From: Dictyoglomota bacterium | Lineage (GTDB): Bacteria; Coprothermobacterota; Coprothermobacteria; Coprothermobacterales; JAADFF01 | DNA: 40,437 bases | Assembly: GCA_013153035.1 (NCBI GenBank) | Contig: JAADFF010000012.1 | Location: 1 to 40,437, forward strand | Direction of reading: 5' to 3' | Shown here: positions 1 to 40,437 of the stretch, piece after piece | How positions within the stretch are numbered: the first letter of the stretch is position 1 | Layout of the letters: each line of letters begins with the position of its first letter | Made by a program: the position numbers and the translations under genes | The notes under the pieces: generated by a model | Databases searched by the model: none | Told to the model about the DNA's origin: nothing | Seen by the model: only the letters and a program-made list of their open reading frames with translations

Positions 1-1196
1 ATTGGTAGATACATTGCAAGCAAGATTACAAGCACTATCGATCCAACTATTATTGTTGATAGTGGCTCAATAGCTGCAACCATTCTGTCTATTTTTATAT
101 TAAGTTCCTCTTCGGCCATATCAAGATATGTCTTTATCATTGTATCAAGGTTTCCCGATTGTTCCCCTACCCTAATCATAACCTTTAAAACACCTGGCAA
201 ATCTGATTTCTCTAATGCCTTAGAGAAAGAAACCCCTTTTTCCAGCTGTTCTTTTGCCTCAATAACAAATTGTTTGATATATTCATTGGTAATAACCTCA
301 GTAGACAGTTCTAAAGATTGGACAATGGGAACACCATTTGAAAAAAGTGTATAAAACGCTCTGAATGCCTGAACTATTTCACCTAGCATAAGGACATTTC
401 CCACAAGTGGAATACGGAGAAGAAACCTATGCCAGAATAAACGAGCTTTATAAAATGTTTTAATGACAAACCTAAACAGCAAGTAGATAGCTATAACACC
501 AAGCACCAACCACAGCCAATTATGGTATATAAAGTCACTAATATTAATGACAAACTGTGTAATTGACGGTAAAGATTTGCCAAATCCAGAATAAACAGTC
601 TTTAACTTGGGAACAACGATAAGCATAAAAACAAGGATAGCGGCGATGGACATGATACCAACCATAATAGGATAAATCATAGCACTTTTCAGTTTTTCTT
701 TTATAGCCGCTCTTCTTTCATAAAAAGTTGCAAGAACAATAAGCGTACTATCAAGAGTTCCCGTTTCCTCTGCAACCCTGACGAGGTTGATATAGATAAT
801 AGGAAAGCTGTTTGTCTTCTTCAAGGCTGAAGCAAAACGCATGTTCATATTAACAATATAATCATACACTTCCTGTAAAACGTGTCCAATACGAGAGGAT
901 TTATACTCATCGGCAAGTGTGCTAATAGCATCCACAAGGGAAATACCAGCAAGCAGTAAACTGCCTAATTGGCGAGACAAGACAGCTATCTCCCTATCTT
1001 TAAGTTTTATCCTCCGAGGGGCAAAGAGTTTGCTCATAATAGAAGATCTCAAAGACTCTTCTTTCTTAAGATGGATCTTTACAACAACAAGCCCCCTAGT
1101 CTTCAGCATGTTAACGGCTTGTGCTTTATTAGATGCTTCAATTTCGCCTGAAACTTTATCCTTTCCATTAAATGCTTCGTAATAAAAAACAGGCAC
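1..1196 (-). CDS. PilC/GspF-type inner-membrane assembly protein, 3'-truncated by the window edge
   Basis: My translation of the minus strand from 1196 gives an unbroken reading frame of about 398 codons running off the window start. It is a type II secretion/type IV pilus F-family platform protein, which sits in the inner membrane and couples the assembly ATPase to pilin extrusion. Two GspF repeats are visible. The first contains LSRQLGSLLLAGISLVDA, and the second contains FYTLFSNGVPIVQSLELS. Hydrophobic segments follow each repeat, and the last visible residues are a membrane helix ending LAMYLPI, which is typical of the family's extreme C-terminus, so only a few residues are missing. The start is GTG at 1196, with AGGAG about 8 bases upstream inside the end of the preceding ATPase gene. 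It follows the ATPase stop by two bases, so the two are probably coupled. Pilus and type II secretion paralogues cannot be separated here. Confidence 0.88.
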   Translation of the reverse strand, partial: MPVFYYEAFNGKDKVSGEIEASNKAQAVNMLKTRGLVVVKIHLKKEESLRSSIMSKLFAPRRIKLKDREIAVLSRQLGSLLLAGISLVDAISTLADEYKSSRIGHVLQEVYDYIVNMNMRFASALKKTNSFPIIYINLVRVAEETGTLDSTLIVLATFYERRAAIKEKLKSAMIYPIMVGIMSIAAILVFMLIVVPKLKTVYSGFGKSLPSITQFVINISDFIYHNWLWLVLGVIAIYLLFRFVIKTFYKARLFWHRFLLRIPLVGNVLMLGEIVQAFRAFYTLFSNGVPIVQSLELSTEVITNEYIKQFVIEAKEQLEKGVSFSKALEKSDLPGVLKVMIRVGEQSGNLDTMIKTYLDMAEEELNIKIDRMVAAIEPLSTIIVGSIVLVILLAMYLP

Positions 1197-1198
1197 AG

Positions 1199-2878
1199 TT
1201 AGTCACTCCTGGATATTTCTATAGGGGATTTAATAACTCTCTGCAGTTCTTCAACAGTGGTTATACCGGCTTTTACCTTTTCGAGACCAGCAGTCCACAT
1301 ATCTATCATACCTTCAGCTTTAGCTATTTTCTTAATTTCTTCAAGAGAAGCTCCTCTGAGAATGGCATTTTGTATGTCTTCAGAGACAGGCATAATTTCA
1401 AAGACAGCTGTTCGACCAGAATATCCTGTAAAGTTGCAAACAGGACAACCTTTAGGTACATATACATTAGGACTCGTGGGATCCTCGTTTCTTACTTTAC
1501 AATTCGAACATAGTTTTCTTACCAATCTTTGGGCTACGATACCCACAAGAGAGGCAGATAGTAGGTATTTTTCTACTCCCATCTCCTGAAGGCGGATAAT
1601 AGCAGAAGGTGCATCATTGGTATGAAGTGTTGAAAGCACGAGGTGACCCGTTAAGGCTGCTTCAATAGCAGTCTTAGCCGTATCCTCATCTCGAATTTCA
1701 CCTACGAGAATTATATCTGGATCAAGTCTAAGAATAGATCGAAGTACTGATGCAAATGTAATTCCAGCCTTTGTATTGACATTGATTTGATTAATACCCT
1801 CTAACTCATACTCAACAGGATCTTCAACGGTGATAATCTCCTTAGACTCATTATTTAATACCGAAAGCGCAGCATATAAAGTGGTTGTTTTTCCAGAGCC
1901 TGTTGGTCCTGTAACGAGTATCATACCGTATGGCACAGATATAAGTTTATGAAATATCTCTTCCTGCTCGGGTAAAAGCCCCAATCTACTAATATCCACA
2001 AAGATATTTTTCTTATCAAGAAGGCGAATAACCATCATTTCGCCATATATAGAGCCTACAGTAGCAATACGGAAATCAAATTCTCTACCAGAAACTCTTG
2101 CTGTAAAGTGTCCGTCCTGTGGTCTTCGTCTTTCCGCTATATCCATATCAGCCATAACCTTCAAGCGGGTTATAAGCTGTTCGGCAATCCATTTGGGTAG
2201 TTTAATTTTATCCATTAAAACGCCATCTATCCTATACCTAACTCTGTAGTCATAGCGGGTAGGTTCTATATGGATATCCGTAGCCCTATCGGAAACAGCA
2301 TCGACCAGAATAGTATTGACAACAACATTTATACTTGCCTCTTGACCTAAAAGGTCGTTGATATCAATTTTTTCAACGCTTATCTCCATAACATTATCTT
2401 CGTCAGAGGCTTCCTCTGCGAGTTTCTCGATAACATCTTTAGCACGTTGAGTGATATCGTAAACTTGGTCAAGTAGGGCCCTATATTCAGATTCTGTAAT
2501 GATAATAGGTCTTACTTTAAGACCCGTCAGCAAACTAATTTTTTCTAAGATATCTGAATTGAATGGAGGTACTACCCCAACAACAAGAGTATTTCCTTCC
2601 TTTCTAAGTGGAAATACCCTATACTGCCTAACAATATCTTCGGGAATGGTATCTTTTACCGAGGGATCGAATTTTAATCTCTCAAGAGATTCATATGTAA
2701 CATTAAATTGCTTCTGAAGAACACGTCCCAAGTCTTTCGGTGTAATATACCCCAAATCAATAAGAACCTGACCAAGGGGTTCTCCTGTTCTTTTAGCCTC
2801 TTCAAGAGCTTCTTTGAGTTGCTCTTCTGTTATAAGTCCCTCTTCTAAAAGTATTTCGCCTAATCGTTTCTTGGGCAT
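1199..2878 (-). CDS. GspE/PilB-type secretion or pilus-assembly ATPase
   Basis: This is a cytoplasmic hexameric ATPase of the type II secretion/type IV pilus family, 559 residues, which is full length. An MshEN/GspE N-terminal domain covers about residues 1-150. The core has Walker A GPTGSGKTTTL (about 324-334), an Asp-box region and Walker B LDPDIILVGEIRDEDT (about 385-400), then a His-box around GHLVLSTLHTNDAP (411-424). A tetracysteine zinc site, Cys457, Cys460, Cys478 and Cys481, is the extension-ATPase type and argues against a PilT retraction motor. ATG 2878 has GAGG about 5 bases upstream. The gene lies 12 bases after pyrG and two bases before the PilC-like gene, so the motor and its platform protein are adjacent. 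No pilin gene is visible in the window, so whether it serves a pilus, competence or secretion is open. Confidence 0.93.
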   Translation of the reverse strand: MPKKRLGEILLEEGLITEEQLKEALEEAKRTGEPLGQVLIDLGYITPKDLGRVLQKQFNVTYESLERLKFDPSVKDTIPEDIVRQYRVFPLRKEGNTLVVGVVPPFNSDILEKISLLTGLKVRPIIITESEYRALLDQVYDITQRAKDVIEKLAEEASDEDNVMEISVEKIDINDLLGQEASINVVVNTILVDAVSDRATDIHIEPTRYDYRVRYRIDGVLMDKIKLPKWIAEQLITRLKVMADMDIAERRRPQDGHFTARVSGREFDFRIATVGSIYGEMMVIRLLDKKNIFVDISRLGLLPEQEEIFHKLISVPYGMILVTGPTGSGKTTTLYAALSVLNNESKEIITVEDPVEYELEGINQINVNTKAGITFASVLRSILRLDPDIILVGEIRDEDTAKTAIEAALTGHLVLSTLHTNDAPSAIIRLQEMGVEKYLLSASLVGIVAQRLVRKLCSNCKVRNEDPTSPNVYVPKGCPVCNFTGYSGRTAVFEIMPVSEDIQNAILRGASLEEIKKIAKAEGMIDMWTAGLEKVKAGITTVEELQRVIKSPIEISRSD

Positions 2879-2890
2879 ACCAACCTCACG

Positions 2891-4516
<1,626 letters not shown>

Positions 4517-6163
4517 TTACATATGCTCTTTTTTCTCTATCCCCATAAGGTCATGTAAAAGCCCCATAACCTCAACAAACCTATCAATTAGTGCCATTCT
4601 AAATACTCTAGCACTATCGCTCTCCGCATCAAGTACCCTTTTTGATTGATAAAATGAGTGAAGCATACCTGCAAGGTCCTTGGCATAATTAACAATATAA
4701 TGTGGAGACAAATTCTTCGCAGAAAGCATTAGCTGGTATCTGATATCCGCAAGGTTGATGAGTAGTAGCTTTTCTTCTTCTGAGGGTGTATACATTTCAA
4801 GTGCTTTTTTTACTTCATCTAATGTAGGTACAGTCACACTAGCTTCTTCAGCCTTACGTTTCAAAGACAGCGCCCTTGTATAGGAATATTGCACATAGTA
4901 AACAGGGTTGTCCATAGACTTTTTCACCGCAAGGTCAAGGTCAAAATCCATGCTATTGTCTGGTGAGTACATCAAGAAATAAAATCTGGCAGCATCAACA
5001 CCTACGAGGTCTATTAGTTCAGAAAGCAGCGTAAATGTTCCCGCCCTCTTAGACATCTTAATAGGTTCTCCATCTTTAAGAAATCTCACAATCTGTATGA
5101 CAATAACCTGCAAGAAATCATCGGGTAAACCTAATCCTTTCATTGCAGCTTTCATGCGCCCAATATGACCGTAATGGTCAGAACCCCATATATCGTAAAC
5201 AATATCAAAACCGCGGCTGTGTTTCTCAAAATGATAGGCTACATCAACGGCAAAGTAGGTGTATTCCCCATTTTTCTTAATAAGAACCCTGTCTTTGTCG
5301 TCTCCAAATACTGTTGTTTTAAGCCACAGTGCCCCATCAGATTCATAGGTTAAACCTCTTTCTTTCAGGAGATTTATGGTTTTCTCAACCCAACCTTCTC
5401 TTCTAATATCCTTTTCAGAACGCCATACGTCAAACTCAACCTTATAAGTTTTTAGGACCTCTTTTTGATCTTGAAGCATAAGGGCAATACCAAATTCTGC
5501 GGCAGTATCCAATGCCTTACTCTGTGGCATATCGAGTATGTTAGGATGCCTTTCAAGAAGTTTCTCAGCAATATCCTTTAGATATTCTCCTTTATATCCT
5601 CCATCGATAGATTCTATATCAAAAGGTAACCCTTTTATTTCCTTGACCCTCTCCAATATGGATAGGGCAAATTTCTTTATCTGCTCACCACCATCGTTTA
5701 TATAGAACTCGGCAGTCGTATCAAGACCAATATGCTTAAAAATATTGACAAGGGTACTACCAACTGCAGCACCTCTACCATGGGCAACATGAAGTGGTCC
5801 CGTCGGATTGGCACTAACATACTCTACCTGTATTCTTTTCTTATACTGGGGTGTAAACTGTGCTATCTCCTCATATTTGCCTTTTGATAATCCATAAAGG
5901 TGCTGTAAAAGGAAAAACGGAGAGAGATATATATTGAGAAATCCACCTTTGTGCTCTATTCTTTCAGCCCAAGATCTACTTGAAAGTGCTTCTGCCAATT
6001 CTTTGGTGATTTCATCAGGTCTTTTCTTCAATTTACGAGCCATCATAAAACCAACAGGAGAAGAGAGTTCTCCTTTCCCTTTTTCGGTAGAGGTATTTCT
6101 TATCTCAGGAATATCCTCTACTCCTAATATATTTGCCATTTCCTTTCCAATAATAAAACGCAT
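4517..6163 (-). CDS. argS: Arginyl-tRNA synthetase
   Basis: ArgRS charges tRNA-Arg with arginine in the cytoplasm. It is a 548-residue class I synthetase. An N-terminal Add-1-like tRNA-binding domain covers about residues 1-105. The HIGH motif appears as HVAH (125-128) in SANPTGPLHVAHGRG. The second signature is a clear KMSK (369-372) in PIKMSKRAGTF, which many bacterial ArgRS enzymes lack. The C-terminal DALR anticodon-binding domain contains VQYSYTRALSL and ends MGLLHDLMGIEKKEHM. The start is ATG 6163 with a G-rich but imperfect ribosome-binding site. It follows the tRNA-Thr gene by about 40 bases, which contain a TATAAT on the minus strand (6191-6196). It may therefore be read with the tRNAs or from its own weak promoter. 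Confidence 0.96.
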   Translation of the reverse strand: MRFIIGKEMANILGVEDIPEIRNTSTEKGKGELSSPVGFMMARKLKKRPDEITKELAEALSSRSWAERIEHKGGFLNIYLSPFFLLQHLYGLSKGKYEEIAQFTPQYKKRIQVEYVSANPTGPLHVAHGRGAAVGSTLVNIFKHIGLDTTAEFYINDGGEQIKKFALSILERVKEIKGLPFDIESIDGGYKGEYLKDIAEKLLERHPNILDMPQSKALDTAAEFGIALMLQDQKEVLKTYKVEFDVWRSEKDIRREGWVEKTINLLKERGLTYESDGALWLKTTVFGDDKDRVLIKKNGEYTYFAVDVAYHFEKHSRGFDIVYDIWGSDHYGHIGRMKAAMKGLGLPDDFLQVIVIQIVRFLKDGEPIKMSKRAGTFTLLSELIDLVGVDAARFYFLMYSPDNSMDFDLDLAVKKSMDNPVYYVQYSYTRALSLKRKAEEASVTVPTLDEVKKALEMYTPSEEEKLLLINLADIRYQLMLSAKNLSPHYIVNYAKDLAGMLHSFYQSKRVLDAESDSARVFRMALIDRFVEVMGLLHDLMGIEKKEHM

Positions 6164-6203
6164 AGCTATCCCCCCACTCTACTTGGAATAATTATAAAAC
6201 AAT

Positions 6204-6278
6204 TGGAGCCGGCGAGAGGATTCGAACCTCCGACCTGCTGATTACGAATCAGCTGCTCTGCCACTGAGCTACGCCGGC
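6204..6278 (-). tRNA. tRNA-Thr(CGT)
   Basis: The minus strand folds as a cloverleaf of 75 bases. The acceptor stem is GCCGGCG/CGCCGGC, the D stem GCTC/GAGC, and the anticodon loop TTCGTAA between GCTGA and TCAGC. The T loop is TTCGAAT, with discriminator T and an encoded CCA end. Anticodon CGT reads the threonine codon ACG. It is last in a cluster of three tRNAs before argS. Confidence 0.96.
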
Positions 6279-6293
6279 TCCTAATAAAAATAA

Positions 6294-6368
6294 TGGTGGG
6301 CGGTGCAGGATTCGAACCTGCGACCTCTTGTGTGTGAGACAAGCGCTCTCCCACTGAGCTAACCGCCC
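6294..6368 (-). tRNA. tRNA-Val(CAC)
   Basis: This 75-base cloverleaf lies on the minus strand. The acceptor stem is GGGCGGT/ACCGCCC, the anticodon stem CTTGT/ACAAG with loop CTCACAC, and the T loop TTCGAAT. The discriminator is A and CCA is encoded. Anticodon CAC reads GTG codons. It lies 12 bases from tRNA-Ser and 15 from tRNA-Thr, so all three are likely cut from one transcript. Confidence 0.96.
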
Positions 6369-6380
6369 ATCCAAAAAGAT

Positions 6381-6474
6381 TGGCGGAGAGGGAGGGATTC
6401 GAACCCTCGACACGGCCTTTCAACCGTGTATCCGCTTAGCAGGCGGACGCCTTCGGCCACTCGGCCACCTCTCC
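6381..6474 (-). tRNA. tRNA-Ser(GCT)
   Basis: This is a class II tRNA of 94 bases with a long variable arm. The acceptor stem is GGAGAGG/CCTCTCC, the anticodon stem TCCGC/GCGGA with loop CTGCTAA, and the variable stem is around ACACGG/CCGTGT. The T loop is TTCGAAT, the discriminator G, and CCA is encoded. Anticodon GCT reads AGC and AGT serine codons. It is first in the cluster, directly downstream of a strong promoter. Confidence 0.96.
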
Positions 6475-6480
6475 GCTATA

Positions 6481-6508
6481 TTGCATTTGTTATTTTACAC
6501 TGTATAAT
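6481..6508 (+). promoter_or_regulatory. Divergent promoter for the methyltransferase/glycosyltransferase genes
   Basis: On the plus strand TTGCAT (6481-6486) is followed after 16 bases by a perfect TATAAT (6503-6508). The predicted start near 6515 would give a leader of about 30 bases before the GTG at 6544. The -35 element is weak (first three bases only), and the -10 lies between the two boxes of the tRNA promoter on the other strand. Confidence 0.5.
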
Positions 6509-6520
6509 TTACTTTGTCAA
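6492..6520 (-). promoter_or_regulatory. Sigma-A-type promoter of the tRNA cluster
   Basis: On the minus strand a perfect TTGACA (6520-6515) is followed after exactly 17 bases by TAAAAT (6497-6492), which is 5/6 of the consensus. The 5' end of tRNA-Ser lies 17 bases beyond. This is the best promoter match I found in the window, as expected for stable RNA genes. It interlocks with an opposite-facing promoter at 6481-6508. Confidence 0.8.
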
Positions 6521-6543
6521 TATTGTGTCGGAGGGGGTACTCT

Positions 6544-7398
6544 GTGGATATAAAAACACGTATTTGTCTACCACTACTGTGGAAACTAGAGAAATATATG
6601 AAAAAGCCATATCATCCATTTAACGAAAAAGGTGATATATGGGAAAATCTTTATCTTTGGCAATACAAGACAACAGAAAAGACACTAAAACACTTTAATG
6701 TGGAGTTTTCAGGTAAAGTTGTCATGGATATCGGATGTGGCACAGGTGGAAAATCGGCATATCTGGCACAGTTTGCAGATAAAGTTATAGGTATAGATAT
6801 TAACCCCCACGCTATCAACAAAGGGAAACAACTTGTTAAAAAACATAATGCTGATGTAGCTGATAGGGTTATATTGAGGGTTGACAATGCATACAACATG
6901 GACCAGCCAGATAGTTCCGTTGATATTATTTTTATGGATGATGTATGGGAACACATAGAAAAACCATCAAAAGCCTTAAGAGAAGCTATTCGGGTTGTCA
7001 AACCAGGTGGATATATTCTCATTGCTTTCCCTCCACTAAATCATCCATGGGCTGCCCATGTTAATGATCTTATTTCTATTCCATGGATACACTATTGTTT
7101 GTGGGAAAAATACATTGTTAGATGGTATATACACGAAGCGTTAAGAATAGAAAACGGTATAGAAAGATTAAAGTTTAAGGGAATCAAACCAACAGATAAA
7201 CGAATAACATATATCAATCATATGACGCTAGAACGTACATTGGCTATTCTGTACAAGTACAGAAGCAACATAGATATTTATGATTTCTCCTATGATTTAT
7301 TGAAGATACCACTTGCTAAGTTTTTTAGCAAACTTGAGCGCATAGGGCTTTTCTTTTTCTCTAAATATTATTTCACTCTGAGAAAGAGGGAAAGATGA
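6544..7398 (+). CDS. Class I SAM-dependent methyltransferase
   Basis: This is a 284-residue protein with a Rossmann-fold methyltransferase core. Motif I is VVMDIGCGTGGKSAYLA (Gly-rich loop about residues 62-69). The acidic SAM-ribose contact is in VIGIDINPHAI, motif IV region DIIFMDDVWEHI, and the post-motif VVKPGGYILIAFPPLNH. This is the Methyltransf_11 type. The substrate is unknown. Its position ahead of two TagA-like glycosyltransferases suggests a sugar or lipid carrier in surface polymer synthesis, but that is inference from context. I chose GTG 6544 because GGAGGGGG lies 6-7 bases upstream. TTG 6514 upstream and ATG 6598 downstream are possible but poorly supported. The stop overlaps the start of the next gene, indicating an operon. 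The last 60 residues are basic and aromatic and may lie near the membrane. Confidence 0.85.
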   Translation: MDIKTRICLPLLWKLEKYMKKPYHPFNEKGDIWENLYLWQYKTTEKTLKHFNVEFSGKVVMDIGCGTGGKSAYLAQFADKVIGIDINPHAINKGKQLVKKHNADVADRVILRVDNAYNMDQPDSSVDIIFMDDVWEHIEKPSKALREAIRVVKPGGYILIAFPPLNHPWAAHVNDLISIPWIHYCLWEKYIVRWYIHEALRIENGIERLKFKGIKPTDKRITYINHMTLERTLAILYKYRSNIDIYDFSYDLLKIPLAKFFSKLERIGLFFFSKYYFTLRKRER

Positions 7399-8129
7399 TG
7401 AGGCTTTGCATTGGACGTATACCTGTAGACATATTAGATAACAATGAACAGGCTAAAAAGCGTATTATCGAACTCGCGAATCGAACTAATACCCCATCAT
7501 TTGTGGTTACATTGAATCCAGAGATAGCGTACCGTGCAGAAATAGACAGACGTATAAGATACATTGTTAGGCATTCTTCCCTCAACATCATTGATGGTAT
7601 TGGTATAGCAAAGATTATCAAATGGAAAACGGGAATAACTCCCACAAGAATTACTGGAGTAGATACTATATGGCAAGTTCTTATGAATGTCGATGATGAT
7701 ATTCCCGTATTCTTATATGGTGCCAAACCCGATGTTTTGAATACAGTCGTGGAAAAGCTTGTATCATCTAATCCTAACATAAACATTGTAGGTATATCTC
7801 ATGGATATAGACCTTGGGACAGGGTTGCAGAAGAGATTATAAAAGCTCGCCCTCGTTTGCTACTGGTAGCATTGGGAGCTGGAAGGCAAGAAACTTTTAT
7901 GTATCATTATATTAGACCCCTAACAATTCCTATTCTCAGCATAGGCGTTGGTGGCAGTTTTGATGTATGGAGCGGAAAAGTAGAAAGAGCTCCTAAGCAG
8001 GTACAGGATTTGGGACTCGAGTGGTTATGGCGTAATATTAAGCAACCTTCTCGGATAGGCAGACTTATGTACAGCATGATGTATATGATTACAGCTTTAA
8101 AAAAAGAGGTGCGTGAGTGTGAGAAGTAA
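7395..8129 (+). CDS. WecG/TagA/CpsF-family glycosyltransferase (copy 1)
   Basis: This is a 244-residue member of the GT26 family, which transfers N-acetylmannosaminuronate or ManNAc-like sugars to undecaprenyl-linked GlcNAc early in teichoic-acid or wall-polymer synthesis. Family landmarks are VTLNPEI (Thr39, Asn41), NIIDGIGIA (Asp67, the position of the proposed catalytic base in TagA), FLYGAKP, GAGRQETF and the C-terminal GVGGSFDVWSGKVERAP. The basic amphipathic tail (about 205-244, EWLWRNIKQPSRIGRL) matches the membrane-anchoring appendage known in TagA. ATG codons at 7395 and 7398 are both possible. AGAGGG spacing slightly favours 7398. The start overlaps the methyltransferase stop. A second, related copy follows with an 11-base overlap. 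Confidence 0.92.
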   Translation: MMRLCIGRIPVDILDNNEQAKKRIIELANRTNTPSFVVTLNPEIAYRAEIDRRIRYIVRHSSLNIIDGIGIAKIIKWKTGITPTRITGVDTIWQVLMNVDDDIPVFLYGAKPDVLNTVVEKLVSSNPNINIVGISHGYRPWDRVAEEIIKARPRLLLVALGAGRQETFMYHYIRPLTIPILSIGVGGSFDVWSGKVERAPKQVQDLGLEWLWRNIKQPSRIGRLMYSMMYMITALKKEVRECEK

Positions 8130-8847
8130 ATACATATGTGGTATAAGGGTTGATGAGATCGATAGAAAATCTGCTCTAAAATTTGCTAAACAGCTACTTT
8201 TAAACGATACATACAACTTTAAATGGATAACATCTATAAATCCGGAAAAGTGTGGCAGAGCTATGGAAAATGAGGCACTAAGAAATACCATCAACGGCTC
8301 TATAATGACTATCCCAGATGGTATTGGTATTGTCTGGGCTGGCCGTATGAACGGACTTTTATTAAAACATCGCATACCGGGTATAGACTTCGCATGGAAT
8401 ATGATCCGGCTAGTACATAAATACAACCTCAAACTTTATCTATACGGTGCTAAACCTGAAAGCAACCAAGGTGCTGTAGCACGTATAGAGGCAACAATGC
8501 CTGGCATTAATATCGTAGGTGCTATAGACGGCTATAGAGAGTGGAACGAAGTAGCAGCGGATATAGCAGATAAAAAGCCTGATCTCCTCCTCATAGCTAT
8601 GGGAGGAGGTAAACAGGAAGAGTTTATCTGGAAATACAAAGACATATTACCTGTTAAAGTTGCCATGGGTGTGGGCGGTAGCTTTGATGTGTGGGCTGGT
8701 AAGGTAGAAAGGGCACCTCGTCTATGGCAGGCGATAGGAATGGAATGGTTCTATAGAATAGCCAAGGAGCCATTCAGAATACCAAGGCTCAAATACGGCT
8801 TGAGATTCATGATGTGTAGCATGTATCAGATGCTGTATAATATGTAA
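8119..8847 (+). CDS. WecG/TagA/CpsF-family glycosyltransferase (copy 2)
   Basis: This is a 242-residue GT26 paralogue of the preceding gene. It shows the same landmarks in the same order: ITSINPEK, TIPDGIGIV (Asp67), LYLYGAKP, MGGGKQEEF and GVGGSFDVWAGKVERAP, ending in an amphipathic tail with EWFYRIAKEPFRIPRL. I chose GTG 8119 because GAGGTG lies 8 bases upstream. GTG 8113 sits only 2 bases from that site. By eye the two copies are clearly divergent rather than a recent duplication. They therefore probably add different residues, or act on different acceptors, in one surface polymer. Confidence 0.92.
   Translation: MRSKYICGIRVDEIDRKSALKFAKQLLLNDTYNFKWITSINPEKCGRAMENEALRNTINGSIMTIPDGIGIVWAGRMNGLLLKHRIPGIDFAWNMIRLVHKYNLKLYLYGAKPESNQGAVARIEATMPGINIVGAIDGYREWNEVAADIADKKPDLLLIAMGGGKQEEFIWKYKDILPVKVAMGVGGSFDVWAGKVERAPRLWQAIGMEWFYRIAKEPFRIPRLKYGLRFMMCSMYQMLYNM
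8836..8841 (+). promoter_or_regulatory. Possible -10 element ahead of the SCIFF-like peptide gene
   Basis: A perfect TATAAT overlaps the end of the second TagA-like gene, 32 bases before the peptide ATG. The predicted transcript start near 8848 would leave a short leader holding the GGAGGTG ribosome-binding site. I see no good -35 box at 16-18 bases, so this is a tentative promoter that could let the peptide be expressed separately from the genes upstream. Confidence 0.35.
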
Positions 8848-8873
8848 GAAATTATTATGTGGAGGTGACTATT

Positions 8874-9002
8874 ATGCATATTAAAAAGACTGTGCTAAAG
8901 GTAAAGATAGAGAATGATCTTGACAAAGCTTATCACATGGCATGTCAGACTGCTTGTAAAACCTCTGCCACTGTGAGCAACATTTCCTATGACGAGGAGT
9001 AA
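8874..9002 (+). CDS. SCIFF-like ribosomal peptide precursor with only two cysteines
   Basis: This 42-residue ORF starts at ATG 8874 with a strong GGAGGTG site 6 bases upstream, immediately before a SCIFF-type radical SAM maturase. The N-terminus MHIKKTV and the core CQTACKTSATVSN match the SCIFF family (six cysteines in about 45 residues), whose core as I recall it is CQSACKTSCTVAN. Here only Cys24 and Cys28 remain and the cysteine of TSC is alanine. Cys28 and Thr33 keep the five-residue spacing of the Cys-Thr thioether reported for the clostridial peptide CteA/CteB pair, so the crosslinked pair is preserved. The stop overlaps the start of the maturase gene by 14 bases. The mature product's role in the SCIFF family is unknown. 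The middle (residues 8-23) is lysine-rich and charged, like a leader. Confidence 0.85.
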   Translation: MHIKKTVLKVKIENDLDKAYHMACQTACKTSATVSNISYDEE

Positions 9003-10317
9003 TAATAGACTATACGCCTTCTCACGTTTAGGAAAATACTTTGTTATCGATACCTACACGGGCTCGTCGTTTGAAGTAGACGAGCCCGTGTATCGTTATA
9101 TACACGACTCCATCCCATCAAATGAAGGTAGAGAGGGCGTAGAAGAAATATATAGCGTTCTTGATAATCCACCTAGCAGAGAAGAAATTCTTGCTATTGT
9201 AGAAAATTTAGAAAAACGTACTCACAGGGCACTATGTCTTAATGTAACTCATACATGCAATCTGGCATGCCGATATTGCTTCGCCGCTCAGGGAACATAT
9301 GGCGGACCTAGAAACATTATGTCAGAAGACGTTGCCAAAGCTGCAATAGATTGGCTCGTGGTAACCGATGCTAAAACTGTTGATATAGATATCTTCGGCG
9401 GAGAGCCACTCCTTGCGTGGGATTTAGTGCTATTTATACTCGAGTATGGTACAAAGAAGGCTGAAGAAGAAGGCAAACGCATACGCTTTTCGCTAACCAC
9501 AAACGGTGTACTCCTTACCAAGGATAAACTTGATGTCCTCAATGAATACGATGTCAATCTAACTCTTAGCATAGACGGAGATAAGTGGCACAACGACATG
9601 TTTAGGATCACCCCAGATCGAAAAGGAACATTTGACACCATCATTGAAAACTTTCTTGAAGTAGAACGCACAAGAAAAGGATATAACTATTATGTCAGAG
9701 GTACATACACAAAGTGGACTATAGACTTCGCATCAACAGTACAGTATCTAGCTGATTTAGGTTTTAAAGTAATCTCTATGGAGCCTGTCACAGGCAGTGG
9801 TATGCCATGGCATATAACAATGGATGACATACCTCGTATAGAAGAGGAATATGAGAAACTGGCACATATTTTCCTTGACTATGCCCGCAAAGGTAAACCG
9901 TTTATCTTTTATCATTTTGATCTTCACAGGGTAAATCCTCCATCACTGGTAAGACGATTCACCGCCTGCGGAGCAGGCCTTGAATATATGGCTGTTGCCC
10001 CCGATGGTACTATTTATCCTTGTCATCAGTTTGATGGAGTTAAGGAATTTGCTATGGGCAATGTTAAAAATCTGAAACCATATGAAGAACCCAGGCAAAA
10101 TATACGAAAGATATTTGTTCATGCCAATGCCTTAAGAAAATCTCCATGCACAACCTGTCCTTTTAGAACACTGTGTGGTGGAGGATGTCATGCTGTAGGT
10201 TACTTTACCACTGGAGATGTTATGAAACCAGACCCGGTACAATGCGAAATTATAAAGCTCAGACTCCAATATGCTATAGCCGTTAATGCATTTGATGAAT
10301 ACCCTACTTCCGTTTAA
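8989..10317 (+). CDS. SCIFF-type radical SAM/SPASM peptide maturase
   Basis: This is a 442-residue radical SAM enzyme expected to form a thioether crosslink in the small peptide encoded just upstream. An N-terminal peptide-recognition region (about 1-80) is followed by the CxxxCxxC cluster motif CNLACRYC (Cys90, Cys94, Cys97), the GGEP motif (137-140) and LTTNGVLL. The C-terminal SPASM domain has the full seven-cysteine pattern, Cys327, Cys345, Cys387, Cys390, Cys396, Cys400 and Cys419, for two auxiliary Fe-S clusters. Length and layout match the 'six-Cys-in-45' maturase family. The start ATG 8989 has no clear ribosome-binding site and lies inside the peptide gene, so translation is probably coupled. 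A long perfect hairpin occupies codons 23-35. The 3' end overlaps mutL on the other strand by 14 bases. The enzyme is oxygen-sensitive by nature, which fits an anaerobe. Confidence 0.93.
   Translation: MTRSNNRLYAFSRLGKYFVIDTYTGSSFEVDEPVYRYIHDSIPSNEGREGVEEIYSVLDNPPSREEILAIVENLEKRTHRALCLNVTHTCNLACRYCFAAQGTYGGPRNIMSEDVAKAAIDWLVVTDAKTVDIDIFGGEPLLAWDLVLFILEYGTKKAEEEGKRIRFSLTTNGVLLTKDKLDVLNEYDVNLTLSIDGDKWHNDMFRITPDRKGTFDTIIENFLEVERTRKGYNYYVRGTYTKWTIDFASTVQYLADLGFKVISMEPVTGSGMPWHITMDDIPRIEEEYEKLAHIFLDYARKGKPFIFYHFDLHRVNPPSLVRRFTACGAGLEYMAVAPDGTIYPCHQFDGVKEFAMGNVKNLKPYEEPRQNIRKIFVHANALRKSPCTTCPFRTLCGGGCHAVGYFTTGDVMKPDPVQCEIIKLRLQYAIAVNAFDEYPTSV
9055..9092 (+). repeat. Perfect 14-bp inverted repeat (hairpin) inside the maturase gene
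   Basis: Bases 9055-9068 (TACACGGGCTCGTC) pair perfectly with 9079-9092, leaving a 10-base loop GTTTGAAGTA. The stem is GC-rich in an AT-rich gene. It lies 52 bases after the peptide stop codon and covers codons 23-35 of the maturase. No T tract follows, so it is not a standard intrinsic terminator. It could protect or process the upstream peptide mRNA, or limit maturase expression relative to substrate. Confidence 0.75.
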
Positions 10318-11998
10318 ATAGTTTTTCAAGGAGAGGAGTATCCAGCACGATAACAGCCGGCCTTCCATGAGGGTCATATCTATATTCTGGATACTCCTCT
10401 CCTATTTTTACAAGTGTTTGCAAAAATTGCTGTGAAGGTTTATCTCCTGCCTTGATAGACAATTTACAAGCAACATCAGCTATCTTATCTTTACTAAGAG
10501 TACTTGTGTCTATATCTGCTATCAATTGACCCATAAGTTCTCTATTCCATATACGAAGAGATAGCACAGAAGGCACAGCTCTAACAGCAACGGTATTTTC
10601 TGATAAAACAGTAGATTCGAACCCCAACATAGATAATTTTTCTACAACTTCTTCAGGATTTCTTACTTCATAGTGCCACGGTATAGTAAGGGATTGGATG
10701 TACTTATCTTTATGTTCCCACAATATAGAGAACAGTATACCTTCCATAAGAGCATGTTGATCGGCTATCTTAATCTGACCTTTGTACCGATAAACCACAA
10801 AGGTATTATCGATAACATCTATAATCTGTGGAATTTCTTGATAATCACCTTTCTCTACCTGCTTTTGTTCCTCAGATGGAGAGAACATCTTTATAACAGA
10901 AGAGATTCTACTTGGTGATGTCTTTTTGCCATCGATGGCAGTATTATCATTTGAAATGTTACCAGTAGGGTTTTTCACGCCATCTTTTGTCTGATAAGAA
11001 ATATCATTGAAAGATACAGATACTGTTCTTTCTTCTCTCAGCATAGACAGAAGTAGATGCTTAACAAGTGTCTTATCTTTAATATCCACTTCAAGTTTGG
11101 CAGGATGAATATTAGGATCAATAACATGAGGAGGAAGCCATAACCATAGCACAACAGATGGCGGAATCTCTGCCCCAAATCGATCTCTAATAATAGCCTT
11201 GACAAGGGCGTATATACTTCCGGAAACTACCGGTCTGCCATTGATACTAATAAATGTAAATGGCTGATAATTCATACTATCAAAAAACAACCACATATTA
11301 CCGGAGATGTTTGCATCGTTTTCTGCAGAGAGTATATTAACATCTTCAGGTTTTCTCTTAGTATAGGCATAGTAAAAATCTTTGGGCTCTTTACCAAGTA
11401 TCTTTATCTTGGGCTTACCATCTACATATAATGAAAATGTTTTCTCTGGATAGGCAAAGACATATCTAAACAAGACATCGACAATCTTTCGCGTTTCGTA
11501 ACCTATAGATTTTAGAAACTTTCTTCTAGCTGGAAGCCGCTGGAACAGGTCAAATACCTCAATAGTAGTACCGTCTGTCCTAGATACCATGGAGATGTCT
11601 TTAAGTTTGCCATCTTCTACCACCGCTCTACTGCCAACATCTTCATCTGCATGTTTTGTTGTTAGCACAACACGACGAGCAGCATATGCAATAGCATGTA
11701 AAGCCTCTCCTCTAAATCCCAGCGTGATGATAGAGTGTAAATCCTCAGGTTCATAAATCTTACTTGTTGTATGCTTTTCGAATATCAGTGGCACATCATC
11801 TCTGAGAATACCACTACCATCATCTACAACTTTTATATACTCTTTACCACCAGATTTGATGTATACCTGTATGTCTGTAGCACCAGCATCAATAGCATTT
11901 TCAATCAGCTCCTTTACAGCAGAAGCTGGTCGCTCTATAACCTCCCCTGCTGCTATCTGCTTAATAATATCCGGTGAGAGCTTGCGAACACTACCCAT
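10304..11998 (-). CDS. mutL: DNA mismatch repair protein MutL
   Basis: MutL links MutS mismatch recognition to strand incision. It has 564 residues from ATG 11998, which has GGAG about 9 bases upstream and gives the familiar MGSVRKLS beginning. TTG 12013 and ATG 12007 are alternatives. The N-terminal GHKL ATPase is intact, with IAAGEVIERP, KELIENAIDAGA, DDGSGI and TLGFRGEAL. The C-terminal endonuclease domain is recognisable but altered. DQHALMEGILFS lacks the final Glu of the DQHAxxExxxxE motif, and the CPHGRP metal motif reads DPHGRP (Asp542). ACK and the terminal FKR are kept. The long linker (about 335-390) is low complexity. It overlaps mutS by 8 bases and the convergent radical SAM gene by 14 bases. 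Confidence 0.95.
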   Translation of the reverse strand: MGSVRKLSPDIIKQIAAGEVIERPASAVKELIENAIDAGATDIQVYIKSGGKEYIKVVDDGSGILRDDVPLIFEKHTTSKIYEPEDLHSIITLGFRGEALHAIAYAARRVVLTTKHADEDVGSRAVVEDGKLKDISMVSRTDGTTIEVFDLFQRLPARRKFLKSIGYETRKIVDVLFRYVFAYPEKTFSLYVDGKPKIKILGKEPKDFYYAYTKRKPEDVNILSAENDANISGNMWLFFDSMNYQPFTFISINGRPVVSGSIYALVKAIIRDRFGAEIPPSVVLWLWLPPHVIDPNIHPAKLEVDIKDKTLVKHLLLSMLREERTVSVSFNDISYQTKDGVKNPTGNISNDNTAIDGKKTSPSRISSVIKMFSPSEEQKQVEKGDYQEIPQIIDVIDNTFVVYRYKGQIKIADQHALMEGILFSILWEHKDKYIQSLTIPWHYEVRNPEEVVEKLSMLGFESTVLSENTVAVRAVPSVLSLRIWNRELMGQLIADIDTSTLSKDKIADVACKLSIKAGDKPSQQFLQTLVKIGEEYPEYRYDPHGRPAVIVLDTPLLEKLFKRK

Positions 11999-14390
11999 CA
12001 CTTTCATCTCCAAACAAAGGAAGAGGTTTTATCTGAACAACTTTCCGCTTTGGTACTTTGTTCTCAGTTTCAGATGTTTCTGTTCTTTCAAGCAGCTTGT
12101 TAAAGACTTTTTCGGCATTACGTATGACATGCTCGGGAATACCGGCTAGTCGTGCAACTTCAAGACCATAAGAATTATCGCTAACACCAGAAACAACCTT
12201 ATGTAAAAACACCACTTCTCCATCTCGTTCAATAACATCTACCTTAAGAAGTTGTATTCTCTCATTATCTCTCGCAAAGTCGGCAAGCTCCAGATAGTGG
12301 GTGGACATAATTGTAAAAGGGGTATTCTCTCCACGACTTATCAATTCTTCGATGGTAGCCCATGCAACAGAAATACCATCATATGTTGATGTGCCCCTAC
12401 CTATTTCGTCAAGAAGCACAAGGGAACTGCCATCTGCCTCTTTCAGTATCTTGGCAACCTCACTCATCTCAACCATAAATGTGGATTTGCCAAATGCTAT
12501 ATCATCTGTGGCACCAACTCTGGCAAACATCTTAGTAATAATGGGAATGGAAGCATCTTTAGCTGGAACAAATGACCCCATATGAGCAAGTAGAACAATA
12601 ATACCTACTTGCCTAAGATATGTAGATTTTCCAGCCATGTTGGGTCCTGTCAATAGAGCAAGAGGGCGAGTTTTTGTCAGATAGGTATCATTGGGAATAA
12701 AGTTTTCTCTTCCAATAAAATACTCTACCACAGGATGTCTACCATCTCTGATAAGGATATGGTCTTTATTGCCCAATCGTGGGCGCACCCAACCACCATG
12801 TAGAGCCACCAATGCAAGAGACACTGTAACATCAAGGGAAGCAATTTCCTCGGCTATTGTGTCAATATCATGGGACATCTCCTTTAATTTCTCTAAGAAT
12901 TCACTGTATATCTGCTTCTGCCTTTCTTCAAGTCGTTGCCATACTTCTTTAATTTTCGTTTCAAATTGTGCTAGCTTTTCATTGGTAAATCGCTCATAAT
13001 TGACAAGTGTTTGCTTGCGAATAAAGCCTTCTATTTTCATTTTCTTTGCCTGAGCCCTTGGCACTTCTATATAATAACCGAAGGCATCGTTATATTTAAT
13101 ACGAAGTTTATGTATACCTGTCTCATCACGAAGTCGAGACTCATATGCCACAAGCCATTTATTAGCCTCTTTGATAAAGTCTCTTAATTTGTCTACCTCT
13201 TCATCAACCCCATCAGCTATAATAAAGCCACCCTTGACATCCTCCGAAGGCTCATCGGGAAGATACCGAGCTATAAACTCCAGTACGGTCTGCGCTTTTT
13301 CCATAGACCATTCTCCAACCAATGGGCTATTTTCAAGAAGAGAATTAATATCTACAACTTTTTCCAAAGAAACACGGAGAACTTGCAAATCAGAAAGCTT
13401 AATACTACCTGTTGATAGCTTCTTAGAGATACGCTTGAGGTCTTTTATACCCTTAAGATTACTATGTATGTTTTCCAACAAAATAGGTTCGTTGATAAAT
13501 TTCTCAATTCTATCCAAAGACTTATTAATCTTTTCTAAATTAGTGTATGGTCTTAATATTCGATGGAAAAGGCTTCTCCTGCCCATTGGCGTCTGGGTCT
13601 TATCGAGCACCTCAAGAAGGGTACCACTTCTTCCGCCATCACGGGAATTAATAACCAACTCCAATGCCTTTATAGCAGAAGAATCCACCATCATGTAATC
13701 TATATCTTCTTTATTTTCAAATACGATTTCTTCCTTTTCTGTTCTATTAACATACGCAATATAGCTGCGTGCTCTTTCAAGAGCATTATCACCTTCGTCC
13801 CATCTTGTAACAGTTGCCTTCAGATGATTTGCCAATGCACTAACAAGCGGAAGTCCCACTTCCTTAGATGATATAAGAATTTCCTTGGGCTGATAAGGCA
13901 TTATATAACCTACAATATCTTGTAATGGAATAGAAACCGGTAAAACGAAACTAATAAAATCCAGTGTGGTTGCATCAATGAGGTAATATGCTATATCATT
14001 ACCTCTATCCTCTATAGAAAGAAGCCATGTATGCTCTATTTGCTCATCGTCGGCATATGTACCTGGTGTGTAAATCTTCACAATATCCCTTTGGACAAGC
14101 CCCTTTGCCTTTTTAGGGTCCTCTACCTGTTCACATATAGCTACCTTGTAACCTCTATCTATAAGGGTTTTGAGCCTGCTATCCAATGCATGATGGGGTA
14201 TACCAGCCATGGGTACCCTATTACCTTTACCAAACTCTCTACTTGTCAATACAATCCCCAAAGCATCAGATACCTTATATGCATCCTCAAAGAAAAACTC
14301 ATAGAAATCACCCAACCTAAATGCCAGAAGAATATCATCTCCAACCATATTCTTTAGTTTCCAATACTGTCTTGCCATAGGTGTACTCAT
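11991..14390 (-). CDS. mutS: DNA mismatch repair protein MutS
   Basis: MutS recognises mismatches and small loops. It has 799 residues and is the MutS1 type. The mismatch-stacking Phe-x-Glu motif is present as GDFYEFF (Phe29, Glu31), so it is a repair protein and not a MutS2 paralogue. Connector, lever and clamp regions follow (about 110-530). The ABC ATPase has Walker A GPNMAGKSTYLRQ (582-594), Walker B SLVLLDEIGRGTSTYDG (656-672) and the STHYLEL switch histidine region. The C-terminal dimerisation tail is short. ATG 14390 has a strong GAGGAGGT 6 bases upstream, inside the end of acpS. The order acpS-mutS-mutL suggests one transcript. Confidence 0.97.
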   Translation of the reverse strand: MSTPMARQYWKLKNMVGDDILLAFRLGDFYEFFFEDAYKVSDALGIVLTSREFGKGNRVPMAGIPHHALDSRLKTLIDRGYKVAICEQVEDPKKAKGLVQRDIVKIYTPGTYADDEQIEHTWLLSIEDRGNDIAYYLIDATTLDFISFVLPVSIPLQDIVGYIMPYQPKEILISSKEVGLPLVSALANHLKATVTRWDEGDNALERARSYIAYVNRTEKEEIVFENKEDIDYMMVDSSAIKALELVINSRDGGRSGTLLEVLDKTQTPMGRRSLFHRILRPYTNLEKINKSLDRIEKFINEPILLENIHSNLKGIKDLKRISKKLSTGSIKLSDLQVLRVSLEKVVDINSLLENSPLVGEWSMEKAQTVLEFIARYLPDEPSEDVKGGFIIADGVDEEVDKLRDFIKEANKWLVAYESRLRDETGIHKLRIKYNDAFGYYIEVPRAQAKKMKIEGFIRKQTLVNYERFTNEKLAQFETKIKEVWQRLEERQKQIYSEFLEKLKEMSHDIDTIAEEIASLDVTVSLALVALHGGWVRPRLGNKDHILIRDGRHPVVEYFIGRENFIPNDTYLTKTRPLALLTGPNMAGKSTYLRQVGIIVLLAHMGSFVPAKDASIPIITKMFARVGATDDIAFGKSTFMVEMSEVAKILKEADGSSLVLLDEIGRGTSTYDGISVAWATIEELISRGENTPFTIMSTHYLELADFARDNERIQLLKVDVIERDGEVVFLHKVVSGVSDNSYGLEVARLAGIPEHVIRNAEKVFNKLLERTETSETENKVPKRKVVQIKPLPLFGDESDG

Positions 14391-14392
14391 GA

Positions 14393-14737
14393 CTATACCT
14401 CCTCTATAACAACCATTGCAACGGCAACCCCTCCATCATGAGCAATTGATACATGCACCTTCCAACTGTCCTTAACAAGGTCACCATAGATATATGGCTT
14501 ACCATATTTATCATATCCTATACATATCTTAGATAATGGTGTCTTATCCATCCCCATACCAACAGCTTTAATAAAGGCTTCCTTAGCTGCAAATAGACCT
14601 GCCACTTTCGTAGGTGTAATAGATATGGCAGAAAATTCGCAAGGAAAATATTTTTTCACAAATGTATCAGCCCGTTTTTGCAGTATCTCTTCTATACGAG
14701 AAATATCAACAACATCTATCCCTATACCTATTATCAT
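14393..14737 (-). CDS. acpS: Holo-[acyl-carrier-protein] synthase
   Basis: AcpS transfers 4'-phosphopantetheine from CoA to acyl carrier protein, activating fatty-acid synthesis. It has 114 residues, the usual size. The first metal-binding Asp is in GIGIDVVDISRIEE (Asp8), and the second conserved block is FAAKEAFIKAVGMG with the Glu of KEA. The C-terminal HVSIAHDGGVAVAMVV is also diagnostic. ATG 14737 has AAGGTGAT about 6 bases upstream. It is the first gene of the acpS-mutS-mutL run and faces away from bpsA. I found no convincing minus-strand promoter in the short gap upstream. Confidence 0.95.
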   Translation of the reverse strand: MIIGIGIDVVDISRIEEILQKRADTFVKKYFPCEFSAISITPTKVAGLFAAKEAFIKAVGMGMDKTPLSKICIGYDKYGKPYIYGDLVKDSWKVHVSIAHDGGVAVAMVVIEEV

Positions 14738-14804
14738 AATTTATCACCTTACATATGCTATCATAGATAAGGTATTCTAAACAAAGAGTGCTTACTTTTT
14801 GTTG

Positions 14805-14810
14805 TATAAT
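14805..14810 (+). promoter_or_regulatory. Probable -10 element for bpsA
   Basis: A perfect TATAAT lies 44 bases before the bpsA start, in the gap between divergent acpS and bpsA. A transcript start near 14817 would leave a leader of about 38 bases. No convincing -35 box sits 16-18 bases upstream, so strength and regulation are unclear. Confidence 0.45.
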
Positions 14811-14854
14811 GGATTTCAGTCTATGCGACATACATTATGAAAGGAGGGTGAAAG

Positions 14855-15916
14855 ATGAGGAAGGAAAGAACTATTTATTTTATTCTCAGAACGCTGCTTC
14901 AAGGTAAGACCAGTTATTGGAACCTCATCAGGGAAAACGACACTGTTCTTCCAGAGTTTATTTCTACTCTGAAAGAACTCGTTGATGGCGGATATGTAGC
15001 CGCTGACGAGGAGGGACTCCTCTATCTGACAGAAAAAGGTAAGGAATATGCAGAGAAACTTGGTATCAGAGCATATGTAGATCCTGTTTGTGATCACTGT
15101 AAAGGTAAAACTGTTGTTATTAAAGAAGAGTATAAACCACTATACGAGGAGTTTCTGAAAATTGCCAAAGATAGACCAAAGGCTATTACCGCTTTTGACC
15201 AAGGTTATGTTACACCAGAAGATACTATAAGAAGAGTACTCCTTATGCACCGCTTTGGTGATGTAGAAAATAAGAGAATTCTTATACTAGGTGATGATGA
15301 CCTAACATCTATCGCTCTTGCTCTTACAGGACTTCCTAAAGAGATTCTTGTGCTTGAGATAGATGAAAGACTTATTAACTTCATTAATAAAGTTGCGGAG
15401 GAAAGAGGTTGGACCAATGTTAAGGCTATGACATACGATGCCAGGTATCCATTCTCCGATGATATCCAACGTCAGTATGACACATTTGTCACAGATCCTG
15501 TTGAAACAGTAAAAGGTATTAGCCTATTCCTATCTAGATGTATTCAGGGACTTAAAGGAGAAGGTTCTGCAGGATATTTTGGTCTTACACACATTGAGGC
15601 ATCTCGTAAGAAGTGGCACCAGATTCAAAGAAACCTGCTTGATATGAATTTGGTTATCACAGATATTATCAGAAGATTTAGTGACTATGCCCTTGAAAAC
15701 GAGGATATTGTCAAAGAAGACCTCAACTTCAGAGTATATACTGAGGCACCAGTTAAAGTTAACTTCCCTGATGCCTATTTCTATACATCTAACATGTACC
15801 GTGTTGAGCTTATAGGTGATCCCAAACCCATTTTTGACGGAAAAGTTGAGTGGGAAAGAGATCTATACCTTGACGATGAGGCATATGTTACAGCAGAAAA
15901 GGAAAGTCACGAGTAA
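14855..15916 (+). CDS. bpsA: Branched-chain polyamine synthase (N4-bis(aminopropyl)spermidine synthase family)
   Basis: BpsA adds aminopropyl groups from decarboxylated SAM to the secondary amine of spermidine. The resulting quaternary branched polyamines stabilise nucleic acids in thermophiles. This 353-residue protein has an N-terminal winged-helix region (about 1-70), a CDHC pair (Cys79, Cys82), then a methyltransferase-like fold with LGDDDLTSIALALTG (about 145-159), LVLEIDERLINFI (Glu168) and FVTDPVETVKG. The acidic GDDD motif is characteristic of the family. ATG 14855 has a strong AAAGGAGGGTG site. The gene stands alone between a TATAAT and an intrinsic terminator. Genes for decarboxylated SAM and spermidine are not in the window, so the substrate supply is inferred. 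Confidence 0.9.
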   Translation: MRKERTIYFILRTLLQGKTSYWNLIRENDTVLPEFISTLKELVDGGYVAADEEGLLYLTEKGKEYAEKLGIRAYVDPVCDHCKGKTVVIKEEYKPLYEEFLKIAKDRPKAITAFDQGYVTPEDTIRRVLLMHRFGDVENKRILILGDDDLTSIALALTGLPKEILVLEIDERLINFINKVAEERGWTNVKAMTYDARYPFSDDIQRQYDTFVTDPVETVKGISLFLSRCIQGLKGEGSAGYFGLTHIEASRKKWHQIQRNLLDMNLVITDIIRRFSDYALENEDIVKEDLNFRVYTEAPVKVNFPDAYFYTSNMYRVELIGDPKPIFDGKVEWERDLYLDDEAYVTAEKESHE

Positions 15917-15936
15917 TAAAAGCAAATTGATAGAAA

Positions 15937-15965
15937 AAGGGAGCCTTGGAAGGCTCCCTTTTTTT
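15937..15965 (+). terminator. Rho-independent terminator after bpsA
   Basis: The arms AAGGGAGCC (15937-15945) and GGCTCCCTT (15952-15960) pair perfectly around the loop TTGGAA and run into seven T residues (15959-15965). It begins 21 bases after the bpsA stop. The A tract before the stem could also let it act on the opposite strand. The roughly 200 bases between here and the facing terminator hold no gene I can support. Confidence 0.92.
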
Positions 15966-16166
15966 AATTGGAGCAAATAGACCATTCTTATGCTATCAGA
16001 GAAAAAAACCAGCTATGTCACTTGAACTCCCAAAATTACATACTGCTACCAACATGGCTATTTTACAACCATACCAGAAACAGCATAGAAAAATATACTT
16101 TGCTTACAGAAAGGGAAGAGTATCCATCCCTAAAAGGAGATATTAGTATATCCACAATAAAAATTG

Positions 16167-16191
16167 AAAAAGGCGGGACACTTGCCCCGCC
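16167..16191 (-). terminator. Rho-independent terminator of the V-ATPase operon
   Basis: On the minus strand the arms GGCGGG and CCCGCC (16191-16172, with inner pairing possible) are followed by five T residues (16171-16167). It lies about 30 bases after the stop of the small last gene. It faces the bpsA terminator across a short gap, so the two transcripts converge without overlapping. Confidence 0.88.
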
Positions 16192-16222
16192 GATAACCAT
16201 CCAAGATATTCAAGCTAATTTC

Positions 16223-16522
16223 TTATAGCTCTTCTATACCGTTGATAAGGAGAAACTCGTAAAGGGCCTCTTTACGAGCCTTCTCTTCAAGAGACAACTC
16301 CTCTTTCTCCTTAAGTTCTGCATAAGCCTTCTTAGCTTCTTCAACAATATCAACAAGAGGTTCATCACCCTGCTCCAACCTGTCTACCCAATCAGAATAC
16401 ATCTTGTGACGAATCTTAGCTGCTTGATACTCATCAGAACCCTCAGGATACTTTAACGTATCCTGCTTAGCCAGTGCTTTAAGTCTCTTCGTGGAAGCAA
16501 TAACATCTTCTAAACTAAGCAC
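16223..16522 (-). CDS. Uncharacterised 99-residue protein at the end of the V-ATPase operon
   Basis: I do not recognise this protein. It is short, highly charged and probably all helical, with no membrane segment, cysteine motif or signal peptide. It begins VLSLEDVIASTKRLKALAK, has a central EYQAAKIRHKMYSDWVDRLEQ helix, then an EEAKKAYAELKEKEEL stretch likely to coil, and ends in FLLINGIEEL. I chose GTG 16522 because AGGAGG lies 8 bases upstream. An upstream TTG at 16549 would read through that site. It overlaps the subunit D stop by 8 bases and is followed by the operon terminator, so it is co-translated with the ATPase. A role in assembly or regulation of the enzyme is only suggested by position. 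Confidence 0.8.
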   Translation of the reverse strand: MLSLEDVIASTKRLKALAKQDTLKYPEGSDEYQAAKIRHKMYSDWVDRLEQGDEPLVDIVEEAKKAYAELKEKEELSLEEKARKEALYEFLLINGIEEL

Positions 16523-17159
16523 TACGCACCCCTCCTTCTTTTTTTGCAAGAGTTTCTTTTATCTTCATAAGCCTTACAATATGGCTCCTTTCCATCTCAT
16601 CGAGACGGAGTTCTATCATCTTGATGGCCTCTTCTGTTTGGGGAATAATCGTGTATTCCAAGGCATTAACCCTTCTTTTTGTCTTTTCCATTTCTTCAGC
16701 TAAAATGTGAAGTGCCTTCTCCACAACGGCTAATCTAATGATATCTTCTAAAAGTTTTACATACTCACTAAGAGCAAGGTCCATGTCACTCGATACAAAT
16801 AGTGTTGGATACACGAGCTTAATCTCCTTAGTCGTTAATTTATAAGATGGGATAGGTATAGACAAGACATAGCGTACAGAAGCCTCAACGGTCTGTGAAA
16901 CTTTACTCTCCGTACGCATTCTCTCTATAGCCCTATCAGAAGACGCTGCATCGGCCATAGCCATATACGTTTCAATGGTATCCATCTGCTTAGTAACATG
17001 GTCCTTCAAAGATTTGTATTCATCGATCAAGGTCATAAATTCCTTACGGAGACCTTCCAACTTATCTTTTAAAAGCTTGTGTCCCCTCTTGGCCATCTTC
17101 AAGCGCCTTTTCAGGCGCAGAAGTGTCATTCGATTTGGAGTCACATTTGTTAGTGCCAT
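16515..17159 (-). CDS. atpD: V/A-type ATPase subunit D (central shaft)
   Basis: Subunit D forms the coiled-coil rotor shaft inside the A3B3 head. It has 214 residues, close to the usual length. The N-terminus NVTPNRMTLLRLKRRLKMAKRG is the family hallmark and starts the long first helix. The C-terminal helix carries EKTKRRVNALEYTIIPQ. The middle (about 80-140) is the more variable globular part. It starts at ATG 17159, three bases after the subunit B stop, in the same operon. The last codons overlap the small unknown gene. Confidence 0.96.
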   Translation of the reverse strand: MALTNVTPNRMTLLRLKRRLKMAKRGHKLLKDKLEGLRKEFMTLIDEYKSLKDHVTKQMDTIETYMAMADAASSDRAIERMRTESKVSQTVEASVRYVLSIPIPSYKLTTKEIKLVYPTLFVSSDMDLALSEYVKLLEDIIRLAVVEKALHILAEEMEKTKRRVNALEYTIIPQTEEAIKMIELRLDEMERSHIVRLMKIKETLAKKEGGVRSA

Positions 17160-17162
17160 GGC

Positions 17163-18542
17163 TTACTCCTCCGCCTTCTTTGGCATATATTTTTCAATCA
17201 TTTCAAGCTTAATACGCTTGAGCTCACTCCTTGGAAGCATGGAAAGGAGCCTCCAACCTATATCCAGGGTCTCCTCAATGGTTCTGTTTTCAAACTGTCC
17301 CTGTCTGATAAATTCCTCCTCGAACCTGTCGGCAAACTCCATGTACTTTCTATCCAGCTCACTGATAGATGATTCACCAAGAACAACTGCCAGCTCTCTG
17401 ACTTCTTTACCCTTAGCATATGCAGCATACAGCTGGTTTGCTACACCAGAATGATCTTCTCTTGTCTTACCTTTACCAATACCCTTTTGCATCAAACGGG
17501 ACAAAGATTGCAGAACATCTATTGGAGGATAAATCCCTCTTCTGTGAAGGTCACGGCTAAGGAATATCTGACCTTCGGTAATATAACCAGTAAGGTCAGG
17601 AACAGGGTGCGTTCTATCGTCTTCTGGCATGGTAAGAATTGGAATCTGGGTAACAGAACCCTTCTTACCTTTGATACGACCTGCACGTTCATATATAGTA
17701 GCAAGGTCTGTATACATGTAGCCTGGATAACCACGACGGCCGGGAACCTCTTTACGAGCAGCAGAAATTTCACGCAGAGCCTCACAATAGTTGGTCATAT
17801 CTGTAAGAATAACAAGAACGTGCATACCAAGGTCAAATGCCAGATACTCAGCAGCGGTGAGAGCCACACGAGGTGTAGCTATACGTTCAATAGCTGGGTC
17901 ATTAGCAAGGTTGAGGAATACAACTGTTCTATCAAGAGTTCCTCTCTTTCTAAAGTCTTCGAGGAAGAAGTTAGCCTCTTCAAAGGTAATACCCATTGCA
18001 GCAAAGACAACAGCGAAATCTTCACCGGTACCTCTAACCCTTGCCTGTCTGGCAATCTGGGCTGCCAGCTCTGGGTGAGGAAGACCAGAACCAGAGAATA
18101 TTGGCAGTTTCTGACCACGAACAAGTGTGTTCATACCATCAATTGCAGAGACACCTGTCTGAATAAACTCATTAGGATAATCTCTCGCTGTTGGGTTGAT
18201 AGGACTACCGGTAATATCCAGTTCTTTTTCTGGAACAGGAGCAGGGCTGCCATCTATTGGTCTACCAATACCATCAAATACACGACCTAGAATTTCAGGA
18301 GACACACCAAATGTTAGACCTTTTCCCAAAAATCTGACTTTTGTATCTGTAAGGTTGATACCATGGGTACCCTCAAACACCTGTACAACAGCATAGCCTT
18401 CCGAAGTTTCCAAAACCTGACCGTATCTTGTATGACCACCAACTTCTATCTCAACAAGCTCACCATAGGCGGCATCAGAAACACCTTGCACAACCACTAG
18501 TGGACCAGATATCTCCGATATGGTGGTGTATTCCCTAATCAT
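17163..18542 (-). CDS. atpB: V/A-type ATPase subunit B (non-catalytic)
   Basis: Subunit B alternates with A in the soluble head. It has 459 residues. The N-terminal beta barrel starts [17 protein letters not shown]. The nucleotide-fold region lacks a P-loop at the expected place ([21 protein letters not shown]), as is normal for B. It retains [32 protein letters not shown] and the C-terminal [13 protein letters not shown]. The start ATG 18542 overlaps the subunit A stop as ATGA, giving tight coupling and equal production of A and B. Confidence 0.97.
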
Positions 18543-20317
18543 ACCTGCTCACCACCTTTCTTCATCAATGTCTCAAAGGCTGCATCTATCTCATCGTGAA
18601 TAGCCTTAATTTCATCTAACCTATCTGGTGGGATAAATCTCATACGAGAAATCTTTTCTCGTATAGGCAGGGCAATAATGTCTTTAACATCTACACCTGC
18701 CTCTAGGGCCTCAAGGGCCTTGTGATGGAAATGCAGAACATTACGAAGCATGTGATATTGTTTCTCCAGTGGACAGTATGTATCTATATCATCAAATGCG
18801 TCCTGCTGCAGGAAGTCTTCTCTCAGAGATCTTGCAGTTTCCAAAAGAAGCTGGTCATGAGGAGATAAAGCGTCATAACCAACAAGACGTACCAATTCCT
18901 GAAGTTCTGACTCCTGTTGAAGAATCCTCATTGCTTCATGTCTATTATCCACCCAGTCAAGAGCAACATGTTCTTTGGCCCACTCACCTACTCTGTCAAC
19001 ATATAGAGAATAACTTCTTAACCAGTGAATGGCTGGAAAGTGACGGGCAAATGCCAGTTGTTGGTCAAGAGACCAGAACACACGAACCTCACGTAGAGTT
19101 GCCTGAACAACTGGGTCAGAAAGGTCACCACCAGGTGGAGAAACAGCACCTATGACAGATACGGAGCCAGTTCTTTCAGGGCTACCTAATGCCTCAATCA
19201 TACCTGCTCTCTCGTAAAATGAGGAAATTCTGGAAGCTAGATAAGCTGGATAACCTTCCTCACCAGGCATCTCTTCAAGACGACCAGAAATTTCACGCAT
19301 AGCCTCAGCCCATCTAGAAGTAGAATCAGCCATCAAGGCTACATTGTAACCCATGTCTCTGAAATACTCTGCTATAGCAATACCCGTAAAGACTGATGCC
19401 TCACGAGCTGCAACAGGCATGTTAGATGTATTAGCAATTAATACTGTTCTATCCATAAGAGGACCGCCTGTTCTTGGGTCTTTTAGCTCAGGAAACTCAA
19501 TAAGAACATCTGTCATCTCATTACCACGCTCACCACAACCGATATACACAACAACATCGGCATCGGACCAACGGGCAAGCTGATGCTGAATAACTGTCTT
19601 ACCACTACCAAATGGACCAGGAACAGCTGCCGTACCACCTTTAACAATGGGGAAGAATGTATCAATTGTTCTCTGTCCGGTTATCATAGGCTCAGAAGCA
19701 GCAATTTTCTTGCGATATGGTCTTCCCATACGGACAGGCCATTTCTGATACATCTTAATCTCTTTTTTCTCTTTGCCAGTATCAATAACAGCTACAACCT
19801 CTTCTATGGTAAAGTCGCCACTTTTAATATCAACGACTTTACCACGAATGCCCGGGGGAACCATGATTTTGTGTATAACAGTAGATGTTTCAGGCACTTC
19901 ACCAAGTATATCACCTTCGGATACCTCATCGCCTATTTTTACCTTGGGTTCAAAATGCCATTTGGCATTTCTATCAAGGGAAGGTGCCTCAACACCTCTA
20001 ACAAGGAAAGATCCTCCCATTTTCCAGAGAACTTCAAGAGGTCTCTGGATACCATCGTAAATATTCTTAACAAGACCTGGACCTAGCTCAACACTGAGAA
20101 GCTCACCAGTACCAACAACTTCTTCACCAGGTCTAACGCCACCGGTTTCTTCGTAAACCTGTATATAAGCCCTGTCTCCCTCAATACGTATAACCTCACC
20201 AAATAGGCCAAGAGAACCAACTCGTACAACCTCAAACATCTTAACACCTTGCATCTCTTTGGCCACGACGAGGGGACCGGCCACTCGTGCTACTTTTCCT
20301 CGTACAACTTGTGCCAT
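18539..20317 (-). CDS. atpA: V/A-type ATPase catalytic subunit A
   Basis: Subunit A hydrolyses or makes ATP. It has 592 residues. The beta-barrel domain starts [20 protein letters not shown], followed by the A-specific insertion or bulge (about 110-190). The P-loop is [13 protein letters not shown] (234-246), with the catalytic Glu263 in [14 protein letters not shown]. Downstream signatures include [20 protein letters not shown] and [20 protein letters not shown]. No intein or truncation is present. It lies 18 bases after subunit F, with a GAAGGGG ribosome-binding site, and overlaps B by 4 bases. Confidence 0.98.
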
Positions 20318-20335
20318 ATGCTATCCACCCCTTCC

Positions 20336-20632
20336 CTATTCAAAGATCCTTATACCAAGGGCACGTTCTATCTTCTTTTCAAGAACCTTAGATGCCTTCT
20401 CCTCGTCTTTACCGAGAATAACCACAGAAAACTCTGGTCTACTGACATTATCTAAGAGTTCTTGGTACCGAGTATATACATCTTCAGATACGATCAATAT
20501 GGCATACTCCTTATTAGAGATAATATCCTTTATCTTTTGAGTAATATCTTCATTCTCATCAAACCACTCTACCCCTATAAGGGCAAGAGCTCTAATATGT
20601 GGTAAGTTGCCTATAGCTGCTATTTTATACAT
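20336..20632 (-). CDS. atpF: V/A-type ATPase subunit F
   Basis: Subunit F is a small rotor protein bound to the D shaft. It has 98 residues from ATG 20632, giving the family-like start MYKIAAIGNLPHIRALALIGVEWF. It shows a Rossmann-like alternation, with the conserved stretch EYAILIVSEDVYTRYQELLD and FSVVILGKDEE. A GTG at 20641 would add three residues, and the ribosome-binding sites do not settle the choice. It overlaps the end of subunit C by 8 bases and precedes subunit A. The symbol atpF here means the V-type subunit, not the F-type b subunit. Confidence 0.92.
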   Translation of the reverse strand: MYKIAAIGNLPHIRALALIGVEWFDENEDITQKIKDIISNKEYAILIVSEDVYTRYQELLDNVSRPEFSVVILGKDEEKASKVLEKKIERALGIRIFE

Positions 20633-21422
20633 AGACCTCACGCACCCTCTTTACAATTTCTTCCCTTGACAAATGTCCCCATATTCCTGTTGCAACAATT
20701 CGAACGTTCCTATATGCTATATCCAAAGCCCTGTAATAAAATACTATTTCGTATAAAGGATTGCTTGTCATTGAAAGACCACTAAGTTTTAGCAACAGAT
20801 ACTCATCAACAAGCACCTCTAAATCCAAAATAGGCATATCACCTAAGTCCGATGCAAGTCCCAAAATAGAAGCCACTTGTTTGGGATCAGCTTCTCCTCT
20901 TTCCAGAAGAACAGAAATCTTATCTCCCATATACATCGGGGCGAACAAGTGTCTCATTGTAGTAAGATCCCATCCATAAGCGTGGGCACGCTTATAGAGA
21001 AACAGAAGCAAATATCTATACCACTCATCATATTCTGCTTCCAAATACCTATCATCAAATGAACGAACTGTCGCCCATAGCTTGTCCGTAGCATCAATCA
21101 TATCCTCAAGGGTTAATGTTTCTTTATCTTTGACAAACCAATCAGGAAATAAAGCCAAAGCAATAGGTCTTTCATCATCTACAACAGTAAAGTAGTCTGT
21201 TACTTCTTCTTCTATATGCTGTTTAGCAAGGATAACAATATCACTTAGTGAAACATTACCTTCAATAGCTGAAAATCCTTTTATCCCATTAAGCATGGAA
21301 ACAAATTCTGACCATGAAGTAGCATCAGCCATACGAACAACCTGGGACTTTGTTGGAATTTCACCTAAACGGGCTGCAATCGTCCCTCCAAGAAGCCTCT
21401 CGTAGTGCTTCCACACGATCAT
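20625..21422 (-). CDS. atpC: V/A-type ATPase subunit C (rotor-socket subunit)
   Basis: This 265-residue protein is in the position of subunit C/d, the funnel-shaped socket joining the D-F shaft to the membrane ring. Sequence conservation in this family is low. Assignment rests on length, on helical content, and on its place between E and F, the order known from Thermus and Enterococcus operons. Visible elements include KHYERLLGGTIAARLGEIPT, LKLSGLSMTSNPLYEIVFYY and a C-terminal ALDIAYRNVRIVATGIWG, which resembles the family's closing helix. The start ATG 21422 overlaps subunit E as ATGA. Confidence 0.9.
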   Translation of the reverse strand: MIVWKHYERLLGGTIAARLGEIPTKSQVVRMADATSWSEFVSMLNGIKGFSAIEGNVSLSDIVILAKQHIEEEVTDYFTVVDDERPIALALFPDWFVKDKETLTLEDMIDATDKLWATVRSFDDRYLEAEYDEWYRYLLLFLYKRAHAYGWDLTTMRHLFAPMYMGDKISVLLERGEADPKQVASILGLASDLGDMPILDLEVLVDEYLLLKLSGLSMTSNPLYEIVFYYRALDIAYRNVRIVATGIWGHLSREEIVKRVREVYV

Positions 21423-22204
21423 GATACTACCCCCTTCAGAACAGCATCTCTGATCGCAGCCAAATTACTTCGAACAAGGTCTTCTACTATAACCGATGGT
21501 GATACATCTATCTTGGCATTACCAGTATCAACAAGCACAATCATGTTTTCATCTTTGATAGTTACAAACTTTACCTCTTGACCAAACTCTCTTTGAAGTT
21601 CCTTAACAACAGACATGGGTAATTTATCGGAAACAATAACAGATTTTACTTCTTTTGATCCTATAAGCTGGGATACATAAGAAGCATACAAATCAGCAGC
21701 ATCCCCGGTAAGCACTTTTAGCATTTCATTCTTTATATCATCTATGACACGGGTAAAGACCTCATTTATAAACTTTCTCTTCTCCACAGCAAAGATACTT
21801 TCTATAACAGCCTTTTCTTCTTTAAGTTTTGCCTCAAGATGTTTAATTGTTTGCTGCCACTCGAAATCAATATCAGCTACAATATCTCTGATTACCTTCA
21901 ATGTTTCAGCTACAACCTCTTCGATAGCTCTATCCAGTTCTACAGACAGCTCTTTATATATATTGTCAACAAACTGCCTGTTTACAATATGTTTTTCTTC
22001 TTTATCTTCAGTAGTTGATTCCTGAAGGTCTTGAACAATGTCATACCACAACTCTTTGGCATACTCCGTTGCTTCTTCTCTTATTATGGCAGGAAGCGTA
22101 TTCTCAACTGCACTTTTGATACCATCAATATCAAGTCCATCATTGGTATACGCACCGAGAGCCTCAAGCCATCTGGTCTTTACCCTTTCTTGTAAGCCAG
22201 CCAC
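21419..22204 (-). CDS. atpE: V/A-type ATPase subunit E (peripheral stalk)
   Basis: Subunit E pairs with the H/G-type subunit to form the outer stalk that holds the head still. It has about 261 residues, longer than the roughly 200 usual in the family. The extra length is in the N-terminal helical part. The long charged helix runs to about residue 170 (HLEAKLKEEKAVIESIFAVE), then a globular end with EVKFVTIKDENMIVLVDTG and DLVRSNLAAIRDAVLKG that binds the top of A/B. I chose GTG 22204 since AGAGG lies 6 bases upstream. GTG 22213 is inside that site. It follows K by a very short gap. Confidence 0.92.
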   Translation of the reverse strand: MAGLQERVKTRWLEALGAYTNDGLDIDGIKSAVENTLPAIIREEATEYAKELWYDIVQDLQESTTEDKEEKHIVNRQFVDNIYKELSVELDRAIEEVVAETLKVIRDIVADIDFEWQQTIKHLEAKLKEEKAVIESIFAVEKRKFINEVFTRVIDDIKNEMLKVLTGDAADLYASYVSQLIGSKEVKSVIVSDKLPMSVVKELQREFGQEVKFVTIKDENMIVLVDTGNAKIDVSPSVIVEDLVRSNLAAIRDAVLKGVVS

Positions 22205-22215
22205 ACTCCCCACCT

Positions 22216-22686
22216 CTATATCTTAACCTGGTTAAGCATGATGATTGTGGCAAGCAGACCAACAAGGGCATATGTCTCAACGATAGCAGGAATGATAATA
22301 GCACGACCAGCAAGCTCCTGTCTGCGGGCTACCATCTGAAGAGCAGCGGCAGAAGCCTTACCCTGCCAAACACCAGACATTAGCTCGGCAACCATAACAG
22401 GGATAAAGGCTGCAAAAATAGCCAATCCTGTAGCAAGATCCATTTTGTCTATATTATTGGCTATTTTGGCAATACCAAGGAACATAGCGACAAAACCATA
22501 GAAACCCTGTGTACCAGGAAGAGCCTGCATGATTAGTGCAAGAGCACCAAGTTCTGGTTTTTCTCTTTGAACTCCTGCTGCTGCCTCACCAGCGATACCA
22601 ACACCAATTGCAGAACCAACAGAAGCTAAACCTGCACCAATACCTGCACCTACTAAAGCAATTGCTGCACCCCAAGATACGATCAT
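22216..22686 (-). CDS. atpK: V/A-type ATPase proteolipid subunit K, predicted Na+-binding
   Basis: This is the rotor-ring subunit, 156 residues with four transmembrane helices in two hairpins. The ion-binding residues reported for Enterococcus hirae NtpK all have counterparts: Leu56, Thr59 and Gln60 in LPGTQGFYGF, Gln108 in SGVWQGK and the essential Glu137 in IVETYA. A proton-type ring would not be expected to keep this Thr/Gln/Gln set. I therefore predict Na+ coupling, based on remembered positions rather than an alignment. The glycine-rich first helix (GAGIGAGLASVGSAIGVG) is typical for tight ring packing. ATG 22686 overlaps the subunit I stop by 4 bases. Confidence 0.95.
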   Translation of the reverse strand: MIVSWGAAIALVGAGIGAGLASVGSAIGVGIAGEAAAGVQREKPELGALALIMQALPGTQGFYGFVAMFLGIAKIANNIDKMDLATGLAIFAAFIPVMVAELMSGVWQGKASAAALQMVARRQELAGRAIIIPAIVETYALVGLLATIIMLNQVKI

Positions 22687-24659
22687 TTAGCATCAACCTC
22701 CTTCACAAATTTGTGATATTTCCCATCAAGTGTTATAGGTTTAAACTCACGCCCCGTCCCTTCGAAGAATCGGCCATACATCTCAAGGAATATAAGACGG
22801 GATGAGTGTACAAACGAACCAAGAAGCCCCAATGCCAAGTTAAGGGCATGGGCAAGAATAAGTAATATGATACCTATGACTATCTTAAACATAGGAGCAA
22901 GCATGGTATTAAGCACATGGGCAACAATACCAGTAGAAAGGTTTAGAGCAAGCAAACGAGAATAAGACAAAGTATCGGCCAAGAAACTAGCCACACCATA
23001 CCCACCAGCGATACCATACAGTGAAATCAGACCGAAGGCAATTCTACCAATAGGATTTTTAATATGCCTACCTTGTGTCAGCACAATTAATAGGGCTGAG
23101 CCCATAGCAATATATTTAGCGTACATTAGTGTTGTGGCACTAACTCCTACACCAATAATAGGAAGCACAAGTACTACAAGGGATAGTAAGAATACCTGCC
23201 ACGCAAACACATCAAATACGGCTGTTTGCCAATCACCTTGCTTAAATGACCACCATGCCTTAATACTCATAGCATACATCTGCATCACAATACCTATAAT
23301 CAAAACCGTGCCAAGTCCCAAATTGGTATTGTGGACAACATCAAAGAAACTGAAGAACCCAAATACTTTTCCATTGTATACAAAAGGATTTTCTCCAAAC
23401 CAAGTCCATGTAACTATACCGAATATAAGAGACGTTAAACCCAAATAGAAAATAAATAGAAGTGTATTCTTTGTGCCTTCTTCGGCTTTTTTATAGCGAA
23501 TTAAGAAATAAAGTGCTGTAAGCATTAACAATGCACCATATCCCGCATCGCCAAGTGCTATACCAAAGAAGATAAAGAATGCAGGAGCTGTAAACTTCGT
23601 AGGATCAAAGAATCTATAATGAGGAACACCATATAGCTTGGTAACAATTTCAAATGGTCTCAGCCACCATGGATTTTCTATCTTAACAGGTGGATCTTCT
23701 TCCTCACTCGGATCACTCATCAGCACTCTAACAGGATAGTTATGTTCAAGATTATATTTAACCCTATCTGCTTTATCTTTATCTATCCAGCCCCAAAGGT
23801 AAACAAACTTTTTTCCCTTAAGAACATTATCAGAAACAACTTGCCACTTTTCTTTTTCAACTTCTAAGTAGTCAACCAAAACTTTATATGTATCTTGCTG
23901 ATCATTTAGCCATCTGAGAACCTCTTCTATCTGTTTCCGCCTTTTATCCTCTAATTCAGCCCGTCTTGTCTCAAGCTCTTTAATATACTCTGCAGGTTCG
24001 ATATCTACTGCTGGCAGAGATACAGCATATTCCTTCCATCTTTCAACAACTTGGGCAGCCTTATCAGAATAATACACGATAAGTACATACCATTGCTTTC
24101 CCGTCTTCTTAGCCCACATCCAATAGTAACCATCAATGGTCTTTAAATCTTCCCATAATGGAGCAACATATCTTTCTGAAATTTCAATGGGTAAATATCT
24201 CAAATGCTTGAGATTATGAAGAACAGACAGCTGAATAGTTATAAACTGCCAAGGTTTTAACATCTCTATTTGATAAGAAATATGTTCTATTTCTTTATCA
24301 ATATGATGGATATCATCAAGCATCTTTTGGAGCTCGTTAAACAACATCTCACCCTTAGTTTCCCATAGAGATCTTGCCTCATCTATGCTCATGACCTTAC
24401 GAGGTTCAAACATGCTCTTTTTAAACGGAGTATCACCATGCAGGGAAACAAACTCTTCAGCGTTTCTCCATATAGAGAGATATGTACTAATCTTCTGGAG
24501 AGTTTGCCTGACAGTCTCTTTGATATTACCACCTGTTTCTTGTAATTCCTCTATATGTTCCACATGGAAATCTCTAATACTGGCAATATATTCTAAAATC
24601 TCTGGAACTTTATTCCCCCACGCATATATTTCAAGCTTCTTTAGCGGTTTAACAGCCAT
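22683..24659 (-). CDS. atpI: V/A-type ATPase subunit I (membrane stator, a-subunit homologue)
   Basis: Subunit I carries the half-channels for ion passage and anchors the outer stalks. It has 658 residues. The N-terminal cytoplasmic half (about 1-330) is helical and charged, with KLEIYAWGNKVPEILEYIASI and long coiled regions. The C-terminal half has about eight membrane helices, including ALGDAGYGALLMLTALYFLIRY and YGVASFLADTLSYSRLLALNL. That last segment holds the conserved functional Arg of the family (SYSRLLAL). The tail ends FLEMYGRFFEGTGREFKPI. It lies between the H-type stalk subunit and K with minimal gaps. Confidence 0.97.
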   Translation of the reverse strand: MAVKPLKKLEIYAWGNKVPEILEYIASIRDFHVEHIEELQETGGNIKETVRQTLQKISTYLSIWRNAEEFVSLHGDTPFKKSMFEPRKVMSIDEARSLWETKGEMLFNELQKMLDDIHHIDKEIEHISYQIEMLKPWQFITIQLSVLHNLKHLRYLPIEISERYVAPLWEDLKTIDGYYWMWAKKTGKQWYVLIVYYSDKAAQVVERWKEYAVSLPAVDIEPAEYIKELETRRAELEDKRRKQIEEVLRWLNDQQDTYKVLVDYLEVEKEKWQVVSDNVLKGKKFVYLWGWIDKDKADRVKYNLEHNYPVRVLMSDPSEEEDPPVKIENPWWLRPFEIVTKLYGVPHYRFFDPTKFTAPAFFIFFGIALGDAGYGALLMLTALYFLIRYKKAEEGTKNTLLFIFYLGLTSLIFGIVTWTWFGENPFVYNGKVFGFFSFFDVVHNTNLGLGTVLIIGIVMQMYAMSIKAWWSFKQGDWQTAVFDVFAWQVFLLSLVVLVLPIIGVGVSATTLMYAKYIAMGSALLIVLTQGRHIKNPIGRIAFGLISLYGIAGGYGVASFLADTLSYSRLLALNLSTGIVAHVLNTMLAPMFKIVIGIILLILAHALNLALGLLGSFVHSSRLIFLEMYGRFFEGTGREFKPITLDGKYHKFVKEVDAK

Positions 24660-24661
24660 GA

Positions 24662-24976
24662 TCAGATCCCCCCGTGAAGCCTATGAATGAGATCTGTGAT
24701 AATAGAAGTTTTCTTCTCCTGATATGTCTCCCATATTTTCTTTTCCAGATTCTTCAACTCAGCATTCGTCTTTTCAGATACTTGTTTATGATAAGCATCT
24801 ATTTCCTGTTGAATCTTTGCTTCTTCGGATTTTCTATAATTTTCTATAGCCTCCTCAAGAACCTGTTTGGTTTCTTTAGAAAGTAACTGAGGTGTTGTTT
24901 TCAAATTTGTCTCTACACTCTTCCACTGTTCTACAGCCTTATCCAACATTTCTATCTGCCTCATCAGTTCTGCCAC
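24662..24976 (-). CDS. atpH: V/A-type ATPase subunit H/G (peripheral stalk coiled coil)
   Basis: This is a 104-residue, almost entirely helical protein at the head of the ATPase genes. Heptad-like charged sequence runs through QIEMLDKAVEQWKSVETNL and EEAIENYRKSEEAKIQQEID, ending SIITDLIHRLHGGI. This size, position and composition match the stalk subunit that pairs with E (AhaH, Thermus G, Enterococcus NtpF). The start is GTG 24976 with GGGGGT about 8 bases upstream. It begins 14 bases after the decarboxylase stop, so the ATPase genes appear to be read on from that gene rather than from a promoter of their own. Confidence 0.88.
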   Translation of the reverse strand: MAELMRQIEMLDKAVEQWKSVETNLKTTPQLLSKETKQVLEEAIENYRKSEEAKIQQEIDAYHKQVSEKTNAELKNLEKKIWETYQEKKTSIITDLIHRLHGGI

Positions 24977-24990
24977 CGTTATCTACCCCC

Positions 24991-26472
24991 TTATTTAATA
25001 ACTTTTATATAGTTCAGTTCGGGATCAATCGGGCCCTGAACCTCTGCACCTTGGGTAATTCTCTCTTTTATAAACTCATATATTTCACGATCTATCCGCT
25101 CACCAGGTGCCACAATAGGTATACCTGGTGGGTATAAGCTAACAACTTCCGCGCAAACACGACCAATCACATTTTCATCAAAGGCAACCATCTCAGACTT
25201 TGCAAAGAATGCCTCTCTAGGTGTTAAAACAACTTCTGGTATATGCGGAAGAATATGATAATCAACCCCCCTTGTTTCCTCACCTTTATAATACTTCTTA
25301 CTCATATCCTTAATGGCATCTACAAGCACCTTAGCATCATCCATATAGTGACCCACGGTAATAAAAGCCAAAACATTGTGTGGATCTGACAGTTCCACTT
25401 CAATGTTATATTCATGATTAAGAATCTTCTCCGCTATATATCCATACATCCTACCTTTATTATATTCCCATTTACCCTCAAAACTAATTACTATCTTAGT
25501 TTCATCATAAACAGAAACAAAAGGATCCGTTTCCTCGACTTCCTTACCTATAACGAATATTCCTGGAATTTCATTTAATGTTTTACGAAGATAACGAGCA
25601 ACATCAAGCACTCTGTCATAGATTATCTTACCTTCCGTTGCCAACTGCATTCTCGCAACATCAAGAGAAGACAGCAAAACATAGTTAGGAGATGTAGACT
25701 GAAGCACCTGCAAAGCCATTTTCAACCGAGCCAAATCGATGAAACCATTATCGTTATAATGAATCCAAGAAGTCTGAGTCATGGATGCAAGTGTCTTATG
25801 GGCACTTTGAACAACAAGATCTGCCCCTTGCCTGACAGCCGTCTCCGGAAGCTCTGGATGCATCCCATAGTGAGCACCATGAGCCTCATCAACAAGAAGA
25901 GGCATATTGTATTTATGAGCAATATCAGCATAGAGCTTAACATTACCAGTCATACCATAGTAGTTGGGCGTAGTAATAAACACAGCCTTGGCATCTGTAT
26001 TGTTCTTTATAGTTTCTTCCAGTTTTCCCGGATCAAGATTTGTCGTAACACCTATGCGACTATTAACCTCAACAGGCACATAGACAGGGACAGCACCAGA
26101 AACAATAAGCCCACCTAATGCAGATCTATGAGAATTGCGTCCGAGAATAATCTTTTCACCGTCACCAACAGTAGAAAAAATCATTGCATGGTTACCGCCA
26201 GTACTTCCATTGATAAGGAAAAAAGATTCGGTACTACCATACAAGTCTGATAATAAATCCTGGGCTTCTTTCAGAATACCAGTAGCCTTATGAAGATAGT
26301 CTACACCCTCAACCTCTGTCAAATCAAGAAGAAAAACATTTTCACCAAGAAAATCTTTTAGAAGAGGATGCACACCTTTACCTCTATTATGACCAGGCAT
26401 ATGAAATGCCGTACGACCCTGATTAATATACTTTAATAGGCCTTCAAAATAAGGTGCTCTTCTCTGGTCCAA
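24991..26472 (-). CDS. PLP-dependent Orn/Lys/Arg decarboxylase (SpeA/CadA fold-III family)
   Basis: This 493-residue aspartate-aminotransferase-fold decarboxylase converts a basic amino acid to its diamine or to agmatine. It is the short form without an N-terminal receiver wing, like Bacillus SpeA. Landmarks are FHMPGHNRGKG (23-33), the GSTGGNHAMI phosphate region, LVDEAHGAHYG (Asp195, His198) and the PLP lysine Lys226 in SAHKTLASMTQTSW. The C-terminal part has the usual LYPPGIPIVAPGERI motif. The start is TTG 26472, with GGAGGG 7 bases upstream. Substrate (arginine, lysine or ornithine) cannot be told by eye, so I give no symbol. It precedes the ATPase operon by 14 bases and follows tRNA-Pro. 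Together with bpsA and the aminotransferase it suggests polyamine metabolism. Confidence 0.92.
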   Translation of the reverse strand: MDQRRAPYFEGLLKYINQGRTAFHMPGHNRGKGVHPLLKDFLGENVFLLDLTEVEGVDYLHKATGILKEAQDLLSDLYGSTESFFLINGSTGGNHAMIFSTVGDGEKIILGRNSHRSALGGLIVSGAVPVYVPVEVNSRIGVTTNLDPGKLEETIKNNTDAKAVFITTPNYYGMTGNVKLYADIAHKYNMPLLVDEAHGAHYGMHPELPETAVRQGADLVVQSAHKTLASMTQTSWIHYNDNGFIDLARLKMALQVLQSTSPNYVLLSSLDVARMQLATEGKIIYDRVLDVARYLRKTLNEIPGIFVIGKEVEETDPFVSVYDETKIVISFEGKWEYNKGRMYGYIAEKILNHEYNIEVELSDPHNVLAFITVGHYMDDAKVLVDAIKDMSKKYYKGEETRGVDYHILPHIPEVVLTPREAFFAKSEMVAFDENVIGRVCAEVVSLYPPGIPIVAPGERIDREIYEFIKERITQGAEVQGPIDPELNYIKVIK

Positions 26473-26520
26473 TCATCTTCCCTCCTATAGTTTAGTTTTA
26501 TAATTTTTCCTATATAAAAA

Positions 26521-26597
26521 TGGTCGGGGCGGGCGGGCTCGAACCGCCGACCCCCTGGTCCCGAACCAGGTGCGCTACCTTACTGCGCTACGCCCCG
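26521..26597 (-). tRNA. tRNA-Pro(CGG)
   Basis: This 77-base cloverleaf is on the minus strand. The acceptor stem is CGGGGCG/CGCCCCG, the anticodon stem CCTGG/CCAGG with loop TTCGGGA, and the T loop TTCGAGC. The discriminator is A and CCA is encoded. Anticodon CGG reads CCG codons. It sits alone between purA and the decarboxylase in a same-strand run. Confidence 0.96.
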
Positions 26598-26631
26598 ACC
26601 GTTGCCTTAACCCATCACATATGCGTTTGCT

Positions 26632-26640
26632 ATTATATCA
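26632..26640 (-). promoter_or_regulatory. Extended -10 promoter for tRNA-Pro and downstream genes
   Basis: The minus strand reads TGATATAAT, a perfect extended -10 (TG-N-TATAAT), just after the purA stop. A start near 26625 lies about 28 bases before the tRNA. No -35 match is evident, as is common for extended -10 promoters. Reading on past the tRNA would cover the decarboxylase and the ATPase genes. Confidence 0.5.
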
Positions 26641-26657
26641 CAAACATCTATCTTAAC

Positions 26658-27881
26658 TTATACTATCTCAATAGTATGCTCAGGTGCTGGACCTGTGGAA
26701 ATATATCTAACTCTAACCTCTAAATGGTCTTCTATAAACTCGACATATCGTCTTGCCTGAATTGGCAACTTTCTCCACTCAGTAACACCAAATATATCTT
26801 CTTCCCAACCTTCAAGTTCCTCATACACAGGTATTATATTCAAATCAAGCACATTTTCAGGCCAAAAATCGTACTTCTCACCGTCTATTTCGTAAGCCAC
26901 CGCTGCTCTAATTTTTTCCAACCCAGAAAGAACATCGAGCTTTGTAATAGCCAGTTCATTGATACCATTCATAAACACAGCAAAACGTGTCTGCACCAAA
27001 TCAAGCCAACCACATCTACGAGGTCTACCCGTCGTAGCACCATACTCATGCCCCTTTTCTCTGATAAACTCCCCTATATCGTCTGTTAATTCTGTAGGAA
27101 AGATACCTTCACCAACACGGGTAGCATATGCCTTGACTACTCCTATTCGTCTATCAATAAGATACGGGGGGAATCCACTATCAACAATGCCAGCAAGACC
27201 TGGGTGTGACGATGTCACATAAGGGTAGGTGCCCATATCTATATCAAGCATGTACCCCTGTGCCCCCTCAAACAAGATTTTCTTCTCACGATTTTTCCAT
27301 AGTAGCATCTCTACATCCGCAACCATTGGAGCAACAAATTGGGCAAGGAATTTCAACTCTTCTAAATCGTCATCCATATCAAGTCCCCATGTTTTCATAA
27401 ATCGGGCTATTTCATTGTAGTGAGTCTCCAACTTTCTGTTATCAATAAAATCACCTACACGAATTCCAAGTCTATACATCTTCATAGCATATGCAGGTCC
27501 TATTCCTCTTTTGGTAGTACCTATCTTATTGTCCCGCATATCCTCAATCAGAACATCAAGATGGCGATATGTTTTGAAGACTATGTGGGCTCTTCTACTA
27601 ATAAGAAGCTTCCCATGATCTGCAGGTAAACGATCATATTCTTCCTTTAAAACATAAGGGTTGATAACTGTACCCGCTCCAATAACAGACACTGTTGTGG
27701 GTTCAAGTATAGAGGAAGGTAATATATGAAATTTATAGGTAGTACCATCTCTAACGACAGTGTGTCCGGCATTATCGCCCCCACTATAGCGAACAACAAA
27801 GTCAAACTTATCCCTCAACATATCAACGATTTTACCTTTTCCCTCGTCACCCCAACTTAGTCCTATTACACTAGCCTTCAT
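26658..27881 (-). CDS. purA: Adenylosuccinate synthetase
   Basis: PurA makes adenylosuccinate from IMP, aspartate and GTP, the first committed step to AMP. It has 407 residues, slightly shorter than the usual 425-430. The P-loop-like GLSWGDEGKGKIVD holds catalytic Asp12, and RYSGGDNAGHTV carries the catalytic His. It also has GTTKRGIGPAYAMKMYR, ILFEGAQGYMLDIDMGTYPYVT, and the GTP-binding region near the end (LPIQARRYVEFIEDHL, YISTGPAPEHTI). ATG 27881 overlaps the SRPBCC gene stop as ATGA. Transcription continues toward tRNA-Pro. Confidence 0.97.
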   Translation of the reverse strand: MKASVIGLSWGDEGKGKIVDMLRDKFDFVVRYSGGDNAGHTVVRDGTTYKFHILPSSILEPTTVSVIGAGTVINPYVLKEEYDRLPADHGKLLISRRAHIVFKTYRHLDVLIEDMRDNKIGTTKRGIGPAYAMKMYRLGIRVGDFIDNRKLETHYNEIARFMKTWGLDMDDDLEELKFLAQFVAPMVADVEMLLWKNREKKILFEGAQGYMLDIDMGTYPYVTSSHPGLAGIVDSGFPPYLIDRRIGVVKAYATRVGEGIFPTELTDDIGEFIREKGHEYGATTGRPRRCGWLDLVQTRFAVFMNGINELAITKLDVLSGLEKIRAAVAYEIDGEKYDFWPENVLDLNIIPVYEELEGWEEDIFGVTEWRKLPIQARRYVEFIEDHLEVRVRYISTGPAPEHTIEIV

Positions 27882-28318
27882 GTTCCTTCAGCCCTTTCCT
27901 TTATGGCATTAAGCATGGAAACACAGTTGTCTTTAATAAGCTTGGTTGCCAGAGGACCAAGCAGTGTTCTAAACATGGGTACACCTATTTCAAAATCTAC
28001 AGTCAGCCTTACTTTTATTGTTTCCTCATCTAATTTCTCTATAGTCCACTCACCTTCAAACTTGCTAAATACTCCCTGTTTAGCTTTGTAATAAATTCGA
28101 TATTCGTCAGGATAATAAAAATCTTCTTCATCCCATTCAACAGTCATGTTTTTCGCCTTGGCAACCCAATGGGTTTTCGTTGTATTTTCCCCACGTTCAA
28201 GCACCTTAACATCTATAAGATCATCCATAAACTCAGGATATTTCTCCATATCAGAAATAATCTCCCATACATCTTGAGGATTTCCCTTAATAGTAATCTC
28301 AGTTTCCACCTTAGGCAT
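27878..28318 (-). CDS. SRPBCC-fold (polyketide cyclase/COQ10-like) protein
   Basis: This is a 146-residue START/SRPBCC-type protein, a family whose fold forms a deep hydrophobic pocket. The N-terminus shows the usual start MPKVETEITIKGNPQDVWEI, followed by DMEKYPEFMDDLIDVKVLE. An antiparallel sheet runs through TVEWDEEDFYYPDEYRIYYK and GEWTIEKLDEETIKVRLTVDF, and the long C-terminal helix is LGPLATKLIKDNCVSMLNAI. The ligand and role are unknown. Start ATG 28318 has GGGAGGGGAAGG upstream. It is translationally coupled to purA by a 4-base overlap, which gives no obvious functional hint. Confidence 0.85.
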   Translation of the reverse strand: MPKVETEITIKGNPQDVWEIISDMEKYPEFMDDLIDVKVLERGENTTKTHWVAKAKNMTVEWDEEDFYYPDEYRIYYKAKQGVFSKFEGEWTIEKLDEETIKVRLTVDFEIGVPMFRTLLGPLATKLIKDNCVSMLNAIKERAEGT

Positions 28319-28332
28319 AACCTTCCCCTCCC

Positions 28333-29589
28333 TTATAAACTATCTACAAACGACTTCATCTTTTTGAGAGCCTTATTCCAAGCATCAAGCACTTTATCAA
28401 TCTCTTCATAAGAAATAATTAGTGGTGGCTCTAACCTGATAACTTTTGGATTATTAAGGGCATATGCAACAATAACCCCTTCTTCCATGAGAAAACTCAT
28501 CATAGGTATACCGTAGCCCTCATAGGCCATCTCAACACCAATCATGAGCCCTTTGCCTCTGACATTAGCCACGAACCCATCATATGCCTCCACAAGCTCT
28601 TTTAATCCATCAAGAAGCTTTTTACCCTTTTCTTTAGCTTGTGCTGGTAAATCTTCCTCCTTCATCACATCTATTGTTGCCACTGCGGCAACAGTAGCCA
28701 GTGGATTACCACCAAATGTAGATTCATGAATAATGGGGAATGGATCAAACGCAGACCAAATCTCAGGAGTAGAACTAAATGCTCCTATAGGCATTACACC
28801 ACCACCAAGAGCTTTACCAAGGGCGATAATATCAGGCTCTACACCATATAGTTCAGAGGCAAACATGGCTCCAGTACGCCCCATACCTGTTTGAACCTCA
28901 TCAAGAATAAGAAGAATACCTTTTTCTTTAGTAATATCTCTAACTTTCTTGAGATAATCGTCAGGTGGCAGCACAATACCACCTTCACCTTGAATAGGCT
29001 CTATGATAACTGCAGCTGTATCCTCATCAATAGTATGGGCTATGGCATCGGCATCTCCAAATGGTACCTTAATAAACCCTGGAACCAATGGCTCAAACGG
29101 TTGCCTGTATACATCTCTACCTGTTGCAGACAGAGCCCCCATTGTTACACCATGATAGGCTCCATCAGTATAGATAATCTTTTTCTTGCCAGTATACATT
29201 CGAGCCAATTTAAGAGCTCCTTCAACGGCCTCAGAACCAGAATTACCAAAGAACGAATATTGGATATCACCAGGCAGAATTTCAGCCAGCTTTTCACCAA
29301 GTAATGTTTCAGGATAGTTCAGAAAGAGCTTAGAAGATAGCGGTATCTTATCCAGCCACGACTTGACAGCCTCCACAACCTTAGGATGTCTGTGTCCCAA
29401 CGCAAAGACACCGTAACCACCAAGACAGTCTATGTACTTATTACCCTGATCATCCCACACATAAACACCCTCTGCCCTTGTCTCAACAGATACAAGTCCA
29501 CCATATCTCATTAGATCAGCAAGTGCAGGATTGATATAGTCATGGTATTTCTGCCACACCTCGTCGGCAGGTGGAATATTTGTATACAT
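28333..29589 (-). CDS. Class III aminotransferase, putrescine aminotransferase-like
   Basis: This 418-residue PLP enzyme closely resembles E. coli PatA (YgjG), which removes an amino group from putrescine or cadaverine to 2-oxoglutarate. Similar blocks include YIDCLGGYGVFALGHRHP, YSFFGNSGSEAVEGALKLA, GALSATGRDVYRQPFEPLVP and IIEPIQGEGGIVLPP. LDEVQTGMGRTGAMFA and ALGKALGGGVMPIGAF follow, the latter with the PLP lysine. Ornithine or acetylornithine as substrate remains possible. I chose ATG 29589 because AAGGGGG lies 7 bases upstream. Longer starts up to TTG 29613 overlap that site. It follows whiA by about 43 bases and precedes the SRPBCC gene. With the decarboxylase it could make or consume diamines. 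Confidence 0.88.
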   Translation of the reverse strand: MYTNIPPADEVWQKYHDYINPALADLMRYGGLVSVETRAEGVYVWDDQGNKYIDCLGGYGVFALGHRHPKVVEAVKSWLDKIPLSSKLFLNYPETLLGEKLAEILPGDIQYSFFGNSGSEAVEGALKLARMYTGKKKIIYTDGAYHGVTMGALSATGRDVYRQPFEPLVPGFIKVPFGDADAIAHTIDEDTAAVIIEPIQGEGGIVLPPDDYLKKVRDITKEKGILLILDEVQTGMGRTGAMFASELYGVEPDIIALGKALGGGVMPIGAFSSTPEIWSAFDPFPIIHESTFGGNPLATVAAVATIDVMKEEDLPAQAKEKGKKLLDGLKELVEAYDGFVANVRGKGLMIGVEMAYEGYGIPMMSFLMEEGVIVAYALNNPKVIRLEPPLIISYEEIDKVLDAWNKALKKMKSFVDSL

Positions 29590-29632
29590 AACCATACCCC
29601 CTTTTAATAGCAACTTACAAACACAAAGGATA

Positions 29633-30529
29633 TTATATATCGTCTGTGTCTTTATCGTCTGCTATCTTCTCAAGTTTCTTCAAACCTCTACTAACCTTGG
29701 CCTTTGTCCACCCCAACCGCTCAGCAATTTCTCTATATGATAAAAGTCTACCTTCTGGTGAGATACGCAACCGCCATAATGGAACCAACTTGGAGGGAAC
29801 ATCGTCTACAGTTAACCTTGACAACTTTTTTATCTGCCTGCTGGATGCATAACTTACCCTTTTAAGATTAGCCATTTCAATATTAGTGATTCGGGTAATA
29901 CTCTTTTTTATCTCTCTCGTCTCGTAAATGTTCTGCAATTTTTCAATATCTTTTTTAAGGCCGAATAGTTTTAGAAGAGATATAATCTCGTCAAACTTCA
30001 TAACATGAAGAAACCATATGTCTTTACCCTGTCTTTTTTGCATGGCAAACGATATATGAAGTTCACTAAGTAGATCAGAGGCGTATGAGAGGGCGAACTT
30101 ATAACGAGAGGCAAATGTCAAGCGATATCCACCCCTTGTTGATATATATATATTACCTCTCGCCAGAAATAATCCCCTAAGAAAATAAACAGGTAATAGT
30201 TCCATATCATAAATATAATCGTGGTCTAGAAGAACTTTATAAATATCTCCTTGATGAAAAATAACTTCATATTTGTGTCCAGAGACACCACCAAATCTAT
30301 CAGGTACATACGAAGAGAGTGTGTGCTGAATACCTAGAACATCTAAAATACGAATCATTCGCCGTGCAGCAGGGGCGTTTTCAAATGAAGCTATAATTCC
30401 TCCCTTAAAGTTGACAAAGGAATTGGCTAGAGATAACCCTACCAGTTCAGAGTATGCTCTCTCATTATCCTCAATAGGTAATAATGATAAGTTAGTTCTG
30501 ATTGTCGCAAGGAGGTTTCTTGACTTCAC
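29633..30529 (-). CDS. whiA: WhiA-family DNA-binding protein
   Basis: WhiA combines a LAGLIDADG homing-endonuclease-like fold without nuclease activity and a C-terminal helix-turn-helix. In Streptomyces it controls sporulation, and in Bacillus it affects division and chromosome segregation. Of its 298 residues, FLRGLFLARGNI (about 115-126) is the LAGLIDADG-type helix. RITNIEMANLKRVSYASSRQIKKL is the family's central signature, and LLSYREIAERLGWTKAKVSRGLKKL is the HTH. The start GTG 30529 has GAGG 6 bases upstream and overlaps rapZ by 38 bases. In many Gram-positive genomes yvcK lies between rapZ and whiA. It is absent here. Confidence 0.94.
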   Translation of the reverse strand: MKSRNLLATIRTNLSLLPIEDNERAYSELVGLSLANSFVNFKGGIIASFENAPAARRMIRILDVLGIQHTLSSYVPDRFGGVSGHKYEVIFHQGDIYKVLLDHDYIYDMELLPVYFLRGLFLARGNIYISTRGGYRLTFASRYKFALSYASDLLSELHISFAMQKRQGKDIWFLHVMKFDEIISLLKLFGLKKDIEKLQNIYETREIKKSITRITNIEMANLKRVSYASSRQIKKLSRLTVDDVPSKLVPLWRLRISPEGRLLSYREIAERLGWTKAKVSRGLKKLEKIADDKDTDDI

Positions 30530-31391
30530 TTATCGCCTCATCCTCCCTATCTCTATCTCTATGAACGACAATAACACTATGTCCCCCTTCTCTCAACCTC
30601 TTTCCAATTTCATCAGCAACATATACACTACGATGTTTGCCTCCTGAGCATCCAATTCCAATAAGTACTACCTTTTTTCCCATATCAAGATAGCGGGACA
30701 TAGAAATGGTAATATGCCTGCAAACATGCTTTATAAACCAAGAGGTATATTCATCTCTCTGTAAAAATTCCCTAACAGGTTCATCGGTTCCAACAAGATG
30801 ACGAAGCTTTTCATCATAAAAGGGATTATTCAGTATTCTTGCATCAAATATCATATCCACATCTCTAGGTACACCATACTTAAAACCAAATGATTCAATG
30901 ATAAACGTAAGACCTTCAGTACTAAACAGTTGAAGGATATATGTCCGTAATTTTCTTGTAGAAAAATTCGTTGTGTCTATAACTCTGGCAATCTCACGAA
31001 TAGCAGACAATATCTCCTCTTCTTTCCTAAGCAACTCTTCTATAGAAAAAGCATCAGAAGAAGATAGTGGATGTGGTCTTCTTGTTAGGGCAAACCTGTC
31101 TATTAATACTTTCCTATCTGCTGTTAAAAACAAAACATCAACATCGTATTTGTTCTTAATGGACTCTAGCTCCTTGAGAAACTTCTCTACTAGAAATTCG
31201 TTTCCTCTGACACTGCGTATATCAATAACAAGGGCTACCTTATCGACACCTTCACTGTCAAGTTTTTCAACAATAGGTAAAAAGAACTCTACAGGCACAT
31301 TTTCCACTGTAAAGTAACCCATATCCTCAAATGTAGATGCTACTGTGCTCTTACCAGCCCCTGACAGTCCACTAATAATAACAACTTTCAT
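30492..31391 (-). CDS. rapZ: RapZ/YvcJ-family nucleotide-binding protein
   Basis: This is a 299-residue P-loop protein. In E. coli RapZ is an RNA-binding adaptor controlling glmS sRNA decay, and in Gram-positives YvcJ binds nucleotides. Walker A is ISGLSGAGKST (6-16) and the second motif is VALVIDIRS. The C-terminal RNA-binding domain has DPF-like DEPVREFLQRDEY, ISMSRYLDMGKKVVLIGIGC and GCSGGKHRSVYVADEI. I chose ATG 31391 since GGAGGGTG sits 7 bases upstream. The frame opens at 31430 but those 13 extra residues are not family-like. The start overlaps the ogt stop and the end overlaps whiA. Confidence 0.94.
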   Translation of the reverse strand: MKVVIISGLSGAGKSTVASTFEDMGYFTVENVPVEFFLPIVEKLDSEGVDKVALVIDIRSVRGNEFLVEKFLKELESIKNKYDVDVLFLTADRKVLIDRFALTRRPHPLSSSDAFSIEELLRKEEEILSAIREIARVIDTTNFSTRKLRTYILQLFSTEGLTFIIESFGFKYGVPRDVDMIFDARILNNPFYDEKLRHLVGTDEPVREFLQRDEYTSWFIKHVCRHITISMSRYLDMGKKVVLIGIGCSGGKHRSVYVADEIGKRLREGGHSVIVVHRDRDREDEAISEVKKPPCDNQN

Positions 31392-31867
31392 ATATTTACA
31401 CCCTCCAATTGTAATAGGTACCTCTTCCATTGTAACCCAGCAGAGAATCCCCCTATACCATTTTTCGCAACAACCCTATGACATGGCAAAACGATTGGTA
31501 GATTGTTGTACTTCAGTGCTGTAGCAACACCACGGGGAGACGAATGTAAATATCCTGCCAGCTGACCATAGGTTATTACAGTACCGTAAGGTGCATAATC
31601 AGACAAAGCCAAAAACATCTTTTTCTGGAAATCTGTAAGTGACCTTTCATGTGTTTCATCTAAACTCCAAACAACCTTTTCACCTTTAAAGTACCATTGA
31701 AGTTTCTCAATCAGTATATGGGGACAGCTATGCGACATTACCGTATACATAGGATACCTTCTCAGGGCAATGTCAAAATATTTGTCATCCCTAATAATGA
31801 TATTGACAAACCCAATCTCAACAGGAAAGCTAACGGTGAAGTTTTTCGTACAATGCTTTGGCAACAT
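31388..31867 (-). CDS. ogt: Methylated-DNA-[protein]-cysteine S-methyltransferase
   Basis: This protein removes alkyl groups from O6-methylguanine in a suicide reaction. The DNA-binding HTH and active-site region are clear: YGTVITYGQLAGYL, SPRGVATALKYNNLPIVLPCHRVV with the acceptor Cys in PCHRV, and GIGGFSAGLQWKRYLLQLEG. The N-terminal ribonuclease-like part is short. Start is uncertain. The frame opens at ATG 31900 without a ribosome-binding site, deep inside uvrC. ATG 31867 has a GGGGG 11 bases upstream and shortens the overlap to 38 bases (159 residues). It lies between uvrC and rapZ in a repair-rich operon. Confidence 0.92.
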   Translation of the reverse strand: MLPKHCTKNFTVSFPVEIGFVNIIIRDDKYFDIALRRYPMYTVMSHSCPHILIEKLQWYFKGEKVVWSLDETHERSLTDFQKKMFLALSDYAPYGTVITYGQLAGYLHSSPRGVATALKYNNLPIVLPCHRVVAKNGIGGFSAGLQWKRYLLQLEGVNI

Positions 31868-33551
31868 CTTCTGGAAGTCCCCCTTTTTCGATAAGCTCAT
31901 CTAATGAAGCATTGTATATTCCATAAAAACTTCCAAACACATTCATGAGTTTTTCCATACGCTTAGGGCCAAGACCTTTAACAGAATCAAAAATGCCCAC
32001 AATGCTATCCCTTCTCTCTCTATGGCTCTTATTGATAAACCTATGTGCTTCTGCCATTACCCATCTCAGAAAGCGTTTAGCGGGATGTGTCTCGTCAAGA
32101 TATATGGCTCTACCATCGTCAAAGTGAATAAGACCGGTATCTTTATCAAGAGAAATAACACGCCACATCTTTTCTATACCCACATCTTCATGAGCCTTCA
32201 TAACAAAATCAAGCTGAGGCTTTGAACCGTCTATAACCATAAGCGATGGATACCCCCACTCAGGATGGGCTAACCTACGCGTGATCACTTCATACATCAT
32301 GTCCACATCTGCCATACGCTTTGGACTAAGATGAAACAACCTATAGTGCCTTGGTGATGGTTTACCACCAATGAAGGTAATCATGCCACCCATTGGATAA
32401 CTCCCTTGAAAATGGGCATTGTCGTATCCCTCTATACGGCTAGGTAGTGTTGGCAAATTAAGAATATCTGCAAGCTGAAGATATCCTTCCTCCAATTCAC
32501 TTTTGTATGCAAGATGACTATAAGCTGTTGTAGCCATCTCCATTGCCAGTCTTTCAGGTCTGACATTGGATACAGAACATCCAAGAACCTCAAGGACATC
32601 TTTTACCTTGGGAGTGAAAACTATTGTCTGCATACCATCTTTGCATATACGGGTATATATATCAAGAGCTACCCTTTCATAAAATTCAGAAGCACTATCT
32701 CCCCTGTAATGCCACACTAAAACATCTCTAACTTCACTATCAATGAAGTAGACAATAGCCACACCTTTTCCATCTTTGAAAGCCGCAATAATCCCAATAC
32801 CTGAAAAACCCTCGACAACCGCCTGACTCACAGATATCTGTGAAAATTCTTTCAAGGCATCTCTAAAGACTATAGCCTTTTCAAACTGCATAGACTGTGA
32901 CGCCTCTTTCATAGATTTTTCTAAGTACTCTTTAACTTTAGAAGGTGAAGAGGTGGCGACTTTAACAAACTCTTCTACATTTTTACGATACTCCTCTTCA
33001 CTAATACGCCCCACACATGGCATAGAACACTTGCCTATTTCACCAAGATTACATACTCTTGACAAGAGTTTCTTTTCATTCCACTTGCAGTTTCTTATAC
33101 CGAATACCTTCTGGGCCAGTTCATATAAAGCCCGTGCCATAGCACGAGATGTAAATGGTCCAATGACACGGTATCCCAATCTTTCAGATGTCATCTTACG
33201 CGAACGACGAAATTCCAGTTTTATTGTCGGAAAGCGGAACGATTCATTGATGACAAGATATGAATACGTAATATCACTTGTCATAAGCACATTAAAGCGA
33301 GGTGTATATTTATAGATAAGAGACTCTTCTAAGATAAGAGCTTCTCGCTCTGTAGGAACTGTAAAAAATTCTAGATCTCTGGCATAATCCATAATAAGAG
33401 AGGCTTTAAAATCCCGCCTTTTCAGATAGTTGTCAAGACGTTTCCTAAGATCCTTGGCCTTGCCAACATATATAACCTCTTCACCAGATCCCTTAAAGAG
33501 ATAAACCCCAGGTTCATGGGGTGCTGTTAGTATCTTTTCATCTATAGGCAC
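31830..33551 (-). CDS. uvrC: Excinuclease ABC subunit C
   Basis: UvrC makes both incisions in nucleotide excision repair. It has 573 residues. The N-terminal GIY-YIG nuclease is PGVYLFKGSGEEVIYVGKAK. A four-Cys cluster (CKWN...CNLGEIGKCSMPC) matches the Fe-S ligands described in UvrC. The UVR motif lies near MQFEKAIVFRDALKEF. The RNase H-like nuclease keeps its acidic residues in YDNAHFQGSYPMGGM and MVIDGSKPQLDF plus the His in AEAHRFINKSHRERR. Tandem HhH is at the end (VKGLGPKRMEKLMNVFGS). The start GTG 33551 shares one base with the uvrA stop, with AGGGGT upstream. Confidence 0.97.
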   Translation of the reverse strand: MPIDEKILTAPHEPGVYLFKGSGEEVIYVGKAKDLRKRLDNYLKRRDFKASLIMDYARDLEFFTVPTEREALILEESLIYKYTPRFNVLMTSDITYSYLVINESFRFPTIKLEFRRSRKMTSERLGYRVIGPFTSRAMARALYELAQKVFGIRNCKWNEKKLLSRVCNLGEIGKCSMPCVGRISEEEYRKNVEEFVKVATSSPSKVKEYLEKSMKEASQSMQFEKAIVFRDALKEFSQISVSQAVVEGFSGIGIIAAFKDGKGVAIVYFIDSEVRDVLVWHYRGDSASEFYERVALDIYTRICKDGMQTIVFTPKVKDVLEVLGCSVSNVRPERLAMEMATTAYSHLAYKSELEEGYLQLADILNLPTLPSRIEGYDNAHFQGSYPMGGMITFIGGKPSPRHYRLFHLSPKRMADVDMMYEVITRRLAHPEWGYPSLMVIDGSKPQLDFVMKAHEDVGIEKMWRVISLDKDTGLIHFDDGRAIYLDETHPAKRFLRWVMAEAHRFINKSHRERRDSIVGIFDSVKGLGPKRMEKLMNVFGSFYGIYNASLDELIEKGGLPEDVAKALYEKLHR

Positions 33552-36346
33552 TATAATCTACCCCTTGTTTCCAAGTATCTTTTGAGATACTGACCTGTAT
33601 ATGTTTCCGTCATAGCCACCTCTTCAGGTGTACCTGTAGCAATAACCTGACCTCCGCCCTCTCCACCCTCAGGCCCCATATCTATGATGTAGTCGGCATT
33701 GGCTATGACATCAAGGTTGTGCTCTATGATAACAACAGTATTCCCAGCATCAACAAGTCTATGCAGAACTCCTATGAGTTTATTAACATCATCCATGTGA
33801 AGTCCTGTTGTCGGTTCATCGAGAATAAAAAGGTAACCCTTCTTATTACCTTTGAGATAAGTTGCCAGTTTAACCCTCTGCGATTCGCCACCTGAAAGCG
33901 TCGGAGACTGCTGTCCCAATTTGATATAGCCTAGTCCAACCTCATGCAATATTTTCAAGTCGTTATAAATACTTGGTATATTCTTAAAGACATCCATAGC
34001 CTGCCTCACTGTCATATCAAGAACATCGGCAATACTATAACCCTTGTATTTAATTTCCAATGTTTCACTACCATACCGTTTTCCACCACATACATCACAG
34101 GTAACATATACATCTGGTAAAAACTGCATTTCCACTTTGATAATACCTACACCTTTACAGGCCTCACACCGTCCTCCTTTGGGAGGTGGTACATTAAAAC
34201 TAAACCTACCAGCTGTATATCCTCGTGCCTTTGCCTCTGGCAATGATGCAAAAAGCTTTCTAATCTTATCAAAAACACCAACATATGTAGCAGGAATACT
34301 TCTGGGGGTTTTTCCAATAGGAGACTGGTCTATGAGGTCAACATACTTTAAATCTTCATAGCCCTCAATCTTTCCAATACCTGATACAGAAATATGAGCA
34401 CCATTAAGATGTCTAGCAAGGTACTTGTACAGCACTTCTACAGCCAATGTACTTTTCCCTGAACCACTTACACCAGTAATGACTGTCATTACTCCTTTAG
34501 GTATAGCAACATCAATATGTTTCAAATTAAACTTATAGGCATCTTTAACATACAGAAAACCACTTGGAATACGTCTAACCATTGGAAGTGGGATGGATTT
34601 CTTACCCGACAGATATTGTCCTGTAACAGATTGCGGTGTTTTGATAATATCGTCTACAGTACCACGGGCAACAACCTTCCCACCAAGCTCACCGGCACCG
34701 GGTCCCATATCTATGATATGGTCGGCATTTCTTATAACACTTTCATCATGCTCAACCACAATAACACTATTATCTTTATCTCTTAACATCTTGAGAAGTT
34801 TTATAAGTCTATCGGTGTCTCGTGGATGGAGACCTATTGTTGGCTCATCAAGAACATACATGATACCTGTAAGCACATTGCCCAGTTGACCTGCCAACCT
34901 CAGTCTCTGAGCCTCACCGCCAGAGAGGGTGTTGGTCTTTCGTATAAGACTGAGATATCCCAGACCCACATCAACCATAAAATCTACACGCTTCTTGATC
35001 TCTGCAGATATAGAACGCCATACCTTTGCCTTTGTTCCTCCCACCTTGATACTATATATCCACTCCTTTAGCTGGGATACAGGCATCTTTACAACATCTT
35101 CTACAGTCTTACCATCCACTTCAACCCATAATGCCTCTTGTCTTAGTCCCGTTCCATGACATGCATGGCATTCCTCCAGCACCATAAAGTTACGTATTTT
35201 TTCTCTAACAATCTCTGAATCGGTTGTTTTATACCTATGTTCTAAGTAATCAACAATACCTTTAAATTCCCACCACCACGGTTCATCTCCAAGATCAACC
35301 TTAATAGGCACCTTAGAACCTTTAAATAAAAACCTATACTTTGCCCGTGTTGGAAGGTCTTTCCATGGCACATGAGGATCTATACCACAAGCCTTAGCAG
35401 CTAGTATCTCCATATCTTTCGATAGCATAGTAAAAATAGCACCTTCAGCAATAGATTTGTTTTCATCAAGTATCAATAAATCCGGATCTATCTTTTCATG
35501 CATACCAATACCACCACAGACAGGGCAAGCACCAACAGGACTATTAAATGAAAAAAGTCGTGGGGAAAGTTCTGGCAGACTACGGCCACAGATGGGACAT
35601 GCATGTTTGTTTGTATAGTATGCAATATCATTACCCACTTTAATAGCAACCACTCCATCTGCCTTTTTCCAAGCAAGCTCAATGCCATCAAGAATTCTAC
35701 TGCGATTTTCAGGTTTCACTCTCACCCTATCTACAACAAGATAAATATCATGATGTTTGTTCTTGTCCACTTCCGGTAATTCATCGAGGTAGTGAATATC
35801 TCCATCAATGTAGACTCGCATAAAACCTTCTTTAAGAAGAGAGGCAAAGAGATTCTTGAAATCCCCCTTTTTATTAATAGCAATAGGGGCTAAAATCTCA
35901 ACCCTTTCTCCTTTGTATCTCGTAAGAATCGTCCTAAGGATAATATCGGGAGTGGTGGCCTTCATCGGCAAATGATGTTCTGGACAATAAGGAGTACCGA
36001 TATGGGCAAACATAAGACGGATATAATCGTAAATTTCGCTCATCGTTCCCACCGTAGAGCGGGGGGTAAACGAAGAAGTTGTATGCTGCTCTATAGATAT
36101 GGCAGGAGTTAAACCTTCCATGCTGTCAACATCTGGTCGCTTCAACATTCCCAGAAACTGTCTGGCATACGCAGATAGTGACTCAAGAAACCTCCTATGG
36201 GCTTCAGCATAAAGGGTATCAAATACAAGGGATGTCTTACCCGAACCACTGACCCCAGTGACAACCACAAACTGTCCTTTGGGTATATCAACGTCAATAT
36301 TTTTCAGATTATGCTCTCTGGCACCGCGTATTTTTATATACTTCAC
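33551..36346 (-). CDS. uvrA: Excinuclease ABC subunit A
   Basis: UvrA is the damage-sensing ABC ATPase dimer of nucleotide excision repair. It has 931 residues with two ABC modules. The first P-loop is VTGVSGSGKTS near residue 30 and the second ITGVSGSGKST in the C-terminal half. ABC signatures are NTLSGGEAQRLRLA and PTLSGGESQRVKLA. Zinc modules are CPICGRS...CPVC and CEACKGVG...CDVC. I chose GTG 36346 because AGAGGTG ends about 8 bases upstream. GTG 36355 would lie inside that site. It is the first gene of a 20-kb same-strand run and diverges from a glycosyltransferase gene across about 60 bases, where I could not identify a good promoter. Confidence 0.98.
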   Translation of the reverse strand: MKYIKIRGAREHNLKNIDVDIPKGQFVVVTGVSGSGKTSLVFDTLYAEAHRRFLESLSAYARQFLGMLKRPDVDSMEGLTPAISIEQHTTSSFTPRSTVGTMSEIYDYIRLMFAHIGTPYCPEHHLPMKATTPDIILRTILTRYKGERVEILAPIAINKKGDFKNLFASLLKEGFMRVYIDGDIHYLDELPEVDKNKHHDIYLVVDRVRVKPENRSRILDGIELAWKKADGVVAIKVGNDIAYYTNKHACPICGRSLPELSPRLFSFNSPVGACPVCGGIGMHEKIDPDLLILDENKSIAEGAIFTMLSKDMEILAAKACGIDPHVPWKDLPTRAKYRFLFKGSKVPIKVDLGDEPWWWEFKGIVDYLEHRYKTTDSEIVREKIRNFMVLEECHACHGTGLRQEALWVEVDGKTVEDVVKMPVSQLKEWIYSIKVGGTKAKVWRSISAEIKKRVDFMVDVGLGYLSLIRKTNTLSGGEAQRLRLAGQLGNVLTGIMYVLDEPTIGLHPRDTDRLIKLLKMLRDKDNSVIVVEHDESVIRNADHIIDMGPGAGELGGKVVARGTVDDIIKTPQSVTGQYLSGKKSIPLPMVRRIPSGFLYVKDAYKFNLKHIDVAIPKGVMTVITGVSGSGKSTLAVEVLYKYLARHLNGAHISVSGIGKIEGYEDLKYVDLIDQSPIGKTPRSIPATYVGVFDKIRKLFASLPEAKARGYTAGRFSFNVPPPKGGRCEACKGVGIIKVEMQFLPDVYVTCDVCGGKRYGSETLEIKYKGYSIADVLDMTVRQAMDVFKNIPSIYNDLKILHEVGLGYIKLGQQSPTLSGGESQRVKLATYLKGNKKGYLFILDEPTTGLHMDDVNKLIGVLHRLVDAGNTVVIIEHNLDVIANADYIIDMGPEGGEGGGQVIATGTPEEVAMTETYTGQYLKRYLETRGRL

Positions 36347-36407
36347 ATCGTTCACCTCTACTGATAGGTTATCATTAGAATATACAACATGAAAGTGAGG
36401 TTTATAT

Positions 36408-37475
36408 ATGGCTCATATTGGTATCTTATACGGTGATGAACAAAAAAAAGGGGGAATCAGGGCATATTCTCATATGCTTGGAGATGTATTGAAATCTCAA
36501 GGACATCAGATAACCTATCTTTCTTTTGCATCACTTCACAGCCCTTTTTACAAGAGTCCAACATCCAGTTGGAGAGAACTTCTTTTAACCTATCAGCTAG
36601 GCACAATGGCAGATTATATATCTCCCCAATATGACCTCATCATTGGCAATGGGTATTATGGTGCTTTTTGCAAACACTCACCACTGACGATATATCATTT
36701 TGTTTATCCATCATATGTTAAACATCTTGGCGAAAATCCATTCAAAGGAATCATTGGCGGTTATCTTGAAAAGAAAGCAGGCAAAGACAAGTTACGGCTA
36801 TCTGTATCGCAGTTTCTGGCATCTGAAGTAAAAAAGTATTATGGTTACAATACTATTGTTATATCCAATGGCGTTGATACAGGCATATTTCATAAATTAT
36901 CTACAAATGATAAAAAGTTTCTCTATGCAAAGTGGAATGTGCAGGCAGATAAACCAACCATAGTGTTTGTAGGCAGATGGAATAAACGGAAAGGTGCCGA
37001 TGTCGTAGAATATATTGCCGAGCACCTACCTCATGTGCAGGTTATTGCAGTGCTGGGATACGGAGAAGTAAAAGAAAACATGGCTTCCAACATTACCGTA
37101 TTTAGCCAGCTTAACCACACAGAGATAAATGAGATATACAATCTTGCCGACATTGTGCTGTATCCATCAAGATACGAGCCTTTTGGCTATGTCACCGCCG
37201 AAGGCTGGTCGGCTGGTACTCCTGTGATTACTACCCCGATGGGACTTGGATATGAGATAAAGAACCACCCTATACTGGGCAAATTCGTCATATCAGACAT
37301 GGAGTACATAAAAGATGAGACGCTAAATATAGTGAAGTGGTATTTAAATCTTGATGAAGATGAAAGGCACGATATAGCTACTGAGGGCATGACATATATC
37401 AGAAAACACTACAGCATAGATACATGGGCAAACAATATGAATGAAGTCATAAACTACCTATTAAGCACACGTTGA
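36408..37475 (+). CDS. GT4-family glycosyltransferase
   Basis: This is a 355-residue GT-B retaining glycosyltransferase, the family of WaaG- and PimA-like enzymes. The N-terminal acceptor domain begins HIGILYGDEQKKGGIRAYSH, with the usual Gly-rich loop. The C-terminal donor domain has KPTIVFVGRWNKRKGADVV, followed by the EX7E motif EPFGYVTAE (Glu257, Glu265) and WSAGTPVITTPMGLGYEI. Donor and acceptor are unknown. ATG 36408 has GTGAGG 7 bases upstream. The gene stands alone between divergent uvrA and convergent coaE and overlaps coaE's 3' end by 22 bases. With csaB at the window end and the TagA-like genes it may serve surface polysaccharide synthesis. Confidence 0.9.
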   Translation: MAHIGILYGDEQKKGGIRAYSHMLGDVLKSQGHQITYLSFASLHSPFYKSPTSSWRELLLTYQLGTMADYISPQYDLIIGNGYYGAFCKHSPLTIYHFVYPSYVKHLGENPFKGIIGGYLEKKAGKDKLRLSVSQFLASEVKKYYGYNTIVISNGVDTGIFHKLSTNDKKFLYAKWNVQADKPTIVFVGRWNKRKGADVVEYIAEHLPHVQVIAVLGYGEVKENMASNITVFSQLNHTEINEIYNLADIVLYPSRYEPFGYVTAEGWSAGTPVITTPMGLGYEIKNHPILGKFVISDMEYIKDETLNIVKWYLNLDEDERHDIATEGMTYIRKHYSIDTWANNMNEVINYLLSTR

Positions 37476-38044
37476 CGCCACAACCGTCTAATTGTTTCCG
37501 CAAATATGTCCTTAGAATATTTATTGCAGATAACAATATCTGCGTAGCGCTTATACTCATCATCTGTCATCTGATATTTTCTACGGGGTCGGTAAAACAG
37601 AAAAAACCTTTCGGAACCCAACCTTTTATACACAGTTTTAGGAGGGCTAACAACAGTCCAAATCTCATTGCACAAGTGATCCCAACCGGCATCGTGGAGT
37701 ATAGCAGCCTCTAATACTGCTGACTGAAATCCCCTTCTTGCAAAGAAATCGATAATATCTTCTGCCTGCTTTGACATAATTGGATGTAGAAGCCTGTTAT
37801 ACTCTATCAGAAGAGACTTGTTAGAAAACACCTTCTGGGCTATTTTTTTTCTACTTAGGCGACCAAATTCTATAACATCTGCCCCTAAAAGGTTTATAAC
37901 CTCTTCGACAACATCTGACCTTGTTAATACATAATGACCAATGAAATCCATTTTTATCATAGGAACATGAAAGGTATTGTGAATAATGTGGGTGGCAAGA
38001 GTTTTACCTGAGGCTATAGGACCAGTAATACAAATGACTTTCAT
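37454..38044 (-). CDS. coaE: Dephospho-CoA kinase, divergent
   Basis: CoaE phosphorylates dephospho-CoA in the last step of CoA synthesis. It has 196 residues from ATG 38044. The P-loop is ITGPIASGKTLATHII (6-21) rather than the common TGGIGSGKS. The acidic substrate motif appears as IKMDFIGHYVL, and SAVLEAAILHDAGW stands in the place of the VPLLFE segment. The lid region contains RPRRKYQMTDDEY, and the C-terminal DIVICNKYSKDIFAETI fits the 'I.N.gs...l' ending. The family fit is good in layout but weak in several motifs, so another small P-loop kinase is possible. Its start overlaps the mutM stop as ATGA. Confidence 0.8.
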   Translation of the reverse strand: MKVICITGPIASGKTLATHIIHNTFHVPMIKMDFIGHYVLTRSDVVEEVINLLGADVIEFGRLSRKKIAQKVFSNKSLLIEYNRLLHPIMSKQAEDIIDFFARRGFQSAVLEAAILHDAGWDHLCNEIWTVVSPPKTVYKRLGSERFFLFYRPRRKYQMTDDEYKRYADIVICNKYSKDIFAETIRRLWRQRVLNR

Positions 38045-38802
38045 GGTTCCGGCTGGCATTTCGGGCAAATATACGACGTACGACCACCGACTTTAATCTT
38101 TTTCAGAGGAGTACCACAAACTGGACATACCTTCTTACCATGAACGGAAGCAGACCATTTGCCAGGGTTGCCATAAATGTCGGTATAATGCTCATCTCCA
38201 CCCTGACTATAAGCCTCATCAAGCACTTCTTTCATTGTGACAAATATTTTATGTATCTCATCATCGGTAAGGTCTTTTCCCTTCTTTGTTGGGTGAATAT
38301 GCGATCTCCAAAGAATTTCGTCCACATACCTATTACCCAAACCCAATATCTTTTCTTGATTCATAAGTGTGGATTTTATAGCTCCGGAAGAGGATACAAT
38401 ACTCTTGAATGTGGTTTCATCTATTTGTACAGCATCAGGAGATGTTTTAAAGTCTTCATCTGTCACTAGTTTAGCTTCTGCCAGTTTTCGTGTATCACCA
38501 AGAACAAGATATTTATCTCCCATATTGAAGGCAACAATCCAACCTTTCTCTGGAGAAGATATATCATCTGTAACTCTTACAAATCCATGTAGCCTAAGAT
38601 GAAACATCAACTTAATATCATCGAAGTCAAGAATGATAGCTTTTCCATGCCTATAGGCATCTTTTAATGTGAGTCCAACGATTTTATCAATGTCTTCATC
38701 TACTCTTCTACCATCAAATATGGTAACATCTCCTACCTCTTTACCAACAACCTCATCCTTAATGCCATCAACAATTACCTGGACTTCAGGTATCTCTGGC
38801 AT
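38041..38802 (-). CDS. mutM: Formamidopyrimidine-DNA glycosylase (MutM/Nei family)
   Basis: This enzyme excises oxidised purines such as 8-oxoguanine and nicks the abasic site. It has 253 residues. The N-terminal catalytic Pro2-Glu3 is present (MPEIPEVQVI), as are Glu6 and the conserved Lys54 in YRHGKAIIL. The helix-two-turn-helix is ILGLGNRYVDEILWRSHIHP. The C-terminal zinc finger has CPVCGTPLKK...GGRTSYICPKCQ, including the DNA-contacting Arg. MPEIPEVQ departs slightly from the usual MPELPEVE, so a Nei-like specificity cannot be excluded. ATG 38802 shares a base with the exonuclease stop, and the gene overlaps coaE by 4 bases. Confidence 0.93.
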   Translation of the reverse strand: MPEIPEVQVIVDGIKDEVVGKEVGDVTIFDGRRVDEDIDKIVGLTLKDAYRHGKAIILDFDDIKLMFHLRLHGFVRVTDDISSPEKGWIVAFNMGDKYLVLGDTRKLAEAKLVTDEDFKTSPDAVQIDETTFKSIVSSSGAIKSTLMNQEKILGLGNRYVDEILWRSHIHPTKKGKDLTDDEIHKIFVTMKEVLDEAYSQGGDEHYTDIYGNPGKWSASVHGKKVCPVCGTPLKKIKVGGRTSYICPKCQPEP

Positions 38803-40187
38803 TATCCCATCACCTCAACATCTTCACCATAAGCTGCTCTATACCAATCACGGGCCATCTCAAGATCATCAAAATCGGCCCATATACACTCATCATCGTA
38901 TGCATAGACTTTACCACCTGTTTCGAATATAGCAAGAGCGACCCGCGGCACAAGGTCTTTGTCACCTACAGCTATTTTAATGCCCTTCTCCTCTTCCACT
39001 ACTACAGGACCACCATCAAAGAGTCTCTGTTCCAGATCACCATATATCATAATGCCAAAGTGATTAATAAAGTGCCAGAACAGAGAAATACGAGTAAAAT
39101 CACTGGCATATTCATAAATAGCCATACCAGGCATCACATAACTCCAAGGCTGGGGAATAATATCACGGCTAATAATTCTCTTCCAACCATCTTTTCCACC
39201 GTTAACAATTTTCCATGGAGGCTTTTCCAGAGAACCCTTTAACCATCTCATTTCCTCTTCTGTATCAAACAGTGATGCCATACCAGTAGAACTTTGCCAC
39301 ATAAAAACTTCTCCATTATCATTGACCATTTTAAAGGGCTCGATCCACTTGCGAGGCATAAAACGTTTTCTTAGCTCATCACGAAAGCGTTTGATACTTA
39401 ACTTATCCAATAAATTACTTGCTTTCTCCCAATCAGAAAGATTTTCCCTTAGAGATACAATGTCACCTACTGGAACATCTCGAACAACCCTCACAAGTCT
39501 CAAATTCTCCTCAAAGATATTGATATACGGAGCTATCTTTTTGTCTGATAATAGGCCTTCTATATCATCGTATTTCTGCAATAGTGCAGTAGCACGCTTG
39601 ACACCTATATTAGGTATCCCCTTGATATTGTCTGAAGCATCACCGGCAAGAGCCTTCCATATGGGAAAACGGTCAGGAGAAAAACCATACTTTTCAATAA
39701 ACTTATTTTTATCATATGTTTCCGTATTGGAAACACCTTTTCTAAACACAATAACCCTTACTCTATCGGTGATAAGTTGAAATAAATCTTTATCTCCTGT
39801 ATAAATATCAACCTCCGCACCAATTAACTCTGCTCTTGTAGCTATTGTGGCAATAATATCATCGGCCTCATAACCCGGCGCCTCGAGAACAGGGATACCA
39901 AGAAATCGACACAATTCTTTGCAAATTTCTACCTGCCTATGAAAATCTTCAGGTACTTCAGGTCTACCTGCTTTATAAGCTTCATAACTTTCATGTCTAA
40001 AAGTTGGGGACTTGGTATCTAGTGCAACAGCCATATGCGTATGAGGCATACCGAGAATTTTCAGAAGGATTGAAATAAAACCCCTAATGGCTCCAGTTGT
40101 AATATCCATACTCCCTGCTTTCAGAGCAGGAAGGGCATAATACGAACGAAATAGCAAGCTATGACCATCAACAAGTATATACTTCAT
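38802..40187 (-). CDS. PolI-type 5'-3' exonuclease with extra C-terminal domain, no polymerase
   Basis: Residues 1 to about 280 are a clear PolI-like 5'-3' exonuclease/flap nuclease. They include YILVDGHSLLFRSYYAL (Asp7), APGYEADDIIATIA with the EADD metal cluster (107-110), IYTGDKDLFQLI (Asp132, Asp134) and the H3TH region GDASDNIKGIPNIGVKRAT (182-200). Such proteins remove RNA primers and process flaps. The remaining 180 residues have no DNA polymerase motifs. Residues about 305-370 (FDTEEEMRWLKGS, then KIVNGGKDGWKRII and YVMPGMAIYEYASD) look like a worn 3'-5' exonuclease-type domain lacking the acidic catalytic residues. The last 70 residues are unrecognised. Stand-alone bacterial exonucleases are usually about 290-320 residues, so 461 is long. 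The start ATG 40187 overlaps the csaB stop. Confidence 0.9.
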   Translation of the reverse strand: MKYILVDGHSLLFRSYYALPALKAGSMDITTGAIRGFISILLKILGMPHTHMAVALDTKSPTFRHESYEAYKAGRPEVPEDFHRQVEICKELCRFLGIPVLEAPGYEADDIIATIATRAELIGAEVDIYTGDKDLFQLITDRVRVIVFRKGVSNTETYDKNKFIEKYGFSPDRFPIWKALAGDASDNIKGIPNIGVKRATALLQKYDDIEGLLSDKKIAPYINIFEENLRLVRVVRDVPVGDIVSLRENLSDWEKASNLLDKLSIKRFRDELRKRFMPRKWIEPFKMVNDNGEVFMWQSSTGMASLFDTEEEMRWLKGSLEKPPWKIVNGGKDGWKRIISRDIIPQPWSYVMPGMAIYEYASDFTRISLFWHFINHFGIMIYGDLEQRLFDGGPVVVEEEKGIKIAVGDKDLVPRVALAIFETGGKVYAYDDECIWADFDDLEMARDWYRAAYGEDVEVMG

Positions 40188-40437
40188 CTAACCCAACCCT
40201 TTCCCACCAAATATTGCCGTACTTTGCTATACACATTAGTCGCCTGCTCTTTTATTCTGCCAACTTCCGTAATATTTATATTAGCATATCCCATATTATA
40301 AGACGAGATAAAACAGTAATCACTCATTAACAAACGCATCTTCGCATCGTAAACAATCGGATAAAATGGCTTTCCTAACAAACACGATAGAATCATACCA
40401 TGAAGTCTTCCCGTAATCCAACAACAAGAACTTTCCA
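40184..40437 (-). CDS. csaB: Polysaccharide pyruvyl transferase (CsaB-like), C-terminal fragment
   Basis: Only the last 84 codons lie in the window. The frame is open to the window edge. My translation shows WITGRLHGMILSCLLGKPFY and then PIVYDAKMRLLM. This matches the 'GmRLHa...allgvPfv.isYd.K' block of CsaB/pyruvyl transferase proteins, including the conserved RLH and YDxK. CsaB adds ketal pyruvate to secondary cell-wall polymers so that S-layer homology domains can bind. It ends with a short basic tail (VRQYLVGKGWVR). Its stop overlaps the exonuclease start as ATGA. The N-terminal two thirds lie outside the window, so closely related EpsO-type enzymes are not excluded. Confidence 0.8.
   Translation of the reverse strand, partial: ESSCCWITGRLHGMILSCLLGKPFYPIVYDAKMRLLMSDYCFISSYNMGYANINITEVGRIKEQATNVYSKVRQYLVGKGWVR

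Follow-up and report, generated by a model that had tools for sequence, protein, structure and literature searches.

SCIFF peptides are among the most widespread RiPPs. To our knowledge, no role has been assigned to five of their six cysteines, and the threonine that accepts the cross-link is disputed. A precursor that has only two cysteines is therefore of interest, as an experiment of nature on the cysteines that cross-linking requires and as a substrate free of the cysteine crowding that hampers linkage mapping.

The closest described precursors are CteA and Tte1186a (thermocellin; TIGR03973, PF13165). A Cys32-Thr37 link has been reported for both in vitro, and a Cys32-Thr34 link, through C-gamma, for CteA after co-expression in E. 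coli (reviews PMC8326336 and PMC8172795). In the crystal of the maturase CteB (5wgg/5why), Cys21, near the start of the core, occupied the open site of Aux I (PMC6231123, PMC8326336). Here we describe a locus of this kind in the window, the whole stretch of 40,437 nucleotides that was analysed. We estimate a probability of roughly 75% that it is a working ranthipeptide locus, in which a lineage-specific, reduced SCIFF precursor is paired with its own co-adapted maturase and would receive one thioether.

A two-cysteine precursor conserved across Coprothermobacterales

The precursor gene (Table 1) is translated as MHIKKTVLKVKIENDLDKAYHMACQTACKTSATVSNISYDEE, which starts with MHIKK and has two cysteines, Cys24 and Cys28, the second of them placed at Cys-x4-Thr spacing from Thr33. 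With CteA and Tte1186a it shares a leader start of the M-K-H-I-K type, the core S/A-C-Q-S/T-A-C-K-T-S-x-T-V-x-N, the donor cysteine, both candidate acceptor threonines, and a position just 5' of a TIGR03974-type maturase gene. It differs from them in lacking cysteines 1, 2, 5 and 6, among them the equivalent of the Aux I-bound Cys21, in having Thr for Ser after the third cysteine, and in a shorter spacing between leader and core.

TIGR03973 (SCIFF) matches the precursor with E 1.5e-5 to 6e-5 and 22.9-24.8 bits, below its curated cut-off of 50 bits, and PF13165 with 20.6 bits, below its cut-off of 27 bits; the homologue in Coprothermobacter proteolyticus is also under both (22.5 and 20.7 bits). 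The precursor thus departs from two written definitions of its family, the model score and the six cysteines in about 45 residues. Cysteine number is, however, not strict in SCIFF, since five-cysteine (34 sequences) and four-cysteine forms exist. The core motif is present (third and fourth Cys, Ala, Lys, Thr, Thr, Asn), as is every position that is invariant or near-invariant among the 142 precursors that we compared. The first-pass annotation had described a SCIFF-like precursor beside a SCIFF maturase that lacks four of the canonical six cysteines; the TIGR03973 and TIGR03974 matches, the MHIKK start, the core and the adjacency of the genes bear out the first part, and alignment of the collected precursors (first, second, fifth and sixth absent) the second. 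Judged by sequence, the locus is homologous to SCIFF ranthipeptide loci and is predicted to work like one.

Table 1. Positions of the features discussed, numbered from the first letter of the window
Feature	Position	Strand	Remarks
WecG/TagA/CpsF-family (GT26) glycosyltransferase	7395..8129	+	same apparent operon as precursor
Second WecG/TagA/CpsF-family glycosyltransferase	8113..8847	+	26 nt 5' of precursor
Ribosome-binding site ggaggtg of precursor	8861..8867	+	6 nt 5' of ATG; from sequence
Two-cysteine SCIFF-type precursor	8874..9002	+	42 aa; stop codon included
Core ACQTACKTSATVSN	8940..8981	+	identical across six genomes of the order
Cys24	8943..8945	+	third SCIFF cysteine; invariant, 142/142 precursors
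Thr26	8949..8951	+	Ser in 136/142 precursors; Thr in two-cysteine clade only
Cys28	8955..8957	+	equivalent to donor Cys32 of CteA/Tte1186a; alignment and PMC8326336
Thr30	8961..8963	+	equivalent to Thr34 (142/142), acceptor reported for CteA in E. coli; PMC8172795
Thr33	8970..8972	+	equivalent to Thr37 (139/142), acceptor reported in vitro; PMC8326336
Radical SAM/SPASM maturase	8989..10317	+	442 aa; overlaps precursor by 14 nt
14-bp perfect hairpin	9055..9092	+	inside maturase 5' coding region
Ser319 of maturase	9943..9945	+	Cys in 74/74 maturases outside two reduced clades

We compared the window's genome (G000) with one of the same genus (G001), five of a sister family, and a third family that shares only the phylum. 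The 14-residue core is identical in G000, G001, G002, G003, G004 and G006. These six are all the genomes of the order in which a contig covers the precursor gene; the contig of G005 stops short of it. One of the six, G002, is the complete, single-contig genome of Coprothermobacter proteolyticus DSM 5265, which places the two-cysteine form in a cultured organism. All 14 core codons vary synonymously among the six genomes, with no replacements, and between the window and G001 the precursor has dN 0.012 and dS 1.23 over 34 codons (dN/dS about 0.01). Genome searches found a single precursor copy in the window's genome and its relatives, and a search of the window's genome for a second, six-cysteine copy found none. 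A sequencing error is ruled out by the identical core in independent genomes, including the complete DSM 5265, and these together with the single-copy searches also rule out a degraded copy. It had been anticipated that six-cysteine relatives at this locus would overturn the first reading; instead, all six genomes of the order keep the two-cysteine core, and the form is present clade-wide under purifying selection.

The loss of four cysteines and the scores under the family cut-offs might also be expected if the precursor had ceased to be modified and were decaying as a relic. Purifying selection on the precursor contradicts this reading: the core is identical across two families with every codon synonymously variable, and dN/dS within the genus is about as low as 0.01. 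All cluster ligands of the enzyme are kept as well, and synteny is shared between the families, in both of which the locus is preceded by a WecG/TagA-type glycosyltransferase gene and followed, on the opposite strand, by mutL and mutS. A relic is, in our view, very improbable.

Other two-cysteine forms were sought in Clostridia with a model of the reduced precursor. The highest score in 399 genomes of the G059 phylum was 39.9 bits, against 74.9 bits in the window's genome, and the best 20 matches all had five or six cysteines. On the genomes compared, the two-cysteine SCIFF is a lineage-specific, natural variant that appears fixed across Coprothermobacterales, an order of heat-loving bacteria. 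In the literature, where the primary SCIFF reports are known to us through reviews, we found no description of a two-cysteine SCIFF and no paper that connects SCIFF, radical SAM or ranthipeptides to Coprothermobacter.

Precursor cysteines and the maturase

Precursors were collected beside SCIFF maturases in Clostridia-type genomes and two other phyla, which gave the 142 distinct sequences. They were recognised by core similarity, a criterion that would overlook strongly diverged precursors; at about 17 maturase loci none could be recognised in the stretch examined. For L055, L057-L059, L062, L033 and other SCIFF-type maturases, the 1.5 kb around the gene contained no precursor that could be recognised. 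With the canonical cysteines labelled a to f, all six are present in 95 of the 142; e is the only one missing in 34, d in one, and d and e are missing in three (family f156, five genomes). The third family of the window's phylum keeps c, d and e (two sequences), the two-cysteine clade only c and d (six), and one more sequence was scored without a, which an insertion has displaced. Column c is Cys in all 142, which likewise share Ala31, Lys33, Thr34 and Asn40; column d holds Cys in 138 and e in 99, so that the clade keeps the two most conserved cysteines of the family. Cysteines a, b and f (1, 2 and 6) are lost only jointly, and only in the window's phylum; the comparison in this way separates a jointly lost module from a kept core of cysteines 3 and 4. 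An alignment in which the first cysteine here is canonical number 2, followed by a four-residue deletion, is disfavoured by the three-cysteine sister, which reads FKVSCQSAC against FKGACQTAC in the two-cysteine clade.

The donor cysteine is missing from the precursors of L107, L109 and L111-L113 (G298-G302; PCKSAAKTANTTGN) and of L035 (G126; SCQSASKTSCSIVN), with Ala at the donor position in the five f156 genomes and Ser in G126. The maturases beside them are intact, and no further copy of the precursor was found. With exceptions of this kind at the donor position, SCIFF chemistry may vary within the family.

As the only invariant cysteine of the family, Cys24 would be expected to serve a family-wide role, either in substrate binding or in the activity of the finished product. 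The minimal substrate put forward by the first-pass annotation is thus more than a mere donor plus acceptor, since Cys24 is present in 142/142 precursors. A different use of this conservation would make Cys24 the true donor in this lineage, with Cys28 only assisting or binding Aux I. The third cysteine is never replaced and the fourth is replaced in four precursors, and f156 keeps the third while losing the fourth; however, the fourth cysteine is the donor in both characterised systems (PMC8326336) and is kept in the two-cysteine clade, and we consider this assignment quite improbable.

The maturase matches TIGR03974 (SCIFF maturase) with E 1.4e-117 and 393 bits, below the curated cut-off of 425 bits, as do maturases of several five-cysteine and four-cysteine lineages. 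CteB (5wgg) matches it with E 1.6e-95, aligned over residues 58-428, and the RRE, radical SAM and SPASM regions and all cluster-binding cysteines are common to both. These are Cys90/94/97 for the RS cluster (the CX3CX2C radical SAM motif), Cys327/345/400 for Aux I and Cys387/390/396/419 for Aux II, with all seven SPASM cysteines kept, and the ten are spaced like the ligands listed for PapB (PMC10470005). At the N-terminus, HHalign pairs the RRE-like region with those of canonical maturases (96.7%, E 3.6e-10). An AlphaFold2 model of the maturase from three sequences had a pLDDT of 48 and was set aside. Compared with CteB, the enzyme has Ser for Cys at 319, Arg for Lys at 80 and a shorter linker from RRE to barrel.

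The Cys usual at position 319 lies eight residues N-terminal of the first Aux I cysteine and is not among the cluster ligands. The position is Ser in the two-cysteine clade and Asp in the three-cysteine family, and Cys in the five-cysteine and f156 lineages. Among 49 columns that are near-invariant elsewhere, four are changed throughout the two-cysteine clade and two in the three-cysteine family; both of the latter, the position-319 Cys and the Lys before the radical SAM motif, are shared with the two-cysteine clade. Because cysteines 1, 2 and 6 and the position-319 Cys were lost in the same phylum, enzyme and substrate appear to have changed together, and a, b and f, lost along with that residue, are probably one module contacting the part of the enzyme around position 319. 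A single enzyme residue is in this way tied to the lost module. It had also been suggested that, if the maturase is active, the missing cysteines are dispensable; this can be upheld for the co-evolved pair only, because the enzyme, too, has changed (Cys to Ser319).

How often this happened is constrained by the tree. The two-cysteine maturases form a clade of seven rows with 100/100 support, and a 100/98 split separates them from the three-cysteine family. A joint origin of the two clades is thus opposed by the best tree, but the AU test does not reject a tree constrained to unite them (p 0.174), and therefore the coupled loss would have happened once or twice; the linkage between the changes in precursor and enzyme has no more than these one or two events behind it. 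Six cysteines would be the ancestral state by parsimony only, the tree being unrooted. The three-cysteine SCIFFs (G007, G008) likewise lack cysteines 1, 2 and 6, but they keep cysteine 5 and the Ser after cysteine 3, and have different neighbours.

Acceptor threonine and the predicted cross-link

The window's precursor keeps the equivalents of both reported acceptors. Across the family, the Thr34 position has no exceptions, and those at Thr37 are Gly, Gly and Ser, all in one clade. In L010/L037 (G059) and L034 (G089), Thr37 is replaced by Gly (SCGVAN, SCGIAN) and Thr34 is kept, which bears on the disputed acceptor. Conservation is thus suggestive, without being proof, of the Thr34 position (here Thr30) as acceptor over Thr37 (here Thr33). 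A Cys28-Thr33 pair had been proposed at the outset, with its conservation as a test. Both residues are identical in the six genomes of the order and the spacing is that of the reported link, but this cannot be taken as the sole register, Thr30 being equally kept.

In addition, Thr26 gives the precursor a second Cys-x-Thr, so that it reads C-Q-T-A-C-K-T, and one could envisage two thioethers, C24-Q-T26 and C28-K-T30, which would use both cysteines in a compact two-ring peptide. Thr26 occurs in 6/6 precursors of the two-cysteine clade and 0/136 others, the link reported for co-expressed CteA in E. coli is of the Cys-x-Thr type (PMC8172795), and the related PapB makes six links in one peptide (PMC10470005). 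However, many canonical SCIFFs have Cys-Gln-Thr at the second cysteine (b), yet one link is reported, and Thr26 is a single inherited change; we regard two thioethers as unlikely. The same goes for the wider proposal of a rewired system, rather unlikely as a whole, in which cysteines 1, 2 and 6 and the position-319 Cys are gone and two adjacent Cys-x-Thr thioethers consume every cysteine.

In the preferred reading, a reduced precursor with a single thioether, the N-terminal RRE of the maturase would bind the leader (MHIKK...), and Cys28 would be brought to the Aux I site that is left open. Abstraction of a hydrogen atom from a downstream Thr would then be followed by formation of the C-S bond, the acceptor more likely being Thr30 (Cys-x-Thr) than Thr33. 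The predicted product would carry one thioether, with loss of 2 H, and Cys24 would be retained, as in every SCIFF, for a role common to the family. A parallel is the ranthipeptide maturase PapB with the minimal PapA substrate (msPapA), where there is likewise one cross-link site, the site in the window being a predicted one; msPapA is a man-made truncation of a Cys-x3-Asp precursor, whereas the window's precursor is natural and of the Cys/Thr type.

Neighbouring genes and hairpins

Upstream of the precursor, positions 6514-8847 of the window encode a methyltransferase and two tandem WecG/TagA/CpsF-type glycosyltransferases, in one apparent operon with the SCIFF pair. The hairpin within the maturase gene (Table 1) is stronger than in all 400 synonymous recodings, and the same was found in G001. 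In C. proteolyticus a hairpin followed by T7 lies in the same region, where the encoded FF...EE explains part of it (p 0.28). It is possible that the hairpin acts as an attenuator, which would lower the maturase relative to the precursor. Strong hairpins inside the maturase gene, no farther than about 75 nt past the stop codon of the precursor, also occur in L006, L007, L004 and L005, and the TTTTTTT that follows the hairpin in C. proteolyticus and G006 is terminator-like. Strong hairpins in the maturase 5' coding region were likewise seen in L011, L065 and L066, with a 24-bp stem in three genomes of the G053 phylum, and in the canonical locus L036 a hairpin lies between the precursor and maturase genes.

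Follow-up and report, generated by a model that had tools for sequence, protein, structure and literature searches.

In a group of Coprothermobacterota related to Coprothermobacter, the V-type ATPase operon carries, directly after the gene for subunit D, a tenth gene that encodes a small protein of a new family, which we call X. We regard X as a plausible, if unproven, accessory subunit of V1 that is specific to this lineage, and put the chances of this at about even. On this view, X would be a compact, soluble four-helix protein that is translated in coupling with D and attaches to the V1 head or to the central shaft. Few molecular machines have been studied as thoroughly as the rotary ATPases, and their list of subunits seldom grows; if our reading is correct, X would illustrate a way of rebuilding or regulating a V-ATPase. 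The setting is a group of genomes in which X is as conserved between families as the drive shaft, the connector is reduced, and an F-type enzyme is usually present.

The window, by which we mean the whole stretch of 40,437 nucleotides that was analysed, comes from a Coprothermobacterota genome of 1.43 Mb in 94 contigs. X occupies positions 16223-16522 on the minus strand, with a GTG start at 16522, 99 codons (99 residues) and a stop at 16223, and the plus-strand frame across the same interval is interrupted by stops. A first-pass annotation of the window had pointed to an open reading frame here without naming its strand; the frame exists, and it is the minus strand that bears it. The annotation had also described an 8-base overlap with atpD, a strong ribosome-binding site and a position just ahead of the operon terminator, and each of these proved correct. 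D runs from 17159 to 16515 and thus past the X start; the Shine-Dalgarno region (16523..16537, minus strand) lies inside the D coding sequence, with AAGGAGG 8 bases before the GTG; and an intrinsic terminator with an 8 bp stem, of which 7 are GC pairs, and a TTTTT tail follows X at 16191-16172 (minus strand). The same terminator element is found after X in G001, a weaker candidate in G006, and a scan for a hairpin with a T-run found none after X in G002-G005. X overlaps D in all six genomes where the overlap is measurable, by 8 bases in both genomes of family f1 and by 1 base in the four genomes of family f2 with a complete D. X is a real gene and not a chance frame, because seven genomes have an orthologue of it, in a single copy and with its frame open, and 30 of the 99 positions, including a run of 8, are invariant among them.

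The gene order of the operon, all on the minus strand, is G-I-K-E-C-F-A-B-D-X. X therefore falls outside the nine standard subunits, as had been proposed, since all nine lie upstream of it, with the caveat to this standard set that the operon's own subunit C is atypical. D (16515..17159; PF01813, ATP-synt_D, E 3.5e-51), B (17163..18542; ATP-synt_ab) and F (20336..20641; PF01990, E 4.9e-8) were named by Pfam, and the shortened, 265-residue C (20625..21422), of which the last 69 residues alone align with canonical C, by a Pfam match that fell slightly short of the cut-off. The remaining five were named by their position and by similarity between relatives: A (18539..20317) and I (22683..24659), which are 66% and 36% identical to the genes in the same place in G002, K (22216..22686; 156 residues), E (21419..22213) and G (24662..24976; 104 residues, no significant Pfam match). 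The E-position gene, which likewise has no significant Pfam match, encodes 264 residues in f1 versus 180-185 in f2 and in the sister family f3. Subunit K contains the motifs LPGTQ, WQG and PAIVET, which we take to be similar to the Na+ site in NtpK of Enterococcus hirae, and from this presumed likeness the pump may move Na+.

Downstream of X and convergent with the operon lies a gene for a BpsA-type branched-chain polyamine synthase (14855-15916, plus strand; Pfam E 3.1e-89). The gene downstream of X differs between the two X-bearing families, being bpsA in one and a pfkA-like gene (named by eye) in the other, so the shared block ends at X. Upstream of the operon, f1 and f2 also have a common order, with a decarboxylase gene and a purA-like gene (named by eye), and the linkage of X to the operon is therefore partly a matter of general synteny. 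Elsewhere in the window, an 85-residue frame at 6166-6423 (minus strand), overlapping tRNA-Thr, tRNA-Val and part of tRNA-Ser, probably does not encode a protein, and two tandem overlapping genes at 7395-8129 and 8113-8847 (plus strand), each of 244 residues, look like paralogues, sharing the motif GVGGSFDVWxGKVERAP as judged by eye.

A profile built from the seven members finds X in seven of the nine Coprothermobacterota genomes examined, one copy each: two in f1 (the window genome and G001) and five in f2. Both f3 genomes (G007 and G008) lack it; in G008, D is followed by a hexapeptide-repeat protein, and in G007, D runs off the contig. X stands directly after D in all seven carriers, although the contig of G006 includes only the end of D, and the carriers contain neither a second copy nor a copy away from the V-ATPase genes. 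Among 117 relatives, real matches are confined to the same seven genomes; weak matches in four others (E 0.003-0.025) cover 41-66 residues inside frames of 273-717 residues and were judged to be helical noise. X was found in none of the 43 genomes of the phylum of G083, in a search run without a positive control. A scan of a larger genome collection, which relies on short exact motifs that distant relatives would escape, returned five X loci, all from this group; among the sources are Coprothermobacter platensis DSM 11748, two MAGs of Coprothermobacter sp. and one of Coprothermobacteraceae. Since Coprothermobacter thus has cultured members, the role of X is directly testable. X was not found in a scan of viral contigs, and tblastn with the G002 protein gave no match in phage records. 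In the searches made, X is accordingly a lineage-specific gene confined to this order, and the comparison of gene neighbourhoods that the first-pass annotation had suggested comes out in its favor, as every relative found adjoins ATPase genes and none lies elsewhere in the genomes searched.

The X proteins are 99-105 residues long, with 33-40% charged residues and pI values of 4.7-5.1. An AlphaFold2 model based on the seven sequences (pLDDT 94.5, pTM 0.85) contains four helices, at residues 4-24, 30-51, 56-71 and 78-93, and its first 10 residues have a mean pLDDT of 90, with helix from residue 4 onwards. X is thus predicted with confidence to be a compact four-helix protein, and its earlier description as charged and helical agrees with both composition and model. 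Neither X nor its seven-member alignment matches anything credible in Pfam, NCBIfam or PHROGs, the best E value of a profile search of the PDB is 0.19, and a Foldseek search of the PDB with the model gave nothing under E 0.001 (best 0.49). The best VIA-align match (Z 6.6, rmsd 4.5, 89 residues aligned) is a MAST1 domain, which is level with enzyme I, designed bundles and others and thus reflects a common arrangement only. Among the matches listed, the sole rotary-ATPase chain is 8h9e_G of human F1 (Z 5.2, rmsd 3.9, 58 aligned), which lies in the noise band; no V-ATPase subunit is among the structural matches listed, an observation that excludes nothing. Five of the seven members match the phage family phrog_29956 (best E 3.4e-4), which within the 117 genomes matched two X genes only; we dropped this candidate because, among 10 controls made by shuffling or reversing X, one matched another family at E 8.5e-4. 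The profile searches thus yield no confident match to an unrelated family. No description of X was found in the available portions of the literature on Coprothermobacter and Coprothermobacterota, or on bacterial V-type ATPases and their accessory subunits.

The suggestion that X resembles a stalk protein fares less well. We rejected the idea that X is a fragment of C, G, E, F or D that has moved to a new place, as the hhalign probabilities of X against these subunits are at most 1.6%: 1.0% against the G alignment, 0.2% against 21 canonical C sequences (AC39), and 0.1%, 1.6% and 0.8% against D, E and F, respectively. X and the peripheral-stalk subunit G of V-ATPases are alike in being charged, helical and about 100 residues long, but X is predicted to be a compact four-helix protein, and the role of G appears to be taken by the separate G-position gene upstream of I (24976-24662). 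We likewise considered, and dropped, the idea that acidic X and basic D complement each other in charge, since D has a pI above 8 in 25 of 30 D loci, with or without X.

Conservation between families provides a further measure of constraint. Between the window and G002, sequence identities, for which shuffling gives a level of about 20%, are 75% for B, 66% for A, 55% for K, 40% for both X and D, 36% for I, 31% for E, 26% for C, 23% for G and 20% for F. On these alignments, X is as constrained between families as D, and more so than E, C, F and G. At short range, X changes faster than D and at a rate similar to that of C: from the window to G001, dN is 0.067 for X (dS not estimable, the method returning -1), 0.017 for D (dS 1.24) and 0.060 for C (dS 1.09), which tempers the argument from conservation. 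The invariant run, KRLKALAK, lies in helix 1 (permutation p 0.002), and a helical-wheel estimate, made without coordinates, places invariant residues on all sides of this helix, more than core packing needs.

Within the phylum, the presence of X accompanies two other features of the ATPases, the first of which concerns subunit C, which in V/A-ATPases normally forms the cap linking shaft and membrane ring. Canonical C is 320-364 residues long (21 sequences), and the f3 protein (G007) is full-length at 337 residues and matches Pfam AC39. In f1, only residues 197-265 of the 265-residue protein align with canonical C (hhalign probability 95.6%), and the window protein alone scores 26.3 bits against AC39, under the cut-off of 29 bits; in f2, the gene at the C position (e.g., L013 5102-5620) encodes 172-176 residues with no detectable match. 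Although the f2 protein is modelled with a pLDDT of 89.3, PDB searches with it returned nothing above noise (best E in Foldseek 3.3; best VIA match at Z 5.7, rmsd 2.4, 75 aligned), and its relation to canonical C is therefore one of position only. The AC39 family is found in none of the seven X genomes. Of 48 genomes with D, 31 have a detected C, and the X genomes make up seven of the other 17; the remaining ten show that genomes without X can also lack a recognisable C. The second feature is an F-type beta subunit, which scores over the family cut-off, besides the V-type operon, in six of the seven X genomes (G000-G005), and was not found over the cut-off in G006, which is 68% complete, or in f3 (G007 and G008). 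The contrasts in X, C length and F-type ATPase all fall on one branch of the tree, seven genomes versus two, and cannot be called independent. X is now better conserved between families than C (40 vs. 26% identity between the window and G002). A more specific form of the accessory-subunit reading, counted within it, casts X as a new subunit of the rotor or of V1 in a V-ATPase that has been remodelled, with a shrunken C, an added X and a coupling of shaft to ring that would differ from that of known V/A-ATPases; this we find quite unlikely.

The alternatives have to be weighed against how common the arrangement around D is. The first-pass annotation had read co-translation with D as a sign of an ATPase role; the overlap itself holds, but the argument drawn from it is weak. 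We examined 30 D loci, of which 27 lie outside the X-bearing order, and defined a coupled follower as a same-strand frame of at least 60 residues starting within -40 to +60 bases of the D stop. Such a follower is present in 13 of the 27. The family scan took 10 of these 13, leaving out L027, L045 and L046, and placed eight in families with no recognised ATPase link, namely IspD (two), Usp (two), NUDIX, TPR, hexapeptide and PEMT, whereas two matched nothing. Unrelated genes are thus commonly coupled to D just as tightly, and such coupling is on its own weak evidence for an ATPase role. The same counts lend credit to the idea that X is a passenger of the operon, with a function unrelated to the ATPase and a place behind D that it owes to ancestral synteny and to being transcribed together, as does the order that f1 and f2 have retained upstream of the operon. 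Most such followers, however, have recognisable general functions, whereas X is unusual in being small, lacking any known domain and being confined to one order, and a terminator follows it in the window and in G001; the passenger explanation therefore seems to us somewhat unlikely, but deserves to be taken seriously.

Two further explanations tie X to the ATPase. X could be a reversible inhibitor of ATP hydrolysis, by analogy with the alpha-proteobacterial zeta subunit or IF1, and such a protein would be of use to a cell with both F-type and V-type enzymes, a situation that the F-type beta subunits of six X genomes would allow. The available text on the zeta subunit of Paracoccus F1FO describes 104 residues, with a four-helix bundle at residues 19-103 and residues 1-18 unstructured in solution (PMC5795051), which X, at 99-105 residues and four helices, resembles in size and in an architecture that is generic; the basic, invariant helix 1 of X would also suit an inhibitor. 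The flexible N-terminal segment is absent from the AlphaFold2 model, however, in which a confidently predicted helix begins at residue 4; zeta is not among the sequence or fold matches listed, and it acts on F1, so that an inhibitor of this type appears distinctly improbable. X might instead be an assembly chaperone for D or for the DF shaft, remaining outside the finished enzyme, in line with the overlap of X and D in every measurable genome and with the identity of X between families being matched to that of D; yet D occurs without X in f3 and in the other bacteria searched, and we consider this highly doubtful. The earlier proposal of an uncharacterised subunit, assembly factor or inhibitor is compatible with the D-level conservation and with the terminator directly after X in the window and in G001.

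We thus favor X as an accessory subunit of V1. The invariant position after D in all seven carriers, the lack of copies elsewhere, the D-level identity, the low dN between close relatives, the conservation of helix 1 beyond the needs of packing and the co-occurrence of X with a short or unrecognised C and, in six of seven genomes, an F-type ATPase speak for a subunit, and the frequency of coupling, the general synteny, the short-range speed of change, the correlations that reduce to a single split and the lack of any sequence or fold match to ATPase subunits speak against it. We infer that X associates physically with the ATPase. More tentatively, the docking surface could comprise helix 1, where KRLKALAK is invariant on all faces, and helix 2, with the motif AKxRHxxYS, and the partner could be one of the slowly evolving subunits A, B or D, since X, unlike the drifting E, C, F and G, has kept pace with D from one family to the other.

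Extra genes in rotary ATPase operons have been described before, and X is best placed by comparison with them. In Pfam and NCBIfam scans, X has no sequence link to any of the systems considered here, of which the N-type and Mycoplasma proteins were set apart by description. DUF2764, the product of the second gene of the Bacteroides V-ATPase operon, is described, in the portion of the report available, as a conserved protein restricted to bacteria and without a known function (PMC10197588). Like X, it is an uncharacterised protein inside a V-ATPase operon whose host also has an F-type enzyme, but X is the last gene, after D, and no X protein matched DUF2764 in Pfam. N-type ATPase operons, as far as the accessible text goes, contain atpQ and atpR, which are absent from the standard F-type operon, the function of AtpQ being unknown (PMC5376962); AtpQ, a putative membrane protein, belongs to an F-related ATPase, whereas X is predicted to be charged and helical and belongs to a V-type operon. 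The Type 2 and Type 3 F1-like ATPase clusters of Mycoplasma include, according to the excerpts at hand, lineage-specific proteins without obvious similarity to others (PMC3369863), and resemble the present case in this respect, but comprise seven rebuilt genes and are F-type related. The zeta subunit of Paracoccus, in what its description offers (PMC5795051), is likewise an unusual extra subunit and a four-helix bundle of about 100 residues, but has an unstructured N-terminal part, an F-type partner and no sequence similarity to X that we could find.
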